Assembly (NCBI RefSeq): GCF_008326345.1
Contig: NZ_BJEN01000003.1
Span: 496,001 to 560,000, forward strand
Direction of reading: 5' to 3'
From: Cutibacterium modestum
GTDB lineage: Bacteria; Actinomycetota; Actinomycetes; Propionibacteriales; Propionibacteriaceae
DNA length: 64,000 nt
The translations under genes and the position numbers were made by a program. The stretch's first letter is position 1. The number at the start of each line of letters is the position of its first letter. Positions 1-64,000 of the stretch are shown here, piece by piece. The notes under the pieces are model-generated. The model worked only from the letters and a program-made list of their open reading frames with translations. It had not been told where the DNA came from and ran no database searches.

Positions 1-809
1 GCGCCGTCAACAAGCTTGTCAAACGGTACATGCACGATCCGGTTACCCACGAGGTCGACTCTGATAAGGGCTCGGTCTCGACGATGACCCATCACGCTTT
101 CCAGATCAAGCCGCACGAGAAGGTGGGGCTGATGTGCGAGATCGCCAACCGTAGCGGTCACACCATCGTCTTCGCCCGGACCCAGCGAGGTGCTTCCCGG
201 ATGGCCGAACAGCTGCGTGGTGCCGGTGTCATGGCTGGCGCTCTGCACGGCGGCCTCACCCAGGGCGCCCGTGCTCGCGTGTTGGCGGCGTTCAAGGACG
301 GTTCCCTTCCAGTTCTGGTCGCCACTGACGTCGCGGCTCGAGGAATTGACGTCGATGACGTCACCCTGGTGCTGCAAGTCGATCCGCCGATGAACTCCAA
401 GGATTACCTGCACCGGTCCGGTCGTACGGCGCGCGCTGGACACGACGGGGCCGTCGTCTCTCTTATCCTGCCGCATCAGCGTCGCACTATGGCTCGTCTA
501 TACCGTCAGGCCGGGGTGAAACCGGTGGAGGCCCAGGTCATGCTTGGCGACGACCATGTCGCCGAGGTGGCGGGTTGCAGCCCGGCCCTGGGCGCTCCCA
601 TTGACGAGAAGGATTACGAGGCGCTCGTCGCCCCCAAACAGCAGCGGGGTAAGAAGTCTCGTGACGGCAAGCCTCGTCGCGGTAAAGGCGGGCGCAACCG
701 CGGTGGACGTGGCTTCGGTGAGGGGCGTCACCGTGGCCACGACTCGCGTGGTCGGGATCGTCGCGACATTGAGGCCAAGTACGGCCGTTCCGGAAACGAC
801 ACCTGGTGA
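1..809 (+). CDS. DEAD-box RNA helicase, C-terminal part (5' truncated by window edge)
   Basis: The reading frame is already open at base 3, so the N-terminal RecA domain with Walker A and DEAD box lies outside the window. What remains is the second RecA-like helicase domain: motif IV (TIVFARTQ), motif V (VATDVAARGID) and motif VI (HRSGRTARAG). It is followed by a linker and a basic tail rich in Arg, Gly and Lys (RRGKGGRNRGGRGFGEG). Such tails in RhlE/CsdA/DbpA-type helicases bind RNA non-specifically. The likely role is ATP-dependent RNA remodelling in ribosome assembly or mRNA decay. The exact subfamily cannot be assigned without the N-terminus. The gene ends 12 bases before the convergent HNH gene, with no clear terminator between them. 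Confidence 0.9.
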   Translation, partial: AVNKLVKRYMHDPVTHEVDSDKGSVSTMTHHAFQIKPHEKVGLMCEIANRSGHTIVFARTQRGASRMAEQLRGAGVMAGALHGGLTQGARARVLAAFKDGSLPVLVATDVAARGIDVDDVTLVLQVDPPMNSKDYLHRSGRTARAGHDGAVVSLILPHQRRTMARLYRQAGVKPVEAQVMLGDDHVAEVAGCSPALGAPIDEKDYEALVAPKQQRGKKSRDGKPRRGKGGRNRGGRGFGEGRHRGHDSRGRDRRDIEAKYGRSGNDTW

Positions 810-821
810 GTGACCGCTGAG

Positions 822-1535
822 TTACCGGGCGGGCAGCGCATAGTTCGGGCATGTCGAGAGCACCCGAACCATCGCGTTGCGCTCCGCCGAGGTGACCCAG
901 AGATGGTATTTCCGCTTGACAGCAATCTGGCGAGACACGTAGTCACAGCGGTATGGCTTATTCGGTGGTAGCCATGTTGCCGCGTCTCCGGCTCCCTTGT
1001 TCTGGTTGGCCCGTCCCTCGACGGCTAGCAGATTGAGGGGGTCGTTCGCTAATGCTTGACGCCGGTCTATCGGCATCTGCTGAGCCCCAGTGACCCAGGC
1101 ATTCCCGAGCGCGACGACGTGGTCTATCTGTACCACTGCCGATGTATCGCGGCCGCGTCTCCACGTAATCGTCCGTCCCGTATAGGGGTCGTGCAGTTCG
1201 CCGGAGATTATTCGGCACCGGCTGCCGGATTTCAGCTTGGCCTCGACGAGGTCGCGGGCTAAGGCGTCGTCGCGGGTGCCGCAGCCATTATGGCCCCAGG
1301 GGCGAGTGAGGGCAGGATCAGAGTTGTCGCTCCAAGCCGGCCCGAACTGGTCTCGCGAATAGCCGGTCATCGGTGCCCGTCCTTTCACAGGGAGGTCGCC
1401 GAGGGCCTCTGCGGCCTGGCCGTAGGCCGTCGATCCTTCCCGTGGAACAGCGCTGCGGTACACTCCGACGAGCACCAGTGGTGCGACGACGAAGATCCAC
1501 AACCATGCCCATCTGCGTCGCGGCTTCAACGCCAT
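822..1535 (-). CDS. HNH-type nuclease of the DUF1524 family, secreted or membrane-anchored
   Basis: The product is about 237 aa. I start it at the ATG at 1535 because GGAGG sits 7 nt upstream; a longer frame to 1649 has no ribosome binding site. Residues 7-25 form a basic-hydrophobic N-terminal segment (RRRWAWLWIFVVAPLVLV), so the nuclease domain is probably outside the cytoplasm. Residues 85-190 hold a DUF1524/HNH fold: a Cys near 85, VQIDHVVALGNAW (Asp138-His139) and NLLAVEGRANQNKGAGD with the trailing Asn/Lys residues. Actinobacteria commonly carry exported proteins of this family. The role may be DNA breakdown for nutrition or competition; the substrate is not shown by the sequence. It converges on the helicase gene. 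Confidence 0.8.
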   Translation of the reverse strand: MALKPRRRWAWLWIFVVAPLVLVGVYRSAVPREGSTAYGQAAEALGDLPVKGRAPMTGYSRDQFGPAWSDNSDPALTRPWGHNGCGTRDDALARDLVEAKLKSGSRCRIISGELHDPYTGRTITWRRGRDTSAVVQIDHVVALGNAWVTGAQQMPIDRRQALANDPLNLLAVEGRANQNKGAGDAATWLPPNKPYRCDYVSRQIAVKRKYHLWVTSAERNAMVRVLSTCPNYALPAR

Positions 1536-1697
1536 ATCGTCACCTCCTACAACCTTGTTGGTCAGCGTGATATTTCTGGCGAGATGGTCATGGACGCTAC
1601 ACCACAGGTTTGACCAGATAGAAGGCTTGAAACGGAACACCTGTTCCACTGGATGCCAAGGGGTTGGGACGGCAGGCCCGATGAAAGGTTCGGCGAC

Positions 1698-1703
1698 TAT
1701 CCT
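1698..1703 (+). promoter_or_regulatory. -10 hexamer of a probable leaderless promoter for tsaE
   Basis: TATCCT ends 8 nt before the GTG start of tsaE. No purine-rich Shine-Dalgarno sequence lies between, so transcription probably starts at or next to the start codon. No convincing -35 was assigned. Confidence 0.45.
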
Positions 1704-1711
1704 GATCCCTT

Positions 1712-2605
1712 GTGGATGATCAGACCAGCCCGCAAGAGCCGATCCCGGAACTCGCCCTCGCAGTTCCGCAGGATGCCTCGAACCTTGCGCGTGCCCTTGA
1801 CCTTGAGGTAGCGACTGTCTCAGCCTGGCTGACCCAGGGCCTTGGCATCGTTGCCCGCTACGGCTCGCGGATCGTCGGCCTCGCCCACCTCGTTGATGAC
1901 GGTGGTCACGCCGAGGTTGCCGATTTGGTCTTCCTCACCCCGGACGATGTCGACGTCATCACAGCCCTCATCAGTGGGTCTGAGCAGATCGCCACGGAGT
2001 TGGAGTCGCGCACCCTCGGCATCTCCTGTTTGCCGACTTCCCCCGGCCCGGCTTACCACCGTGATGGCGACTGGGTCCGCGTACTGCCCACCCGAATTGT
2101 CGTCCCCACTGCTGACGATATGCGCGCCTTCGGAGCCGTTCTAGCCGCTGAACTGGATGCCGGAGACATTGTGCTGGCCTCCGGGGATCTCGGCGCTGGC
2201 AAAACCACCTTGGCCCAAGGGATTGGTATGGGGCTTGGCATCGAAGGGCCGGTGATCTCCCCGACCTTCGTACTAGCTCGACGCCACGCCGGAGCCAAGG
2301 GACGGCCCGGGCTCGTCCACGTCGATGCTTACCGCCTCGGCTCGGCCGCCGAGCTTATTGATCTCGATCTTGACGAGACAATGGACCAGGCAGTCACTCT
2401 CATCGAGTGGGGAGCCGGCATCGCCGAGGACCTCGGTGGTTCTCATCTCGACGTCGACATCCGGCGTAGTGGAGACCCCGACGGCAAGACCCGCGTGGTC
2501 TATCTGGAAGGTTTTGGCCCGCGTTGGCAGGACGTCGACCTGTCGCCGCTGTCCGAACTTCCCCTCAACACCATTTCTCCCGACCAGACCGGAGACAACA
2601 ACTGA
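1712..2605 (+). CDS. tsaE: TsaE, tRNA t6A synthesis ATPase, with an extra N-terminal domain
   Basis: TsaE is the ATPase that activates the TsaB-TsaD complex for N6-threonylcarbamoyladenosine formation at tRNA position 37. The canonical domain runs from about residue 132 to 275: P-loop GDLGAGKTT at 158-166, SPTF at 183-186, HVDAYRL near 203 and LIEWG near 230. Usual TsaE length is about 150 aa; this protein has 297. Residues 1-125 form an additional domain with GNAT-like features (IVARYGSRIVGLAHLV). It could be a degenerate acetyltransferase fold; activity cannot be judged. The start is a GTG without Shine-Dalgarno sequence but with a -10-like hexamer just upstream. The stop overlaps the tsaB start by one base (TGATG). 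Confidence 0.92.
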   Translation: MDDQTSPQEPIPELALAVPQDASNLARALDLEVATVSAWLTQGLGIVARYGSRIVGLAHLVDDGGHAEVADLVFLTPDDVDVITALISGSEQIATELESRTLGISCLPTSPGPAYHRDGDWVRVLPTRIVVPTADDMRAFGAVLAAELDAGDIVLASGDLGAGKTTLAQGIGMGLGIEGPVISPTFVLARRHAGAKGRPGLVHVDAYRLGSAAELIDLDLDETMDQAVTLIEWGAGIAEDLGGSHLDVDIRRSGDPDGKTRVVYLEGFGPRWQDVDLSPLSELPLNTISPDQTGDNN

Positions 2606-3264
2606 TGGACACTATCGTTCTGGGAATCGACACGTCGACGGCTGTCAGCGTCGGGCTGGCGCGCGGATCTAAGGTGCTTGTTAGTCTGCACCACGATGAT
2701 CCTCGCGCCCATGCCGAGCAGCTCATGCCCCTCATCCATCGCGGCTGCGAAGAGGTCGGGATCGCCCTGACTGACATCGGTGAAGTGGCGATCGGAGTCG
2801 GTCCAGGCCCCTATACCGGCCTGCGCGTCGGCGTGGCTACCGGAAGGGTACTGGCCCACCTGGCCGGTCTCACCCCGCATCCGGTGTGTTCCCTCGACGT
2901 CCTGGCCCGTCAGTGGGCTGGAGTCGACGGGGAGTTCGTGGTGTGCACCGATGCCCGCCGTCATGAACTGTATTGGGCTCGCTACGACACATCGGGAAAC
3001 CGACTTGATGGCCCCAATGTCACCTGTCCCGAGGAACTGCCGAAGGGCCTGCCAGTCGGTGGTCCAGGGTGCCTCGTCCGTGGTCTAACGCCGACCTCGG
3101 GATCTCCGGAACTTCTAGACGCCGGGGTACTTGCCGCGTCGTGGCAGACCATGCCGGACGTCGGGTTAGAGCCGCTCTACTTGCGCGACCCCGACGCCAC
3201 CGTTCCGACGACCCGCAAGGCCACCTTGACCCCGACCCGACTCACCCTGCCCGGTCTCAGGTGA
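2605..3264 (+). CDS. tsaB: TsaB, tRNA threonylcarbamoyladenosine complex subunit
   Basis: This 219-aa protein has the ASKHA-type N-terminus MDTIVLGIDTSTA and the typical GVGPGPYTGLRVGVATG segment near residue 65-80. TsaB is the non-catalytic partner that dimerises with TsaD in the t6A complex. It has the usual length for high-GC Gram-positives. I chose the ATG that overlaps the tsaE stop codon, because the frame continues upstream but the family N-terminus begins here. Its stop overlaps the rimI start (TGATG), so translation of the four-gene operon is probably coupled. Confidence 0.95.
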   Translation: MDTIVLGIDTSTAVSVGLARGSKVLVSLHHDDPRAHAEQLMPLIHRGCEEVGIALTDIGEVAIGVGPGPYTGLRVGVATGRVLAHLAGLTPHPVCSLDVLARQWAGVDGEFVVCTDARRHELYWARYDTSGNRLDGPNVTCPEELPKGLPVGGPGCLVRGLTPTSGSPELLDAGVLAASWQTMPDVGLEPLYLRDPDATVPTTRKATLTPTRLTLPGLR

Positions 3265-3731
3265 TGACGAGACCCGCCCGCATGACCGACCTCGACGCCG
3301 TCATGGCCATTGAACAGGCCAGCTTCGACTCGGTGTGGTCGCGTTCCTCATGGGCCGAGGAGATCGTTCCAGCTGACCACCGTCTCACTCTGGTCGCCGG
3401 GGATGATGAGGTCGCTGCCGTCGCGACCTTCCACGGTTTCGACGTTGCCGACCTCGATCGAATCATGGTGACCCCCACGGCACGAGGACGTGGCTTGGCC
3501 GGTGAGCTGCTCTCCCGCGGCCTGGATTGGGCGACATCGCGGGGGTGTCGCACCATGATGCTCGAGGTCCGCCGCGATAATGATCCGGCTATTTGCCTCT
3601 ACCGACGCTTCGGCTTCGAGACGATTTCGCAGCGTCCCAACTACTACGGCGGTGGGGTTGACGCCCTCATCATGTCTGTTGACTTGCCCCGCACCGAGAC
3701 CACAACCCCTCCCGAGGAGAACCATGTCTGA
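3264..3731 (+). CDS. rimI: RimI-type ribosomal protein S18 alanine N-acetyltransferase
   Basis: A 155-aa single-domain GNAT enzyme. The acetyl-CoA pyrophosphate-binding loop is visible as [15 protein letters not shown], followed by [20 protein letters not shown] and a C-terminal [16 protein letters not shown], all typical of RimI. The family acetylates the N-terminal Ala of ribosomal protein S18; in actinobacteria the enzyme can be broader in specificity. It sits between tsaB and tsaD, as in most actinobacterial genomes. Its last 8 bases overlap the tsaD start. The start chosen is the ATG overlapping the tsaB stop. Confidence 0.92.
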
Positions 3732-4767
3732 ACCGCTCATTTTGGGCATCGAGTCGTCCTGCGACGAGACCGGAGTTGGCATCGTCCGAGGCAACGACCT
3801 GCTCGCTAACGAGGTCGCCTCGTCGATGGAACAGCACGTGCGCTTCGGTGGGGTCGTCCCCGAGGTTGCCTCGCGCGCTCACCTGGAAGCTATTGTCCCG
3901 GTACTAGGGACGGCCGTCACAACCGCGGGGATAGACCTATCCGAGCTCGATGGCATCGCTGTGACGGCCGGGCCAGGTCTGGCTGGGGCGCTCGTCGTCG
4001 GTCTGTCGGCTGCCAAGGCCTTGGCAAGCTGGCTTAACAAGCCTCTCTATGGCGTCAACCACTTGGCCGGGCATGTCGCCGTCGACCTGCTGGAGCACGG
4101 CGACCTACCGATGCCATGTGGAGCTCTGCTCGTTTCAGGCGGTCATACCAGCTTGCTGCGGGTGAATGGCATCGCCACTGACATTGTTGAGGTCGGCTCG
4201 ACGATCGACGACGCCGCTGGTGAGGCCTACGACAAAGTGGCCCGTGTGCTCGGTCTGCCGTACCCGGGTGGACCGGTCATCGACAAGGCGGCCGCTGACG
4301 GTGATCCGACAGCGATTCGTTTCCCGCGCGGCCTGACCGCCCGTCACGACATGGTTAAGCATCGCTTCGACTATTCTTTTTCTGGCCTCAAGACGGCGGT
4401 GAGCAGGTGGGTTGAGACCCAGCAGCGTGACGGAGTCGAGTTCCACATTGCCGATGTCGCTGCCAGTTTCCAGGAGGCCGTCGCCGACGTTCTGACCGCT
4501 AAGGCCGTCGACATGTGTCAGGAGTACGGCCTCGAGCACTTCCTCATCGGCGGGGGAGTGGCGGCGAACTCGCGCCTGCGCACTCTGCTCGCTGAGCGGA
4601 TGGAGACCGCAGAGGTGAAGTTGCGACGTCCGCGTCCGGGATTATGCACCGACAATGGGGCCATGATCGCGGCTTTGGGCATGCAGGTCGTCAAAGCGGG
4701 ACTGCCTGCGTCAGCCATGGACATTTCGGCTAATTCTGGACTGCCTATCGAGACGGTGCTCGTCTAA
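3724..4767 (+). CDS. tsaD: TsaD, tRNA N6-threonylcarbamoyltransferase catalytic subunit
   Basis: This 347-aa protein transfers threonylcarbamoyl from threonylcarbamoyl-AMP to A37 of ANN-decoding tRNAs. It begins with the ASKHA signature [15 protein letters not shown]. The metal ligands appear as HLAGH (His113 and His117), with further conserved motifs SGGHT and the C-terminal [11 protein letters not shown] and DNGAMIA. Length matches the family. The ATG at 3724 is preceded by GAGGAG, which lies within the rimI coding end. TsaC/TsaC2, also needed for t6A, is not in this window. A GC-rich hairpin follows the stop. Confidence 0.96.
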
Positions 4768-4786
4768 GGCAGGGATGTTCCGGGAC

Positions 4787-4810
4787 GCGAGCGCGCTAAC
4801 CTGCGCTCGC
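4787..4810 (+). terminator. stem-loop downstream of tsaD
   Basis: A perfect 8-bp stem (GCGAGCGC/GCGCTCGC) with an 8-nt loop starts 20 nt after the tsaD stop. There is no T-run, so intrinsic termination would be weak, as is common in high-GC actinobacteria. Confidence 0.5.
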
Positions 4811-4868
4811 AGCGCGCTCTACTGCGTCATTGTGTGGAACATCATTAATTGGCAGGAATGGATGAGGA

Positions 4869-5940
4869 ATGAGTGAACTTTTCGTCTTCGACACCAGTTT
4901 CAGCACATTTCGCGCCGAGTCCTTCGCCAATGAAGCCACTGGACGGCTGGTGCAGAACGCTGTGACCGGTACCGGCGCTGACACTATTAGCCTGGACCGC
5001 ACCCTCGCCCGTGTTATCGTCACCGCATCTCGTGACGCTGATGAAAAAGTGTGCTCCATCATGGACCACCCGCCGAGGACGGCGGATGGAGTTTACCGAC
5101 ATTGTTGCCAAGTACGGTCTGACGCCTTACTTGGGCGATGCCCGACACTGAATCGGCTGGCAACACTGGTCAGATGAACCGGGCTCTGGCCACCGTGCTG
5201 CGCCGGGCCATTGAGCACATCCGGGAGGCCGCCACGAACTCCGATATGTCAGAAGGGGCTTTGCAGATGGAGGCGGCCCGCAGTGCTGTCCTCGACGCGG
5301 TGTGGCGGATTCTGGTGATCTACCTGGGGACGCCACCTATCAGCTTCACGTGGCAGCACCGCGACAAGGACGAGAACTTCCACCGCAAGGGCACCTACAC
5401 CCCGCTGGAGTTCGCCCACGAGATCGTGCCGCAGGTCTTCGAACCGTGGGCCAGCCTGGGCCATGACCCATGCGAGGAGCATCCGGTCGGCCGCACCTAC
5501 GTCCAAGAACACACTCCATTTATGGAGGTGGCACTCCCTACTGGTACCTTTCGGTGGAGCTCGACGCCAGCGAGAAAACCGTTATCGACTCCATCGTCGC
5601 CGGGGAAACGGTCTGGTTCACCTGCAACGTCAAGCAGTTCGACAAGGGTCTCGGCGTCTGGGACGTTAACTTGCACGACTACGGGGCCCTGTACGGGGTT
5701 AACCTCGAGATGTCGAAGGCCGAGAGGTTGCGGTTGCGTGAGTCCGGTGGCACCCACGCGATGACCTTCGTTGGTGTAGACTTCGTTGACAATACCCCGG
5801 CGCGTTGGAGGGTCGAAAATTCGTGGGGTGAGGAGGTCGGAAGGGGCTCTTCACGATGAACGGCTCGTGGTTTGACAAGTACGTTCACACCATCGTGGTG
5901 CCCGAGTGGGACATGATCTGGTCCTGCGTTGTTGCCGGGT
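4869..5940 (+). pseudogene. decayed C1-family aminopeptidase (bleomycin hydrolase/PepC-like)
   Basis: Pieces of one bleomycin hydrolase/PepC-type peptidase appear in order but in different frames. The N-terminal part (MSELFVFDTSFSTFRAES to about base 5060) is in one frame. EFTDIVAKYGLTPYLGDA follows near 5089 in a second frame, and MPDTESAGNTGQMNRALATV from 5138 in a third. YGGGTPYWYLSVELD to VENSWGEEVGR (about 5520-5840) is in yet another frame, then GLFTMNGSWFDKYVHTIVV from 5844. The segment expected to carry the catalytic Cys (family GRCW motif) is missing between about 5060 and 5085. The His (GGTHAMTFVGVD) and Asn (VENSWG) regions survive. An internal deletion plus at least three frameshifts make an active enzyme very unlikely. 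The 3' limit is approximate, because the final frame runs on into the Nudix gene. Confidence 0.85.
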
Positions 5941-5955
5941 GGGAGGATTGGCCCC

Positions 5956-6447
5956 ATGATGACCCCGATCCTCACCACTCTTGGTTTCGTCATGCACCCC
6001 GATGGTGAACACGTCCTCATGGTGCACCGCATCGCCCGTCCTGGTGACGATCAGCTCGGTAAATACAACGGGCTGGGTGGCAAAGTCGAGCCGGGAGAGG
6101 ACGTCGTCGCCGGCATGAGGCGCGAGCTACGCGAAGAAGCCAGCATCGAAGTTGATGCCATGAGGCTGCGTGGCACTGTCTCATGGCCAGGGTTTGGCCG
6201 TCACGGAGAGGACCATTTCGGATTTGTCTTCGTCGTCGATTCCTGGCATCCCCTTGGCGACGCCATCCCTGACGCCAACGAAGAAGGGCCACTGGCCTGG
6301 GAGCGTGTCGACTCGCTCGACGAGTTACCGATGTGGGAAGGGGACCGTTACTTCCTGCCGCTGGTCTTCGATCCCGATACCCCGCAGTTCCACGGCTGTC
6401 TGCCTTATCACGATGGTCGACCGACCGGGTGGTCGTACTCCGTGTAA
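5956..6447 (+). CDS. Nudix hydrolase, MutT/8-oxo-dGTP diphosphatase-like
   Basis: A 163-aa Nudix protein. The Nudix box is complete: G-x5-E-x7-REL-x-EE beginning at GGKVEPGED and ending RELREEASI, near residues 35-60. The first strand (TLGFVMHPDGEHVLMVHR) and the KYNGLGGK run resemble the MutT/YtkD 8-oxo-dGTP group. The C-terminal HDGRPTGWSYSV also fits that group. Substrate is inferred only. The start is an ATG with GGAGG 9 nt upstream; a second ATG follows immediately and may be used instead. The gene overlaps the decayed end of the upstream peptidase pseudogene. The next gene is 123 bases away and has its own iron-box regulatory region. Confidence 0.85.
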   Translation: MMTPILTTLGFVMHPDGEHVLMVHRIARPGDDQLGKYNGLGGKVEPGEDVVAGMRRELREEASIEVDAMRLRGTVSWPGFGRHGEDHFGFVFVVDSWHPLGDAIPDANEEGPLAWERVDSLDELPMWEGDRYFLPLVFDPDTPQFHGCLPYHDGRPTGWSYSV

Positions 6448-6500
6448 ACCCCTGATGGTGGTGGGCATCGTGGGGCGTGACGCCGCGCTTGCACTGAATC

Positions 6501-6519
6501 TTAGGTAAAGCTAGCCTTA
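6501..6519. promoter_or_regulatory. DtxR/IdeR-like iron box
   Basis: The 19-mer TTAGGTAAAGCTAGCCTTA is an imperfect palindrome. By eye it matches the actinobacterial DtxR/IdeR consensus TTAGGTTAGGCTAACCTAA at about 15 of 19 positions. It lies 52 nt upstream of the predicted start of the iron-uptake lipoprotein gene. Iron-dependent repression of the 6571-9591 operon is the natural reading. Confidence 0.75.
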
Positions 6520-6570
6520 TGCCCACTTTGTATCGTTGCTGTGCGTCTTAAAGGAAGGCCCGCCACCATT

Positions 6571-7746
6571 ATGAATGTCACAAGAGCTCTCGGCGCCATC
6601 GCCACGGTTGCCCTTGCGTTAGGTCTTGGTGCCTGCGCTGGTGGCTCCCCAGAGAAAGAGCCGAGTGGTCATGCTTCAGCTCTGAAGGTTACCGACGTCG
6701 CAGGGCGTACGGTTTCCTTCGATGCTCAACCTCAACGCATTCTTTTAGCTGAGGGGCGTGCGCTGATGGCCACCAGCGTTCTGAACAAGAAGGATCCAGC
6801 TAAGAACGTGGTAGCCGTCGGTGGGGACTTGCACCAGGCTGCCCCCAGCTTCGAGTCCGCACTGTATCGGGCCCGCCCACAGGTGAGCACGCTTCCAGTG
6901 ATTGGCAGTATTGCCAAGGGAGACGTCACTGTGGAGAATATGCTGTCGTTTAAACCTGATGCGGTGGTCATGACCCTGGATCAGAAGGAGTCCGCTGAAA
7001 AGACTGGATTCCTTCAGAAAATGGATCAGGTCAAGCTCCCCTACGTTTTCATTGATTTTCGGAAGAAACCTCTAGAAAACACTACGAAGTCGATGACGAC
7101 ACTCGGACGTATCTTTGGCGGGAAAGCTGTTGATCGTGCTAAAGAATTTAATACCTTCTATCAATCGAAGGTTGACGACGTGTTACGACGGGTCTCTCGG
7201 GCAGGCGATAAACCTCGCACATTTCTGTGGCGTGCCGCGGGGCTTAAGGATTGCTGCTCCACCTTTGCGGATCTCAATCTAGGTGACGTCGTCACCGCTG
7301 CTGGTGGGCACAATCTTGGGGAGGACCTGCTCCGGACCCCCGCGGGTGATGTCACCCCAGAGAAGGTCGTAGCAACCCAACCAGAACACATCATTGCTAC
7401 CGGCGGTTCGTGGGCCAAAGATCCAAAAAAGGCGGAGTCTGTTCCCCACGTCCAACTTGGCTATAACGTTACCGAGGACGTTGCGCAAAAGACCTTGGCT
7501 GGCCTGCTTAAGACTCCGGGATTCTCCTTGCTTAAGGCGCCGAAGGAGGGAAGGATGCACGCGGTCTATCATCAGTTCTACGACTCTCCCTTCAACGTCT
7601 TTGCACTCGAGCAGTTTGCGGCGTGGCAACATCCCAAACAATTCGAGGGAGTCGATCCAACGAAGGACTTCGCCAAATTCCACAAGGACTATCTTCCCTT
7701 CGACTATCACGGCGTGTTCTTCGTTACGCTAAAAAAGCGAAACTGA
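6571..7746 (+). CDS. ABC transporter substrate-binding lipoprotein for siderophore or heme iron
   Basis: A 391-aa periplasmic-binding-type lipoprotein. The signal peptide ends in a lipobox (LALGLGAC), so the mature protein would be lipid-anchored on the outer face of the membrane. The body has the FepB/BtuF fold markers: VTDVAGRTVSFDAQPQRILLAEG near the N-terminus, and the ITYP-type domain-2 segment in the second half. I chose the ATG at 6571; an upstream GTG at 6541 would put ten extra residues before the signal peptide. AAAGGAAGG precedes it at a slightly long distance. It is the first gene of an operon with a FecCD permease (1 nt gap) and an ATPase, preceded by a DtxR-like box. The exact ligand cannot be told from sequence. 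Confidence 0.9.
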   Translation: MNVTRALGAIATVALALGLGACAGGSPEKEPSGHASALKVTDVAGRTVSFDAQPQRILLAEGRALMATSVLNKKDPAKNVVAVGGDLHQAAPSFESALYRARPQVSTLPVIGSIAKGDVTVENMLSFKPDAVVMTLDQKESAEKTGFLQKMDQVKLPYVFIDFRKKPLENTTKSMTTLGRIFGGKAVDRAKEFNTFYQSKVDDVLRRVSRAGDKPRTFLWRAAGLKDCCSTFADLNLGDVVTAAGGHNLGEDLLRTPAGDVTPEKVVATQPEHIIATGGSWAKDPKKAESVPHVQLGYNVTEDVAQKTLAGLLKTPGFSLLKAPKEGRMHAVYHQFYDSPFNVFALEQFAAWQHPKQFEGVDPTKDFAKFHKDYLPFDYHGVFFVTLKKRN

Positions 7747-7747
7747 C

Positions 7748-8842
7748 ATGAGCAACATTGATGTTTCCCTTGTTCGGGAGGATCCTGCCGTCGGGATGGC
7801 GACTGTGGTGCGGGGATATTACCGGCGAGCCCGTTGGAAGTGCTGGGCCATTGTCTTGCTGTCGGTCATTGCGGTCACTGCGTTCCTGGTTACCATCGTA
7901 GTTGGCCCTGTGGATATCACCCTTACCCAGCTGGTGAAAGCAGTGGCCACTCCCGCCACGGTGGACGATCAGACCAGAATGGTGTTGTGGCAACTACGCA
8001 TTCCGTCCTCGGTGATGGCGGTACTCATTGGGGTTTGCCTTTCGCTTGCAGGTGCGCACATGCAGACCATCCTGGACAACCCGCTGGCTGAGCCCTTCAC
8101 ATTGGGGATCTCTGCGGCTGCGGCTTTTGGAGCGGCTGCCTCTATCGTCTTGGGCTGGACGATCATTCCCAACGCCCAGTTCAACGTGGCGGTCTGTGCG
8201 GCGGTGGCATCCCTGGTCGCGGTTGCCATCGTTGCCGGTGTTTCGCGCCGTCGGGACGATGGCCGGGAATCCATGATCCTGCTTGGCATTGCCCTGGTCT
8301 TCGGATTTCATGCGCTTCTGGCCCTCTTGCAGTACCGCGCCACCCCGGAGGCCCTCCAGCAGATCGTCTTCTGGACGATGGGTTCTTTACAGCGGGCCAC
8401 GTGGACCTCGAATGCCATCATCGCCGCCGTCCTGGCTATCGCTATTCCTATCACGATGGCCCATTCAGGGCAGCTGACTGCGCTGAGACTCGGCGATGAG
8501 CGTGCTGCCGCTATGGGGGTGAACGTGCCCCGGCTGCGGTCGCGGATCCTTATCTTGGCGTCACTGCTGGCAGCGGTTACCGTCGCCTTCGCCGGGGTCA
8601 TCGGATTCGTCGGTCTAGTCGGTCCCCACGTCGCCCGCATCCTGGTCGGCGAGGAACAGCGCTACTTCGCCCCTGCCTCTGCGGCTACTGGGGCTTTCCT
8701 CTTGGCCACCGCCCATGCCTTGTCGATCACCATCATCCCTGGGGTGGCGATACCCATCGGGATCATCACCGCACTGGTGGGGGTGCCAGTGTTTGTTTCC
8801 CTCATCCTTACGCGGCATCGTGTCTTCGGAGGGGCATCGTGA
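7748..8842 (+). CDS. FecCD-family iron ABC transporter permease
   Basis: A 364-aa polytopic membrane protein of the BtuC/FecCD family. Visible family signatures are LRIPSSVMAVLIGVCLSLAG, then DNPLAEPFTLGISAAAAFGA, and near the C-terminus GFVGLVGPHVARILVG. About ten hydrophobic segments can be traced. A single permease gene is present, so it presumably works as a homodimer. It starts one base after the lipoprotein stop codon and overlaps the ATPase gene by four bases (GTGA). It would import the iron ligand bound by the upstream lipoprotein. Confidence 0.93.
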   Translation: MSNIDVSLVREDPAVGMATVVRGYYRRARWKCWAIVLLSVIAVTAFLVTIVVGPVDITLTQLVKAVATPATVDDQTRMVLWQLRIPSSVMAVLIGVCLSLAGAHMQTILDNPLAEPFTLGISAAAAFGAAASIVLGWTIIPNAQFNVAVCAAVASLVAVAIVAGVSRRRDDGRESMILLGIALVFGFHALLALLQYRATPEALQQIVFWTMGSLQRATWTSNAIIAAVLAIAIPITMAHSGQLTALRLGDERAAAMGVNVPRLRSRILILASLLAAVTVAFAGVIGFVGLVGPHVARILVGEEQRYFAPASAATGAFLLATAHALSITIIPGVAIPIGIITALVGVPVFVSLILTRHRVFGGAS

Positions 8843-9591
8843 ACGTCCGCCTGACTAACCTGCACTTGTCCTATGGGCGGCGTCACGTGCTCGACGGAGT
8901 GAGTCTTGGCCCACTGGAGCGGGGGACGGTCACCGGGCTACTTGGACCCAACGGAGCGGGAAAATCCACACTCATCAAAACCATTGCCGGGCTGAAGACC
9001 CCCACCTTAGGGGAGGTGATCATCAGTGATGACGGTCGACACATCAGCGGAACGCAACTGCGAAACGTTGTGGGCTATCTTCCCCAGGACGTGCTCGCTA
9101 CCGCGTCCTTGACCGTCCTCGAGTCGGTCTTGACTTCGGCTCGCAGCAGGAGCAAGACGACAGTGGAACGTGCTGCTAATCTCTTGGAGCGCATCGGTAT
9201 CGCACACATCGCCCACCGGTTTATCTCTCAACTCTCCGGTGGCCAACGGCAATTGGTGGCATTGGCGCAGATGGTCGTTCGCGATCCCCAGGTCTTGTTG
9301 CTCGACGAGCCCACCTCCGCATTGGATCTGCACAACCAGATCGAGGTGTTGCGCCTGGTACGCAAGGCTGTTGATGATGGGTCCAAGATGGCCATCGTAG
9401 CCCTCCACGACCTCAACCTGGCCGCCTGTTACTGTGACCGCTTGGTGCTGTTGCACGCAGGTGGGGTGCATGCCGAAGGACAGCCGTCAGAGGTCCTCAC
9501 CCCCGACGTGTTAGAGCGCGTCTATGGGTTCCGTGCCCGGGTGCTTGACGACCACGGCATCCCCGTCGTTCGTCCAGTGGTAACCGCGTGA
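8839..9591 (+). CDS. Iron ABC transporter ATP-binding protein (FecE/FepC-like)
   Basis: A 250-aa ABC ATPase. Walker A is GPNGAGKST near residue 35. The signature QLSGGQRQLVALAQ and Walker B VLLLDEPTSALDL with the H-loop HDLN follow. This arrangement is typical of FecE/FepC/FhuC ATPases that pair with FecCD permeases. The start is a GTG overlapping the permease stop. It is the last gene of the iron operon. A convergent membrane-protein gene ends only 20 bases downstream. Confidence 0.93.
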   Translation: MNVRLTNLHLSYGRRHVLDGVSLGPLERGTVTGLLGPNGAGKSTLIKTIAGLKTPTLGEVIISDDGRHISGTQLRNVVGYLPQDVLATASLTVLESVLTSARSRSKTTVERAANLLERIGIAHIAHRFISQLSGGQRQLVALAQMVVRDPQVLLLDEPTSALDLHNQIEVLRLVRKAVDDGSKMAIVALHDLNLAACYCDRLVLLHAGGVHAEGQPSEVLTPDVLERVYGFRARVLDDHGIPVVRPVVTA

Positions 9592-9611
9592 TCTTTGGGC
9601 GTTGATCTTGA

Positions 9612-10190
9612 TCAGCCGGCTAGCCCCACGATCCACAAAACCAGGCAGACCACCGGCGCCACCCAACGAGAACTCCATGCCCCATAGTGATTCTCCACGA
9701 ACATACTGTCTGCTCGCGGATTTCCCCCTGGCAGGCTGTATGGGGCGATGGCTGGGAGCGCAAGACTCACCGGCAGCAGGATCGAGAACGGTACCGATGT
9801 TGTCACGATGGGGGTACCCGCGAGGACTCCCATTGCCATAATGCCGCCCAGAGCCAGCATGATGGAGACTGCTGTGACCACGTCCTGTCCGGAACCGTCC
9901 GGTTCAACGAAGGATTCCACGAAGGTCAGCAGGCCGGGGATCACGATGATCGCGACGAAGAGCAGCGCCCAGCTGACGTTGGTGTGGGCGCCCCAGTTGA
10001 GGGGCTTGGTGCGTGACGCGTAATAGGTCGTCGCCATAGCGCCAAGCTGGAATGCCGAACCGGTGAAATGATGGATGTACCACCCTGCTGAACGGTGCGA
10101 TAGATCGCCCCCGGAAGTCGTGTTCTGCGACCCCCGGGACTGCAGGCGTTGGGTGAATCTCAATCGATTCTCGTAAGTGGTGATAGCCAC
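9612..10190 (-). CDS. Small integral membrane protein of unknown function
   Basis: A 192-aa protein if the GTG at 10190 is used. I do not recognise the family. The first 40 residues are hydrophilic. From about residue 42 (FTGSAFQLGAMATTYYAS) onward there are four or five hydrophobic segments: WALLFVAIIVIPGLLTF, VVTAVSIMLALGGIMAMGVL, PFSILLPVSLALPAIA and WVAPVVCLVLWIVGLAG. A start at the ATG at 10037 would remove the hydrophilic part. GAGGAG lies about 14 nt upstream of the GTG, which is longer than ideal. It is divergent from the methyltransferase gene and convergent with the iron ATPase gene. Codon use looks like that of the neighbours. Confidence 0.6.
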   Translation of the reverse strand: MAITTYENRLRFTQRLQSRGSQNTTSGGDLSHRSAGWYIHHFTGSAFQLGAMATTYYASRTKPLNWGAHTNVSWALLFVAIIVIPGLLTFVESFVEPDGSGQDVVTAVSIMLALGGIMAMGVLAGTPIVTTSVPFSILLPVSLALPAIAPYSLPGGNPRADSMFVENHYGAWSSRWVAPVVCLVLWIVGLAG

Positions 10191-10276
10191 GACAGTACTG
10201 GTTGCTCCTCGTGTGGAAAACGGTGTATTACGATGCCTCGACCAAAAATTCTACCCACACTGTCAGAAAGTACCTC

Positions 10277-10282
10277 TAGGGT
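10277..10282 (+). promoter_or_regulatory. -10 hexamer of a probable leaderless promoter
   Basis: TAGGGT ends 5 nt before the GTG start of the methyltransferase gene, and no clear Shine-Dalgarno sequence is present. This is consistent with transcription starting at the start codon. Confidence 0.45.
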
Positions 10283-10287
10283 AGCAG

Positions 10288-11484
10288 GTGGATCACACCG
10301 TGGCGCGTCGTTTGGTTAGTAGCGAGGGGCGCAAGGCCCTCGAGCTAGCCAGCACCGAAGCCGATCCTGACTCGTTGTCAGCTGCCACCAGGTTGCGTCG
10401 TCAGATAGATGCCGATCTCGCCGCAGCAGTTCTCGATCAAATCAGCTTGAGGCGTCAGGCTGTTGCGAAACTTGGACCGGTAGCTGCGTCAATGTTGTGG
10501 ACTCGTGACGGTCTGGAGCAAGCCACCCGTGGAGATGTGTCGCGATGGCGTGCCCTTCGCCTCAACGAGGCTGGATTCACCCACGTTATTGATCTCGGAT
10601 GCGCCTGCGGGGCGGACGCGCGAGCGTACCTCGATGCTGGCTTCGAGGTGACAGCCGTCGAGGTCGATCCGGTGACGGCCGAGTTAGCGCGCCACAATTT
10701 GCCCGAAGCACAGGTGATGTGTGCTGACGCTACGGCGGTCTACGGTGACCTCTGTGAGCAGGTTGACAGCACCACAGTCGTCATGCTCGATCCGGCTCGA
10801 CGTACGCGCCGGGGCCGAACCTGGCGGTTAGAAGATGTGCAGCCGCCGTGGTCATTTGTTGAGAAAGTGCTCGAATCGGTGTCCGCAGTTGTCAAACTGG
10901 GGCCTGGTGTCGATCGTTCCCAGTTGCCAGACCTCCCCGTCACCTATGTCGGACATCGTGGAGACCTGGTTGAGGCGACGGTGTGGTCCGGGTTTGGCGA
11001 CCTGTGGCCGGGGGATCGGGCAGTGCTGATTGATCCTGCGGGAGTGCACCAACTGCCCGGTAGGTGTCCTGCCCCTGCAGTTGGTGAACTCGGCCCCTTT
11101 GTGGCTGAACCTCATCCGGCGGCAATCCGTGCTGGTTGCCTCTCGGCAATCGATGGATCGTTGCACGCGGTGTCGGGGGGCATCGCCTATCTCACCGCAG
11201 TTGAACCTGTTGCCTCTCCGTGGCTGACATGGTTTGCCGTCAAGGAGGTTCTGCCTCTAGACGTCAGATCGCTGCGGTCCTGGGTTCGTAACCATCACGT
11301 CGGAACGGTCGAGATCAAGAAACGCGGTGTCAACGTCGACCCCGTCGCGTGGCGACGCAAGCTTAAGCCGGCGGGGCCAAATTGCGTCACGTTCATCTGT
11401 ACCCCGACCACCGGAAGCGCCAAGGCGCTGGTGTGTGATCGCGTGAGACTGCCATATGGCATCTCCGGAGGATTCCGGATGTGA
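10288..11484 (+). CDS. Class I SAM-dependent methyltransferase of the THUMP-like family
   Basis: A 398-aa protein. The first 90 residues are helical and precede a Rossmann-type SAM domain. Motif I is HVIDLGCACGADARAY near residue 105-120. The acidic loop AVEVDP follows, then VVMLDPARRTRRGRTW, a DPxR-type motif seen in THUMP-like methyltransferases. The C-terminal third (WVRNHHVGTVEIKKRGVNVDP) matches the THUMP-like domain of these actinobacterial proteins. The likely target is RNA, but no substrate can be stated. A GTG further in (10300) could also start translation. It is followed 12 bases later by the first LppM-like lipoprotein gene. Confidence 0.82.
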   Translation: MDHTVARRLVSSEGRKALELASTEADPDSLSAATRLRRQIDADLAAAVLDQISLRRQAVAKLGPVAASMLWTRDGLEQATRGDVSRWRALRLNEAGFTHVIDLGCACGADARAYLDAGFEVTAVEVDPVTAELARHNLPEAQVMCADATAVYGDLCEQVDSTTVVMLDPARRTRRGRTWRLEDVQPPWSFVEKVLESVSAVVKLGPGVDRSQLPDLPVTYVGHRGDLVEATVWSGFGDLWPGDRAVLIDPAGVHQLPGRCPAPAVGELGPFVAEPHPAAIRAGCLSAIDGSLHAVSGGIAYLTAVEPVASPWLTWFAVKEVLPLDVRSLRSWVRNHHVGTVEIKKRGVNVDPVAWRRKLKPAGPNCVTFICTPTTGSAKALVCDRVRLPYGISGGFRM

Positions 11485-11496
11485 TGTCATGAGTCC

Positions 11497-12294
11497 ATGT
11501 TGACTCTTCGGTGCCCGGCGAGATACTTCCTTGCTCTGCTGTTGGCTCCGCTCGTCTTGCTGTCTGGCTGCGGGAAGTTCAATGCTGGTTTCGTCATCAA
11601 GGACGAGAACCATATCGAGGTCACCTTCACCTTCGGGGTTCTCAAATCGGACGTTGATCAGGATGGAAGCGATCAGTCCAAAAAGCTCGCGTCGCGCTTT
11701 CGTGACTGTTCCGAATTGACTCGATCGAGTGTCAGCCTGACTAGCAAGGTGAAGGTCAAGCCATTCGATGACGGTAGGTACGTCGGCTGCACGGTCGCTG
11801 GCACTGTGGCGGTAGCCGACATCACTTCTAAGTCTATCCGGCCTAGTAGCGGCGCGACGTCGTCTACAGGTTCATGGAGAAGACATGGGGGAGAGGGTCC
11901 GATCGACATTGCTTTTGATGACGAGACGATTCGGTTCCACTTTGACGGGTCAGATCTGTCTGATTCCGTGCCGGGTATGGGCCTCTCTGATGTCAGTGAT
12001 ATGTCTGATATCAGCGGTTTCAAGGTGTCGGTGACTTTCCCCGGCACAGTACTTAGCCACTCTGGATCGAGTACGGTCGACGGAAACACCGCGACATGGA
12101 CCGACGTCAATGATCTCCTCTCGCCAGATGGCTTGACTGCGTCAGGTAAGAGCCAGGGTGGCCTCCCCAACTGGGTGTGGGGTATTGGCGCATTGCTGGT
12201 GCTGGCTATTGGTGGCGCCGTGACCGCAGTGGCCGTTAATAAGAAGTGGCAGACCTGTCCGGACGGCGAGGACCAGCGCCCAGACGTCAGCTAG
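11497..12294 (+). CDS. LppM-like lipoprotein, first of a tandem pair
   Basis: A 265-aa lipoprotein. The signal peptide ends in the lipobox VLLSGC. The extracytoplasmic domain carries the LppM-type opening KFNAGFVIKDENHIEVTFTF. A single C-terminal membrane helix (WVWGIGALLVLAIGGAVTAVAV) is followed by a short polar tail. It would thus be fixed to the membrane at both ends. Residues about 175-215 are nearly identical to the same region of the next gene (FKVSVTFPG, SHSGSSTVDGNT, TWTD), which shows that the two arose by duplication. No good ribosome binding site was seen. LppM in mycobacteria affects phagosome interaction and envelope glycolipids; function here is unknown. Confidence 0.8.
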   Translation: MLTLRCPARYFLALLLAPLVLLSGCGKFNAGFVIKDENHIEVTFTFGVLKSDVDQDGSDQSKKLASRFRDCSELTRSSVSLTSKVKVKPFDDGRYVGCTVAGTVAVADITSKSIRPSSGATSSTGSWRRHGGEGPIDIAFDDETIRFHFDGSDLSDSVPGMGLSDVSDMSDISGFKVSVTFPGTVLSHSGSSTVDGNTATWTDVNDLLSPDGLTASGKSQGGLPNWVWGIGALLVLAIGGAVTAVAVNKKWQTCPDGEDQRPDVS

Positions 12295-12466
12295 GGATTG
12301 GCTGTTGCGAGGGTGTCCGCCACGTGATGTTTCGAGCCCTCTTGTGTGCCGTGAGTATGAGTAGGGGAAACGGGCTGCACAGATCGTTTAGAGATCTATC
12401 TGGTAAAGACGATCGCTTCTATTACAGATCTACCGCTACCGGCTCCGTTCGTGATTTTATGTGGTC

Positions 12467-13405
12467 ATGCTGAGTGCTTCGCGTCGTATGAGACGCTGTC
12501 TCGTTTTGCTTCTCGCGCCCCTATTACTGCTTGCCGGGTGTGTAAAATTTGACACTTCCATGGAGCTCAAGGACGAGAACCACATCCACCTCAAGGCCAC
12601 GGTTGGTATCTCCAAATCAATGGTCGGCATGTCGGGTGGAAACCTCCCGCCTGAGTTCTCCGACTGCAGCAATTCGAAGGAATCCGCCGGTGTCGGCTCG
12701 AGTGACAAGGCCGAGAAGCTTGAGGACGAGGAGTACATCGGGTGCACCTTTACCAAGGACACCACCGCTGCCGAGCTCAACAAAGAGCCTGGCATGAAGG
12801 TCACCTTTGACGAAGATGAGGTGTCCGCCCAGGTGAGTTCGGACTTATTCCGGGATAGTGGCCGCTCCGGCGAAGCCATTGGCGCGACCATGTTTAGTGA
12901 CTTTAAAGTCTCCGTGACCTTCCCGGGAAAGGTCGTCAGTCATTCTGGATCGAGCACGGTCGACGGGAACACCGTTACCTGGACCGATCCGAAAGACTTG
13001 TTCTCCAGTTCGGGGCTGACCGCGGCGAGTAAGCGCTCGAACGGTATACCGGCCTGGATCTGGATTGGTGCTGCCGTCGTCGGCCTGGCCATTGCCGGTG
13101 CTGTTGTGGTCATCGTGAGCAAGAAGAAGGGCCCGAAGGCGACCCAGCCGGAGGATGATGATGCTCCGTGGGCTATGCAGTACCTAGGTGATGGGCGACT
13201 ACAGGGACAGTCGCAGCCTCCACAGGCGTCGAGTCAACAGGATTCGGGTCAGCCTTGGGGTAATCAGCCCTGGGGATATGCCTCAGGTGATGCGACGAGC
13301 GCGCCCCAGCCCGGCCAGGACCCGGTCCGTCGCCAGGGCTCGCAGCCGGGTTGGCAGTCTCCGTCAGACCCTGACGATTTCTGGAAGAGTCCCGGGTCTC
13401 ATTGA
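12467..13405 (+). CDS. LppM-like lipoprotein, second copy with Pro/Gln-rich tail
   Basis: A 312-aa paralogue of the preceding gene. It has a lipobox (LLLLAGC), the domain opening KFDTSMELKDENHIHLKATV and a TM helix (IWIGAAVVGLAIAGAVVVIV). Unlike its neighbour it has a cytoplasmic extension of about 85 residues rich in Gln, Pro, Ser and Trp (SSQQDSGQPWGNQPWGYAS). The duplicated ectodomain diverges in the middle but keeps the SHSGSSTVDGNT block. I start it at the ATG at 12467; a GTG two codons earlier is possible. TTTTAT ends at 12460, close to the start, with no Shine-Dalgarno sequence, so a leaderless mRNA is possible. The gap from the first copy is 172 nt. Confidence 0.8.
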   Translation: MLSASRRMRRCLVLLLAPLLLLAGCVKFDTSMELKDENHIHLKATVGISKSMVGMSGGNLPPEFSDCSNSKESAGVGSSDKAEKLEDEEYIGCTFTKDTTAAELNKEPGMKVTFDEDEVSAQVSSDLFRDSGRSGEAIGATMFSDFKVSVTFPGKVVSHSGSSTVDGNTVTWTDPKDLFSSSGLTAASKRSNGIPAWIWIGAAVVGLAIAGAVVVIVSKKKGPKATQPEDDDAPWAMQYLGDGRLQGQSQPPQASSQQDSGQPWGNQPWGYASGDATSAPQPGQDPVRRQGSQPGWQSPSDPDDFWKSPGSH

Positions 13406-13432
13406 TGGTTGCTGACCTTCGGAGGGTCATTT

Positions 13433-13459
13433 CTGGCACTCCCGTTGCCTGAGTGCCAA
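13433..13459. promoter_or_regulatory. CIRCE element 1 (HrcA operator)
   Basis: CTGGCACTC, nine bases, GAGTGCCAA. This matches the CIRCE inverted repeat (consensus TTAGCACTC-N9-GAGTGCTAA) in spacing and core. It lies about 150 nt upstream of groES, so HrcA repression of the chaperonin operon is expected. Confidence 0.9.
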
Positions 13460-13479
13460 CGACGGGTGTACTTTCGTGG

Positions 13480-13506
13480 TTGGCACTCTCATGGTGAGTG
13501 TGCCAA
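13480..13506. promoter_or_regulatory. CIRCE element 2 (HrcA operator)
   Basis: TTGGCACTC, nine bases, GTGTGCCAA. The right arm has one mismatch to a perfect repeat. It lies 47 bp (start to start) downstream of the first CIRCE element; two CIRCE copies upstream of groES are known in other actinobacteria. Confidence 0.85.
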
Positions 13507-13611
13507 CGGACCTGAAGCACCCGCGACGCCGACGGTCCGTCGCGCTCGGGGCTCGCAACCCCTGGCGAGAGACAACGACATAATCCGTCTTCAGTAGAAA
13601 GGGGTCTTGAC

Positions 13612-13908
13612 GTGGCAATCACGATCAAGCCGCTCGAGGACCGCGTCCTCGTCCAGCCTCTCGAGGCCGAGCAGACCACCGCTTCCGGACTCGTCATCCC
13701 GGACACCGCCAAGGAGAAGCCGCAGGAGGGCAAGGTCATTTCCGCCGGCCCCGGTCGCGTTGATGACAAGGGCACCCGCGTTCCCATGGACGTTAAGGAG
13801 GGTGACGTCGTCATCTTCTCCAAGTACGGCGGCACCGAGGTCAAGTACGACGGCCAGGAGTACCTGCTCCTCAATGCCCGTGACATCCTCGCCGTCGTCG
13901 AGAAGTGA
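13612..13908 (+). CDS. groES: GroES co-chaperonin
   Basis: A 98-aa GroES. The N-terminus is [20 protein letters not shown] and the mobile loop region is [21 protein letters not shown]. The C-terminus [15 protein letters not shown] is also typical. GroES caps the GroEL ring during ATP-driven folding in the cytoplasm. The GTG start has AGAAAGGGG about 6 nt upstream. It forms an operon with groEL (11 nt gap) and is preceded by two CIRCE elements, so heat-shock control by HrcA is expected. Confidence 0.97.
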
Positions 13909-13916
13909 GGCGCTGA

Positions 13917-15515
<1,599 letters not shown>

Positions 15516-15542
15516 GGCTGACTCACTGATTCTCATAATCGG

Positions 15543-15580
15543 CGACGGGCCCCAGAACCACGTGGTTCTGGGGCCCGTCG
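15543..15580. terminator. perfect 38-nt palindrome between groEL and the symporter gene
   Basis: Two 19-nt arms (CGACGGGCCCCAGAACCAC and its exact complement) abut with no loop bases. It begins 28 nt after the groEL stop and about 75 nt beyond the convergent symporter gene's stop, so it is placed to end transcription from both sides. There is no T-run. Confidence 0.75.
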
Positions 15581-15655
15581 CTATGGGGTGCTGTGGCCGT
15601 TGCAGGTGTGCCGTCGGAGGTGTCTGATCATGCATGACCTTAAGACCGAGGAGCG

Positions 15656-17398
15656 TTACTCTCCACAGCTCGTGTCTTTGAGCGGTTTACCTTCACGGTC
15701 CATGGTGTTGAAAATCTCATGGCCTTCCGGCAGGTGCTGCAGGTAGTCGCGTTCGCTATCGGGGGCAGTGTGCTCCAGTCCAAGCTCCGCACTAAGAGCA
15801 TCTTGGGCTGCGGCACGCAAGGCGTATTCGGCATCTGCATTCTTGAGCTGATCTGGAGTGGCGTCGTTGGCCACCATCATGCCGACCTGCGCATCCTCAG
15901 GGACCTGCGGGATGACTCCGGCATCGACGCGCTCACGGTGCCCCTTGATCTCACGAGCGATAACGCGCGCTAGGAAGTACATTCCCAGCACATTCGGCAC
16001 TGCCATGAGAAAGAGCATGGCGTCGGCCAGATCAAGAATTGAGGTCATATTTGTTGCGGCCCCGACTACCAACAAGATGAGGAAGAGCACGTTGTAGATG
16101 CGCTCGGCAGTGGCTGAGTTGCCGAATAGGTAACCCACAGCCTTTTTACCGTAGAACGAGTAGGACAGCATTGTCGAGAATGCGAACAGCACCACAGCCA
16201 GCGTCAGCAGGGAGCTGAACCACGGGGCAACGGTTTTCAGCGCCTGGGTGGTCATCTGCACGCCATTGGCACCACCGTTCCGGTAAACCCCAGTGATGAT
16301 GATGGTGATGGCCGTCATAGTGCAAATGACGACTGAGTCGATGAACGGCTCCCACATGGCAACGAAGCCTTCTTGAGCCGGGCGACGCGTCTTTACCGCA
16401 GAGTGAGCGATACCAGCGGTACCGACCCCGGCCGCATTCGAGAAGGCGGCACGTTGGACGCCGACGATCAGTACTCCGAGGATCCCACCAGCGACGCCGT
16501 GCCCGGTGAAGGCACCGGACCAGATGGCCTCGAAGGCACTGCTGACCTGGGAGATGTTGGCGCCAATAACGGCCAGACACATGATGACGTAGAGGATGCC
16601 CATGAACGGCACAATCTTGGAGGTCGCAGCGCCGATCTTGGAGGCACCTCCGACGATGACGATCCCGACGAGGACCGTGAAGACTAGGCCAACGACCCAC
16701 ATGTGGGTGCCAATCCAGGAGCTCTGACCGCCGGCGAACATCGCGAGCTGGTAGGCAGCCTGATTGGACTGGAACATATTGCCGGCGCCAATGACACCAA
16801 AGGTGGTGCAGATGGCGAAGAGGGCAGCAAGGACGCGGCCCAGTTTGGGTTTTCCGATCGACGCAAGACCGTCACGCAGGTAGTACATCGGACCACCAGA
16901 GGTGGTTCCGTCATCGTTGATGATGCGGAATTTCACCCCGAGTGTGGCCTCAGACATTTTGACGCTCATGCCGACCAACCCGGCTACCGCAATCCAGAAC
17001 GAGGCTCCCGGCCCTCCGGTTGCGATCGCGGTGGCGACACCGGCGATATTTCCCAGGCCGACGGTGCCTGACAACTCGGTTGCGAGGGCCTGGAAGCTGG
17101 TGACGTCACCAGGGTCGGTGTGACGGGAGAAGTGGCCCCGCATCACGTGGCTGGAGTGACGGATCGATGCTGGACGCAGCTGCTGAAAGCCCAGGTAGAT
17201 GGTGAAGAAAATGCCGGCCCCGAGCAACCAAGCCAGGATGAGCGGGAATTCATTTCCCCCCGGCATGGGGATAGCCCAGAACACCGCGCCAGAAATGGCG
17301 GTAGCAATGGGGGAGACGAAGTTGTCGATGGTTTGATCCAAGCTCAGTGGAGCTGGGGTAAGGATCTCGAGGCTTGATAATACGATGCCAAGTGGCAC
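15656..17398 (-). CDS. Sodium:alanine/glycine symporter (AGCS family)
   Basis: A polytopic membrane protein of about 580 aa. AGCS signatures are clear: TVGLGNIAGVATAIATGGPG near residue 110, ISGAVFWAIPMPG earlier, and AAFSNAAGVGTAGIAHSAVK in the middle. About eleven hydrophobic segments can be traced. The C-terminal tail of about 80 residues is long, acidic and soluble. AGCS proteins import alanine or glycine with Na+ or H+. I chose the GTG at 17398, with AGGA 7 nt upstream; the frame stays open to 17449 but that start lacks a ribosome binding site. It stands alone and converges on groEL. Confidence 0.9.
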   Translation of the reverse strand: MPLGIVLSSLEILTPAPLSLDQTIDNFVSPIATAISGAVFWAIPMPGGNEFPLILAWLLGAGIFFTIYLGFQQLRPASIRHSSHVMRGHFSRHTDPGDVTSFQALATELSGTVGLGNIAGVATAIATGGPGASFWIAVAGLVGMSVKMSEATLGVKFRIINDDGTTSGGPMYYLRDGLASIGKPKLGRVLAALFAICTTFGVIGAGNMFQSNQAAYQLAMFAGGQSSWIGTHMWVVGLVFTVLVGIVIVGGASKIGAATSKIVPFMGILYVIMCLAVIGANISQVSSAFEAIWSGAFTGHGVAGGILGVLIVGVQRAAFSNAAGVGTAGIAHSAVKTRRPAQEGFVAMWEPFIDSVVICTMTAITIIITGVYRNGGANGVQMTTQALKTVAPWFSSLLTLAVVLFAFSTMLSYSFYGKKAVGYLFGNSATAERIYNVLFLILLVVGAATNMTSILDLADAMLFLMAVPNVLGMYFLARVIAREIKGHRERVDAGVIPQVPEDAQVGMMVANDATPDQLKNADAEYALRAAAQDALSAELGLEHTAPDSERDYLQHLPEGHEIFNTMDREGKPLKDTSCGE

Positions 17399-17644
17399 GA
17401 AGGGTCCTATCCGTTGACGACATGGGACACCAAGCCCGGCACCAGCCATCCGTGACAGCCGATCTCAACGCGCACCGGCGCCAGTGGCTCGGCGGGTACG
17501 GCCACCCACATCGCCATGACCGCGGGCAGGGCCGCGCCTGTGGCGGAGCAAAACCGCCCTGAATACTTTAGCGGTTGGGTGTGTCACATGGCCCAAACCT
17601 CCGACACTGGCGCTTCTTCGCGGCGTCTGATTGTGTTATTCCCC

Positions 17645-17650
17645 TACGCT
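17645..17650 (+). promoter_or_regulatory. -10 hexamer of a probable leaderless promoter
   Basis: TACGCT lies 8 nt before the ATG (and 5 nt before an in-frame GTG) of the mannosyltransferase gene, with no Shine-Dalgarno sequence. Confidence 0.4.
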
Positions 17651-17658
17651 AAGTGGTG

Positions 17659-19188
17659 ATGACCGCGACCGCCCCCCTTGACGAATTTCAGTCTGTCCTG
17701 GCGCATAGCCAACCGGATTGGCAACGTCTGGTTGAGGTGTTGACGGTGGGGTTCGTCGGCTCGCTCATGATGACGTTGTCGGGTTGGGGATCTCCGAATG
17801 GCGGGGTCCCCGCGCATGTGCGTCCGATGGGTGTGGCAGTGGCTGTCAGCGGCATCACAGGTCTGGCTGCCATAATCATCGCGTGGTTGCGTTCCCGCAA
17901 ACTCGTGGGACGCCGCGTGCTGACTCTGGTCGTGTGGTCGTTGCCGCTGCTTTTTGGCCCGCCGCTGCTGAGCCAAGATGGATGGGCCTACGCGGCTCAA
18001 GGTTGGATTCTCACCCAGGGGATGGACCCATACCTCGTCCCGCAAGGTCTGGCCGAAGTTCTCGGCAAGGCTGTTGACACGCCGTGGCAAGAAACGACGG
18101 CGGTGTATCCCCCCGGGTCACTGTGGATTCAGGCAGCCATGGTGAAGCTTGGCCACGCGGATCCCTTGTGGTCCATGATGCTTATGCGAGTACCCGCCGT
18201 CATCGGCGTTGCGCTCATGGTTTGGGCTGTCCCTCGCTTAGCACGTTACGCCGGAACCGACCCGGACCACGCCCTTTGGCTGGTGGTGTGTTGCCCATTG
18301 ATGACGTTGAGCGTGATTGGGGGCATGCACAATGACGGACTTCAGGTGGGTTTGTCTCTTATCGCACTCGTTGCGGCCGCACATCTGGCCTTGACGGGCC
18401 GGGGTTGGCTCGGGCTCGTTCTTGGCGGGGCGCTCGTCGGGCTGGCTGGCAGCGTCAAGCAGCCCGGCGTGCTAGCTGGGGTTGGCGTCGTCGCCCTAGT
18501 CCACGTCAATGCGGTGCGCCACGGTGGCCATCAATGGTCGACTCGCAATTGCTGGTCGGCGCTACTCGCTCGCATCGCAGCAGGCGCAATTCCTGCCGTG
18601 GCCGTATTTGGCGGGATTTCGGCTATCCATGGGTTAGGTCTGGGGTGGCTCAACAGTACGGCAGGTAGCCCGGTATCAGTGACCAGCGACTCTCCGATTG
18701 CGCTCGTCGTCCAGATTTTGCGAGGCAGCAGAGGCATTCCGTTGGACAGGCTAGTTGGGCCGGCGACCGGCGTCAGTCTGGCCCTCACCGTCGCTGCCAT
18801 GATCTGGTGTTGGATGCGATGGGGCCCCATTCCGCCTTGCAACATTCGACTGGGCCGAGTCGCATCGCGTAGCTGTAACGTGAACAACGTCGTTACAGGC
18901 CAAATTGGCAGCCCCCTTCGGCTGCAAGCAGGCGTGATGATCGTCTTTGCCGCCCTAGGGGCGTCCTTACAGCCTTGGTATCTCATTGGTCCGCTGGCAT
19001 TGCTCGCCTCAGTTCAGTTGCGGCGGACCCACCGCGACGCCGTCATTGGTGGCGTTGTCGCTACTGTCATACTCACCATGATGCAGTGGTATTGGTCGCC
19101 GTATGTGTGCCTGCCGCTGGTCATCGTGGGATATTTCATCGTCTGGCGGATTCCGAAAGCAAGGGCATTCGTGACAGCGGCGAGCTGA
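17659..19188 (+). CDS. MptB-like polyprenol-phosphomannose-dependent alpha-1,6-mannosyltransferase
   Basis: A 509-aa GT-C type membrane glycosyltransferase. The diagnostic loop SQDGWAYAAQGWILTQGMDPY with its acidic residue follows the second or third TM helix; this is the polyprenol-phosphomannose-dependent MptA/MptB pattern. YPPGSLWIQ and GGMHNDGLQVG are further family motifs. More than ten TM helices are visible. Such enzymes extend alpha-1,6-mannan chains of lipomannan-like glycolipids outside the membrane. GTG codons 3 and 6 nt upstream could also start it. It stands between the symporter gene and guaB, divergent from the first. Confidence 0.82.
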   Translation: MTATAPLDEFQSVLAHSQPDWQRLVEVLTVGFVGSLMMTLSGWGSPNGGVPAHVRPMGVAVAVSGITGLAAIIIAWLRSRKLVGRRVLTLVVWSLPLLFGPPLLSQDGWAYAAQGWILTQGMDPYLVPQGLAEVLGKAVDTPWQETTAVYPPGSLWIQAAMVKLGHADPLWSMMLMRVPAVIGVALMVWAVPRLARYAGTDPDHALWLVVCCPLMTLSVIGGMHNDGLQVGLSLIALVAAAHLALTGRGWLGLVLGGALVGLAGSVKQPGVLAGVGVVALVHVNAVRHGGHQWSTRNCWSALLARIAAGAIPAVAVFGGISAIHGLGLGWLNSTAGSPVSVTSDSPIALVVQILRGSRGIPLDRLVGPATGVSLALTVAAMIWCWMRWGPIPPCNIRLGRVASRSCNVNNVVTGQIGSPLRLQAGVMIVFAALGASLQPWYLIGPLALLASVQLRRTHRDAVIGGVVATVILTMMQWYWSPYVCLPLVIVGYFIVWRIPKARAFVTAAS

Positions 19189-19255
19189 CGGGACCGCCTC
19201 GCTCAAGACGGCAGGCCAGGCCACGGGTGAGGACCGTCGATGCGAGCGGCGATAG

Positions 19256-20800
<1,545 letters not shown>

Positions 20801-20833
20801 CGGGCGAGCCGGACATCCGGCAGGAAAGGAATC

Positions 20834-21937
20834 ATGTACGACATCGGACGCAGCAAGCGTGCCACCCGGGCTTACAGTCTGGACGACATCGCCCTCATTC
20901 CCTCGCGGCGCACCCGTGGCACCGAGAGGGTGAACCTGGAGTGGCGCATCGACGCGCTCACCTTCGACTTCCCGATCATGGCCGCCCCCATGGACTCGGT
21001 CATGAGCCCGGCGACGGCTATTGAATTTGGGCGTTTGGGGGGCCTGGGCGTGCTCAACCTTGAAGGCTTGTGGACCCGTTACGAGGATCCCACTCCGTAC
21101 CTCGAGGAGCTGGCTGGTATGAGCGACGATGTCGCCACCACCCGTCGGATGCAAGAGATTTACGCCGAGCCAATCAAGGCTGAGCTCATCACCGAACGGA
21201 TGGCTGAAATCCGGGCCGCTGGGGTGCCAGTGGCGGGGTCGCTGTCACCGAAGAATGCCTCGCGTTTCTCCGAAACGGTGGTCAATACCGGGGCGGACTT
21301 TTTCGTTATCCGTGGCACGACGGTGTCGGCGGAGCACGTGGCCAACGGTGACGACGTCCTGGACCTGCGTAAGTTCATTTACGAGCTCGACGTACCCGTT
21401 ATCGTCGGTGGTTGCGCTACCTACCAGGCCGCCTTGCATCTTATGCGCACCGGTGCTGCCGGTGTCCTTGTAGGTTTCGGTGGAGGAGCGGCCCACACCA
21501 CTCGCCAGGTGCTGGGTATCCAGGTGTCAATGGCATCCGCGATCGCCGACGTTGCCGAAGCGCGTCGTGACTATATGGATGAGTCGGGGGGACGCTACGT
21601 CCACGTCATCGCCGATGGCTCAGTGGGTCGTTCTGGCGACATCGCCAAGGCCATCGCCTGCGGTGCTGACGCCGTCATGGTCGGTTCGCCACTGGCTCGG
21701 GCTACCGAGGCCCCTGGCAAAGGTTGGCACTGGGGCGCTGAGGCGTGGCACCCCAACCTGCCGCGTGGTGCTCGGGTCCACTTTGAGCCGGTGGGGACCC
21801 TTGCCGAGGTGCTCAATGGTCCTTCCCGCGTCCCGGACGGCACCATGAACCTGGTTGGTGGGCTGCGTCAGGCCATGGCCACCACTGGATACTCGGAGGT
21901 TAAGGAGTTCCAGCGCATCGAGCTGACGATTCGTTAA
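20834..21937 (+). CDS. guaB3: GuaB3-type IMP dehydrogenase-related protein
   Basis: A 367-aa protein of the GuaB3 family found next to guaB in most actinobacteria. It has the barrel start YSLDDIALIPSRRTRGTERV and the sequence VGSPLARATEAPGKGWHWG, characteristic of this family. It lacks both CBS domains. The catalytic loop differs from true IMPDH: VGFGGGAAHTTRQVLGI replaces the GPGSICTTR loop, so the active-site Cys is absent. GMP reductase or regulatory roles have been suggested for relatives; enzymatic activity here should not be assumed. CAGGAAAGGAATC gives a good ribosome binding site. It is probably co-transcribed with guaB. Confidence 0.93.
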   Translation: MYDIGRSKRATRAYSLDDIALIPSRRTRGTERVNLEWRIDALTFDFPIMAAPMDSVMSPATAIEFGRLGGLGVLNLEGLWTRYEDPTPYLEELAGMSDDVATTRRMQEIYAEPIKAELITERMAEIRAAGVPVAGSLSPKNASRFSETVVNTGADFFVIRGTTVSAEHVANGDDVLDLRKFIYELDVPVIVGGCATYQAALHLMRTGAAGVLVGFGGGAAHTTRQVLGIQVSMASAIADVAEARRDYMDESGGRYVHVIADGSVGRSGDIAKAIACGADAVMVGSPLARATEAPGKGWHWGAEAWHPNLPRGARVHFEPVGTLAEVLNGPSRVPDGTMNLVGGLRQAMATTGYSEVKEFQRIELTIR

Positions 21938-21982
21938 CCGTTCCACGAGGCAGAACGTTGCTCCGGTGAGCGGGTGGATCGC

Positions 21983-21988
21983 TAGCCT
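21983..21988 (+). promoter_or_regulatory. -10 hexamer of a probable leaderless promoter
   Basis: TAGCCT ends 6 nt before the chorismate mutase ATG, with no Shine-Dalgarno sequence between. Confidence 0.45.
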
Positions 21989-21994
21989 TCGGCC

Positions 21995-22288
21995 ATGAGC
22001 GAAGTGCCCGAAGAATTGATCGTGTTGCGCGGCGCGATTGACAACATGGACGCCGCCCTCATCCATCTGCTCGCCGAAAGGTTCCGGATTACTCGCGAGG
22101 TAGGCCGCCTCAAAGCTGAGCGCGGTTTACCGCCGGCCGATCCCGACCGTGAGGCCGAGCAGATCGCGCGGTTGCGGCAATTAGCCGTCGAGTCGAACCT
22201 CGATCCCGAATTCGCGCAGAAGGTCATTAAGTTCATTGTGGCCGAGGTGGTGCGTCACCACGAGGCTATTGCTGACGGCGACGATTAG
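21995..22288 (+). CDS. Chorismate mutase, AroQ class
   Basis: A 97-aa all-helical protein of the AroQ chorismate mutase type. It opens with VLRGAIDNMDAALIHLLAERFRI, followed by TREVGRLKAERGLPPADPDREAEQI, with the conserved Arg, Lys, Asp and Arg positions of the family. It converts chorismate to prephenate for Phe and Tyr synthesis. There is no signal peptide, so it acts in the cytoplasm. Some actinobacterial AroQ proteins of this small size depend on DAHP synthase for full activity; that is only a possibility here. It stands alone behind guaB3, with a possible leaderless start, and converges on cysE. Confidence 0.9.
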   Translation: MSEVPEELIVLRGAIDNMDAALIHLLAERFRITREVGRLKAERGLPPADPDREAEQIARLRQLAVESNLDPEFAQKVIKFIVAEVVRHHEAIADGDD

Positions 22289-22332
22289 CGGCGGATGCAG
22301 GCGGGCCCCAGCTCGGACAACTGAACCTCAGA

Positions 22333-22905
22333 TCAAGCGATGACGTCGCCCTGGTGCACCTTCGACGGGATCCCAACGACGACCGTGCCGGGGGCGACGT
22401 TCTTAACGACTAAGGCGTTGGCGCCGATCTTGCAGTCGTCGCCCACCGTGATGTCACCAATGACCTTGGCTCCGGCGCCGATGAGAACACGGTTGCCAAT
22501 CGTGGGGTGACGCTTGAACTGCCCGCGGGCGCGACCACCGAGAGTCACCTGATGGTACATGAGGACGTCATCACCGATGACAGCCGTCTCACCAATAACG
22601 ACGCCCATGCCGTGGTCGATGAAGAACCGGCGTCCAATCGTCGCTCCCGGATGGATCTCAATACCGGTGATATGACGAGACAATTGCGACAACAACCGCG
22701 CTAATGGTCGCAGCGCTGGGCTCTTGACCCACATAGTGTGGGCTAGGCGATGCGCCCAAATGGCGTGAACACCTTGGTAAGCGATGGCGACCATGATTTT
22801 CGAGGTTGCGGCGGGATCCTCGCGCATGGCGGCGTCGAGGTCCTCCATCACGCGTTCCTTACATCGCTTGAAGGTCTGGAGCAGGGCCGCTGTCTCAGTG
22901 CTCAT
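22333..22905 (-). CDS. cysE: Serine O-acetyltransferase
   Basis: A 190-aa CysE/EpsC-type enzyme making O-acetylserine for cysteine synthesis. An N-terminal helical domain (about 1-75) precedes a left-handed beta-helix of hexapeptide repeats ([37 protein letters not shown]). The active-site His is in [11 protein letters not shown], and VTLGG and the C-terminal GIPSKV are present. The ATG at 22905 has AAGGTGG 6 nt upstream. No cysK is adjacent, which is unusual. A short ORF upstream ends inside the start codon (ATGA overlap), see findings. Confidence 0.94.
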
Positions 22906-23081
22906 ATGTCCACCTTGGTTCTGCCGGTGAATAATGCCGGTAAAAACCATATCGAGCCGTGACCCTCCGGCCAACGGGGATGGTTGGGTTGATGCCGTTG
23001 TGCGTCATTTAGGCACATGGTTGACGAGATATCCGTGGCAATATGGGTACCGTGAGTGGCGCCGGGTGGGGTCTTGGGCCA

Positions 23082-23087
23082 TAGACT
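23082..23087 (+). promoter_or_regulatory. -10 hexamer of a probable leaderless promoter for guaA
   Basis: TAGACT ends 7 nt before the ATG at 23095. This supports that start over an upstream GTG, and no Shine-Dalgarno sequence is seen. Confidence 0.5.
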
Positions 23088-23094
23088 CGCCCTC

Positions 23095-24648
23095 ATGGAA
23101 CAACTCCACGACGTCGTTCTGGTGGTCGACTTTGGCGCGCAGTACGCCCAGCTCATTGCCCGTCGGGTGCGTGAGGCGAATGTTTACTCCGAGATCGTCC
23201 CGCACAACATGCCAGTGCGCGACATGCTCGCTAAGGAACCCGCCGCCATCATTCTTTCGGGTGGTCCGGCCTCGGTTTACGCACAGGGCGCTCCGAGCGT
23301 CGATCCTGCCCTGTTTAACGCTGGTGTGCCGGTGATGGGCATTTGTTACGGATTTCAGGCGATGGCCCAGGCTCTTGGCGGTCAGGTGGCTCACACCGGA
23401 GCATCGGAGTATGGACGCACCAGCCTGTGCATTACATCTTCGGGTCAGCTTTTGTCCCGTATTCCCCACACCATTAGCGTGTGGATGAGCCACGGCGATT
23501 CCGTTTCCCGTGCCCCGGAGGGGTTCTCGACGCTGGCCCGCACCGCCGGCGCCCCGGTGGCGGCGTTTGAAGACGTGGAGCGCAAGCTTGTTGGCGTGCA
23601 GTGGCACCCTGAAGTGCACCACACGGAGTCCGGGCAGACGGTGCTTGAGCACTTCCTCTTTGACGTTGCCGGATGTCGTCCGGACTGGAAAGCCAGCTCG
23701 ATCGTTGGCGACCAGATCGCGCAAATTCGCGGTCAGGTTGGTGACCGTCGCGTCATCTGTGGGCTGTCGGGTGGTGTTGATTCCGCTGTCGCCGCGGCTC
23801 TGGTGCAGCGTGCTGTGGGTGACCAGCTCACTTGTGTATTCGTCGATCACGGATTGCTGCGTAAGGGGGAGGCCGAGCAGGTCAAGGATGACTTCGTCGC
23901 TGCCACGGGCGCTGATTTGGTGGTGGCTGACGAGTCCCAGCGCTTCCTGGACGTCCTCACGGGGATCAGCGACCCTGAGGCCAAGCGCAAGATCATCGGA
24001 CGCGAGTTCATCCGCACCTTTGAGGACGTTGCCAAGCGTCTCAACGCTGACCAGCCGATCGACTTCCTAGTGCAGGGAACCTTGTATCCGGATGTCGTTG
24101 AGTCTGGTGGCGGCGAGGGTGCTGCCAATATCAAGAGCCACCACAACGTTGGTGGGCTCCCCGATGACTTGCAGTTCAGTCTCGTTGAACCGCTGCGCAC
24201 TCTCTTTAAGGATGAGGTGCGAGCTGTCGGCCTTGAACTTGGCCTTCCCAACGACATCGTCTGGCGTCAGCCTTTCCCCGGCCCGGGGCTGGCCATCCGC
24301 ATCGTTGGTGAAGTTACTGCAGAGCGTCTGGAGGTGTTACGTACCGCTGATGCCATTGCGCGCGAGGAAATGGGAGCCGCAGGCCTGGACCGTAAGGTAT
24401 GGCAGTGTCCGGTTGTCCTCCTCAGCGACGTTCACTCGGTGGGCGTGCAGGGCGACGGGCGCACTTATGGTTCGCCCATTGTGCTTCGCCCGGTGACTAG
24501 CGAGGACGCCATGACCGCTGACTGGGCGCGTGTTCCTTTTGACGTGCTGGAAAAGATCTCAACCCGTATTACGAATGCCTGCCCGCAGATCAACCGGGTG
24601 GTACTTGATATCACGTCTAAGCCACCGGCCACCATCGAGTGGGAGTGA
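23095..24648 (+). CDS. guaA: GMP synthase, glutamine-hydrolysing
   Basis: A 517-aa enzyme converting XMP to GMP with glutamine and ATP. The glutamine amidotransferase half starts [20 protein letters not shown]. Its nucleophile Cys is in [15 protein letters not shown], with the His in QWHPEVHH. The ATP pyrophosphatase half has the P-loop [13 protein letters not shown], then [13 protein letters not shown] and the C-terminal dimerisation domain ending PPATIEWE. I start at the ATG with the -10 hexamer just before it; the frame is open a further 13 codons to a GTG. Together with guaB it forms the GMP branch. A strong hairpin follows. Confidence 0.96.
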
Positions 24649-24676
24649 GCCCCGACATGCTGTGAATGTAATGTGG

Positions 24677-24708
24677 CAGGGCCCGCACCGTCTTCGGTGC
24701 GGGCCCTG
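24677..24708 (+). terminator. intrinsic-type terminator after guaA
   Basis: A perfect 14-bp stem (CAGGGCCCGCACCG) with a TCTT loop, starting 28 nt after the guaA stop. No long T-run follows. Confidence 0.8.
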
Positions 24709-25198
24709 TCGTCTGGGAGCGTCGGGGTTGACGGGTGTGTTAGTTGAATCCACGGTTACAGCTCTGGGCTCCATTGCAAATAGGTTGCGTCGTTCGCGAG
24801 GGCGGTACGGCCACGTTGATGTTTCCGAGCGAGGTTGCAGAGGTCGTTGTAGCCCCGGCCGTCCGGTGTACCCCGGACGGTGCTGGTGGGGTTCCGGGCA
24901 CCCTCCGATGCGCGCTGTCTTGCGGGAAGGGCGATCGGGGATCATTGCGCAAGCGTGAGCAGTCGTGCAGGTGTGTTTTCTCATGCCGGGGCCAGCGTCT
25001 CAGAGCACCATATGCTACGTCGCTGCCTTCTTGATGCATAAGACGGAAGCTGTCGACCATAGTTCGCCCCGCCGAATAGCTAGCGACAACACATCTGTTT
25101 CCTGCGTCTACGACCTACGCGACACGTTAAAAGTGTCTGGAGGTAGTTGGGTGGCGAGGTGGGTGCCGATTAGACAGGGATCGTGCTGGTGGCGGCCG
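24709..25198. other. 490-nt intergenic stretch with no convincing gene
   Basis: Several open frames of 60-140 codons exist on both strands, but none has a good ribosome binding site, a recognisable domain or consistent codon bias. Short runs are suggestive of degenerate coding sequence but could not be assigned to a family. I annotate nothing here beyond the guaA terminator at its left edge. Confidence 0.5.
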
Positions 25199-25489
25199 TC
25201 AATCCTTGTAGGGATCGAATGGAGCGTTGGGGGTGGAACCTTGCGTGCCTTCAGGCTTGCGCGGAGAATGAGTCTTGTTGACCAAGTCCGCAACGACACT
25301 CGATCCGCTGCCCTCGTCGGGGATGATTGCCCATAGGACGAGGTAGATGAGTGGTCCAGAACCTGCTATGAGAATGAGGAGGGCTGCGACGATGCGGACG
25401 ATGGTGGGGTCGAGATCAAGGGAGTTGGCGATGCCCTGACAGACGCCGCCAATGATGCGGCCTTCTTTGGGGCGCGTGAGCTTAGACAT
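25199..25489 (-). CDS. PspC-domain membrane protein
   Basis: A 96-aa protein. Residues 3-62 form a PspC domain: LTRPKEGRIIGGVCQGIANSL, then one or two TM segments (IVRIVAALLILIAGSGPLIYLVLWAIIP). The hydrophilic tail of about 35 residues has no motif I recognise. PspC-domain proteins act in envelope stress sensing or phage-shock-like responses, but stand-alone actinobacterial copies have no assigned function. AGGAGG lies 7 nt upstream of the ATG, an excellent ribosome binding site. Neither a PspA nor a response regulator gene is nearby. Confidence 0.88.
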   Translation of the reverse strand: MSKLTRPKEGRIIGGVCQGIANSLDLDPTIVRIVAALLILIAGSGPLIYLVLWAIIPDEGSGSSVVADLVNKTHSPRKPEGTQGSTPNAPFDPYKD

Positions 25490-25872
25490 GTCATTCCTCC
25501 TAAGGGGCGTGCGCGATCGCGGCTATGTCGATTCCCCAACTGGTGGGTTTTCATCCATGATGCCACGCCAAGGCTGTTCTCCAGCCCTGAGATGTCGATC
25601 ATGGTAATAAAAAAGCCTACGTCCGTCGCGGTCGCTTCTGCCTCCCCGGGCGTGATTGTCCGGTATGAAGGACCGGGCGGTGCAATTCGTAGTGGCAGTG
25701 GCGACGCGCATTGGCGTGGTTACCGCGGACTTATTTGGGGGTGCAGGCAGTCCCCAGCGTCCCCCGCTGTCCTTGACGATGACGTCGACCGCTGGGAGGC
25801 GGTACACGTGATGCGCAGTGAGACCCCCTCAATGATGAGGCCTCGCTGGAGTGGGCGTAGGTCAGGTGGCTA
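25490..25872. other. 383-nt intergenic stretch without a supported gene
   Basis: It separates the PspC-domain gene from the GlsB-like gene, both on the minus strand. Open frames on both strands are short, overlap each other and lack ribosome binding sites. The part next to 25490 carries the ribosome binding site, and presumably the promoter, of the PspC gene. Confidence 0.5.
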
Positions 25873-26151
25873 CTATGCCTTCTTTTTGGTGATGATGCCC
25901 CAGATCCACAGGACAATGAGGGCGCCAACGATCGAAATGAGCCAGGTCCAGGGGCTCCAGAAGCTACCGAGTGGCTTGTTGAAAATAACGGAACCGAGCC
26001 AGCCGCCGAGAACCGCGCCAATAACGCCGAGGAGAAGGGTGACGAGGAAACCGCCGCCCTGTTTACCCGGCATGATGGCCTTAGCGATGGCGCCTGCGAT
26101 GAGGCCGAGGACAATCCATGCAATAAATCCCATGGATTTATTGTTCATCAC
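25873..26151 (-). CDS. GlsB/YeaQ/YmgE-family small membrane protein
   Basis: A 92-aa protein of the transglycosylase-associated/GlsB/YeaQ family. Three hydrophobic segments are visible: IAWIVLGLIAGAIAKAIMPG, FLVTLLLGVIGAVLGGWLG and WLISIVGALIVLWIWGII. The Gly-rich GxxGGxxG pattern (GVIGAVLGGWLG) is typical. These proteins are often induced by general stress, and some bacterial relatives are linked to envelope stress resistance. Two adjacent ATG codons (26151 and 26148) could serve as start. It is flanked by non-coding stretches on both sides. Confidence 0.88.
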   Translation of the reverse strand: MMNNKSMGFIAWIVLGLIAGAIAKAIMPGKQGGGFLVTLLLGVIGAVLGGWLGSVIFNKPLGSFWSPWTWLISIVGALIVLWIWGIITKKKA

Positions 26152-26278
26152 GGAAGGCTAGCGCGTCCAGCAGTTACCGCTGAAACTGATGAAAACTCTG
26201 TACAAACGGACACATGTGACTATTGTTAACTGTACTTTGGCAAGGGGTTATGTATTTTGTTACGCTGCCGACGGAATT

Positions 26279-27541
26279 TTAGAAAAACGGTCGCCAAGGC
26301 GACAGTAGAGCTTCAGTGAGTTTTGCTACGTGAGAGCGTGACTGCCATTCGTCTAGAGTCAGTTCCACGCAGTTAGCCACGTCGATCTCGAAAATTTCGG
26401 CCATTCGTTGGGCGACGGTGGGGTCAGTGATAGCGACGTTTACCTCATAGTTGCCTTGGAGGGATAACCGGTCGAGATTCGCCGTGCCAATCGTCGACCA
26501 AATGCCGTCAATAGTGCAGGTCTTCGCGTGGACCATGGCTCCCTGGTAAAGGAATAGGCGCACGCCCTGGTGGAGAAGACGTTCGTAGTAACCCCGGCTC
26601 AGCCAGTCGGCGATGATATGGTTCGATTCAGCCGGAATGACGATCCTGACGTCAACCCCGCGGGATGCAGCTTGGTGGAGGGCCGCGATGACATCGTCAT
26701 CGGGGATGAGGTAACCCTGGGTCATCCAGATCCGTTCACTTGCGCGATCGATGGCCTCTAGGTACATGTTCCGGATGGGATAGACCGCCATTCGGGGGGA
26801 GTTGCGATGCACAGCGAAAGGGGTATCCCAATAACGCACGTCGGGGGATGGCAATACGGGTTGGTTGCGTCGGGGGGCCAGAGCTCCCTTGGGACGCTGA
26901 TTCCACATATCGACAAAGGCATTTTCGAGTTCCCCGACGGCGGGGCCGGTAATACGAGCATGGGTGTCGCGCCAGCGGTCGGCGTAGAGGGCGCCGATGT
27001 TGTAACCGCCGATGTAGGCGACTTTGGAATCGACGATGAGGAGCTTGCGGTGGTCTCGCCCCAGATTGCGCAGCGTCGGCATCCATGAGGGGGTGACGAG
27101 AGGCTGGGCCCGTACCTGCACCCCCTCGAGTTGCCGAAAGAACCGTGGGCCTACAACGAGGTTGGCGAAGGTGTCCCACATCGCATAAACCTTGACCCCG
27201 CGGGCGGCCGCTTCCACGAGTGACTGCCGGAAACGGCGCCCAACATTGTCGTTCTTCCAGATGAAAGTCTCAAGGTAGACGGTGTGTTGAGCTGACTCGA
27301 CATCGGAGATCATCGCCGCATAAAGATCGCGTCCGAATGTGAAAATCTCGACCTGATGGCCGGACACTTCGAGGGGTTCCACTGGTGCAGTGGGGAAACG
27401 GTATGGGCGCCGGCCTCGTCGTTTGATGCCGTTAAAGGCGACTAGTCCTGCCATCGTGGCTATCTGGGCGGCAACCACCCCGCCCGCTGTCCAGTGCAGT
27501 GCGCGGCGAACAGTGAATCTTTGGCGAGGGATCCGGGTCAT
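26279..27541 (-). CDS. Cardiolipin synthase-like phospholipase D-family protein
   Basis: A protein of 420 aa with two PLD domains and an N-terminal membrane segment (WTAGGVVAAQIATMAGLVAF). Both HKD motifs are complete: HRKLLIVDSKVAYIGGYNIG in the first half and HAKTCTIDGIWSTIGTANLD in the second. This is the layout of ClsA/ClsB-type cardiolipin synthases that condense phosphatidylglycerol or use PG with another phospholipid. It is shorter than E. coli ClsA, with a single N-terminal TM helix rather than two. I start at the ATG at 27541; another ATG lies two codons upstream. It follows metI on the same strand, 118 nt away. Confidence 0.88.
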   Translation of the reverse strand: MTRIPRQRFTVRRALHWTAGGVVAAQIATMAGLVAFNGIKRRGRRPYRFPTAPVEPLEVSGHQVEIFTFGRDLYAAMISDVESAQHTVYLETFIWKNDNVGRRFRQSLVEAAARGVKVYAMWDTFANLVVGPRFFRQLEGVQVRAQPLVTPSWMPTLRNLGRDHRKLLIVDSKVAYIGGYNIGALYADRWRDTHARITGPAVGELENAFVDMWNQRPKGALAPRRNQPVLPSPDVRYWDTPFAVHRNSPRMAVYPIRNMYLEAIDRASERIWMTQGYLIPDDDVIAALHQAASRGVDVRIVIPAESNHIIADWLSRGYYERLLHQGVRLFLYQGAMVHAKTCTIDGIWSTIGTANLDRLSLQGNYEVNVAITDPTVAQRMAEIFEIDVANCVELTLDEWQSRSHVAKLTEALLSPWRPFF

Positions 27542-27659
27542 GTGCACAGAGTACCGGGCCCCCGTGCACCGGCTGTGAGGTAATCGGCGTCGGGGACCCG
27601 GAATGAATGGGTGTTGTCGTCAAGAATTATACGCTGGGTGCGCTATATCGCCGCAATGC

Positions 27660-28313
27660 TTACCGCCGCAGTGCGCGGCGGGCCAGCCAGTTGCCTAAGA
27701 ACTGCGCCAACTGCACGACGATGATGATCGTTACCACTGCGATGGCTGTGACTGCCCAATTGTAACGCTGGTAACCGTAGGTAATGGCGAATTGACCTAG
27801 ACCGCCGCCACCCAGGGCGCCAGCGATGGCCGTCATATCGACAATCGCAATGAGGATGTAGGTGTAACCGAGAATCAGCGGCCCCAGCGCCTCCCGGGCA
27901 ACGACGTCAAAAAGGATTCGCCACGGCCCGGCCCCCATAGCACGGGCGGCCTCAATAACACCAGGATCAACGGTGACGAGATTCTGCTCAACAATCCGAG
28001 AGATGGCGAAGGTCGCCGCGATGCACAGTGGGAAGGTGGCCGCCCGTACTCCGATCGTGGTGCCGATGACCTTGAGGGTGAGGGGAGCGATAGCCGTCAT
28101 AAAGATGATAAACGGAATCGGCCTAATGATGTTGACGATGATGTTGAGGATGGTGTGAACGGCCTTGTTGGCCAGTAGACCACCACGCCGGGCGGCATAC
28201 AACAAGTTTCCTAGCACTAGGCCACAGATTCCTCCAATGACGAGGGTGATAAGGGCCATGAAGAGGGTTTCCCAAATTGACTGAAGATAGATAGGGCGCA
28301 AATAGTCGTTCAT
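27660..28313 (-). CDS. metI: Methionine ABC transporter permease
   Basis: A 217-aa MetI-type permease with five TM segments. The coupling-loop motif is EAARAMGAGPWRILFDVVAREA, followed by GPLILGYTYILIAIVDMTAIAGALGGGGLG. This pattern is specific to the D/L-methionine uptake family. Its ATG overlaps the metN stop by one base (TGATG). It is the last gene of the metQ-metN-metI operon and would work as a homodimer in the membrane with MetN. Confidence 0.95.
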   Translation of the reverse strand: MNDYLRPIYLQSIWETLFMALITLVIGGICGLVLGNLLYAARRGGLLANKAVHTILNIIVNIIRPIPFIIFMTAIAPLTLKVIGTTIGVRAATFPLCIAATFAISRIVEQNLVTVDPGVIEAARAMGAGPWRILFDVVAREALGPLILGYTYILIAIVDMTAIAGALGGGGLGQFAITYGYQRYNWAVTAIAVVTIIIVVQLAQFLGNWLARRALRR

Positions 28314-29410
28314 CAGTGGGCCTCCTCGCCGGTCGTCGAGACGATTGCAGGAACGGCCGGTGCCGCCGAGTCGGATACCTCGTCGAGGATGCGAGCAGCC
28401 TGCTCGACAGCCTGAGCCGGACCAGACAAGGCCACGGTGTAATTGCCCAGCGAGCCGTCATGTACCTCAATGACACCACCGTGGACGATCTGGAAGGTCG
28501 CCCCAGTGTGGCTTATGCGAGCTAACGCGGTCCCGAAAGAGTCGCTGGCGACCGAACTGACGTCGACGAGTCGGGCATCAGGGTTTTCTGACTGCAACCG
28601 TGCCTGCTCCTCCCCGTTAGGGTGCTGGCCGATAATCGTCGCCAGGAAGCGCTGGGTGGTCTCAGACTGTGGGTGAGCAAAGACCTGCCGGGCGCTCCCA
28701 GACTCGACGAGATGGCCAGCTTCTAGCACTGAGACCTGCTGGGCGATCGAGCGGACGACCTCCATCTCGTGGGTGATGACGACAACCGTCACCCCAAGTT
28801 CTGCATTGACTCGTTTGAGCAACGATAAGACATCGGCCGTCGTTTCTGGATCAAGGGCTGAGGTGGATTCATCAGCCAACAGAATCGACGGTTTCGTTGC
28901 GAGAGCTCGCGCGATGCCAACCCGCTGCTTCTGCCCACCCGAGAGCTGGTCTGGGTGGTCCCAGGCTTTGCTCGTCAACCCGACGAAGCTCAGCAACTCG
29001 GTGACGCGCTTTTTCTCCTCCACCTTCTTCCAGCGAGCTAGCTTGAGCGGATAGGCAACGTTGTCGTAGATGGTCCTTGACCCGAACAGGTTGAACTGCT
29101 GGAAGATCATCCCGATGTCTGCGCGCAGCGGTCGCATCGCCTTGTCCGAGAGCTGGGCGACATCGGTGCCGTCTACCAGGACGCGGCCCCTTGTGGGTGT
29201 CTCTAACCCGTTGGTGAGGCGCACCAGAGTGGATTTGCCAGCCCCGGAGTGCCCGATGACGGCTGAGATGGAACCTCTCTTGATAGCCAAGCTCACATCG
29301 TCAAGGGCTCGTACTGTGCCGGAGCGGGTACGAAACTCCTTAGTGACGTGATCGAAGACGATGTGGTCAGGACACTGCGGCGCCGAGGAAGGCGCGATGT
29401 CTGTTGCCAT
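28313..29410 (-). CDS. metN: Methionine ABC transporter ATP-binding protein with NIL domain
   Basis: A 365-aa ABC ATPase. Walker A is GHSGAGKST near residue 54, the signature is QLSGGQKQRVGIARAL, and Walker B is ILLADESTSALDPETT, the MetN form. A C-terminal NIL domain (about 280-350) would bind methionine and inhibit uptake when the internal pool is high. Length is normal for the family. It lies 31 nt downstream of metQ and overlaps metI. The whole operon would share the metQ leader. Confidence 0.95.
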   Translation of the reverse strand: MATDIAPSSAPQCPDHIVFDHVTKEFRTRSGTVRALDDVSLAIKRGSISAVIGHSGAGKSTLVRLTNGLETPTRGRVLVDGTDVAQLSDKAMRPLRADIGMIFQQFNLFGSRTIYDNVAYPLKLARWKKVEEKKRVTELLSFVGLTSKAWDHPDQLSGGQKQRVGIARALATKPSILLADESTSALDPETTADVLSLLKRVNAELGVTVVVITHEMEVVRSIAQQVSVLEAGHLVESGSARQVFAHPQSETTQRFLATIIGQHPNGEEQARLQSENPDARLVDVSSVASDSFGTALARISHTGATFQIVHGGVIEVHDGSLGNYTVALSGPAQAVEQAARILDEVSDSAAPAVPAIVSTTGEEAH

Positions 29411-29441
29411 GTGGAAGGCCTCGCTGGAAATCGGATGTGGG

Positions 29442-30401
29442 TCACGAGTTTGACTTTTTGATGCTGGTAGTTAGGTCGCTGAGGATTTTGTCCAGATCGG
29501 CCTTGGAACGGCCGGAGGCGATCTTGGCGGTGCCACCAGACTGTTTGATAATGGCTTTCTCGACGTCGGGATCGGACCACAGCTTGGCGACCTTCTGGTA
29601 GGTCGGGTCGTTCTTGTCAGCGTCCTTGACCGCGATGATGTTGAGGTACGGATCGGCCGTCTTTCCGGTAGCGTCGTCGGTGTAGATAGCCTTGTTGCGG
29701 TCCAGTCCGGCATCCGCGGCGAAGTTGTTATTGACGACGGCACCATCGACGCCGTCGAGGGAGGCGGCAGTCTGAGCTGCATCGATCGCCTTAATCTTCA
29801 CCTTGGACTGGTTGGCGATGACGTCGGCGGGGGTCGATAGCGCCGAGCCGCTGCCACGTAGTTTCACCAGGCCAGCCTTCTGCAACACCAACAGGGCGCG
29901 TCCCTGGTTGGTGGCATCGTTCGGGATGGCGATGGTGGCCCCGGCTGGCAGCTGGGAGAGTTGCTGGTACTTCTTCGAGTAGACATTCAGCGGGACGATG
30001 TAGGTCGCGCTTAGTGGAGTGATGTTGTCGTGGTTTTTGACGTTGTAATCAGCTAGGAAAAGCAGGTGCTGGAAGGCGTTGAGGTCGACCTGCCCCTGGG
30101 ACAGCGCCACGTTAGGCTGGGTGTAATCGTTGAAGCTGACAACCTGAATATTGATGCCCTCAGCAGCGGCCTTTTCCTTGATGACGTTCCAGTAATCGTC
30201 GGCAGCCTCAGTCGTCCCGATCTTGACGGTCGTCTTGCCAGCGGCAGAGTTTTCTTCCTTGTTCTTGGCTACTGCAACAGTGATGCCCGCGATGATTGCG
30301 AGCGCGACGATGATGACTCCAATGATGAGGCCGGTGTGGCGTCCTCCGGGCTTTTCGGGAAGCGCCTCGGGGGTGGACGCCGAAGATGCAGGTGTGCTCA
30401 T
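29442..30401 (-). CDS. metQ: Methionine-binding protein (NlpA/MetQ family), TM-anchored
   Basis: A 319-aa protein. The NlpA domain covers about residues 58-315: VKIGTTEAADDYWNVIKEKA, FNDYTQPNVALSQGQVDLNAFQH and a C-terminal block of conserved Lys and Asp residues. It captures methionine outside the cell. The N-terminus is a surprise: no lipobox Cys is present. Instead a positively flanked TM helix (GLIIGVIIVALAIIAGITVAV) serves as an uncleaved anchor after a 23-residue Ser/Pro-rich cytoplasmic segment. CAGGAGACTTATC precedes the ATG at 30401; the frame is open to 30518 but those codons belong to the regulatory leader. The mRNA leader contains a Met/Cys-rich ORF and two hairpins. Confidence 0.93.
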   Translation of the reverse strand: MSTPASSASTPEALPEKPGGRHTGLIIGVIIVALAIIAGITVAVAKNKEENSAAGKTTVKIGTTEAADDYWNVIKEKAAAEGINIQVVSFNDYTQPNVALSQGQVDLNAFQHLLFLADYNVKNHDNITPLSATYIVPLNVYSKKYQQLSQLPAGATIAIPNDATNQGRALLVLQKAGLVKLRGSGSALSTPADVIANQSKVKIKAIDAAQTAASLDGVDGAVVNNNFAADAGLDRNKAIYTDDATGKTADPYLNIIAVKDADKNDPTYQKVAKLWSDPDVEKAIIKQSGGTAKIASGRSKADLDKILSDLTTSIKKSNS

Positions 30402-30425
30402 GATAAGTCTCCTGGAAATGTCGCA

Positions 30426-30453
30426 GATAGGTGTGGCGAACGACTCACCTATC
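30426..30453 (-). promoter_or_regulatory. hairpin in the metQ leader, close to the ribosome binding site
   Basis: GATAGGTG and CACCTATC form a perfect 8-bp stem with a 12-nt loop. It ends 24 nt upstream of the metQ ATG and could affect ribosome access. Confidence 0.5.
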
Positions 30454-30551
30454 CTGGGGTCGTCCGGGGTGGCATGCCGGTATGCGTCACGACACAGATA
30501 TGGGTATAGGTCGACCACTGGCTCAAATTCAGTGGGAGAGGTACGGAAGTC

Positions 30552-30579
30552 CTGCCGGCGGAGATAAACCCGCCGTCAG
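30552..30579 (-). promoter_or_regulatory. attenuator-type hairpin over the stop codon of the metQ leader ORF
   Basis: The arms CTGACGGCGG and CCGCCGGCAG pair with a single mismatch around an 8-nt loop. The TGA stop codon of the leader ORF is inside the left arm, so a ribosome finishing the leader peptide would melt this stem, and one stalled earlier would let it form. Confidence 0.65.
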
Positions 30580-30674
30580 CAGGTGCCGAGCATTCGCAGG
30601 CAGCACGGGCGGCACATCATCATCGAAGCCGCGCGAAGGTCGGCGTCGACGGTGTGGCTGAAGGCCGCAGTCAT
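30576..30674 (-). CDS. Met/Cys-rich leader peptide upstream of metQNI
   Basis: A 32-codon ORF with its own Shine-Dalgarno sequence (AGGAG, 7 nt before the ATG) and a -35/-10 promoter upstream. The last 15 residues read MMMCRPCCLRMLGTC: four Met and four Cys, both normally rare amino acids. The TGA stop lies in the left arm of a stable hairpin. It is 174 nt upstream of metQ on the same strand. Position, codon content and RNA structure fit a translational-sensing leader: charged Met-tRNA and Cys-tRNA supply would set ribosome progress and thus downstream folding. Cysteine-rich leader ORFs that act as attenuators are known in mycobacteria; the combination with Met codons before a methionine transporter is not one I recognise. 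Translation is inferred, not shown. Confidence 0.7.
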   Translation of the reverse strand: MTAAFSHTVDADLRAASMMMCRPCCLRMLGTC

Positions 30675-30688
30675 GGTAGTGCTCCTGG

Positions 30689-30721
30689 ATTAGATAAAGA
30701 CCTCACTCGAGAGTCTGTCAA
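30689..30721 (-). promoter_or_regulatory. promoter of the metQ leader transcript
   Basis: TTGACA (30716-30721) is a perfect -35. TTTATCTAAT (30689-30698) is the AT-rich -10 region, 17-18 nt downstream. The leader ORF starts 14 nt further on. Confidence 0.7.
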
Positions 30722-31483
30722 GAACGTAGGCGGTAGTCGCGGCATATGTCAACTCTGTGATGACGCTCATCACGTCTGGCAGCGTGGTCGCGTTCAGGTG
30801 CGTGCGCATTCACGGCAGCAGACTCAGCGGAGGATCTGGTCGTGTGTACCGGTACACAGGGAGTTTGCCATGTCGTCGATCGTGTACCAGACTCAGCCAA
30901 CCTGCCAGATTGGCCACGTGACGATCCCGAGCGCCACGCCACTCGCCCTCAGCTCGTGCATGTGATAGCGGCAGTTGTGGCCGTCAAAGCACCACAGTCC
31001 AGAGGGTCGCCGTCGATGCAGACGGCGATCGCTGCGCCATAGGACGTGACAGAGAACATGGGTTCCGCCGTGTTTGTGAAACCAAGGCCCGGTGCGTTTT
31101 TGCCGTCGGTGCCAGTTATAACACGGGCGTGGCCCATCGGGTCGTAGCGTTGGCCACTATTGCGGCCGGCAATGGGTAAAAGTCCGAGAACCCGAGTCCA
31201 CTAGCACCACATCCGGGTGAGGACGCAGAGGAGATCCGATTGCCGTTGTGTGTTCATCAACTTGGTCGGCAGGTTCTGGCATGGCCACCTGGCCCATTGT
31301 GGGGCGATCCCACCGTTAGGAGCTCCCCTTGAAAAAATCGGTCTGGTTACGCGCCCAGATCTGTTCACCGGGGGTATCTAGCGCCATTCGGGCAGGCCCC
31401 ATCTGGCGGGTCGCCAACATGTCGGCCACCAGCCAGCACCACTTTGCCTGCACTGCGTCCCCATCCCAGAAGGTAGGAGAATT
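30722..31483. other. degenerate spacer between the metQ promoter and pcrA
   Basis: No complete gene was found in about 760 nt. The minus strand has protein-like but interrupted frames. One open frame of 62 codons (31316-31504) reads KWCWLVADMLATRQMGPARM and ALDTPGEQIWARNQTDFFKG and ends in TAA. Another (30949-31137) reads AAIAVCIDGDPLDCGALTAT. None has a recognised domain or start signal, so I read the stretch as remnants of one or more lost genes. A 16-nt perfect palindrome lies at 30843-30858. Confidence 0.5.
30843..30858. repeat. 16-nt perfect palindrome
   Basis: TGTGTACCGGTACACA is its own reverse complement. It is about 120 nt upstream of the metQ leader -35 box. An operator role is possible; no regulator was identified. 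Confidence 0.4.
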
Positions 31484-31684
31484 ATGCGCGAGCCCCTCAG
31501 CCGATTAGGCCGGGGCATCCAACAATTCAGGTGGGCGTGCTTCCTAGCCTGTCGCGCTAACTCAGGGGATGAAGTTGAGGTACGTCCAGGGCTCTTGAAT
31601 GCGATTCGCTGTGAACGTTTGAGGCTATGCCCTCTATGCCACGCCGGAGGCAGCTATGGGCCGGTAGGCTGTGAGTCGCCATGA
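31484..31684 (+). CDS. Small hypothetical protein upstream of and overlapping pcrA
   Basis: A 66-codon ORF. GTAGGAGA 3-10 nt before the ATG is a good ribosome binding site, and the stop codon overlaps the pcrA start (ATGA). The product is basic with five Cys (RCERLRLCPLCHAG contains a C-x2-C pair) and matches no family I know. It may be a real small protein, a coupling ORF for pcrA, or chance. It overlaps a minus-strand protein-like open frame by 21 nt, so both are unlikely to be real. Confidence 0.3.
   Translation: MREPLSRLGRGIQQFRWACFLACRANSGDEVEVRPGLLNAIRCERLRLCPLCHAGGSYGPVGCESP
31665..31670 (+). promoter_or_regulatory. -10-like hexamer upstream of pcrA
   Basis: TAGGCT ends 10 nt before the pcrA ATG. 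With no Shine-Dalgarno sequence adjacent to the ATG, a very short leader or leaderless start is possible; coupling to the 66-codon ORF is the alternative. Confidence 0.35.
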
Positions 31685-34113
31685 CGACACCGAATCTGTT
31701 TTCGTTTTTCGAATCGGCCAATGAGAGACGCAGCCCCGTTGAACCCGGGGTCTTGCCGGCCTATGCTCCAGCGAGGGCCGGGACGGCCGCCCCTGCTGAC
31801 CTGCTGGCCGACCTCAACGAGCCCCAGCGCGAGGCTGTGCTGCACGCCGGATCGCCGGTCCTCGTCGTCGCGGGTGCAGGCTCGGGAAAGACGAGAGTTC
31901 TAACGCGACGTATCGCGCATCTGGTGGGGGAGCGGGGCGTTCATCCTGGTTCGATTTTGGCCATTACCTTCACCAATAAGGCGGCGGCTGAGATGAAGGC
32001 GCGCGTCGTAGACCTGGTAGGAAATCGCGCTAAACCGATGTGGGTGTCAACCTTCCATTCTGCCGCGGTGAGGATGCTACGCACCGACATTGATCGCCTG
32101 GGTATTTCCCGCAATTTCTCAATCTATGACGATACCGATGCCAAAAGACTCGTCACTCTGGTTACCCGCGATCATAATTTGGATCCTAAGAAGTTTCAGC
32201 AGCGTGCTATTATGAACTGGATCTCAAATCAAAAAAACGAGCTTATTTCTCCGGATGAAGCGCGCGCGGCTGCAAGTACCGGCAATGACCGCACCAATGG
32301 TGAAGTCTACGCCGAATACCAACGTAGACTTCGTGCCGCAAACGCCTTAGATTTCGATGATCTCATCATGTGTACCGTCACTCTGTTGAGGCAGTTCCCT
32401 GAGGTTCGCGAACAGTACCGACGCCGTTTTAGGCACGTCCTCGTCGATGAGTACCAGGACACTAACACCGCCCAATATCAGTTCATTCGTGAGCTGTGTG
32501 GGGATGACCCGGTCGAATTAGATGACGGTGCTCGCAGTGTCGATCCGCCAGAGCTCATGGTGGTTGGTGACTCGGATCAGTCGATTTACGCATTCCGGGG
32601 CGCGACAATCCGAAACATCCTTGACTTCGAGAAGGATTTCCCAGGGGCTAGGACGATTCTGTTGGAGCAGAATTATCGCTCTACTCAGACGATTCTTTCC
32701 GCTGCAAATAATCTCATCAAGATGAATCCGAGTCGTCCTGTCAAGAATCTGTGGACCGACCAGGGAGACGGCGACAAGATCGTCGGATATGTCGCCGATA
32801 CCGAACATGACGAGGCCGCTTGGGTAGCCCGACGGATTGACGAACTCGTCGATGAGGGGCGCACCAGCTACGGACAGGTGGCCGTCTTTTACCGCACCAA
32901 CGCTCAGTCGAGGGCCTTCGAGGATGTCTTCATCCGCACCGGCCTGCCCTATCGCGTCGTCGGCGGTGTGAGGTTCTATGAGCGCAAAGAAGTCCGGGAC
33001 GCCGTCAGTTACCTACGCGCCATCGCGAACCCCTCCGATGATGTTTCCCTGCGTCGCATTCTCAATACACCGCGTCGCGGCATTGGGACGCGAGCCGAGG
33101 CGGCCGTCGAGATGTTTGCTACAGCTCGCCGGATTAGCTTCTGGGAGGCCCTGAAACGGATCGACGAGATCGACGCTCTGGCAACCAGGTCGGTCAATCA
33201 GATCCGAGCCTTCGTTAGTCTCATGGACGACCACATCGCGATGGTGGAGCAGGGGAAACGCGCTGACGAGATCGCCAGCTCGATCCTGAAAGAATCCGGC
33301 TACATCGCCGAATTAGAGAACTCCAAGGACCCACAGGATGAGACGAGACTGGAAAACCTCATCGAGCTCGCCTCGGTGGCCCAGGAATTCGTCGCCAGAG
33401 TCCATACTGTCGACATTGAGGAGGCTGAGCAGGATACCGTCGAAGACCTTGAGCTGTCTGGCGACGACTCCCTGCCGGCCTTCCTGGAGCAGATCGCTTT
33501 GGTGGCCGATTCCGACCAGGTTCCTGCCGACTCTGACGGAGTCGTCACCCTTATGACCCTGCACACTGCAAAAGGTCTGGAATTCGATACGGTCTTCATC
33601 ACTGGGTTTGAGGACGGTGTCTTCCCTCACATGAGGTCCCTTGCCGACGCCACCGAACTGTCCGAGGAGAGGCGATTGGCCTACGTCGGTATCACTCGCG
33701 CCCGCAAACAGCTGTTTTTGTCGCGGGCTTCGGTGCGCACCATGTGGGGCGAGGCCCAGTACAACCCGCCGAGCCGATTCGTTGACGAGATCCCCCCACG
33801 CCTCATTGATTGGGAGAGAATCGGTCAGGCCTCGGTGGGATGGTCAACGTCGGCGAGTGACCGCTCTCAATCAGCACGCGGGTCCCTACGCGACGACATT
33901 CCGGCTTTTGGTTCTGGGCGAGGGCTAGCAAGCGCGCCCAAAGGACGTGCCCTCGCGCTGTCGGTAGGGGACAAGGTACTTCACTCCACCTTCGGGCTGG
34001 GAACCGTCAAGGCCACGTCCGGCAAAAGCGACAACGCGAAGGCTGACGTCGACTTCGGATCGGCTGGGCTCAAAAGGCTGGCGCTGCGATTCGCGCCGTT
34101 GGAGAAACTGTGA
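31681..34113 (+). CDS. pcrA: ATP-dependent DNA helicase PcrA/UvrD
   Basis: An 810-aa superfamily 1A helicase. Motif I is VAGAGSGKTRVLTRRI near residue 60, motif Ia ITFTNKAAAEMKAR, motif II VDEYQDTN and motif III VGDSDQSIYAFRGA. Motif IV is LEQNYRST, motif V LMTLHTAKGLEFD and motif VI VGITRARKQL. The C-terminal PcrA module (KVLHSTFGLGTVKATSGK to the end) is present and in relatives contacts RNA polymerase. It unwinds DNA 3'-5' in nucleotide excision repair and plasmid replication. Length is typical of actinobacterial PcrA. It is a monocistron followed by the sucC promoter region. Confidence 0.97.
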   Translation: MTTPNLFSFFESANERRSPVEPGVLPAYAPARAGTAAPADLLADLNEPQREAVLHAGSPVLVVAGAGSGKTRVLTRRIAHLVGERGVHPGSILAITFTNKAAAEMKARVVDLVGNRAKPMWVSTFHSAAVRMLRTDIDRLGISRNFSIYDDTDAKRLVTLVTRDHNLDPKKFQQRAIMNWISNQKNELISPDEARAAASTGNDRTNGEVYAEYQRRLRAANALDFDDLIMCTVTLLRQFPEVREQYRRRFRHVLVDEYQDTNTAQYQFIRELCGDDPVELDDGARSVDPPELMVVGDSDQSIYAFRGATIRNILDFEKDFPGARTILLEQNYRSTQTILSAANNLIKMNPSRPVKNLWTDQGDGDKIVGYVADTEHDEAAWVARRIDELVDEGRTSYGQVAVFYRTNAQSRAFEDVFIRTGLPYRVVGGVRFYERKEVRDAVSYLRAIANPSDDVSLRRILNTPRRGIGTRAEAAVEMFATARRISFWEALKRIDEIDALATRSVNQIRAFVSLMDDHIAMVEQGKRADEIASSILKESGYIAELENSKDPQDETRLENLIELASVAQEFVARVHTVDIEEAEQDTVEDLELSGDDSLPAFLEQIALVADSDQVPADSDGVVTLMTLHTAKGLEFDTVFITGFEDGVFPHMRSLADATELSEERRLAYVGITRARKQLFLSRASVRTMWGEAQYNPPSRFVDEIPPRLIDWERIGQASVGWSTSASDRSQSARGSLRDDIPAFGSGRGLASAPKGRALALSVGDKVLHSTFGLGTVKATSGKSDNAKADVDFGSAGLKRLALRFAPLEKL

Positions 34114-34328
34114 GGAGATGCTAATCGTCGGCTGCTACGAGCGGCTAGATTGCTCGGCGTCGTAACACCGAGTGGGCAGTGGGCCGTCGAGGTTGTTAAC
34201 CTGTTCCCGGTGGGCAAACGACCAACCGTTTCCACCCCAACGTGAACATTCTTGTTCGAGGTGGCGGGTTGGCGTCAGCTCCGTCCCCGGCCCGTCTACG
34301 GCCGGTTGACTCGCAGAGTGGAGAGATT

Positions 34329-35504
34329 GTGGACCTGTACGAATACCAAGCCCGCGACCTGTTCGAGAAGCACGGTGTTCCCGTGCTTCGGGGCGTCGTC
34401 GCGGAGACTCCCGAGCAGGCGTCCGAGGCCGCAGCGAAGTTGGGTACCCCCGTTGTCGCCGTCAAGGCACAGGTTAAGGTGGGTGGCCGTGGCAAAGCTG
34501 GCGGCGTGAAGATCGCCAAGTCCCCTCAGGAGGCAGCCGAGCACGCCAAAGCCATCCTGGGTATGGACATCAAGGGTCACACCGTTCACAAGGTGATGAT
34601 CGCTGAAGGTGCTGACATTGCTGAGGAGTACTACTTCTCGATCCTGCTTGACCGTGGGGAGCGACGCTACCTGGCGATGTGCTCGCGTGAGGGCGGCATG
34701 GACATCGAGACTCTCGCTAAGGAGCGCCCCGAGGCCCTCGCCAAGGTGCCGGTCGATCCGATTGACGGCATTGACGACGCCAAGGCCCGCGAGATCCTCA
34801 CCCAGGCCGGTTTCCCAGAGAGTGAGCAGGACGCCATCGCCCCGGCTGTCATCAAGTTGTGGGAGACCTACCGTGATGAGGACGCCACCCTCGTTGAGGT
34901 CAACCCGATGATCAAGACCGGTGACGGACGCATCCTTGCTATCGACGGCAAGATGACCGTCGACAACAACGCGTCGTTCCGTCAGCCTGACCATGCGGCC
35001 TTGGTGGACCGCGCCACCACCGACCCGCTCGAATTGCGTGCCGGTGAGCTCGGTCTCAATTACGTCAAACTTGACGGCAACGTCGGCGTCATCGGAAACG
35101 GTGCCGGCCTCGTTATGAGCACCCTCGACTGCGTTGCCTACGCTGGCGAGAACTTCCCGGGATCCCCCGCCCCTGCCAACTTCCTCGATATCGGTGGCGG
35201 CGCCTCGGCAGAGATCATGGCCAACGGCCTCGATCTCATCATGAGTGACGAGCAGGTGCATTCCGTGTTCGTCAACGTCTTCGGCGGTATCACCGCCTGT
35301 GACCAGGTGGCGCTTGGCATTAAGGGCGCCCTCGAGAAGCTGGGCGACAAAGCCACCAAGCCGCTCGTCGTCCGTCTGGACGGTAACGCTGTGGCCGAAG
35401 GCCGCACGATCCTCGAGGAATTCAACCACCCGCTCGTGACCATGGTCCCGACCATGGACGAGGCCGCCAGCAAGGCCGCCGAGCTCGCATCCAAGGAGGC
35501 CTGA
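34329..35504 (+). CDS. sucC: Succinyl-CoA synthetase beta subunit (ADP-forming)
   Basis: A 391-aa ATP-grasp protein. It begins [19 protein letters not shown] and carries [17 protein letters not shown], the nucleotide-binding DxxLxExNP-like EVNPMI and the [12 protein letters not shown] CoA-ligase segment. The GTG at 34329 has GGAGAG 3 nt upstream, and earlier in-frame codons are not family-like. With SucD it interconverts succinyl-CoA and succinate with substrate-level phosphorylation, a step central to propionate-producing metabolism. sucD begins three bases after its stop. Confidence 0.96.
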
Positions 35505-35507
35505 GAC

Positions 35508-36401
35508 ATGGCGATCATTCTCGACCAGAACTCCAAGATCATCGTCCAGGGCATGACCGGTTCGGAGGGCATGAAGCACACTCAGCGCATGCTCGACTCC
35601 GGTACCGCCGTCGTCGGTGGCGTCAATCCTCGTAAGGCCGGTACGACCGTCGACTTCAACGGTGGCACTACCGTCCCGGTCTATGGCAGCGTCAAGGAGA
35701 CCGTCGAGGCCACCGGCGCTAATGTGTCGGTGATCTTTGTCCCGGCGAAGTTCACCAAGTCAGCTGTCATGGAGGCCGTCGAGGCCGAGATGCCATTGGT
35801 GGTTTGCATTACCGAGGGCGTACCGGTCAAGGACACTTCGGAGTTCTTCACCGCTGCCCAGCGCTCCGGCAAGACTCGCATCATCGGCCCAAACTGCCCG
35901 GGCATCATCAGCCCTGGGAAGTCCAACGCCGGCATTGTCCCGGCCGACATTACTGGCCCCGGTCGCGTGGGCCTGGTCTCGAAGTCGGGCACCCTGACCT
36001 ACCAGCTCATGTACGAGGTGCGTGACCTGGGTATCTCGACCGCCATCGGCATCGGTGGTGACCCGATCATTGGCACCACCCACATCGATGCCCTACAGGC
36101 CTTCCAGGATGATCCGGAGACGGACATCATCGTCATGATTGGTGAGATCGGTGGCGACGCGGAGGAGCGTGCCGCCAAGTACATCTCCGAGCACATCACC
36201 AAGCCGGTTGTTGCTTACGTGGCTGGATTCACCGCTCCGGAGGGCAAGACGATGGGCCACGCCGGTGCCATCGTGTCTGGGTCCTCGGGTACTGCGGCGG
36301 CCAAGAAGGAAGCTCTTGAGGCTGTCGGCGTCCGCGTCGGCAAGACCCCGACCGAGACCGCTCGGCTGGCTCACGAGGCGATGGATTCCCTCAAGAAGTG
36401 A
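35508..36401 (+). CDS. sucD: Succinyl-CoA synthetase alpha subunit
   Basis: A 297-aa CoA-binding subunit. The N-terminal Rossmann domain has [17 protein letters not shown] and VFGGV-type turns. The active-site His lies in the [14 protein letters not shown] segment near residue 247, and [14 protein letters not shown] is typical. ATG with AAGGAGG about 9 nt upstream inside the sucC end. It forms an operon with sucC. A hairpin follows the stop codon. Confidence 0.96.
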
Positions 36402-36419
36402 CGCCTTAATCGTCTGAAC

Positions 36420-36454
36420 GCAAGAGCCCGGTCCCATGGGGACTGGGCTCTTGC
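36420..36454 (+). terminator. terminator after sucCD
   Basis: GCAAGAGCCCGGTCCC pairs with GGGACTGGGCTCTTGC (one G-T pair) around an ATG loop, starting 19 nt after the sucD stop. Confidence 0.8.
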
Positions 36455-36547
36455 GCTGTGGAGCCTCTGGCGCGGTAACCGAAATAGTTGGTGGTGGACG
36501 GTAGGGTTCGCTATACCTTCCTTCCCCGAACTGAACAGGATCCCCAC

Positions 36548-38050
36548 ATGGTCAGATCAGGCTCGACATCGACCTCGGCGAGGTTCGTCATCGAGTCCTC
36601 CAAGGCCAACGAGCCCCGAGAGCCGCGCTTGCCATGGCCGTGGCCAGTCGTCGTCCTGGTAGCCGCAGCGGCCGCAATCCTGGCACAATGGCTCGCTGTC
36701 GCCGGAATCATCGTTCCCGAATGGCTGGCCAATAACGGACGCTCATTTCCTAGCATTCTGACAGCAGCGTCGAGTCTGTGGCTGAGCGGCCATGGGGCGC
36801 CTGTTGACATCATTGGGGTGCACATTGGCCTCATTCCGCTCGGTCTCACGTGCGTGAGCCTGCTGCTGGGCGAAGAAGCCTGCCGGTACGGTGCTCGCGT
36901 GCTATGGCACCGGCACGACAAAAAACCGACACGTCGACACGTCGGTGAGGCAATAGCTCTCCACACTACGGTCGAGTTGCTAGCGGCCGTCATGATGGCG
37001 GCTGGTGTAGCGACCCCCCATTGGCTCACCGCCATGGTTGGGGCATTGCTCATCGGACTGTGTTCAGGGTTCGTCGGGGCATGCCGTGGCGCCCACATCA
37101 ATCCGTTGAGCCGGTTACCACACTGGGCCCGAGGACTGCCGAGAGCCATCGGGTCAACCGTCGCCGTCTGTCTGGCAGGCGGATCAGCGGCGCTGGCCGT
37201 GGCGCTATTGGTTCATGCAAATCGGGTGATTCATCTGCACCAGCAGACGGGTGCCACCGGTTGGGGCGGGTTTTGCCTCATCCTCGTGCAGTTGGCATGG
37301 TTGCCGACCATGGCGCTGTGGGGCACCGCATGGACGATGGGTTCAGGTTTCGCCTTTGGTACCGGAACCTTTGTATCCCCACTGGGAACTCACCTCGGCA
37401 TCCTCCCGGCCCTCCCGGTGCTTGGCGCCCTACCCTCTAACAGTCCGCTGAGCCCGGCTGCCTGCGCGTGGTTTGCCGTACCGGTCGTTGCTGCGATCAT
37501 CGGTGGAATCCTCGTTATGAGGTCCCTACCGGAAGCCGAATTTGAGATCGGGTCTGGGCTTGGCGCCCTGACTGGTCTGGCATCGGGACTTGTGCTCGGC
37601 GTCTTGGGATTGCTCAGTAGTGGAAGCCTGGGGGACGAGCGACTCAGTGAGGTAGGCACGATTATGCCGGCTACCGCTGGGTGCGCCGTCGGCGTCTTGA
37701 CCTTCGTGACGATGCTGTGCGGTTTCGTCATCGGCTTGTCGCGACGCTTGAGATCAGAAGAGTCGCGTCAAGGACGCGTGGAGCGCCGTCAGGAGCGCAA
37801 GACGAACCACGCCGTCAAAGCCGAGAGGAAGGCTCGCAACCGGGCCGCTAAGAAGAAGATAAAAGCTGAGCAGAAGGCCGAGAAAATGGCGGCCGTCAAG
37901 CGAGAAGCTGAAGCTAAGCAGGACAAGGGTACCCCCGAGAATGCCACCGCAGAGCCGGTTGACGATAAGGCAATCGGTCACGATATCTACGACTCTATTC
38001 AAAACAACCAGGACGCCCTTGACGATGAGGACACCACTGACCGACCTTGA
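36548..38050 (+). CDS. DUF6350 / PerM-like integral membrane protein
   Basis: A 500-aa membrane protein. About nine TM segments run from residue 30 to 410, starting PVVVLVAAAAAILAQWLAVAG. The family markers SILTAASSLWLSGHGAPVDI and VHIGLIPLGLTCVSLLLGEEA fit the DUF6350 family, to which mycobacterial PerM belongs. PerM is linked to cell division under stress and its gene lies close to sucCD in mycobacteria, as here. The C-terminal tail of about 95 residues is highly charged (EERKARN- and KKKIKAEQKAEK-type runs), predicted helical or coiled coil. I start at the ATG with CAGGA upstream. Orthology to PerM is inferred from family and context. Confidence 0.78.
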   Translation: MVRSGSTSTSARFVIESSKANEPREPRLPWPWPVVVLVAAAAAILAQWLAVAGIIVPEWLANNGRSFPSILTAASSLWLSGHGAPVDIIGVHIGLIPLGLTCVSLLLGEEACRYGARVLWHRHDKKPTRRHVGEAIALHTTVELLAAVMMAAGVATPHWLTAMVGALLIGLCSGFVGACRGAHINPLSRLPHWARGLPRAIGSTVAVCLAGGSAALAVALLVHANRVIHLHQQTGATGWGGFCLILVQLAWLPTMALWGTAWTMGSGFAFGTGTFVSPLGTHLGILPALPVLGALPSNSPLSPAACAWFAVPVVAAIIGGILVMRSLPEAEFEIGSGLGALTGLASGLVLGVLGLLSSGSLGDERLSEVGTIMPATAGCAVGVLTFVTMLCGFVIGLSRRLRSEESRQGRVERRQERKTNHAVKAERKARNRAAKKKIKAEQKAEKMAAVKREAEAKQDKGTPENATAEPVDDKAIGHDIYDSIQNNQDALDDEDTTDRP

Positions 38051-38135
38051 GCTGTTTCGGACCGTCTGTGGTAACAAACCTGTGAGGTGATGCCGCACGC
38101 CATGGCGAACGGGTGCATACTTGACTACAAGCACA

Positions 38136-38264
38136 CGTGCTCCGGGGTCGGTGAAAGTCCGAACCGGCGGTGATAGTCCGCGACCCGAGCCGCCTTCGTG
38201 GCGGTGAGGTTGAACCGGTGAAATTCCGGTACCGACGGTTACAGTCCGGATGGGAGGTAGCACG
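38136..38264 (+). ncRNA. FMN riboswitch (RFN element)
   Basis: Conserved RFN blocks appear in order: GGGGTCGGTGAAAGTCCGAA, ACCGGCGGTGATAGTCCGCG, the variable GAGCCGCC hairpin, GTTGAACCGGTGAAATTCCGG and ACCGACGGTTACAGTCCGGA followed by TGGGAGGTAGCACG. The outer stem is CGTGCT/AGCACG. It binds FMN and controls the riboflavin operon that starts 78 nt downstream. Confidence 0.96.
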
Positions 38265-38270
38265 GTAAGT

Positions 38271-38334
38271 GGCTGGCGTCATCGTCAGCCCTGTGTGTCG
38301 TTCTTGCGCACCCCCGGAGCCGCAACGGCTCGGG
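38271..38334 (+). promoter_or_regulatory. expression platform hairpins between FMN riboswitch and ribD
   Basis: Two hairpins follow the aptamer: GGCTGGCG/CGTCAGCC (38271-38290, TCAT loop) and GGAGCCG/CGGCTCGGG-type pairing (38313-38334) whose right arm covers the first G residues of the ribD Shine-Dalgarno sequence (GGGAGG). This suggests translational control. Confidence 0.55.
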
Positions 38335-38341
38335 AGGACAC

Positions 38342-39337
38342 ATGGACCAGCGGTGGGACGCCGCCATGACGCTCGCCCTGAATATGGCGGGAAAATCACC
38401 ATGCCCGGATCCGAACCCGCGTGTCGGCTGCGTCATCGTCGCCGATGAGCGGGTGATAGGTCAGGGATGGCATCGCGGAGCGGGAACACCGCACGCTGAA
38501 ATCGAAGCACTACGCCAGGCTGGCGATGGTGCCAGGGGAGCCACCGCTGTCGTCACCTTGGAGCCGTGCAACCACACCGGACGTACCGGTCCATGCAGCC
38601 ATGCCCTTCTCGACGCCGGAATTACCCGCGTCGTCATCGCCCAGCCGGATCCTAACCCGGCGGCATCCGGGGGAGAACAGTGGCTGCGTGCCCACGGCGT
38701 CGAGGCTGTCACCGGGGTTCTTGGCGAGAAAGCGACGACCCTCAACGCCGACTGGACCTTCAGCCAAATCCACCGGCGCCCCCGCGTGTGCTGGAAGTAC
38801 GCCGCGAGCCTCGACGGACGCAGCGCTGCCCCCGACGGAACCAGTCAGTGGATTACCGGGAAAGAAGCCCGTCACCAGGTGCAGCTCGGCCGCTCCCGGT
38901 GCGGGGCTATTGTCATCGGCACTGGAACCGCCCTGGCTGACGACCCGCGACTCGTCGTTCGCCTTCCCGGAGTGACCCGCCAGCCGTTACGAGTCGTCGT
39001 GGGGCTACGAGACCTCCCCGCTGATTGTCATTTGCGCGACGACTCAGCTCCAACCCTGCACATTCGCAGCCACGATCCCGTCGAGGTGCTCGACCAACTG
39101 TGGCATCGGGGCATCCACCGGGTGTGGCTAGAGGGCGGACCACGGCTGGCCGGGGCCTTTCTTGCTGCCGACCTGGTCGACGAGGTCATCGCCCATCTAG
39201 CTCCGATGGTGTTGGGGGACGGTCGGGCGGCCGTCATCGACCCCACCGTTACCTCCCTGTCCCAAGCGCACCACTTCGTCATCGACGACGTGACCCGATT
39301 GGGCCCCGACATTCAGATCCACGCACATCATGAGTGA
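38342..39337 (+). CDS. ribD: Bifunctional diaminohydroxyphosphoribosylaminopyrimidine deaminase/reductase
   Basis: A 331-aa RibD. The deaminase domain (1-145) has the zinc motif HAEIEAL and PCNHTGRTGPC. The reductase domain (150-330) starts RPRVCWKYAASLDGRSAA and includes GTALADDPRLVVR and VWLEGGPRLAGAFL. It carries out the second and third steps of riboflavin synthesis from GTP. GGGAGGACAC precedes the ATG. It is the first gene of ribD-ribE-ribBA-ribH under an FMN riboswitch. Confidence 0.96.
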   Translation: MDQRWDAAMTLALNMAGKSPCPDPNPRVGCVIVADERVIGQGWHRGAGTPHAEIEALRQAGDGARGATAVVTLEPCNHTGRTGPCSHALLDAGITRVVIAQPDPNPAASGGEQWLRAHGVEAVTGVLGEKATTLNADWTFSQIHRRPRVCWKYAASLDGRSAAPDGTSQWITGKEARHQVQLGRSRCGAIVIGTGTALADDPRLVVRLPGVTRQPLRVVVGLRDLPADCHLRDDSAPTLHIRSHDPVEVLDQLWHRGIHRVWLEGGPRLAGAFLAADLVDEVIAHLAPMVLGDGRAAVIDPTVTSLSQAHHFVIDDVTRLGPDIQIHAHHE

Positions 39338-39344
39338 GGAGACC

Positions 39345-39944
39345 ATGTTCACCGGAATCATCGAGGAAATTGGCGAGGTTCTCGCCATCGAAAGGGGACG
39401 GGACTCCGCCCGACTCGCCATCCGCGGACCACTGGTCTGCTCGGACGCTCGGCTTGGGTCGTCTATCGCCGTCAACGGTACCTGCCTGACAATCACCGAG
39501 CTTGACGAGGACTTCTTCGGCTGTGACGTCATGGCCGAGACCCTTAACCGGACCGCGCTGGGACACCTAGCCGCGGGTATCAGGGTTAATCTGGAGCGCC
39601 CGGTGTCAGTAGGGGATCGACTTGGCGGGCACATCGTCCAGGGCCATGTCGACGGGACTGCCGAGCTCGTCTCCCGCACTCCCGGGGATCACTGGGAGGT
39701 ATTCCGATTTACCGTCCCCACTATCTTGTCGCGCTACATCACCGAGAAGGGATCAATTGCGATCAACGGCACATCGTTGACGGTCTGCGCGGTGACCCCG
39801 GAGTGGTTTGAGGTGAGCCTCATCCCGGCGACCCTCACCGGAACCGTGCTGGGAGCGCTGACGCTCGGTGATGAGGTCAACGTCGAGGTCGACGTCATCG
39901 CAAAGTATTTGGAAGCTCTGACGAACAAGGAGAGGTCATGCTGA
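39345..39944 (+). CDS. ribE: Riboflavin synthase alpha subunit
   Basis: A 199-aa trimeric riboflavin synthase with two tandem lumazine-binding repeats. Repeat one begins MFTGIIEEIGEV and contains SIAVNGTCLTI; repeat two contains GHIVQGHVDGTAEL and SIAINGTSLTVCAV. It makes riboflavin from two 6,7-dimethyl-8-ribityllumazine molecules. I start at the ATG of the invariant MFTGI with GAGGAG just upstream, seven nt after ribD; a start five codons earlier is possible. The 3' end overlaps ribBA by 7 nt. Confidence 0.96.
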   Translation: MFTGIIEEIGEVLAIERGRDSARLAIRGPLVCSDARLGSSIAVNGTCLTITELDEDFFGCDVMAETLNRTALGHLAAGIRVNLERPVSVGDRLGGHIVQGHVDGTAELVSRTPGDHWEVFRFTVPTILSRYITEKGSIAINGTSLTVCAVTPEWFEVSLIPATLTGTVLGALTLGDEVNVEVDVIAKYLEALTNKERSC

Positions 39945-41254
39945 ACACCATCGAGGAAGCCCTGACCGAGCTGCGTGCTGGACGGCCGGTGCTCGTCACT
40001 GACGATGCCGATCGGGAGAACGAGGGCGACGCCATCCTGGCCGCAGAACTCGCTGAACCGTGCTGGGTCGGATGGATGGTGCGTCACACCTCCGGCTATT
40101 TGTGCGCACCCATGACCGAGGAGAGAGCTGACCAGCTTGGCCTGCCTCTCATGTGGCCGACCAGCCAGGATCCACTGCGTACCCGCTACACCGTTGCCGT
40201 CGATGCGGCCCGCGGCATCACCACAGGCATTGACGCCGCCCAGCGTGCCCGCACAGCCCGGGTGCTCGCTGACGCCGCTTCGACGCCGACAGACCTCGTC
40301 CGTCCTGGCCACGTGTTGCCTCTTCGGGCCCGAGCTGGGGGAGTGCTGGACAGACGCGGTCACACCGAGGCTGCCGTCGATCTGGCGCGGCTGGCGGGCC
40401 TAGAACCGGTCGGTCTCATCGGTGAACTCGTCGGAGATGACGGCATGTGTCTGCGCGCCGATGCCATTGCTGATCTGGCCCGCACCGAGGGCTTGGCCTT
40501 CATCACGATCGACCAGCTTGCCCTGTGGCGTCAGACTCATGACCCGCTCTCGGTCGCCCCGATCCAGCGAGTGTTGGCCTTGGCCAGCGCCCAATTGCCA
40601 ACCCGTTACGGTCAGTTCACGATAACTGGTTACCGAGACAACCTCACTGGGGCCGAGCACGTTCTGCTGACAGGCGAGAAAGGAATAGACGCTGACGACG
40701 GTGGTCCGGCCTGGGTGAGGGTGCACTCGGAGTGCCTCACCGGGGATTCCCTGGGGTCACTGCGCTGTGACTGCGGCGATCAGCTGGTGGCCGTCCAGCA
40801 ACACGTCTGCCGTCATGGCGGGGCAATTATTTTACTGCGCGGCCATGAAGGGCGCGCTACTGGCCTGCTCAACAAGATTGCGGCCTACTGTGCCCAGGAT
40901 GGCGGTCTAGACACCGTTGACGCCCAGACCGACCTCGGTTTACCCGTCGACGCTCGCGAGTACGGGGCAGCCGTCGCAATCCTGGCCGATATCGGCATCA
41001 CGAACGTCCGGCTCCTTACGAACAACCCAGCCAAGGCTGAGGCATTGCGCGAGAGGGGACTCGAGGTGACAATGTCTCCGCTCGGGACCCCAGCCCGTCC
41101 TGAGGACGAACGGTACCTCCGCACCAAACGTGACCGAATGGGACATGTGCTGACACTCGGCGACGACCTCAGCAAGATCTCCACGCAGCCTCTCACCGGT
41201 ACCCACGCGACTCCCATTACACCCGCCCCTAGTATCAAAGGAGACCGTTCATGA
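39938..41254 (+). CDS. ribBA: Bifunctional 3,4-DHBP synthase / GTP cyclohydrolase II
   Basis: A 438-aa fusion. The DHBP synthase half (1-205) has DDADRENEGDAILAAE, TSGYLCAPMTEERADQL and RPGHVLPLRARAGGVLDRRGHTE. The GTP cyclohydrolase II half (210-420) has the zinc ligand run CLTGDSLGSLRCDCGDQL and ILLRGHEGRATGLLNKI, followed by DLGLPVDAREYGAA and LTNNPAKAEAL. It supplies both entry compounds for riboflavin synthesis. The start overlaps ribE and the stop overlaps the ribH start (ATGA). All key residues I checked by eye are in place. Confidence 0.96.
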   Translation: MLNTIEEALTELRAGRPVLVTDDADRENEGDAILAAELAEPCWVGWMVRHTSGYLCAPMTEERADQLGLPLMWPTSQDPLRTRYTVAVDAARGITTGIDAAQRARTARVLADAASTPTDLVRPGHVLPLRARAGGVLDRRGHTEAAVDLARLAGLEPVGLIGELVGDDGMCLRADAIADLARTEGLAFITIDQLALWRQTHDPLSVAPIQRVLALASAQLPTRYGQFTITGYRDNLTGAEHVLLTGEKGIDADDGGPAWVRVHSECLTGDSLGSLRCDCGDQLVAVQQHVCRHGGAIILLRGHEGRATGLLNKIAAYCAQDGGLDTVDAQTDLGLPVDAREYGAAVAILADIGITNVRLLTNNPAKAEALRERGLEVTMSPLGTPARPEDERYLRTKRDRMGHVLTLGDDLSKISTQPLTGTHATPITPAPSIKGDRS

Positions 41255-41751
41255 GTTCACGCACCACCCTCGGCCCCGCAGCCCCCGACCTCAACGGCCT
41301 CGACGGCAGCGGTCTCAGGATTGCCGTCGTTGCATCTCAGTGGCACGACACAGTCATGGCTGGGCTACTCGACGGTGCCCTGCGCGGACTGGCTGATTGT
41401 GGAGTGCGTGACCCAGCCGTCGTCCGGGTGCCAGGATCCTTCGAACTGCCGGTGGCCTGCGCTTCCCTGGCCGACCACTTTGACGCTCTCGTTGCCCTGG
41501 GAGTGGTCATTCGGGGAGGAACCTCGCACTTCGACTATGTCTGCGACGCCGCTACCCGCGGCATCACGGACGTCGCAGTACACACCAAAACCCCTATTGG
41601 GTTTGGCCTTCTGACCTGTAACGATGAGGCCCAAGCTCTCGACCGTGCTGGGCTCAAGGGCTCCCACGGGGACAAGGGTTATGTGGCTGCCCAAGCGGCC
41701 ATAGCCACCCTCACCGCGTTGTCAACTGTCCTCGCGTCACGCCCGTCGTAG
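41251..41751 (+). CDS. ribH: 6,7-dimethyl-8-ribityllumazine synthase
   Basis: A 166-aa lumazine synthase. Substrate-binding motifs VASQWHDTVMAGLLDGA, VRVPGSFELPVACASLA and ALGVVIRGGTSHFDYVCD are present, and the general-base His is in HFDYV. Near the C-terminus PIGFGLLTCNDEAQALDRAG matches the family. The protein usually assembles into pentamers or 60-mers. It is the final gene of the riboflavin operon, coupled to ribBA by an ATGA overlap. purN follows after 24 nt with its own probable promoter. Confidence 0.95.
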   Translation: MSSRTTLGPAAPDLNGLDGSGLRIAVVASQWHDTVMAGLLDGALRGLADCGVRDPAVVRVPGSFELPVACASLADHFDALVALGVVIRGGTSHFDYVCDAATRGITDVAVHTKTPIGFGLLTCNDEAQALDRAGLKGSHGDKGYVAAQAAIATLTALSTVLASRPS

Positions 41752-41763
41752 ACTCAGAGGGCC

Positions 41764-41769
41764 TAGAGT
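41764..41769 (+). promoter_or_regulatory. -10 hexamer of a probable leaderless promoter for purN
   Basis: TAGAGT ends 6 nt before the GTG start of purN. No Shine-Dalgarno sequence is present. Confidence 0.5.
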
Positions 41770-41775
41770 AGGGTC

Positions 41776-42399
41776 GTGGCTTTTCGCGTCGTTGTCCTCG
41801 TGTCGGGCACCGGAACTCTGTTGCAGTCCCTCATCGACACCCTGCCCGAGCAGGTGAGCGTCGTCGCCGTCGGTTCCGATCAACCCGACGCTGTCGCCTT
41901 GCATCGGGCCCAAACAGCCGGCATCCCGACCTTTGCTGAGCCGCTATCGCGCAGTGATGTGCAAACCGCTATGCGCGCGGCTTGGGATGCCCGTCTGACT
42001 GATGACGTCGCTCGCTACGACCCTGACTTGGTCGTCTGTGCCGGGTTCATGAAGTTGCTCGGACAAGCCTTCTTGGATCGGTTTGGCGGACGCACCATTA
42101 ACTCCCACCCAGCCTTGCTGCCGTCCTTTCCCGGAATCCATGGTCCCCGTGATGCTTTGGAATACGGGGTCAAAATTACCGGGGCTACCGTTTTCATGGT
42201 TGACGCCGGAGTCGACACCGGCCGAATCCTCGCCCAGCGGGCTGTGCCTGTCTTAGCCGACGACACCGTCGAGTCGCTTCACGAACGCATCAAGGTGGAG
42301 GAACGTGAGATGCTCGTCGAGGTTGTTACAGAACTTGCCGGGGTTCGTCCCGGCATAAAAGAACTCGACACCGAATCGTCCCGGAAGGATCCCCAGTGA
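41776..42399 (+). CDS. purN: Phosphoribosylglycinamide formyltransferase
   Basis: A 207-aa GAR transformylase. The N-terminus [17 protein letters not shown] is the phosphate-binding loop. The catalytic triad segment [15 protein letters not shown] carries Asn and His; the Asp is in [11 protein letters not shown]. It transfers formyl from 10-formyl-THF in purine synthesis. The GTG start has a TANNNT hexamer close upstream. Its stop overlaps the purH start (GTGA). folD elsewhere in the window provides its cofactor. Confidence 0.95.
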
Positions 42400-43946
42400 G
42401 CGAACGTCAACCCATCCGTCGCGCCCTCGTTTCCGTCTACGACAAGTCCGGTCTTGACCGGTTGGCTACGGCCCTCATCGACGCTCAGGTCGAGGTGGTC
42501 TCGACGGGGACGACCGCCAAAGAGTTGGCATCTCACGGAGTGACGGTGACGGAGGTGAGTGAGGTGACGGGGTTCCCGGAGTGCCTTGACGGACGCGTCA
42601 AGACTCTGCACCCGAAGGTGCACGCCGGGATCCTCGCTGACCGTCGCCTGGAATCTCATCGCGACCAGCTGGCTGCTTTAGAGGTGAAGCCCTTTGATCT
42701 CGTCGTGTGTAATCTTTATCCCTTCTCGGAGACCGTGGCACGCGGGGGAGATTTCGACGAGTGCATCGAGAAGATTGATATTGGCGGTCCTTCGATGGTG
42801 CGGGCAGCCGCTAAGAACCACGCCAGCGTCGCTGTCCTGACGAACCCGGACCAGTACGAGGACCTTGCTCGCGCTCTGTCCGAGGGTGGGTACACCACTG
42901 AGGAGCGCCGCATCCTGGCCGCCCGCGCCTTCGCCCACACAGCTGCCTATGACGTTGCTGTGGCCACTTGGTTTGCCGCCCGCGACGGTGTCTGCGTCGA
43001 CGGGGTGCCGAGCTTCGTCGGTATGACTGGCGAGCTCATTCACCCGCTGCGCTATGGCGAGAACTCCCACCAAGCGGCTGCAGTATATCAGAGCCCTGGA
43101 GAACCTGGTCTGGCCGGTGCTCGTCAGCTCCACGGCAAGGCCATGAGTTATAACAACTACGTCGACACCAACTCGGCCCGTCGTGCCGCTTTTGACTTCG
43201 CCGAGCCGTGTGTTGCCGTCATTAAGCACTCCAATCCGTGCGGCATTGCCATCGGCTCCGACATCGCCGAAGCCCATCGCAAGGCTCACGCCTGTGACTC
43301 CCTGAGCGCTTTCGGCGGTGTCATCGCCACCAACCGACCAGTCAGCGTCACGATGGCCGAACAAGTCGCTGAAATCTTCACCGAGGTTGTCGTCGCTCCC
43401 GGTTACGAGGACGGCGCCGTCGAGATTCTGTCTCGTAAGAAGAACATCCGTCTGCTGGAGGCCCCGGCCCCGAAGGCGGCTGGCTGGGAACTGCGCCAGA
43501 TTGACGGTGGCCTGCTGGCTATGGAGGCCGATGTCTTTCAAGCTGAGGGTGATGACCCAACCCAATGGACCCTGGCCGCCGGCGACCCCGTTGACGATGC
43601 CACCTTGGCCGACCTCCTCTTCGCGTGGAAAGCGTGCCGTTCGGTGAAGTCTAACGCTATCCTGCTGGCCCACGACGGCGCCTCAGTTGGCGTTGGTATG
43701 GGCCAGGTCAACCGCGTCGATTCCTGCCGTCTTGCGGTGGAGCGGGCTGGAGGCCGAGCTGCCGGATCGGTGGCTGCCTCTGACGCCTTCTTCCCCTTCG
43801 CCGACGGTCCTCAGGTGCTCCTTGACGCCAAAGTTAAGGCGATCGTTGAGCCGGGCGGATCGATCCGCGATGATGAGACCATTGAGGCCTGCCGTAAGGC
43901 TGGGATTGCCCTTTACCTCACCGGGACCAGGCACTTCTTCCACTGA
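42396..43946 (+). CDS. purH: Bifunctional AICAR transformylase / IMP cyclohydrolase
   Basis: A 516-aa PurH. The N-terminal MGS-like cyclohydrolase domain includes [20 protein letters not shown] and [18 protein letters not shown]. The transformylase domain has [26 protein letters not shown] with the catalytic Lys-His pair, and [10 protein letters not shown]. It completes the last two steps to IMP. GTG start overlapping purN. A strong terminator follows; the next gene is convergent. Confidence 0.96.
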
Positions 43947-43995
43947 TTCCACGCTCCTGGTAGGGGATTTCTGGAGTGGGATCCGTGGAGCGCAT

Positions 43996-44031
43996 CAGAG
44001 GGCCCGAGCCTTGTGCGGTTCGGGCCCTCTG
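43996..44031. terminator. terminator shared by purH and the convergent lipoprotein gene
   Basis: CAGAGGGCCCGAGCC pairs with GGTTCGGGCCCTCTG (one wobble) across a 6-nt loop, about 50 nt after purH and 20 nt beyond the lipoprotein gene's stop. Confidence 0.8.
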
Positions 44032-44049
44032 ACAATTCTTCACGAGGTG

Positions 44050-44664
44050 TCAGTCAAGCTCGGCGATGTAGTCCCACAGAGCGATGACATGCTCGCCGTC
44101 AGGGGCCCATCGAACCATGCCCTCGCCCGCAGAGGCGATAGTGTGGGTCGTAAAAGTTACCTTCTGACCTTTGCTGATCTTGGCCGGGATCGTGGATCCC
44201 GTGACCGGCTGAGCCCAGTGATATTCACCGGTCTCGTCTTGGACGTTGAACTGTTTAACCGACAGTGGGACCGTCCCGGTCGCCTCGGAGACCATCACTG
44301 TCCAGGTGAGATCTGCTTCCTCGGCGCCGACCTTGGTCCCAGGAGGAGCCATCGGACCGTTGATGTTCATCACTACAGAGTTGCCGCGATCAAGGTTTAC
44401 CTTGACCTTGACCCCCTGGTAGGAGAGGGCCGGCTTCTGGAGGGTTCCGACGACGGTTGCGGGGGCGCTCTGCGAGGGCAACCAAGAGGGTATCGATTGG
44501 GCAGCGAGCTGCTCAGCAGGATCGCCAACCTTGGCCGAGGCTGACGGTGTGGATGAGGCAGTGCCTTGGGAGGATGCGGAACATCCCGAGACCAGGGTGA
44601 CCCCAGCGCACATACCAACGACGGCAGCCTTGCGGAGGCTCGTGGCGAGTGTGAGGCTGTTCAT
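44050..44664 (-). CDS. Secreted lipoprotein of unknown function
   Basis: A 204-aa protein with a signal peptide and lipobox (TLVSGC, Cys at about residue 28). A Ser/Thr/Ala-rich linker (SSQGTASSTPSASAKVGD) is followed by a beta-rich domain: VKVKVNLDRGNSVVMNINGP, LTWTVMVSEATGTVPLSVKQF and a C-terminal WAPDGEHVIALWDYIAELD. I do not recognise the family. The ATG has GAGGTAAGG just upstream. It lies 11 nt after the phosphoesterase gene on the same strand and may be co-transcribed with it, so both may act at the cell surface. Confidence 0.8.
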   Translation of the reverse strand: MNSLTLATSLRKAAVVGMCAGVTLVSGCSASSQGTASSTPSASAKVGDPAEQLAAQSIPSWLPSQSAPATVVGTLQKPALSYQGVKVKVNLDRGNSVVMNINGPMAPPGTKVGAEEADLTWTVMVSEATGTVPLSVKQFNVQDETGEYHWAQPVTGSTIPAKISKGQKVTFTTHTIASAGEGMVRWAPDGEHVIALWDYIAELD

Positions 44665-44675
44665 TCCTTACCTCT

Positions 44676-47165
44676 TCAGTGGCGGTTGCGACGGATGGCC
44701 CAGGCCGAGACAGCGACGCCGACGACGATCAGACCGGCAGCGCCCGATTCTGTGGCAGCAGGGTCGGAAACTTTGTCACTACCAGTACGCGGCAAACTGG
44801 CGTGCGATCCGTTACCAGGGGCATCGGGTGCAGTGCTCGTGGTAGTGGTGGCAGTGGGAGCTGCCGGCACGGAGGCATTGCTCGACGGAACCACTGACGC
44901 AGTTTCAGAGGGGGCTACCGATGAGGTTGACGACGGTGGAGTGCTCGGAATGGTCGAGGGGGCCGGGTCGGCCGGAAGGTTGTTGAAAACATCCGTTCCG
45001 AAGGTTCCCAGGCCGGCCTGGGCGGCGAAGCCGAGATGGCCGGCCCCATCGAGACCGGTGGATACAGTGCCGGCTTCAAGCTGACGAGTGTCCTTGCCCT
45101 TGGAAACCTCGAAGAGATCCTCCATGGTGCGCAGCCACGAGAAGTGGTTGTAGTAAGTGTTTGAGATGGTCCCCGGCTTGATGTACGGGGAGATGAGAAC
45201 CGAGCCGGTGGCCCCGCCTCCCGGGGTGGCGTCCTGGGCGTTAAAGGTAGCCAGAGGGGACTGATCATCGGCTAGGTGACCGGGAATTCCAGTCGCCGAC
45301 AGGGTCACTGACGTGACGTTAGCGGTGGTGTTGAGCGGCTTGTCATGGGCATCGACGATGGTGAAGGAAGAACTCGTCACCGCGTCTTTCGGATCAGTGA
45401 TCATCTTCGGTCCTTGGCTAGTGACCTTACCGACGTAGGCGCCCGCAGGAATGCCCTCACCGCTGACCTTGCGACCGAGATCGGTGACAGTGATCTTACC
45501 GATTAGTTTAGACGTACCAGCGGTGTTGGTGACGCCGATCGTCTTGGCCTTAGAATAGCCCCAGCCAGCGCCGGTGTTTTTAGCCCCATGCACGCAGTTG
45601 GACTTGTCGGCGTTGACCAGGTCGGTGTCCTGTGTGCAGGAGGGCGGGCGGGTGATGTAGCCGTTATTACCAGGCCCAGGGAATAGCTGGTTGCCATGCT
45701 CGTCGGTATCGAGGGTTGAATTCGGGCCAGTTGGCTCCCAGTCGACGTCTTTGCCGTTGATGTTCTGGCCAGCAAGGTCGGCCTTGATGTAGTTCTTCGA
45801 CATCGTAGACGGCTTCGGGAAGGTGTTGGCCGCGTACTTCTTGTACCCCTCGTCGAGATTCTTGATGGTCTGTGAGGAGTAGTTGTACAACTCATCTTTG
45901 CGAGCGACATTAGCGACGTCTGACTCGTCGGTCGCGTTATTGAACGACATGTCGGTGAATGGTGGGTTGGCTTCGTCAAAGGTGACGTCGATGAGGCCGC
46001 CGTCCTTAAAGGCTGCTGACTTTTCAATGAGTGGGATGTAGTAGCGCAGCCACAGGTCGGCGGCGTAGAGACCACCGGTGTGGTTTTTCGGCGGGGTGGT
46101 TAGCGGCTTGGAGTAGTCGGGTTTGCCGACAGTGTCGAACAGGCCAGACAGGTTGTTGCCCTTACAGATGGCGTCGTGGGCGTCGGAACAGTTGTTCGGC
46201 GTGATCCAGTTGAAGGACGGTACCTGATCGGCGGGCTTGGCTAAATCGGCGAGAAGTCCGTGCGACGGGTCGTCGGCGTTCGCAATGTGTTTAGAGTCTG
46301 ACGGGGTGCCACCGTCGACCGGCTTGGTTAGGGAGTCTTTGCCGGTGCCGTCATTACCGACAATCGAGTGGAACCACGGGAAAGGGAAATGCTTGGCGAC
46401 GTACTGGTCGTCAGGCTGCGCCCCGGTGAAAGAGGTGATGCCCCTGGCCTTGTCCTCCCTGGTTGGCTTCATAGCTTTAGGGTTCTTATCCGGGGTGTTC
46501 TCCCGGGTGCCCGGGGAACCAGCTAGGCCGTCCTCGCGGCCGGGATGGTTGCGCAAATCCTGGGCATATCCCTTCCAGGTGACCCCAGCGGCATCGAACT
46601 GGTTAAAGAGGGTAGGAATATCCTTAGGGTAGGTACAGCCATTCTTACCGTCGTTGGCGTTTGGGCCGGCGAGGGAAAGGACTTGGCCGTAATTGTCGTC
46701 ACGACCGAACTGCGGGCCAGCGTGACGGTCAATGATAGAAGAGTTCGAGCCGAAGTTAGTATTTGCGACGTCACAGTCGGACTGGAGGTCCATTTCAGCG
46801 GACTGTCCGGAAACCATCGAGGTGTAATTGTCCTGAGAGTAGTGGCCGGTGCCGAAGTAGTGGGGTAGCAGAGCGCCCTGCTTTGGTAGCTCTTTCCACA
46901 GGTAGGAGTTCTGGTTGAGTCCCGAAAACGTAGCGTCGTAGGATTTATTTTCCAAAATGATGAGCCAGACGTGCTTGATCTTGCCGCTGGCAGTATTCGT
47001 CGAGCTGACGGTGGTGTGTTTCTTCGGGATGCTGGACGCGTCAAAGGTGGGCTTGCTGTTGGGCTGAGCATGGCTTACGAGGGGTGCGGCGAACCCACAA
47101 ACAGCCATGCCGGCGGCAACTGACGCGCTCACCAAACGGGTAAGGCGAGGATGCGATGTGTGCAT
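44676..47165 (-). CDS. LPXTG-anchored phosphoesterase (phospholipase C/acid phosphatase-like)
   Basis: An 829-aa surface protein. A signal peptide (1-33, ending VSHAQ) is followed by a PF04185-type phosphoesterase domain starting KIKHVWLIILENKSYDATFSG, with HYSQDNYTSMVSGQ, DVTFDEANPPFTDM and YNHFSWLRTMEDLFEV. About 80 residues (from roughly 520, AKTIGVTNTAGTSKLIGKIT) are an insert rich in Val, Thr and Gly not seen in simple members. A Pro/Ser/Thr wall-spanning stretch precedes the sorting signal LPRTG (791-795), a hydrophobic helix and a basic tail RRNRH. Sortase would link it to peptidoglycan. Relatives hydrolyse phospholipids or phosphomonoesters; the substrate here is open. Confidence 0.88.
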   Translation of the reverse strand: MHTSHPRLTRLVSASVAAGMAVCGFAAPLVSHAQPNSKPTFDASSIPKKHTTVSSTNTASGKIKHVWLIILENKSYDATFSGLNQNSYLWKELPKQGALLPHYFGTGHYSQDNYTSMVSGQSAEMDLQSDCDVANTNFGSNSSIIDRHAGPQFGRDDNYGQVLSLAGPNANDGKNGCTYPKDIPTLFNQFDAAGVTWKGYAQDLRNHPGREDGLAGSPGTRENTPDKNPKAMKPTREDKARGITSFTGAQPDDQYVAKHFPFPWFHSIVGNDGTGKDSLTKPVDGGTPSDSKHIANADDPSHGLLADLAKPADQVPSFNWITPNNCSDAHDAICKGNNLSGLFDTVGKPDYSKPLTTPPKNHTGGLYAADLWLRYYIPLIEKSAAFKDGGLIDVTFDEANPPFTDMSFNNATDESDVANVARKDELYNYSSQTIKNLDEGYKKYAANTFPKPSTMSKNYIKADLAGQNINGKDVDWEPTGPNSTLDTDEHGNQLFPGPGNNGYITRPPSCTQDTDLVNADKSNCVHGAKNTGAGWGYSKAKTIGVTNTAGTSKLIGKITVTDLGRKVSGEGIPAGAYVGKVTSQGPKMITDPKDAVTSSSFTIVDAHDKPLNTTANVTSVTLSATGIPGHLADDQSPLATFNAQDATPGGGATGSVLISPYIKPGTISNTYYNHFSWLRTMEDLFEVSKGKDTRQLEAGTVSTGLDGAGHLGFAAQAGLGTFGTDVFNNLPADPAPSTIPSTPPSSTSSVAPSETASVVPSSNASVPAAPTATTTTSTAPDAPGNGSHASLPRTGSDKVSDPAATESGAAGLIVVGVAVSAWAIRRNRH

Positions 47166-47218
47166 GACACTGGTCTACCGATGGCAGTCGGAGGCTGGGA
47201 GAGTAGCTGGTTAATGGT

Positions 47219-48229
47219 ATGAGAATTGCTGATGAATTGTGTGGTGGTGTGACAGTGACGACGATGACGGCGCTCGGACGGCAGGCCCTCGCAGTAACCG
47301 CCAGATGGCTTCGTGACGACGGCTGTAGTGGTAAGAGACATCGATCGAACACCCTAGTGGTGCCCTGGTTCTCCTGTCAGACGATGATCACTCCATGGCA
47401 GTTAGAGGGGTACCGGGTGCACCGGCTGCCGGTCGACGACGACTTCCAGCTCGACGCGGATGCTCTTGCCGATGCCGTCGCCGCCTGCCGACAGCACGGT
47501 GAACACCCGACAGTGTTGACCAGCGAAACATTCGGAATCCAGCCAGGCGCGAAGCTCATCGAGGTGCTAGAACAGGCCTGTCATGACGGTGTGTCGGTCG
47601 TCGTCGATCGCACTCATTCTTTTCTCGGTCCGTCGTTTACCCCTGCTGACATCGAAGTGGTCAGTACTCGCAAGCTTCTTCCCCTGACCGAGGTGGCATG
47701 GGTAGACGCAAACGAGGACCTCTCGCGGTTTGTTGGGAGGCGAGGCGACAAGGACGAGCTTCTTACGGCGGCCCGTCGTCGGTTTTTGAAGCATCGGGGC
47801 CTTGACACCTTTGAAGAAACCGAAGACCTGGCCGACGACTGCTGGGCTCCCGTTCCTCCCGACGACAACGCCCGTGCTGAGTTTGAAAGGTTTAACCTTG
47901 CTGAGTTCGCTCGCCGGGTGGGGCAGACCCGCGATGCTCTTTTAAGAGGCTTGGATGCGACCAGGGTCGTCAATCCCGCGGCCTGCTGTGCGATGGTGCT
48001 TCGTCACCCGGGCGCCGATGAGCTGGCAGACCGGCTGCGTAGAGTTGGCGTGGTCGGGTCATTGCATTGGGATCGGCCACAGCATCTGGACGTCGATTGG
48101 CCCGAGGACCTCGTCAGTTTGCCCGCGGTGATGGATGAAACAACGATTGATCGGGTTATTGACCTCGTCACGACGGTGGTCGAGGGAACGCGAGTCTCGT
48201 GGAAAAATGGTGACCTGTTGAGGTCGTGA
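47219..48229 (+). CDS. PLP-dependent aminotransferase-fold protein of unknown specificity
   Basis: A 336-aa protein that looks like a divergent DegT/aspartate-aminotransferase-fold enzyme. An Asp expected to bind the pyridine nitrogen is in [11 protein letters not shown] (Asp130), and a Lys that could form the internal aldimine is in [13 protein letters not shown] (Lys152). The preceding [20 protein letters not shown] fits a beta-alpha unit. The N-terminal 60 residues are short compared with typical members. Specificity is unknown. No Shine-Dalgarno sequence precedes the ATG. folD begins 14 nt downstream. The divergent neighbour is the surface phosphoesterase. Confidence 0.65.
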
Positions 48230-48243
48230 CACAAGGAGGATCC

Positions 48244-49107
48244 ATGACCGCCCAGAAACTCGACGGCAAGGCCACTGCCGCCGCGATCAAGTCCGAGCTA
48301 GCCGAACGTGTAGCAGCCCTGCGCGGTAAGGGCGTCGTACCGGGACTGGGCACCGTGCTCGTCGGGGACGACCCGGCCTCGCACCAATACGTCGCTGGCA
48401 AGCATCGCGACTGTGCGCAGGTGGGTATTGAATCGATTCGTGTTGACTTGCCTGCCGACGTCACCGAGGAGGACCTCGCCCAGGAGATCCGTGGACTCAA
48501 TGCCAACCCACATTGCACCGGTTACATCGTCCAGCTACCGCTGCCACGCCATATCGACACTAATTGGGCGCTTAACCTCATCGACCCTGACAAGGACGCC
48601 GACGGCTTGACGCCAGCATCACTAGGGCGTCTTGTCCTCAACGAGCCGGCCCCGCTGCCGTGTACCCCGCGTGGCATTGTTGAGCTGCTGACCCGCCATG
48701 GCATCGAGCTGCCGGGTGCCAACGTCTGCGTGGTCGGACGCGGTACGACGGTGGGCCGCCCGCTTGGGCTGCTGCTGACCCGTCGTTCCGCGAACTGCAC
48801 CGTCACCCTGTGTCACACCGGTACCCGTAACCTCGCCGGGCACACCAGTCAGGCCGACATCATCATCGGTGCCGCTGGGTCTCCGGGCCTTATTGATGCC
48901 AGCATGATTCGTGACGGGGCCATCCTTGTTGACGTCGGTGTATCACGGTCTGCCGAGGGGAAGATCCAGGGCGACTTTGCTGCCGACGTGTGGGAAAAGG
49001 CCGCGTGGGTCTCGCCAAACCCCGGCGGCGTTGGCCCGATGACTCGCGCCATGTTGCTGTCCAATGTGGTAGACCGGGCTGAGCAGCTCGCTGCGGATCC
49101 TTCATGA
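48244..49107 (+). CDS. folD: Methylene-THF dehydrogenase / methenyl-THF cyclohydrolase
   Basis: A 287-aa FolD. Signatures [22 protein letters not shown] with the catalytic Lys, [10 protein letters not shown], and the NADP-binding [19 protein letters not shown] are clear, as is [14 protein letters not shown] at the C-terminus. It interconverts methylene-THF and 10-formyl-THF, feeding purN, purH and purU elsewhere in this window. AAGGAGG lies 5 nt upstream of the ATG. Its stop overlaps the DUF3017 gene start. Confidence 0.96.
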
Positions 49108-49442
49108 GACAACCGAGCTACGCCGCTAAGGCGCCCGCCAGCACCGCCACTCGACATGCCCGACGGAGCGAGCGCTGCGCTGAATCGAAGGAGCATCTCC
49201 AATCTTGGTGGGCGCTCGCGGTCTGCTTGCTCGGGGTTGCTGCTTCGGCAATCGTTATGAGCACTGGGCACTGGCGTCGTGGCGCGATGGTCTTCGCGGC
49301 ATCGGTGCTCATGGCAGGGGTTTTGCGGGTAGTACTGCCCGATCAACTGGCCGGGCTGTTGGCGGTCCGGGCGCGATGGATCGATGCGGTGCTTCTGCTA
49401 GGACTAGGGACAGTGATGGTTGTCGTCATCCTCACGAGGTGA
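49104..49442 (+). CDS. DUF3017-family membrane protein
   Basis: A 112-aa protein with three hydrophobic segments: [39 protein letters not shown] and [20 protein letters not shown] basic N-terminus of 34 residues precedes them. The RxLLP-like turn ([17 protein letters not shown]) is typical of DUF3017, which sits directly behind folD in many actinobacteria. Function is unknown. It starts inside the folD stop codon (ATGA), so it is coupled to it. Confidence 0.85.
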
Positions 49443-49470
49443 CGTCACCCCACCTACCACAACGTACCTG

Positions 49471-49521
49471 CGCCCTTGTCTCACCGGCGCCACTATTTTT
49501 GGTGCAGGTGAGACAAAGGCG
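49471..49521. terminator. long imperfect hairpin between DUF3017 gene and the convergent dehydrogenase gene
   Basis: CGCCCTTGTCTCACC and GGTGAGACAAAGGCG pair with one mismatch, 14 of 15 positions, around a 21-nt loop. It lies between convergent genes, so it could terminate both. Confidence 0.65.
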
Positions 49522-49551
49522 CAAGTATCTGTGGTCGTGTTGACACGTGGC

Positions 49552-50895
49552 TCAACGTGCGTCAAGGACGCAACGCCTCCGACGAGCGAAGCTGCGAGGC
49601 GAGGTCAGCCCTTCACCGGTGGGGCCAGCGATGGTGAAGGTGGCGAACCCCTCCCCATTGATCCCAATGCCAGCGAAAGATGGCCCATTCTTGACGAAGA
49701 TCGTCGTCTGGATGCGTCGGGCCATGAGGTCCAATCGCGAAACATCCTTGGAGTGCATGATTGCAGTGTGACGGTTGCCATGTTCCAGCTCGACGGCCAA
49801 ATCGATCGCGGTGAGGTAATCGGTGACGGGGACCACCGGCACCACTGGCATGAGCATCTCGACCTGCACGAACGGATCCGACGGGTCAGTAACCATCGTC
49901 ACTAAGCGGGTGCCCTGGTTAGGCTTAATTCCCGCAGCCCGCAGGATTTTCTGGGCGTCCTGGCCAACCCATGCGGTATTCGGTCGAACGCCAGACGGGT
50001 CGAGCAGTAAGGACCGCAGCTTGGCGAGCTCTTCGGGATCGCTGACGACCTGAGCGCCATTGACCCTCATGGCTGTCATGAGCTGGGGCAGCACTTCGGC
50101 GACGACAATAACTTCCTTCTCGGCGGTGCACGGCAGATTGTTATCGAAGCTGGCCCCCTGGACGATGTCGCTGGCGGCCTTAGCCACATCAGCGGTCTCA
50201 TCGACGACAGCAGGAGGGTTGCCTGACCCGGCCCCGATCGCTTTCTTGCCGCTCGACAGCACCATGTTGACGATTTGCGGGCCACCGGTTGCTACGAGCA
50301 TCGTGATGTCGGGGTGATTGATGAGAGCCGTGGTGGTGGCCGGAGTTGGCTCGGCGATGAGAGTGATGAGGTTTTCGGGAGCTCCTGCCTCGATCATCGC
50401 GCGATTGAGAACGTCAACGAGCCATGCGCTCAGACGACGAGCTCGCGGGTGAGGGCTGAAGACGACAGTATTGCCGGCAGACAACATCCCGACGGTGTTG
50501 CAGATGATCGTCTCAGTGGGATTCGTCGTCGGCGTGATGGCGCCAATGACCCCATAGGGGGAGTACTCGAGGGTGGTCAAGCCATCGTCACCTTGATGTG
50601 CCTCCATGACGAGATCCTCGACACCAGGGGTGCGGGTTGCCGCATAGAGATTCTTGAGAACCTTGTGATGGGCATTGCCCATCCTGGTCTCCTCGACGGC
50701 AGCTGTAGCCATGTATTCCAGACGCTCCTGCTGGCTGGCTGCCTCACGCACGGCCTTGATGAAGGTACGGCGCTGCGCCAAGAAGCAGTCAGAGAAGGCA
50801 AGAAACGCCTCGCGGGCGGCGGCTACTGCGGCGTCAACGTCGCAGAACACTCCGGAGAGGTGGGTGCTAGTGACAGGGACTGCGGTGGTGGTCAT
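49552..50895 (-). CDS. CoA-acylating aldehyde dehydrogenase (EutE/PduP-like)
   Basis: A 447-aa protein. The nucleophile Cys256 is in SFDNNLPCTAEKEVIVV. The substrate/NAD motif TPTTNPTETIICNTVGML and GAGSGNPPAVVDETADVAKA match EutE/PduP and the aldehyde half of AdhE. It would convert aldehyde plus CoA to acyl-CoA, or the reverse. The N-terminus begins close to the catalytic domain and lacks the amphipathic encapsulation peptide of microcompartment PduP, and no shell or diol/ethanolamine genes are nearby. AAGGAG lies 10 nt upstream of the ATG. It is an isolated gene. Confidence 0.85.
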   Translation of the reverse strand: MTTTAVPVTSTHLSGVFCDVDAAVAAAREAFLAFSDCFLAQRRTFIKAVREAASQQERLEYMATAAVEETRMGNAHHKVLKNLYAATRTPGVEDLVMEAHQGDDGLTTLEYSPYGVIGAITPTTNPTETIICNTVGMLSAGNTVVFSPHPRARRLSAWLVDVLNRAMIEAGAPENLITLIAEPTPATTTALINHPDITMLVATGGPQIVNMVLSSGKKAIGAGSGNPPAVVDETADVAKAASDIVQGASFDNNLPCTAEKEVIVVAEVLPQLMTAMRVNGAQVVSDPEELAKLRSLLLDPSGVRPNTAWVGQDAQKILRAAGIKPNQGTRLVTMVTDPSDPFVQVEMLMPVVPVVPVTDYLTAIDLAVELEHGNRHTAIMHSKDVSRLDLMARRIQTTIFVKNGPSFAGIGINGEGFATFTIAGPTGEGLTSPRSFARRRRCVLDAR

Positions 50896-51277
50896 GGCTG
50901 CTGGCTCCTTCAGGCGTGGAGTCCTGGGCAGATCCGCCTTCTTGCGGTGGACATCAGGACATCTGATGCATTGACCATAGGAATGGCCATAATCATTCGT
51001 CTAGAGCAAAAACGAGAACGGGTCCGAGGTGCAGTTGAGACAGGCCTGAGCTTGCACTAATGCGCATTTCAACGAGTGCCTTAATTGTGGCATTTTCCAC
51101 TGCGTGCCAAGAGCTTAAAAAGAGATTCAAACCTTTTTATATAGCAGGATGATAGGCATTGTCGTCGATGAAGCTAGGAGCATGGTGCCTTGCACGTTTG
51201 TGCACAAGTGTGGTGCATCTTTCTCGACGCTCGATCACGGACCGCAAAGGTGACGTTTCACGCCACGACGTACAAAG
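50896..51277. other. 382-nt intergenic stretch upstream of the dehydrogenase gene
   Basis: No gene is supported. The part near 51110-51150 is AT-rich (TTTTTATATAGC) and could hold a promoter for the minus-strand dehydrogenase gene. TTGTGCACAA at 51198-51207 is a short palindrome. Open frames here are short and without ribosome binding sites. Confidence 0.5.
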
Positions 51278-51307
51278 CGGGCCCGGAAACTGCCGTCTCC
51301 GGGCCCG
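51278..51307 (-). terminator. terminator after mdh
   Basis: CGGGCCCGGA and TCCGGGCCCG form a perfect 10-bp stem with a 10-nt loop, just past the mdh stop codon. Confidence 0.8.
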
Positions 51308-51322
51308 TCTGGTTCAGGTCAA

Positions 51323-52306
51323 TCAGATAAGGCCGAGCTCCCTGACGGCGTCACGCTCATCGGCGAGCTCCTTGGCGGAGGCGTCGATCTTGGCGCGCGA
51401 GAAGTCGTCGATCTCGAGGCCCTGAACGATCTCAACCTTGCCATCGGTGACGGTCACCGGGAAGGAGGAGATGAGGCCTTCGGCCACTCCGTAGGAGCCG
51501 TCGGACGGGATCGCCATGGACACCCAGTCACCCTTGGGGGTGGTGCTCATCCAGTCGCGCATGCATTCGACGGTGGCGTTGGCAGCCGAGGCAGCTGAGG
51601 AGGCACCGCGAGCGTCAATGATGGCAGCGCCACGCTTGGCGACGGTCGGGATGAACTCGTTCTCGATCCAAGCTTTGTCCACTAGGTCGGTGGCCTTCTG
51701 GCCAGCGACCTCGGCGTGAAAGGCGTCAGGGTACTGGGTGGAGGAGTGGTTGCCCCAGATGGTCATGTGACGCACGTCGTTGACAGTCTTGCCGGTTTTG
51801 CGGGCAAGCTGCGTCTTGGCGCGGTTGTGATCCAAGCGGGTCAGGGCAGCGAAGTGGTTGTTCGGGATGTCGACCGCGTTGGTAGCGGCGATGAGGGCGT
51901 TGGTGTTGGCGGGGTTACCGGTGACGAGAACGCGGACGTCGTCGGCAGCGACGTCGTTGAGGGCCTTGCCCTGGTCGGTAAAAATGGCACCGTTTTTGGT
52001 GAGCAGGTCGGAACGTTCCATACCAGCCTTGCGAGGCATGGCGCCGACGAGGAAGGCGGCGTTAACTCCGTCAAAGACCTTCTTTGGATCATCGCCGATC
52101 TCGATGTTCACGAGGTTACCGAAGGCGCAGTCGTCAAGCTCCATCACGACGCCCTCCAGGGCCTTGAGGGCCGGGGTGATCTCGAGAAGGCGAAGCTCGA
52201 TAGGAGTGTCTCCGAGTAGCGAACCGGAGGCAATGCGGAACAACAGGCTGTAACAAATTTGGCCAGCAGCTCCGGTGACGGCAATCTTGACTGGGGTCTG
52301 GGTCAT
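51323..52306 (-). CDS. mdh: Malate dehydrogenase
   Basis: A 327-aa NAD-dependent malate dehydrogenase. The dinucleotide fold starts [21 protein letters not shown]. The substrate Arg and Asp-His pairs appear in [33 protein letters not shown] and [13 protein letters not shown]. It belongs to the 330-aa group common in actinobacteria. The ATG at 52306 has AAGGAGAG 6 nt upstream; the frame runs 10 codons further but with no ribosome binding site. It oxidises malate to oxaloacetate, and the reverse reaction is on the route to propionate. Confidence 0.96.
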
Positions 52307-52455
52307 GGATCTCTCCTTGAAAGTCCTCGATGACACTTGGCTATTTCAAAGCCTACTCGCGGCGGCGACGCGAGGTCGGCCGGGGGAGTCATTCACATCA
52401 GGCGCTGCGTAACCGATTGGGCGACGGACCTAATCGGGGGCGTCAGGAGGTTCCG

Positions 52456-53307
52456 CTATCGCAAGACGACAGTGCGCCTTCCATCCAGAAAGGTGCGGTG
52501 CTCAGCGAACAGACGGACGGCCTCGTCAAGAGTTGCCGACTCGGTGTCCTGTCCAACGGCGGTGAGTTGAGCCACCGTCTGAGAATGGTCGACCCGTTGC
52601 ACCCGCTGCTCGATAATGGGGCCCTCGTCAAGGTCGACGGTGACGAAGTGAGTTGTCGCGCCAATGAGCTTGACTCCGCGTGAATGAGCCTGACGATACG
52701 GGTTGGCGCCCTTGAAACCAGGCAGGAAGGAATGGTGAATGTTGATGCACCGTCCTGACAGCTGTTCGCACAGCTCAGGGGAAAGGATCTGCATATACCG
52801 AGCTAATACGACGAGCTCGACGTCAAGGTCGCTGACGGTGTGCAGTACCTCCTGCTCAAAGGAGGCTTTGGATTCGCGGTTGACCTTCTGCCACCGGAAC
52901 GGAACCTCATAAAAGGCTACCAAGTCGGCGAGGTCAGGATGATTTGCCATTACCTGGACGACGTCGATCGGCAGCCGACCAGCGTCGCGGTTAAACAGCA
53001 AGTGGGACAGACAATGGGGTGCCTTAGAAGCCAAGATGAGGGTACGGACGGGACGTCCCAATACGTCGACGTGGAACGTTGCGTCGTACTTTCCGGCGAG
53101 CTCACTGACGGCGGACTCGAGGTCGGCGCGGCTACTCACGGACTCGACTTGCAACCGGATGAAGAAGTTTCCGGTGTCGGTGCTGGTGAATTGCTGGCAC
53201 TCCGTGAGGTTTCCGCCCACGTGGGCACACGCCCCGGTAACGGCGTGGACGAGTCCGGGACGATCCGCACTGGTCCAGGTGACGACGAGCTCGTGGGGTT
53301 CCGACAT
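52456..53307 (-). CDS. purU: Formyltetrahydrofolate deformylase
   Basis: A 283-aa PurU. The N-terminal ACT domain (about 1-85) begins HELVVTWTSADRPGLVHAVTG. The hydrolase domain resembles PurN: HCLSHLLFNRDAGRLPIDVV, INIHHSFLPGFKGANPYRQA with catalytic Asn/His and TVDLDEGPIIEQ with the Asp. It splits 10-formyl-THF into formate and THF, balancing one-carbon pools and supplying formate. The gene is divergent from icd across a region with a strong hairpin. It is on the same strand as mdh, with a 149-nt gap. Confidence 0.95.
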   Translation of the reverse strand: MSEPHELVVTWTSADRPGLVHAVTGACAHVGGNLTECQQFTSTDTGNFFIRLQVESVSSRADLESAVSELAGKYDATFHVDVLGRPVRTLILASKAPHCLSHLLFNRDAGRLPIDVVQVMANHPDLADLVAFYEVPFRWQKVNRESKASFEQEVLHTVSDLDVELVVLARYMQILSPELCEQLSGRCINIHHSFLPGFKGANPYRQAHSRGVKLIGATTHFVTVDLDEGPIIEQRVQRVDHSQTVAQLTAVGQDTESATLDEAVRLFAEHRTFLDGRRTVVLR

Positions 53308-53384
53308 GATCGGTACGGTAGTCGGCCTCGCCGCATCGGGGGGCGAGATCTCGCGAATCGGATTGCGGCAATCCGGTGTCCTGC

Positions 53385-53418
53385 GGTGTTCCTTTCTGGT
53401 GAGTCAGAAAGGAACACC
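53385..53418. promoter_or_regulatory. 14-bp perfect inverted repeat between divergent purU and icd
   Basis: GGTGTTCCTTTCTG and CAGAAAGGAACACC flank a 6-nt spacer. Because both genes start away from it, a terminator role makes little sense; an operator or an RNA structure in one 5' leader is more likely. Confidence 0.55.
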
Positions 53419-53503
53419 TTCTCCACTATCCTAAATACGAAGTGCCGCTAGAAGCCCTGTCGGGTTGCCCTGCGGCGTTCCCCTCGACCACAGGAGTTCG
53501 TGC

Positions 53504-55714
53504 ATGCCTACCATCGTCTGGACCAAGATCGACGAGGCCCCCGCCCTCGCGTCATATTCCCTACTGCCGATCGTGGAGGGATTCCTAGACGAGTCCGGTA
53601 TTGACGTCACGACTTCGGATATTTCGTTGGTGGGGCGCATCTTAGCCCAGTTCCCGGATCGCCTGAGTGAAGATCAGAAGGTTGCCGACCATCTGGCTGA
53701 GCTGGGTGAACTCACCGGCTTCCCGGAAGCCAACATCATCAAGCTGCCTAATATTTCGGCATCGATTCCACAGCTCAAGGCCGCTATTGCCGAATTGCAG
53801 TCCCAGGGCTACGACCTTCCGGATTTCCCGGATAAGCCTTCCACCGATGAAGAGAAGGAGATCGCCGCTCGGTACGCCACTGTGCTCGGCTCGGCGGTGA
53901 ACCCCGTGCTGCGTCAAGGCAACTCCGATCGTCGCGCCCCGGCTGCGGTCAAGACCTATGCCAAGGCACACCCGCACCGGATGGGGCAGTGGAACGACCA
54001 GGTCAAGGCGCGAGTTGCCCATATGGACCATGGCGGCTTCTTTGACCATGAGGAGTCCTTCGTCTCTCACGGGCAGGATCTCGACGTTGTCCTCATCAGC
54101 TCCGACGGTTCCGAGACGACTTTGGCTAGCGGCATCAAGACTGTCGACGGCGAGATCGTTGACGCCACCTTCATGTCTGTCGCGGCTCTCGACGAGTTCT
54201 ACGCATCGTCCCTCGCCCAGGCCAAGGAAGAGAATCTCCTGTGGTCGGTTCACCTCAAGGCGACGATGATGAAGGTCTCCGACCCGGTCCTGTTCGGCCA
54301 CGCAGTGCGCACCTTCCTGACCGACGTCTTCGATAAATACGGTGACGACCTCAACTCGGTAGGCGTCAACCCCGATCTTGGGCTGGGCGACCTTTATGCT
54401 CGTATTGAGAAGCTTCCTGTAGAACGCGCAACTGCAATTAAGGCGGCCATCGATTCTGCTTTCGCGGCTCGCCCGGCCCTGGCCATGGTCGACTCTGACA
54501 ACGGCATCACCAACTTGCACGCCGGCAACCTCGTCATCATCGACGCTTCCATGCCGACCGTCGTCCGCGATTCCGGATGCATGTGGAACGCCGAAGGTAA
54601 GCGTCAGGAAACCCTGGCCTGCATTCCCGATCGCAGTTACGCCACCATGTACGCCGCGATCATGGACGACTGCCGCGACCATGGCGCCCTCGACCCGGCC
54701 ACGATGGGTGACGTCCCGAACGTCGGTCTGATGGCTCAGAAGGCGGAGGAATACGGCTCTCACCCGACTACCTTCACCGTCGCCCATGAGGGCCGCGTTG
54801 AGGTGCGTTGCGGTGATGAAGTGCTGACGAGCCAGCACGTCGACGCTGGCGACATTTGGCGTATGAGTCGGGTGCGCGACATCCCGGTGCGTGATTGGGT
54901 GCGCCTGGCCGTTGAGCGGGCACGCGTCACCAATACCCCGGCGGTGTTCTGGCTTGACGAGAATCGTGCCCACGACGCCCGCGTTATTGAAAAGGTCAAA
55001 GCCTACCTGCCAGAGTACGACACCGAGGGGTTGGATATCCGCATCCTGGCCCCTGCCGACGCTATGAGGTTCACCCTGGCGCGCATCCGTCGCGGGGCGG
55101 ACACCATCTCGGTGACCGGCAACGTGCTACGCGATTATCTCACCGATCTCTTCCCGATCTTGGAGATTGGCACCAGCGCCAAAATGCTCTCGATCGTTCC
55201 ATTGCTAGCCGGTGGTGGTTTGTTCGAAACCGGTGCCGGCGGTTCGGCACCCAAGCACGTCGCCCAGTTCGTAGCCGAGAACTACCTGCGGTGGGACTCC
55301 CTAGGTGAGTTCTGCGCTCTGGGTGCATGCCTTGAGCACATCGACCAGACCAGCGAGGGCACCAAAGCGGGGGTACTTGCGGCGACCCTTGATAAGGCTA
55401 TCGGCGCCTTCCTGGAGAACGACCGCTCTCCGGCCCGCAAGCTCGGTCAGATCGACAACCGAGGGTCCCATTACTGGCTGGCCCGTTACTGGGCCGCCGA
55501 ACTGGCTGCCCAGCAGGATGATGCCGAACTTGCTGACCGGTTCTCCGATGTCGCGACCGAGCTGGCTGCTCGAGAAGCCCAGATTCTCAAGGAATTCAAC
55601 GGAGTCCAGGGTAACCCGGTCGATTTGGGTGGATATTACCACCCTGACAAAGAGCTCGTTGAGGAGGCTATGCGCCCCAGCACCACCTTCAACGCCATTA
55701 TTGAATCCCTGTGA
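53504..55714 (+). CDS. icd: Isocitrate dehydrogenase, NADP-dependent, monomeric type
   Basis: A 736-aa monomeric IDH. The start is [19 protein letters not shown] with CAGGAG 7 nt upstream; a longer frame to 53465 lacks support. Conserved blocks include [34 protein letters not shown] and [16 protein letters not shown]. Length and sequence belong to the monomeric 80-kDa class typical of corynebacteria and relatives, not the dimeric Icd of E. coli. It makes 2-oxoglutarate and NADPH. The stop overlaps the following gene (GTGA). Confidence 0.97.
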
Positions 55715-56856
55715 GCACAGCCCGGGTTTCGACCGATCGTAAGGATGCGGGCCGACGCCGGTGGTTCATCACCATCGGCGTCGGTCTCGCCGTGTGGGTG
55801 GCTCAGCGTCTCGCCCTCATCGTGGCCATGGCTTGCGACGGACCGGTCATCCCGAGACTGACTCGGTGGGACGGAAAATGGTATTCCGTTGTTGCGGCTG
55901 GGGGGTATCACTGGCCCAACCCCATGTTCGGCCACACTAATCCATGGATATCCGATCTGGCCTTCCTGCCGGGACTGCCAGCTCTTGGCAGAATGATCAT
56001 TCTGGTAGCCGGTTTGCCGTCACGTTCCGCGATCCTCATCGCCGGGCAGATAGGTTTCCTCGCAGCCGCTGTGGTCATCACGGCGGTCGGGCTCAAAGTG
56101 GCAGGACCGACCGCAGCCGTACTGTTGGTGGCCTGCTGGGGCGCCGCCCCTCGCGCTGTCGTTGAGTCGATGGGGTACACCGAGGGCTGGTTCATTGCCT
56201 TTGTCGGGCTTGGGCTGCTCGCCATCCTGTCTGGACGGTGGATCCTCGCCGGGGCATTCGTCGGCGTCGCCGGTCTGTTCCGGGCATCCGTCGTCCCGGT
56301 ATGCATTGTTCTCGGTATCGCCTGGCTGACGAGCCTGTTCAAGGCTGAGCCAGGGCAGCGATGGCGTCGTTTCATCGGGATGGTGCTAAGCCCGCTGGGA
56401 TTACTGACCTGGTTCGTCATCGTCGCTCGTCGTACGGGCAGATGGAATGGTTACCTGCTCGTCCAGAAAGCGTGGGGGAGCAAGATGGGTACCCTGCTTG
56501 ACACCTGGGAAAACTTTCAGACGCGAATGAATCACGCTCCGTTTGATTGGCGATATGTCGGGTTGATTGCCCTGACGTGGTGCGTCTATCTAGGCTTGGG
56601 CATCGTCATGGCAGTTCGACGCGAACCGGTGTGGCTAACGGTGTACGTGCTTGTGACCGTGATCTTCGTTGGTCACATGCAGGGGTACTTCAACTCCAAA
56701 GCCCGGTTCCTACTGCCCGCTTTCCCGGCCTTTTTGCCGGTGGCGAGGCTGCTTGAGCGGGGTCCGAGATGGTTTCAGGTGGTGTTCACCCTCGCCATCT
56801 CGGCAGTCTCGACGTGGTGGAGCCTCGACGTCTTAAGGCACAACCTCTCGCCGTGA
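55711..56856 (+). CDS. PIG-V-like membrane mannosyltransferase
   Basis: A 381-aa GT-C protein with about nine TM helices. The first luminal/extracytoplasmic loop carries LTRWDGKWYSVVAAGGYHW, the acidic RWDxxWY motif of the PIG-V family. A second conserved segment is FLPGLPALGRMI, and GYTEGWFIAFVGLGLLA and NSKARFLLPAFPAFLPVA follow. Members use polyprenol-phosphomannose to add mannose to glycolipids. Acceptor is unknown. GTG start coupled to icd by overlap, although functionally unrelated to it. Confidence 0.82.
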   Translation: MSTARVSTDRKDAGRRRWFITIGVGLAVWVAQRLALIVAMACDGPVIPRLTRWDGKWYSVVAAGGYHWPNPMFGHTNPWISDLAFLPGLPALGRMIILVAGLPSRSAILIAGQIGFLAAAVVITAVGLKVAGPTAAVLLVACWGAAPRAVVESMGYTEGWFIAFVGLGLLAILSGRWILAGAFVGVAGLFRASVVPVCIVLGIAWLTSLFKAEPGQRWRRFIGMVLSPLGLLTWFVIVARRTGRWNGYLLVQKAWGSKMGTLLDTWENFQTRMNHAPFDWRYVGLIALTWCVYLGLGIVMAVRREPVWLTVYVLVTVIFVGHMQGYFNSKARFLLPAFPAFLPVARLLERGPRWFQVVFTLAISAVSTWWSLDVLRHNLSP

Positions 56857-56984
56857 GATGTCGTGCTGTGGAGTTCCGTCGGGCTGAACCCTTATTCTTG
56901 GTCTTATGCACAACGATGACCGGGAGGGCGATAGTCCCGCTATCTTCGTTATTGCCTCTGTGAGGAGAGGGATGGTGAAGGCCC

Positions 56985-58391
56985 GTGGCTGAGGTCTTTA
57001 AGAACGCCGCCCTCATTCTCCTGTTCATCCTCGTGGGCGGGGTATTTTCGGCTGCCGAGATGGCGCTAGTGAGCCTCCGCGACTCCCAAATTAAGCAATT
57101 GGCGGCGTCCCGGGGGTCTCGCGGTCGTTCTATTCAAAAGCTGCAATCAGATCCCAATCGCTTCCTCTCGGCGGTGCAGATCGGTGTCACCTTGTCAGGC
57201 TTCCTCGCCTCGGCTTTTGGTGGCGCGACGCTGGCCAGTCAACTCGCGCCAGTACTCGAGTCCTGGGGAATGTCGGTATCGGTGGCTGCAACGGTCGCCC
57301 TCGTCACGATCACGATCATTATTTCCTACTTTTCAATTGTGTTAGGTGAGCTCGTAGCTAAGCGTTTAGCCATGCAGCGTGCAGAGGGCTTCTCCCTGGC
57401 GCTCGGCCCGATGGTGAACGGCATCGCTACCCTGTTTCGGCCCATCATCTGGTTCCTGGGGGTGTCGACGGACCTCGTCGTCAAGATCCTTGGCGGCGAT
57501 CCGGCCGCGGCACGCGAAGAGGTGACTGACGAGGAGATTCGTTCCATGGTCGTCTCCTCAGCCACCCTGGGCGATGAAGAGCGCACCATCCTTGACGAAG
57601 TCTTCGCCGTGGGAGAGAAGTCACTGCGCGAAGTGATGGTTCCGCGCACCGAGGTCGACTTCTTACAGGGATCGATGAAGGCTGTCCAAGCTGCTCAGGT
57701 GGTTCGCGATGGTTCCCATTCTCGGTATCCGGTGATCGACGGATCAGCGGATCGGGTGCTCGGATTCGTTCATGTTCGCGATCTGCTCGAACTCGACCCT
57801 CAGATTCGTACCAGTCGGGTAGCCCAACTGGTACGTACCGTCGTCTCTTTACCCGATACCGTCAAGGCACTCAAAGCGCTGACGGAGATGCGTCGCACCA
57901 ACGCTCACCTAGCTATCGTGCTTGACGAATACGGCGGCACGGCTGGCATCGTCACCTTGGAGGACCTTGTCGAGGAGATCGTTGGCGACATTACCGATGA
58001 ATACGACACCGTCGAACCATCCGACCTGGCCCACGTCAGGCAGCGCGATATCGACGGCTTAACCACCCTTGAGGACTTTTCTGACAAGGTAGGGCTGGTG
58101 CTGCCTGAGGGACCATACGACACCGTCGCAGGGTACTTCATGGCTCAGACTGGTGAAGTGCCCGCTAAGGGCGCCCAGGTCGCCGTCCACCTCGATCCAG
58201 TCGGGTACGTGGCCGACGAGGATGACGATGACGTTGAACCCGATCCCAATGTTGAACTGACGGTTACCGAGGTTGATGGCCTGCGTGCTGCCTGGTTGAG
58301 GGTTCGTCGCTTGGATGCGCCCGGCGCGCAATCGGAATCGGCGGAGGCGTCGACAGCCCCGCGCCCTGAGCGGGAGGCGGCAAGCGCGTGA
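56985..58391 (+). CDS. CNNM/HlyC-CorC-type membrane protein with CBS pair
   Basis: A 468-aa hemolysin-family protein. A DUF21 (CNNM) transmembrane domain occupies about residues 1-190 with three or four helices (FKNAALILLFILVGGVFSAAEMALVSL). A CBS pair follows (MVPRTEVDFLQGSMKAV, SRYPVIDGSADRVLGFVHVRDLL, HLAIVLDEYGGTAGIVTLEDLVEEIVGDI). A C-terminal CorC_HlyC domain is next (about 345-435), then an acidic and Ala/Glu-rich tail. These proteins are linked to Mg2+/Co2+ efflux, not haemolysis. Start is GTG with GGAGAGGG rather far upstream. Its stop overlaps the next gene. Confidence 0.9.
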   Translation: MAEVFKNAALILLFILVGGVFSAAEMALVSLRDSQIKQLAASRGSRGRSIQKLQSDPNRFLSAVQIGVTLSGFLASAFGGATLASQLAPVLESWGMSVSVAATVALVTITIIISYFSIVLGELVAKRLAMQRAEGFSLALGPMVNGIATLFRPIIWFLGVSTDLVVKILGGDPAAAREEVTDEEIRSMVVSSATLGDEERTILDEVFAVGEKSLREVMVPRTEVDFLQGSMKAVQAAQVVRDGSHSRYPVIDGSADRVLGFVHVRDLLELDPQIRTSRVAQLVRTVVSLPDTVKALKALTEMRRTNAHLAIVLDEYGGTAGIVTLEDLVEEIVGDITDEYDTVEPSDLAHVRQRDIDGLTTLEDFSDKVGLVLPEGPYDTVAGYFMAQTGEVPAKGAQVAVHLDPVGYVADEDDDDVEPDPNVELTVTEVDGLRAAWLRVRRLDAPGAQSESAEASTAPRPEREAASA

Positions 58392-59626
58392 GGCGACCGG
58401 CGTGGCTCGGCGGTCCCGGAAAGGATGTCGACGGGGCGGTCTTGCTTACCGGCCCGGAGGCCGGTGAGTTGCTGCAAGCAGCCGTTGAGCACGCTGGTGG
58501 GGGTCTCATCGATTGGCACCTCGACCACGTTGACGCGAATCCGGGTCAGTCCACGACGGCGACTTATCAGGCTCGGGTGCAGTGGCCTGCCGGAGAGCGG
58601 CAAGAATTGTTCGGCATGAGCGCCCGAGCGAGTGGCCCTGCGGTGACCGATTCATGCGCTGACATTTACGTCGACGGGTCCCGGGAGGTCGCCGTCTGGC
58701 GTTACCCCGACGACCCTGACCTGCCGGGACTCTCTCGTGCGGCATACCCCGAACAGATGGCGGCCATCATCTCTGACCTGAACCTGGTTGGGGCCCGAGT
58801 GACCGCCCAGCAGATCAATCTGCGCATGATCGGGTACCGGCCGCGACGTCGGGCGGTGTTATGCGTTGAGGTCGACAATCGGCGTTTTTACGTCAAGGTA
58901 CTGCGTGACGGCATCTTCCAAGCGACGCTAGCGCGGCACGATTTGCTGACCCGCGCGTCGGTGCCAAGCCCCAGGGTAGCCGGCTTCACCGAAGACAACC
59001 TGCTCTTTCTTACCGAGCTGCCGGGGTGCCCCCTCAGCAAGGCGTTATTTGAACCAAGAAACCCGTGTACCGCCGAGGACCTTGTTGACCTGCTCGACCA
59101 GTTACCCCCGCAGGTGTGTGATCTTCCGCGCCGGTCACCGTGGAGCGAATCGGTCGACCACTACTGCCGCATGGTCGCCGCCGCTCTGCCGGACCAGAGC
59201 GAACGGTTGGAAAGGATGGCCCAGATTATTACCCAAGGGCTGTCGGATGTGCCGACAGGAAACGAACCCACTCATGGAGATTTTCACGAGGGACAGATTC
59301 ACGTATGGAACGGCCAGGTGTGCGGAATCCTTGACGTTGACACCATCGGGCCAGGACGTCGGGCTGATGACCTCGCTTGTCTGGTCGCCCATTTGTCGAC
59401 GGTACAGCGCATGAACGCGTCTCAGGCTGATCGTATGCGGAAGATTTTGGCGGCGTGGGTTCCGGTCTTCGATTCGCGGGTCGACCCGATCGAGTTGAGG
59501 CTGCGCTCTGCGGCGGTCGCGATTTCGCTGGCTACCGGGCCCTATCGCAGTCAAGAGGACAACTGGCAGGACGAAACCCTGTCCATCGTTGATGCGGCTG
59601 AGGCTCTCGTCAACCAGGTAGTTTGA
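58388..59626 (+). CDS. Aminoglycoside phosphotransferase (APH)-fold protein
   Basis: A 412-aa protein. The kinase-like C-terminal part has THGDFHEGQIHVWNGQVCGILDVDTIGPGRRADDLA, a Brenner-type HGDxHxGQ and a metal-binding ILDVD; the usual Asn after HxG is Gln here. The N-terminal 130 residues have no motif I can place. RRRAVLCVEVDNRRFYVKVL, with a Lys, resembles the ATP-binding strand. It is related to APH/choline kinase folds, but the substrate is unknown; resistance should not be assumed. GTG start overlaps the CNNM gene. Confidence 0.75.
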   Translation: MRRPAWLGGPGKDVDGAVLLTGPEAGELLQAAVEHAGGGLIDWHLDHVDANPGQSTTATYQARVQWPAGERQELFGMSARASGPAVTDSCADIYVDGSREVAVWRYPDDPDLPGLSRAAYPEQMAAIISDLNLVGARVTAQQINLRMIGYRPRRRAVLCVEVDNRRFYVKVLRDGIFQATLARHDLLTRASVPSPRVAGFTEDNLLFLTELPGCPLSKALFEPRNPCTAEDLVDLLDQLPPQVCDLPRRSPWSESVDHYCRMVAAALPDQSERLERMAQIITQGLSDVPTGNEPTHGDFHEGQIHVWNGQVCGILDVDTIGPGRRADDLACLVAHLSTVQRMNASQADRMRKILAAWVPVFDSRVDPIELRLRSAAVAISLATGPYRSQEDNWQDETLSIVDAAEALVNQVV

Positions 59627-59662
59627 CGCCCTGCTCGCCCTATGAATTGCCGGTACCACCGA

Positions 59663-59687
59663 AGGAAGTGGCGTTTTCCCACTTCCT
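59663..59687 (+). terminator. terminator after the APH-fold gene
   Basis: AGGAAGTGG and CCACTTCCT form a perfect 9-bp stem with a CGTTTTC loop, 36 nt after the stop codon. Confidence 0.65.
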
Positions 59688-59814
59688 GGGGTTAGTTTGA
59701 CCGTTAAGGTGTCGGTTCCATCACGAAGGGGTTACAGTTTTATGGCCCGATAGGCGAAACCTGCCACACGGGCTTCCCAATTGTTGGATCATCGTCTGCT
59801 CCAGGAGGCAGTCC

Positions 59815-60936
59815 GTGAAGAAGTCACACCTCGCTATCCTCGCTGTTTTTGCCGCCGCGGCCCTGTCGCTGTCGGCCTGCGCGCAGGCTCCGGACGCGTC
59901 CACGGGTTCCTCGGCGAGCTCCTCCACCTCCGCTGCTGGGAACGACAACTCGAATTCCGGTGAGTTCAAGGCCTGCATGGTCTCCGACTCCGCTGGCTTC
60001 AACGACAAGTCCTTCAACGAGACTTCTCTCCAGGGCCTCAACAAGGCTGCTAGCGATCTTGGTGTGAAGACTGCCAAGGTTGAGTCGAAGGACGATAAGG
60101 ACTACGCCACCAACCTGCAGTCTATGGTCGACGCCAAGTGTTCGATCGTCGTCTCTGTGGGGTTCTTGCTCGAGAAGCCCACCGTCGCCATTGCGAGAGC
60201 AAACCCGAACGTCAAATTCGCCATCGTTGACGACAACCCGGCAAATCCGCCTGAAAACCTCAAGCCGCTGGTCTTCAACACTGCCCAGTCTTCTTTTGAG
60301 GCCGGTTACCTCGCTTCCGCACTAACTAAGACTGGCAAGGTTGCCACCTTTGGCGGTATGAAGATCCCGACCGTCACTATCTTCATGGATGGCTTCGCCC
60401 AGGGCGTTGACTACTACAACAAGCAGAAGAACAAGTCGGTTCAGATCATTGGCTGGGATGCCCAGAAGCAAGACGGCCAGTTCGTTCCGCAACCTAATCC
60501 ATTCCAGAATGTCTCCGGTGGTAAGACCACTGCTCAGGCGCTGCTCAACCAGGGCGCTGACATTATCCTGCCGGTGGCGGGCAATGCTGGAAATGGTGCT
60601 CTACAGGCTGTGAAGTCGTCGAGTGGAAAAGCCAACGCCATCTGGGTTGACGGTGATGGCTGCAAGACCCAGCCCGCTTACTGCTCTAACATCATTACTT
60701 CGGTGTTCAAAGGCATGGATGTCGCTGTCTTCGACGCGATTAAGGCTGCTAAGGACGGCAAATTCGATAACAAGCCCTACGTTGGCTCCCTGAAGGACGA
60801 TGGTACTGGTCTGTCGTCGTTCCACGAATTTGACTCCAAGGTCCCTGCGGACGTTAAGGGCGAACTGAAGACGATCAAGGACGATATCAACTCCGGCAAG
60901 ATCAAGATCACCTCAAAGGCCCAGCCTAGTAAGTGA
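59815..60936 (+). CDS. BMP-family nucleoside-binding lipoprotein of an ABC transporter
   Basis: A 373-aa lipoprotein. The signal peptide ends SLSACAQ, Cys at about 22. A Ser-rich linker precedes the Bmp/PnrA domain: FKACMVSDSAGFNDKSFNETS, then VSVGFLLEKPTVAIARANPNVKFA and ADIILPVAGNAGNGALQAV. PnrA-type proteins bind purine nucleosides in the envelope. The GTG has CAGGAGG 7 nt upstream. ATPase and permease genes follow, separated by a strong hairpin. This uptake would complement the purine synthesis genes in the window. Confidence 0.92.
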   Translation: MKKSHLAILAVFAAAALSLSACAQAPDASTGSSASSSTSAAGNDNSNSGEFKACMVSDSAGFNDKSFNETSLQGLNKAASDLGVKTAKVESKDDKDYATNLQSMVDAKCSIVVSVGFLLEKPTVAIARANPNVKFAIVDDNPANPPENLKPLVFNTAQSSFEAGYLASALTKTGKVATFGGMKIPTVTIFMDGFAQGVDYYNKQKNKSVQIIGWDAQKQDGQFVPQPNPFQNVSGGKTTAQALLNQGADIILPVAGNAGNGALQAVKSSSGKANAIWVDGDGCKTQPAYCSNIITSVFKGMDVAVFDAIKAAKDGKFDNKPYVGSLKDDGTGLSSFHEFDSKVPADVKGELKTIKDDINSGKIKITSKAQPSK

Positions 60937-60983
60937 CTCTGAGCGCGAACTCGGTTCGCCAGCCGCTGCGCGGCCATACGTGA

Positions 60984-61028
60984 GCCGACGACGCGCCGAT
61001 CTCCTGTGGGGGTCGGCGCGTCGTCGGC
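60984..61028 (+). terminator. 21-bp intra-operon hairpin
   Basis: A stem of 21 pairs, two of them G-T, with a 3-nt TGT loop. It lies 48 nt after the lipoprotein stop and 41 nt before the ATPase start. It probably acts as a partial terminator or mRNA-stabilising structure that lets the binding protein be made in excess of the transporter subunits. Confidence 0.75.
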
Positions 61029-61068
61029 GCACACGACATCCGGGACCAGACGTGGAAGGATCTACTTC

Positions 61069-62658
61069 GTGACCACCAACACTACTGTTGCCCCGCCTGG
61101 CGACAATGCACCCCTCAAAAAAGGGTTGAGTTTACGAGGCGTCACGAAGAGATTCGGGACCCTGACGGCCAACGACCACATCGACCTCGACATCGTTCCC
61201 GGTCGAATTCACTGCTTGCTCGGCGAAAACGGTGCCGGCAAGTCGACCCTCATGAACATTCTGTACGGCTTGCTGCCTTCTGACGAAGGGCAGGTCTACA
61301 TCGACGGGGTGAAGCAACACTTCGATAATTCCAGGCAGGCCATGACGGCCGGTATTGGGATGGTTCACCAGCACTTTATGCTCGTCAACGTCTTCACGGT
61401 GGCCGAAAACATTGCGTTGGGACGAGAGGAATCGACCGCAGGAGTGCTGTCGATGCGGCGAGCCCGCGCCAAGGTGCGCGAACTGTCTGATCGATATCAC
61501 CTCGATGTCAACCCAGACTCGGTCGTCGAGAATCTGCCGGTTGGAGTCCAACAGCGTGTCGAGATCCTGAAATCCTTAGCCAACGACGCTAAATACCTTA
61601 TCTTCGATGAGCCAACCGCGGTGCTCACCCCGCAGGAAATCGACGAGCTCATGGCCGTCATGAGGACTCTGCGTGACGAGGGCCGAGCCATCGTTTTCAT
61701 TACCCACAAGCTGCGCGAGGTCCGCGCCATTGCTGACGACATCACTGTGGTTCGACGAGGCCGCATCGTAGGTGAGGCCAGCGCCGACCAGTCTGAGGCC
61801 GAACTCGCCGAGATGATGGTGGGACGTGCCGTCAAGCTTGTCGTCGATAAGAACGAGGCTAAACCGACCGTCCCTCGCCTGGAAATTAAGGACCTCACGG
61901 TGGCCGATGACCGCGGATCAGTCGTTGTCGACGGGGTGTCATTGACCGTCGCAGGTGGTGAGATTCTCAGCGTCGCCGGAGTGCAGGGCAATGGTCAAAC
62001 GGAACTCGCCTCCTCGCTGCTTGGGCTCATCAAGCCGACGTCGGGAACAATCCACATTGATGGCAAGGACGCCACTGGTGTGGCCCCCGCCAAGGTCATT
62101 GAGGCCGGACTCGGATTCGTGCCCGAGGACCGTCAACGGGACGGTTTTGTTGGCGAGTTCTCCATCGCTGAGAACCTCGTGCTGAACCAGGTTGGTGCCT
62201 ACTCCAAGCACGGTAACCTGCAGCTCAAGCGGATCGCCGACAATGCGCGTGACCGTGTTGAGGAGTTCGACATCCGTACCCCGTCGGCCTCGTTACCAGT
62301 GTCCTCGCTGTCGGGTGGTAACCAACAGAAGGTCGTGCTGGCACGTGAACTCTCGCGTCCGTTAAGTGTCCTGGTGGCCTCTCAGCCCACCCGCGGTGTC
62401 GACGTCGGTGCTATCGAGTTTTTGCACAAGCGTGTGGTTGACGAGCGCGACAACGGTACGGCGGTGCTCATCGTCTCCACCGAGCTCGACGAAATTGAGG
62501 GGCTGTCAGACCGTATTGCGGTGATGTACCGCGGTCGTATCGTCGGCATCGCCCCAGCGGGAACCCCCCGCGACGTTCTTGGCCTCATGATGGCCGGATT
62601 CAGTTACGACGAGGCATGTGACAGCGTCGCTAAGGGACACAAGGAGGTCTCGGAATGA
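61069..62658 (+). CDS. Nucleoside ABC transporter ATP-binding protein (tandem ATPase)
   Basis: A 529-aa protein with two ABC domains, as in YufO/NupO and sugar CUT2 ATPases. Domain one has Walker A GENGAGKSTLMN and a non-canonical signature PVGVQQRVEILKSL, followed by LIFDEPTAVL. Domain two has a degenerate P-loop (GVQGNGQTE) but a good signature (LSGGNQQKVVLAREL) and ASQPTRGVDVG in place of a full Walker B Glu. One active and one degenerate site is typical of the family. GTG at 61069 with GGAAGGATC upstream. Overlaps the permease start (ATGA). Confidence 0.93.
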   Translation: MTTNTTVAPPGDNAPLKKGLSLRGVTKRFGTLTANDHIDLDIVPGRIHCLLGENGAGKSTLMNILYGLLPSDEGQVYIDGVKQHFDNSRQAMTAGIGMVHQHFMLVNVFTVAENIALGREESTAGVLSMRRARAKVRELSDRYHLDVNPDSVVENLPVGVQQRVEILKSLANDAKYLIFDEPTAVLTPQEIDELMAVMRTLRDEGRAIVFITHKLREVRAIADDITVVRRGRIVGEASADQSEAELAEMMVGRAVKLVVDKNEAKPTVPRLEIKDLTVADDRGSVVVDGVSLTVAGGEILSVAGVQGNGQTELASSLLGLIKPTSGTIHIDGKDATGVAPAKVIEAGLGFVPEDRQRDGFVGEFSIAENLVLNQVGAYSKHGNLQLKRIADNARDRVEEFDIRTPSASLPVSSLSGGNQQKVVLARELSRPLSVLVASQPTRGVDVGAIEFLHKRVVDERDNGTAVLIVSTELDEIEGLSDRIAVMYRGRIVGIAPAGTPRDVLGLMMAGFSYDEACDSVAKGHKEVSE

Positions 62659-63920
62659 GCGCAGAATCCCCGAAGCCTACTGTGTCGAAGGAAACCACCT
62701 CATCGACGGCAGCTTCCACGGCTCCCGCGAAGTCGCGCCGTTCCTTCCCCTGGAATGACCTGTGGGTGACGGTCGCTGCATTTGTGCTGGCTTTCATCGT
62801 CTCGGCCATTGTGATGGTGGCGGCTGATCCCGAGATCAACAAGGAGTGGAGCTACCTTTTCTCTCGTCCCGACGCTTTGACTGACTCGTGGGCTCAGATT
62901 TCGTCGGCCTACGCGGCCCTATTTCAGGGAGCTTTCGGATCCTGGCAGGCATTCACTGCGACAACGGCCCAGTCAGCCCCTCTCATTTGTGGCGGTCTTG
63001 CCATTGGCCTGGGCTTCAAGGCTGGCCTGTTCAATATTGGTGGTCAGGGCCAGGCGATTGCCGGAGCAACATTGGCCGCGTGGGTTGGATTTAATTTCCA
63101 CTCCTTGCCGCTGCCGGTTCACCTACTCTTTGCCGTAATTGCCGGATTCATTGGCGGAGCGGTCTGGGGTGGCATCGCTGGCGTTCTCAAAGCCCGTGCT
63201 GGTGCCAATGAGGTCATCGTGACAATCATGCTCAACTACATTGCTAGCGGTCTGCTGGCCTGGTTGCTGACGACTAAGGCCTTCCAGATGCCCGGTCGTA
63301 CCGATCCAATCGCCCCGATCGTCGACTGGAACGCTACCTTCCCGCGGATGGTCGGATCTCAGCTGCACCTTGGATTCTTCCTGGCTCTGCTGCTCGCAGT
63401 TGGCACCTGGTGGCTACTCGACCGTACTGTTCTGGGCTTCCGGATCCGTGCGGTGGGCTCTAACCCGAATGCCTCGGCTACTGCCGGTGTGAACACCAAC
63501 TCCATCATTGCGTGGACGATGATTATCTCTGGTGGCCTGGCTGGTATGGCCGGCGTCGAGGTGGCCCTGGGCCCGATCTCCGGTGCCACTCCGACTCAGC
63601 TGTCCATCGGTCTGGTGGGAACCATCGGCTTCGACGCCATCACGGTGGCCCTGCTGGGTCGTTCTAGGCCGCTCGGCATCGTTCTTGCAGGCCTGTTCTG
63701 GGGCGCTATGAACCAGGGCGGCTTGCGTATGCAGGCCATGACCCAGACCTCCCTAGACTTGGTTCGGGTCATTCAGGCGGTGATCGTCATGTTCGTGGCC
63801 GCTCCGATGCTAGTCAAGACGATCCTGCCTTTTCTTAAAACGCGCAAGGAGAATCGCACCAAGAAACGTGACCGTGGGCCGGTCCCGGCCGATACCACCA
63901 CGAAGGGAGCTCTGGCATGA
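62655..63920 (+). CDS. Nucleoside ABC transporter permease, first subunit
   Basis: A 421-aa permease of the BPD_transp_2 family (YufP/NupP-like). A cytoplasmic N-terminus of about 35 Ser/Thr/Ala-rich residues precedes eight to ten TM helices. Signature segments are SAPLICGGLAIGLGFKAGLF, NIGGQGQAIAGATLAAW and ARAGANEVIVTIMLNYIASG, and near the end GPISGATPTQLSIGLVGTIG. The soluble tail is basic (KTRKENRTKKRDRG). Its stop overlaps the start of the second permease gene. Confidence 0.93.
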   Translation: MSAESPKPTVSKETTSSTAASTAPAKSRRSFPWNDLWVTVAAFVLAFIVSAIVMVAADPEINKEWSYLFSRPDALTDSWAQISSAYAALFQGAFGSWQAFTATTAQSAPLICGGLAIGLGFKAGLFNIGGQGQAIAGATLAAWVGFNFHSLPLPVHLLFAVIAGFIGGAVWGGIAGVLKARAGANEVIVTIMLNYIASGLLAWLLTTKAFQMPGRTDPIAPIVDWNATFPRMVGSQLHLGFFLALLLAVGTWWLLDRTVLGFRIRAVGSNPNASATAGVNTNSIIAWTMIISGGLAGMAGVEVALGPISGATPTQLSIGLVGTIGFDAITVALLGRSRPLGIVLAGLFWGAMNQGGLRMQAMTQTSLDLVRVIQAVIVMFVAAPMLVKTILPFLKTRKENRTKKRDRGPVPADTTTKGALA

Positions 63921-64000
63921 GCCCGGCATCGCGTTTTCCCCGTCCTACCACCTCCGACATCACCAAGACCGGTATCGAGCTTCCCGCTGACGCCAGCGAG
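63917..64000 (+). CDS. Nucleoside ABC transporter permease, second subunit (3' truncated by window edge)
   Basis: An ATG overlapping the previous stop (ATGA) opens a frame that runs off the window after 28 codons, starting MSPASRFPRPTTSDITKT. This hydrophilic N-terminal segment has no diagnostic motif. The identification rests on operon position: BMP-type nucleoside transporters have two permease genes in this order. Confidence 0.65.
   Translation, partial: MSPASRFPRPTTSDITKTGIELPADASE

Follow-up and report, generated by a model that had tools for sequence, protein, structure and literature searches.

How is the methionine importer operon of Cutibacterium modestum regulated, and what part does the short open reading frame (ORF) in front of it play? 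The locus was analysed within a stretch of 64,000 nucleotides (the window; contig NZ_BJEN01000003.1, positions 496,001 to 560,000) of a 2.63-Mb genome; positions below are those of the window, on the reverse (-) strand unless marked (+). The operon comprises metQ (29442-30401; MetQ/NlpA family binding protein; TIGR00363, E 5.9e-45), metN (28313-29410; ATPase; best match TIGR02314) and metI (27660-28313; permease; best match NF008049), in this order, with all three matches below the curated cut-offs. Upstream of metQ on the same strand sits a 32-codon leader ORF (30674-30576; MTAAFSHTVDADLRAASMMMCRPCCLRMLGTC), which is supported by the ORF list, the alignment and the profile search, with a Shine-Dalgarno sequence and start codon (CCAGGAGCACTACCATG, 30672-30688) recognized by sequence comparison. 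As the original prediction had it, the ORF is rich in Met and Cys: its tail, MMMCRPCCLRMLGTC, holds four Met and four Cys. The ORF is preceded by CCAGGAGCACTACC. Two features of the ORF recur below, a Met run (ATGATGATG, 30615-30623) and the codon pair CGA-AUG for Arg27-Met28 (30591-30596). A gap of 174 nt (30402-30575) separates the leader stop codon from metQ.

The best explanation of this arrangement, and in our judgement a probable one, is a ribosome-read methionine leader attenuator of the metL type for the importer metQNI; Cys is probably a second input in the wider family, and we are less sure of it in the window's genus. The ribosome would slow at the leader Met codons, chiefly at CGA-AUG, when Met-tRNA is scarce, and Cys codons, often slow UGU codons, would add a cysteine input in many relatives. 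Its position would decide the formation of a stem at the stop codon (ACC UGC UGA with CRGCAGG), and this stem would decide whether transcription or translation proceeds into metQNI. Starvation would be expected to switch uptake on, given the role of the genes as an importer. Translation of the leader, stalling and the slow-codon effect are presumed here from comparative sequence data.

The leader ORF was found before metQ in all nine genomes of the window's genus (g1) that were searched, and in four genomes of genus g2, which we infer to be Acidipropionibacterium. When a profile of eight leader peptides was run against 198 genomes of the family, 11 were matched at E <0.001, i.e. nine of the window's genus and two of g2 (G010 and G012); the leaders of G009 and G013 (g2) were added by a motif scan of fetched loci, and a fifth g2 genome (G011; 86% complete) was not matched by the profile. 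Of the weaker matches (E up to 1), those that were fetched (L033-L051) were screened for a nearby metQ or metN, and L044 alone had a metN-like match nearby. An exact pattern scan of genome contigs gave 24 stretches, seven of them in Cutibacterium or Acidipropionibacterium records. For the genome carrying the window, the profile search gave no second leader copy at E up to 1, and the pattern TGYTGYTGYTGY was uninformative (12 matches versus 34 for the reversed control).

Across the 13 leaders of g1 and g2, alignment gaps inside the ORF are multiples of three, and a GGAG lies within 14 nt of the start in each, a motif that was itself a requirement when leader starts were picked. The number of internal Met is three to five and that of Cys one to five. 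The Met cluster and the Arg-Met pair are constant in all nine leaders of the window's genus, in which the Cys number also ranges from one to five. The extreme case is G004, with five internal Met and a single Cys that lies outside the tail. Such variation favors a methionine-only sensor with incidental Cys codons, kept in part by pairing of UGC with the GCAGG arm of the stem, a reading that we regard as rather unlikely on the wider evidence given below.

The last seven codons read CGA ATG nnC GGC ACC TGC TGA in 12 of the 13 leaders, with CGC in place of TGC in G004; residues R27, M28, G30 and T31 are invariant in all 13. At the nucleotide level CGAAUG, GGCACC and UGA are invariant in 13/13, with no synonymous change at the tail Arg, Gly and Thr, and synonymous changes occur elsewhere in the ORF (at His7, Arg14 and Ala15). 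Nascent peptides such as TnaC and SpeFL arrest the ribosome from within the exit tunnel, sensing their own ligands, and the four invariant residues would suit a C-terminal Arg-Met-x-Gly-Thr-Cys that senses Met or SAM in this way. We consider this improbable: leaders of other genera share the Met/Cys content and at most the Arg-Met, not the peptide, and a peptide sequence leaves the third-base bias for CGA (see below) unexplained.

The same invariance at nucleotide level could point to an RNA element, i.e. CGAAUG and its surroundings as a structural or protein-binding motif to which the ORF is secondary. No Rfam family matches the leader stretch above its gathering score. The fungal snoRNA family RF01514 overlaps the stretch below threshold (23 bits versus a gathering score of 48; E 0.0057) and could be counted in favor of such an element; the match was put down to chance, as this family consists of eukaryotic C/D-box RNAs. 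By eye, a partner with which CGAAUG could pair was seen in one locus only (L066), and the gaps in multiples of three and the conserved Shine-Dalgarno sequence and start codon argue for an ORF, so that an RNA element also has a low probability.

The candidate regulatory structure is the stem CTGCTGACGGCGG...CCGCCGGCAG (30551-30583), which bears out the original prediction of a hairpin whose left arm contains the leader stop codon. Its outer helix (P1) pairs CCUGCUG (30577-30583), in which the final Cys codon and a portion of the stop codon lie, with CGGCAGG (30551-30557), and shows a compensatory change from U-A to C-G in G004. The inner stem of the closest genomes pairs CGGCGG (30570-30575) with CCGCCG (30556-30561), with a compensatory change from G-C to A-U in G003 and G007. 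If one G-U is tolerated, 11 of the 13 genomes have a run of at least seven contiguous pairs at the stop codon, with six pairs in G001 and five in G012; in G008 the longest run lies 65 nt past the stop codon and the alignment uses a nearer copy. The fraction of shuffled sequences with a run at least as long is 0.013 to 0.257 for all but G012 (0.65), the five pairs of which are kept at a distance and are no better than shuffles.

In the alignment of 13, helix 1 (P1) has 98.5% of cells paired and one compensatory change; helix 2 (the inner stem) has 67.9% paired, with five of its six pairs changed on both sides, and fits the window's genus rather than g2. The whole structure exceeds all 500 shuffles in cells paired and in covariation score, and exceeds all six slid versions, which is partly expected because the structure was drawn from the same sequences; for the number of further pair types, 88 of the 500 shuffles reach the real value. 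RNAalifold found P1 independently, with a covariation term of only -0.06. RNAalifold also paired GCCG in codons 11-12 (30641-30644) as a candidate arm with CGGC in codons 29-30 (30585-30588), a helix in which three of four pairs are invariant and which is without covariation support.

How such a stem might act on metQ was explored by folding the 13 genomes with the ribosome modelled as absent, at the Met run, at Arg-Met or at the stop codon. P1 was predicted at 0.70, 0.75, 0.34 and 0.00, respectively (the last by construction); in G012 it reached only 0.01 with the ribosome at the Met run. The model therefore separates a ribosome at the end of the leader from one stalled early, but gives no distinction between a stalled ribosome and an absent one. 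For the metQ Shine-Dalgarno sequence, mean accessibility was 0.48, 0.48, 0.47 and 0.48 in the same four states; simple sequestration of this site is thus not supported, as accessibility of neither this sequence nor the metQ start was consistently changed by the modelled ribosome position. The 8-bp hairpin near the metQ ribosome binding site (30426-30453), which had been put forward as the switch, was dropped: by eye it is not conserved in the alignment.

A conserved partner of the P1 right arm (3:4 type) was not found downstream in the 13 genomes. Several of the minimum-energy folds for the closest genomes show, on visual inspection, a pairing of codons 28-29 with the metQ start, which is absent where codon 29 differs. 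With the ribosome on the stop codon, a stretch 31-32 nt before the stop is predicted to pair with the right arm in four of the 13 genomes; this stretch holds Cys codons, so that the methionine-only reading gains from it a structural reason for their retention.

No intrinsic terminator was found in the 174-nt gap; a hairpin seen by eye in the closest genomes (CCACTG...CCAGTGG, 30515-30535) has no U tract. The leader is therefore not classed with the classical trp/his-type attenuators: it shares with the trp, his, leu and ilv attenuators the tandem sensor codons and a stem over the end of the leader, but the terminator with a U tract was not found here. The gap is rich in C over G in all 13 genomes (C/G 1.36 to 2.08), as compared with a median of 0.96 and a maximum of 1.29 for 15 control upstream regions of the window, one of which (C/G 1.28) was drawn from a longer metQ ORF and covers mostly the leader; the window's own gap, at 1.36, is only just above the highest control. 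Such a composition fits Rho-dependent termination. As the search for an intrinsic terminator was negative and the metQ start showed no consistent change, Rho-dependent termination within the gap is our preferred candidate for the output, which is the least secure step of the model.

Do such leaders occur before metQ elsewhere? For 118 metQ-like genes from family and class searches, as much as 500 nt of upstream sequence was collected; these places were picked by hand, mostly best-scoring first, from a subset of the matches listed. For an amino-acid-pair test, 117 of the 118 loci (42 genera) were kept, with 450 nt each, and the one with a short upstream sequence was left out; a locus was counted when its best short ORF reached a -log10 p of 3.5, and the antisense and far-upstream ORFs used as controls also supplied the background. 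The pair Cys+Met ranked first of 190 amino-acid pairs, with 33 of 117 loci in 10 genera versus nine loci for the next pair, and with 0/117 loci in the antisense control and 1/117 in the stretch 500-950 nt upstream. The Met/Cys leader is thus more than chance by this test with both controls, in sequences that share ancestry, so that the counts overstate independence. An earlier scan with a fixed background (35/118 sense versus 4/118 antisense loci) is superseded by the pair test.

Single amino acids gave Cys first (14 loci, 8 genera) and Met second (seven loci, 6 genera; two loci in antisense). This first place of Cys among the single amino acids speaks against Cys codons that are merely incidental to a methionine sensor. 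All 33 Cys+Met loci above threshold belong to families f1 and f18, with none in f2 and f30; examples are VMMPMLCCGRMLCAC (G120), MGSAMLMHGCHMCCCMR (G065) and MSMCPMRMRRCR (G254).

The remaining 84 of the 117 upstream regions are below threshold. They include second metQ copies apparently behind metI, as judged from ORFs seen upstream, and also SRRHIDMMRANSDRCR (G126), a striking Met/Cys leader that nevertheless falls below. Two loci of genus g17 (L068 and L072; genomes G091 and G100) carry QLRMPG(G/C)R ORFs with CGA-AUG and a Cys-Cys-Arg end, likewise below threshold. Genus g22 (L077, L078 and L138, i.e. G131, G130 and G126) shows SRRHIDMMRAxSxRCR in G126 and G130, which we take to resemble the actinobacterial Cys leader consensus with Met-Met inside; G130 was below the cut-off against NF042936 (E 0.012) and likewise against NF042934, and G126 gave no match. 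These g22 leaders may connect the Cys type of leader with the Met type. The window leader matched neither NF042934 or NF042936 nor any other NCBIfam model.

Twenty of the below-threshold loci were scanned for RNA families, three of which (L068, L072 and L078) have the weaker leader candidates. A SAM-IV riboswitch (RF00634) was found just upstream of metQ in 2 of the 20 (G459 and G296, two genomes of another family; L107 2493-2603 (-) and L108 2678-2789 (-)), and 20 leader loci that were scanned gave no Rfam family above threshold. The riboswitch occupies the same place as the leader, but is a ligand-binding aptamer and not an ORF.

The metL peptide of Streptomyces lividans, used as query, gave E <0.001 in 55 of 61 genomes of genus g48, inferred to be Streptomyces. 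Among 30 g48 leaders that were read, 16 end in RCMCRMCAF and seven in RCMCRMRAF, and 29 of the 30, found by the peptide alone, lie 148-262 nt before a same-strand metN match. Met and Cys are soft-metal ligands, and a Met/Cys-rich peptide might on this ground sense copper or zinc instead of amino-acid supply. This we consider very improbable, in view of the metN matches behind 29 of the 30 peptide-found leaders and of SAM-IV in the same place in two genomes; the context of the metQ loci themselves is a weak argument here, as they were chosen as methionine-importer loci.

The metL leader before metNIQ of S. lividans TK24 (PMC8079986) is the closest described system: it too is a Met/Cys leader with Arg-Met near its end, and its authors likewise found no typical terminator. 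The window leader shares its metL-type features, i.e. Met and Cys before metQ and CGA-AUG near the stop codon. The two differ in that metL has a leaderless start and a different peptide, and the window leader is led by a Shine-Dalgarno sequence; the accessible text of PMC8079986 describes metL by its methionines and threonines and does not mention Cys or CGA-AUG.

The choice of codons gives the most specific signature. A set of 41 leaders was picked by eye for Met/Cys content and entered in part as tails instead of full ORFs; of the 40 Arg codons that immediately precede an AUG in this set, 33 are CGA and the other seven (in six leaders) CGC, a count that is conditional on this choice of leaders. 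None of the 70 Arg codons before any other codon is CGA, and the metQ genes of these loci use CGA for 6 of their 214 Arg codons. The 30 g48 leaders repeat the pattern, with CGA at 30 of 31 Arg codons before AUG and at none of 75 elsewhere. The pair CGA-AUG was counted in genera g1, g2, g20, g22, g23, g28 and g62 (two families) and in g48; g80 and g49 have Arg-Met with CGC only and no CGA, and both g7 leaders have no Arg-Met. CGA-AUG ORFs with Cys in G091, G100 and G178 were left out of the 41-leader count. Shared ancestry lowers the independent evidence for CGA-AUG.

Counted as a plain hexamer, CGAATG is present in the upstream region of 42 of the 117 loci, versus seven antisense and seven far upstream, and there is no comparable excess of CGC-ATG, CGG-ATG or CGT-ATG upstream of metQ. 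It ranks second among the hexamers present in 20 or more sense loci; once the 13 nearest loci are removed, it is tenth among those present in 12 or more. Because of these ranks, the strong statement is that on codon context, not that on the hexamer. As judged from these counts, selection apparently acts on the third position of an Arg codon that precedes Met.

A second bias concerns Cys. In the 41 leaders UGU makes up 55 of 130 Cys codons, as compared with U in 18 of 116 other NNY codons, and in the g48 leaders 58 of 81 Cys codons versus 2 of 116. In the metQ genes U ends 315 of 2957 NNY codons, and all 18 Cys codons are UGC. The UGU excess misfits a role of Cys codons in pairing with GCAGG, and thereby the methionine-only reading; in the window's genus itself, none of the nine leaders has UGU.

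How CGA is decoded may bear on its choice. The genome carrying the window has Arg anticodons ACG, CCG, CCT and TCT, and no tRNA-Arg(TCG) is among all 45 of its tRNA matches. The ACG tRNA would carry an inosine modification, and inosine-adenine wobble reads CGA. In the absence of a TCG tRNA, decoding of CGA should therefore fall to the ACG tRNA alone, by way of this wobble. In the his leader of Salmonella, CGA slows translation, and Arg-Arg pairs that carry CGA at one or the other of two sensor positions lead to high de-attenuation (PMC4046918). By analogy, CGA-AUG may be slow in actinobacteria.

These observations can be extended to a class of leaders, widespread in actinobacteria, that sense both Met and Cys, in which selection placed a slow, wobble-read CGA before the sensor AUG as well as UGU for Cys, and in which codon context, and not codon number alone, sets the sensitivity of the attenuator; we hold this extension as a tentative proposal, with chances close to even and slightly below. 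It would provide candidate RNA regulation of methionine uptake for several actinobacterial groups and a reason why Met and Cys sensing might be combined at a sulfur amino-acid importer, and the leaders would be natural examples of a synonymous choice beside a sensor codon that appears selected. With respect to the original prediction, a leader in which the ribosome reads Met/Cys supply is favored by the comparative evidence (recurrence before metQ and metN, the stem, and the Arg third base), and the switch fold that was to accompany it is not; its dual character stands at the codon level across the actinobacteria examined and is weak in G004.

The same prediction called a dual sensor undescribed in this genus. 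In titles and the beginnings of abstracts of the open-licence literature, no Met/Cys leader of Cutibacterium and no CGA-AUG in leaders were found; metL of S. lividans is published, as described above (PMC8079986). New here is the preference for CGA directly before Met in Met/Cys leaders. Related systems are the actinobacterial Cys leaders (PMC1262725, PMC4633059), which, as far as described in these sources, have Cys codons near the stop, precede sulfur genes and have no obvious terminator; in the window leader, by comparison, Met codons dominate. Such leaders were reported in front of cys operons in Mycobacterium and P. acnes (PMC1262725) and proposed in mycobacteria (PMC4633059), and cysteine genes of M. 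smegmatis are described as under translation attenuation (PMC13236596, citing Canestrari 2020). The accessible text of the 2005 actinobacterial survey reports that methionine operons are not preceded by conserved RNA structures (PMC1262725). Outside the phylum, MetL before metBA of C. jejuni (PMC3847290) is likewise a short ORF with three Met codons and a proposed leader peptide; it belongs to another phylum and precedes biosynthetic genes, and its RNA ends shortly after the stop codon. A T-box is found before a methionine transporter in a Firmicute (PMC2965389).

The leader would require a promoter further upstream than had been claimed. The claimed pair, TTGACA (30716-30721) and TTTATC (30693-30698), was rejected as the leader promoter: the RNA would begin at about the leader's own Shine-Dalgarno sequence, and the pair is not conserved. 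A -35-like TTGACA (30747-30752) aligns across the seven closest genomes of the genus, with the upstream stretch taken for G004 and G008 ending short of it, and a -10-like TACGTT (30723-30728) is seen in the alignment of upstream regions. This TACGTT is of the form TAnnnT, as is the -10 box of P. acnes (PMC3848588). The two boxes form a candidate promoter; a consensus pattern scan of the leader upstream stretch scored none.

Some further features of the window and genome were observed. A region of about 0.9 kb (30800-31680) separates the leader from a divergent gene (31681-34113 (+)), which is presumably UvrD/PcrA-like; the region has no ORF of more than 103 aa and could be a gene remnant. No tandem repeat was found in 27000-32000. 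Elsewhere in the same genome (locus L272), a Cys-rich short ORF, MCCCLCHSINAIRRQDQHDQDP, lies 219 to 150 nt upstream of a PALP-family gene, and is possibly the P. acnes cys-operon leader of PMC1262725. Within the window, one Rfam match alone reaches its gathering score, an FMN riboswitch (RF00050; 94.6 bits; 38133-38267 (+)).
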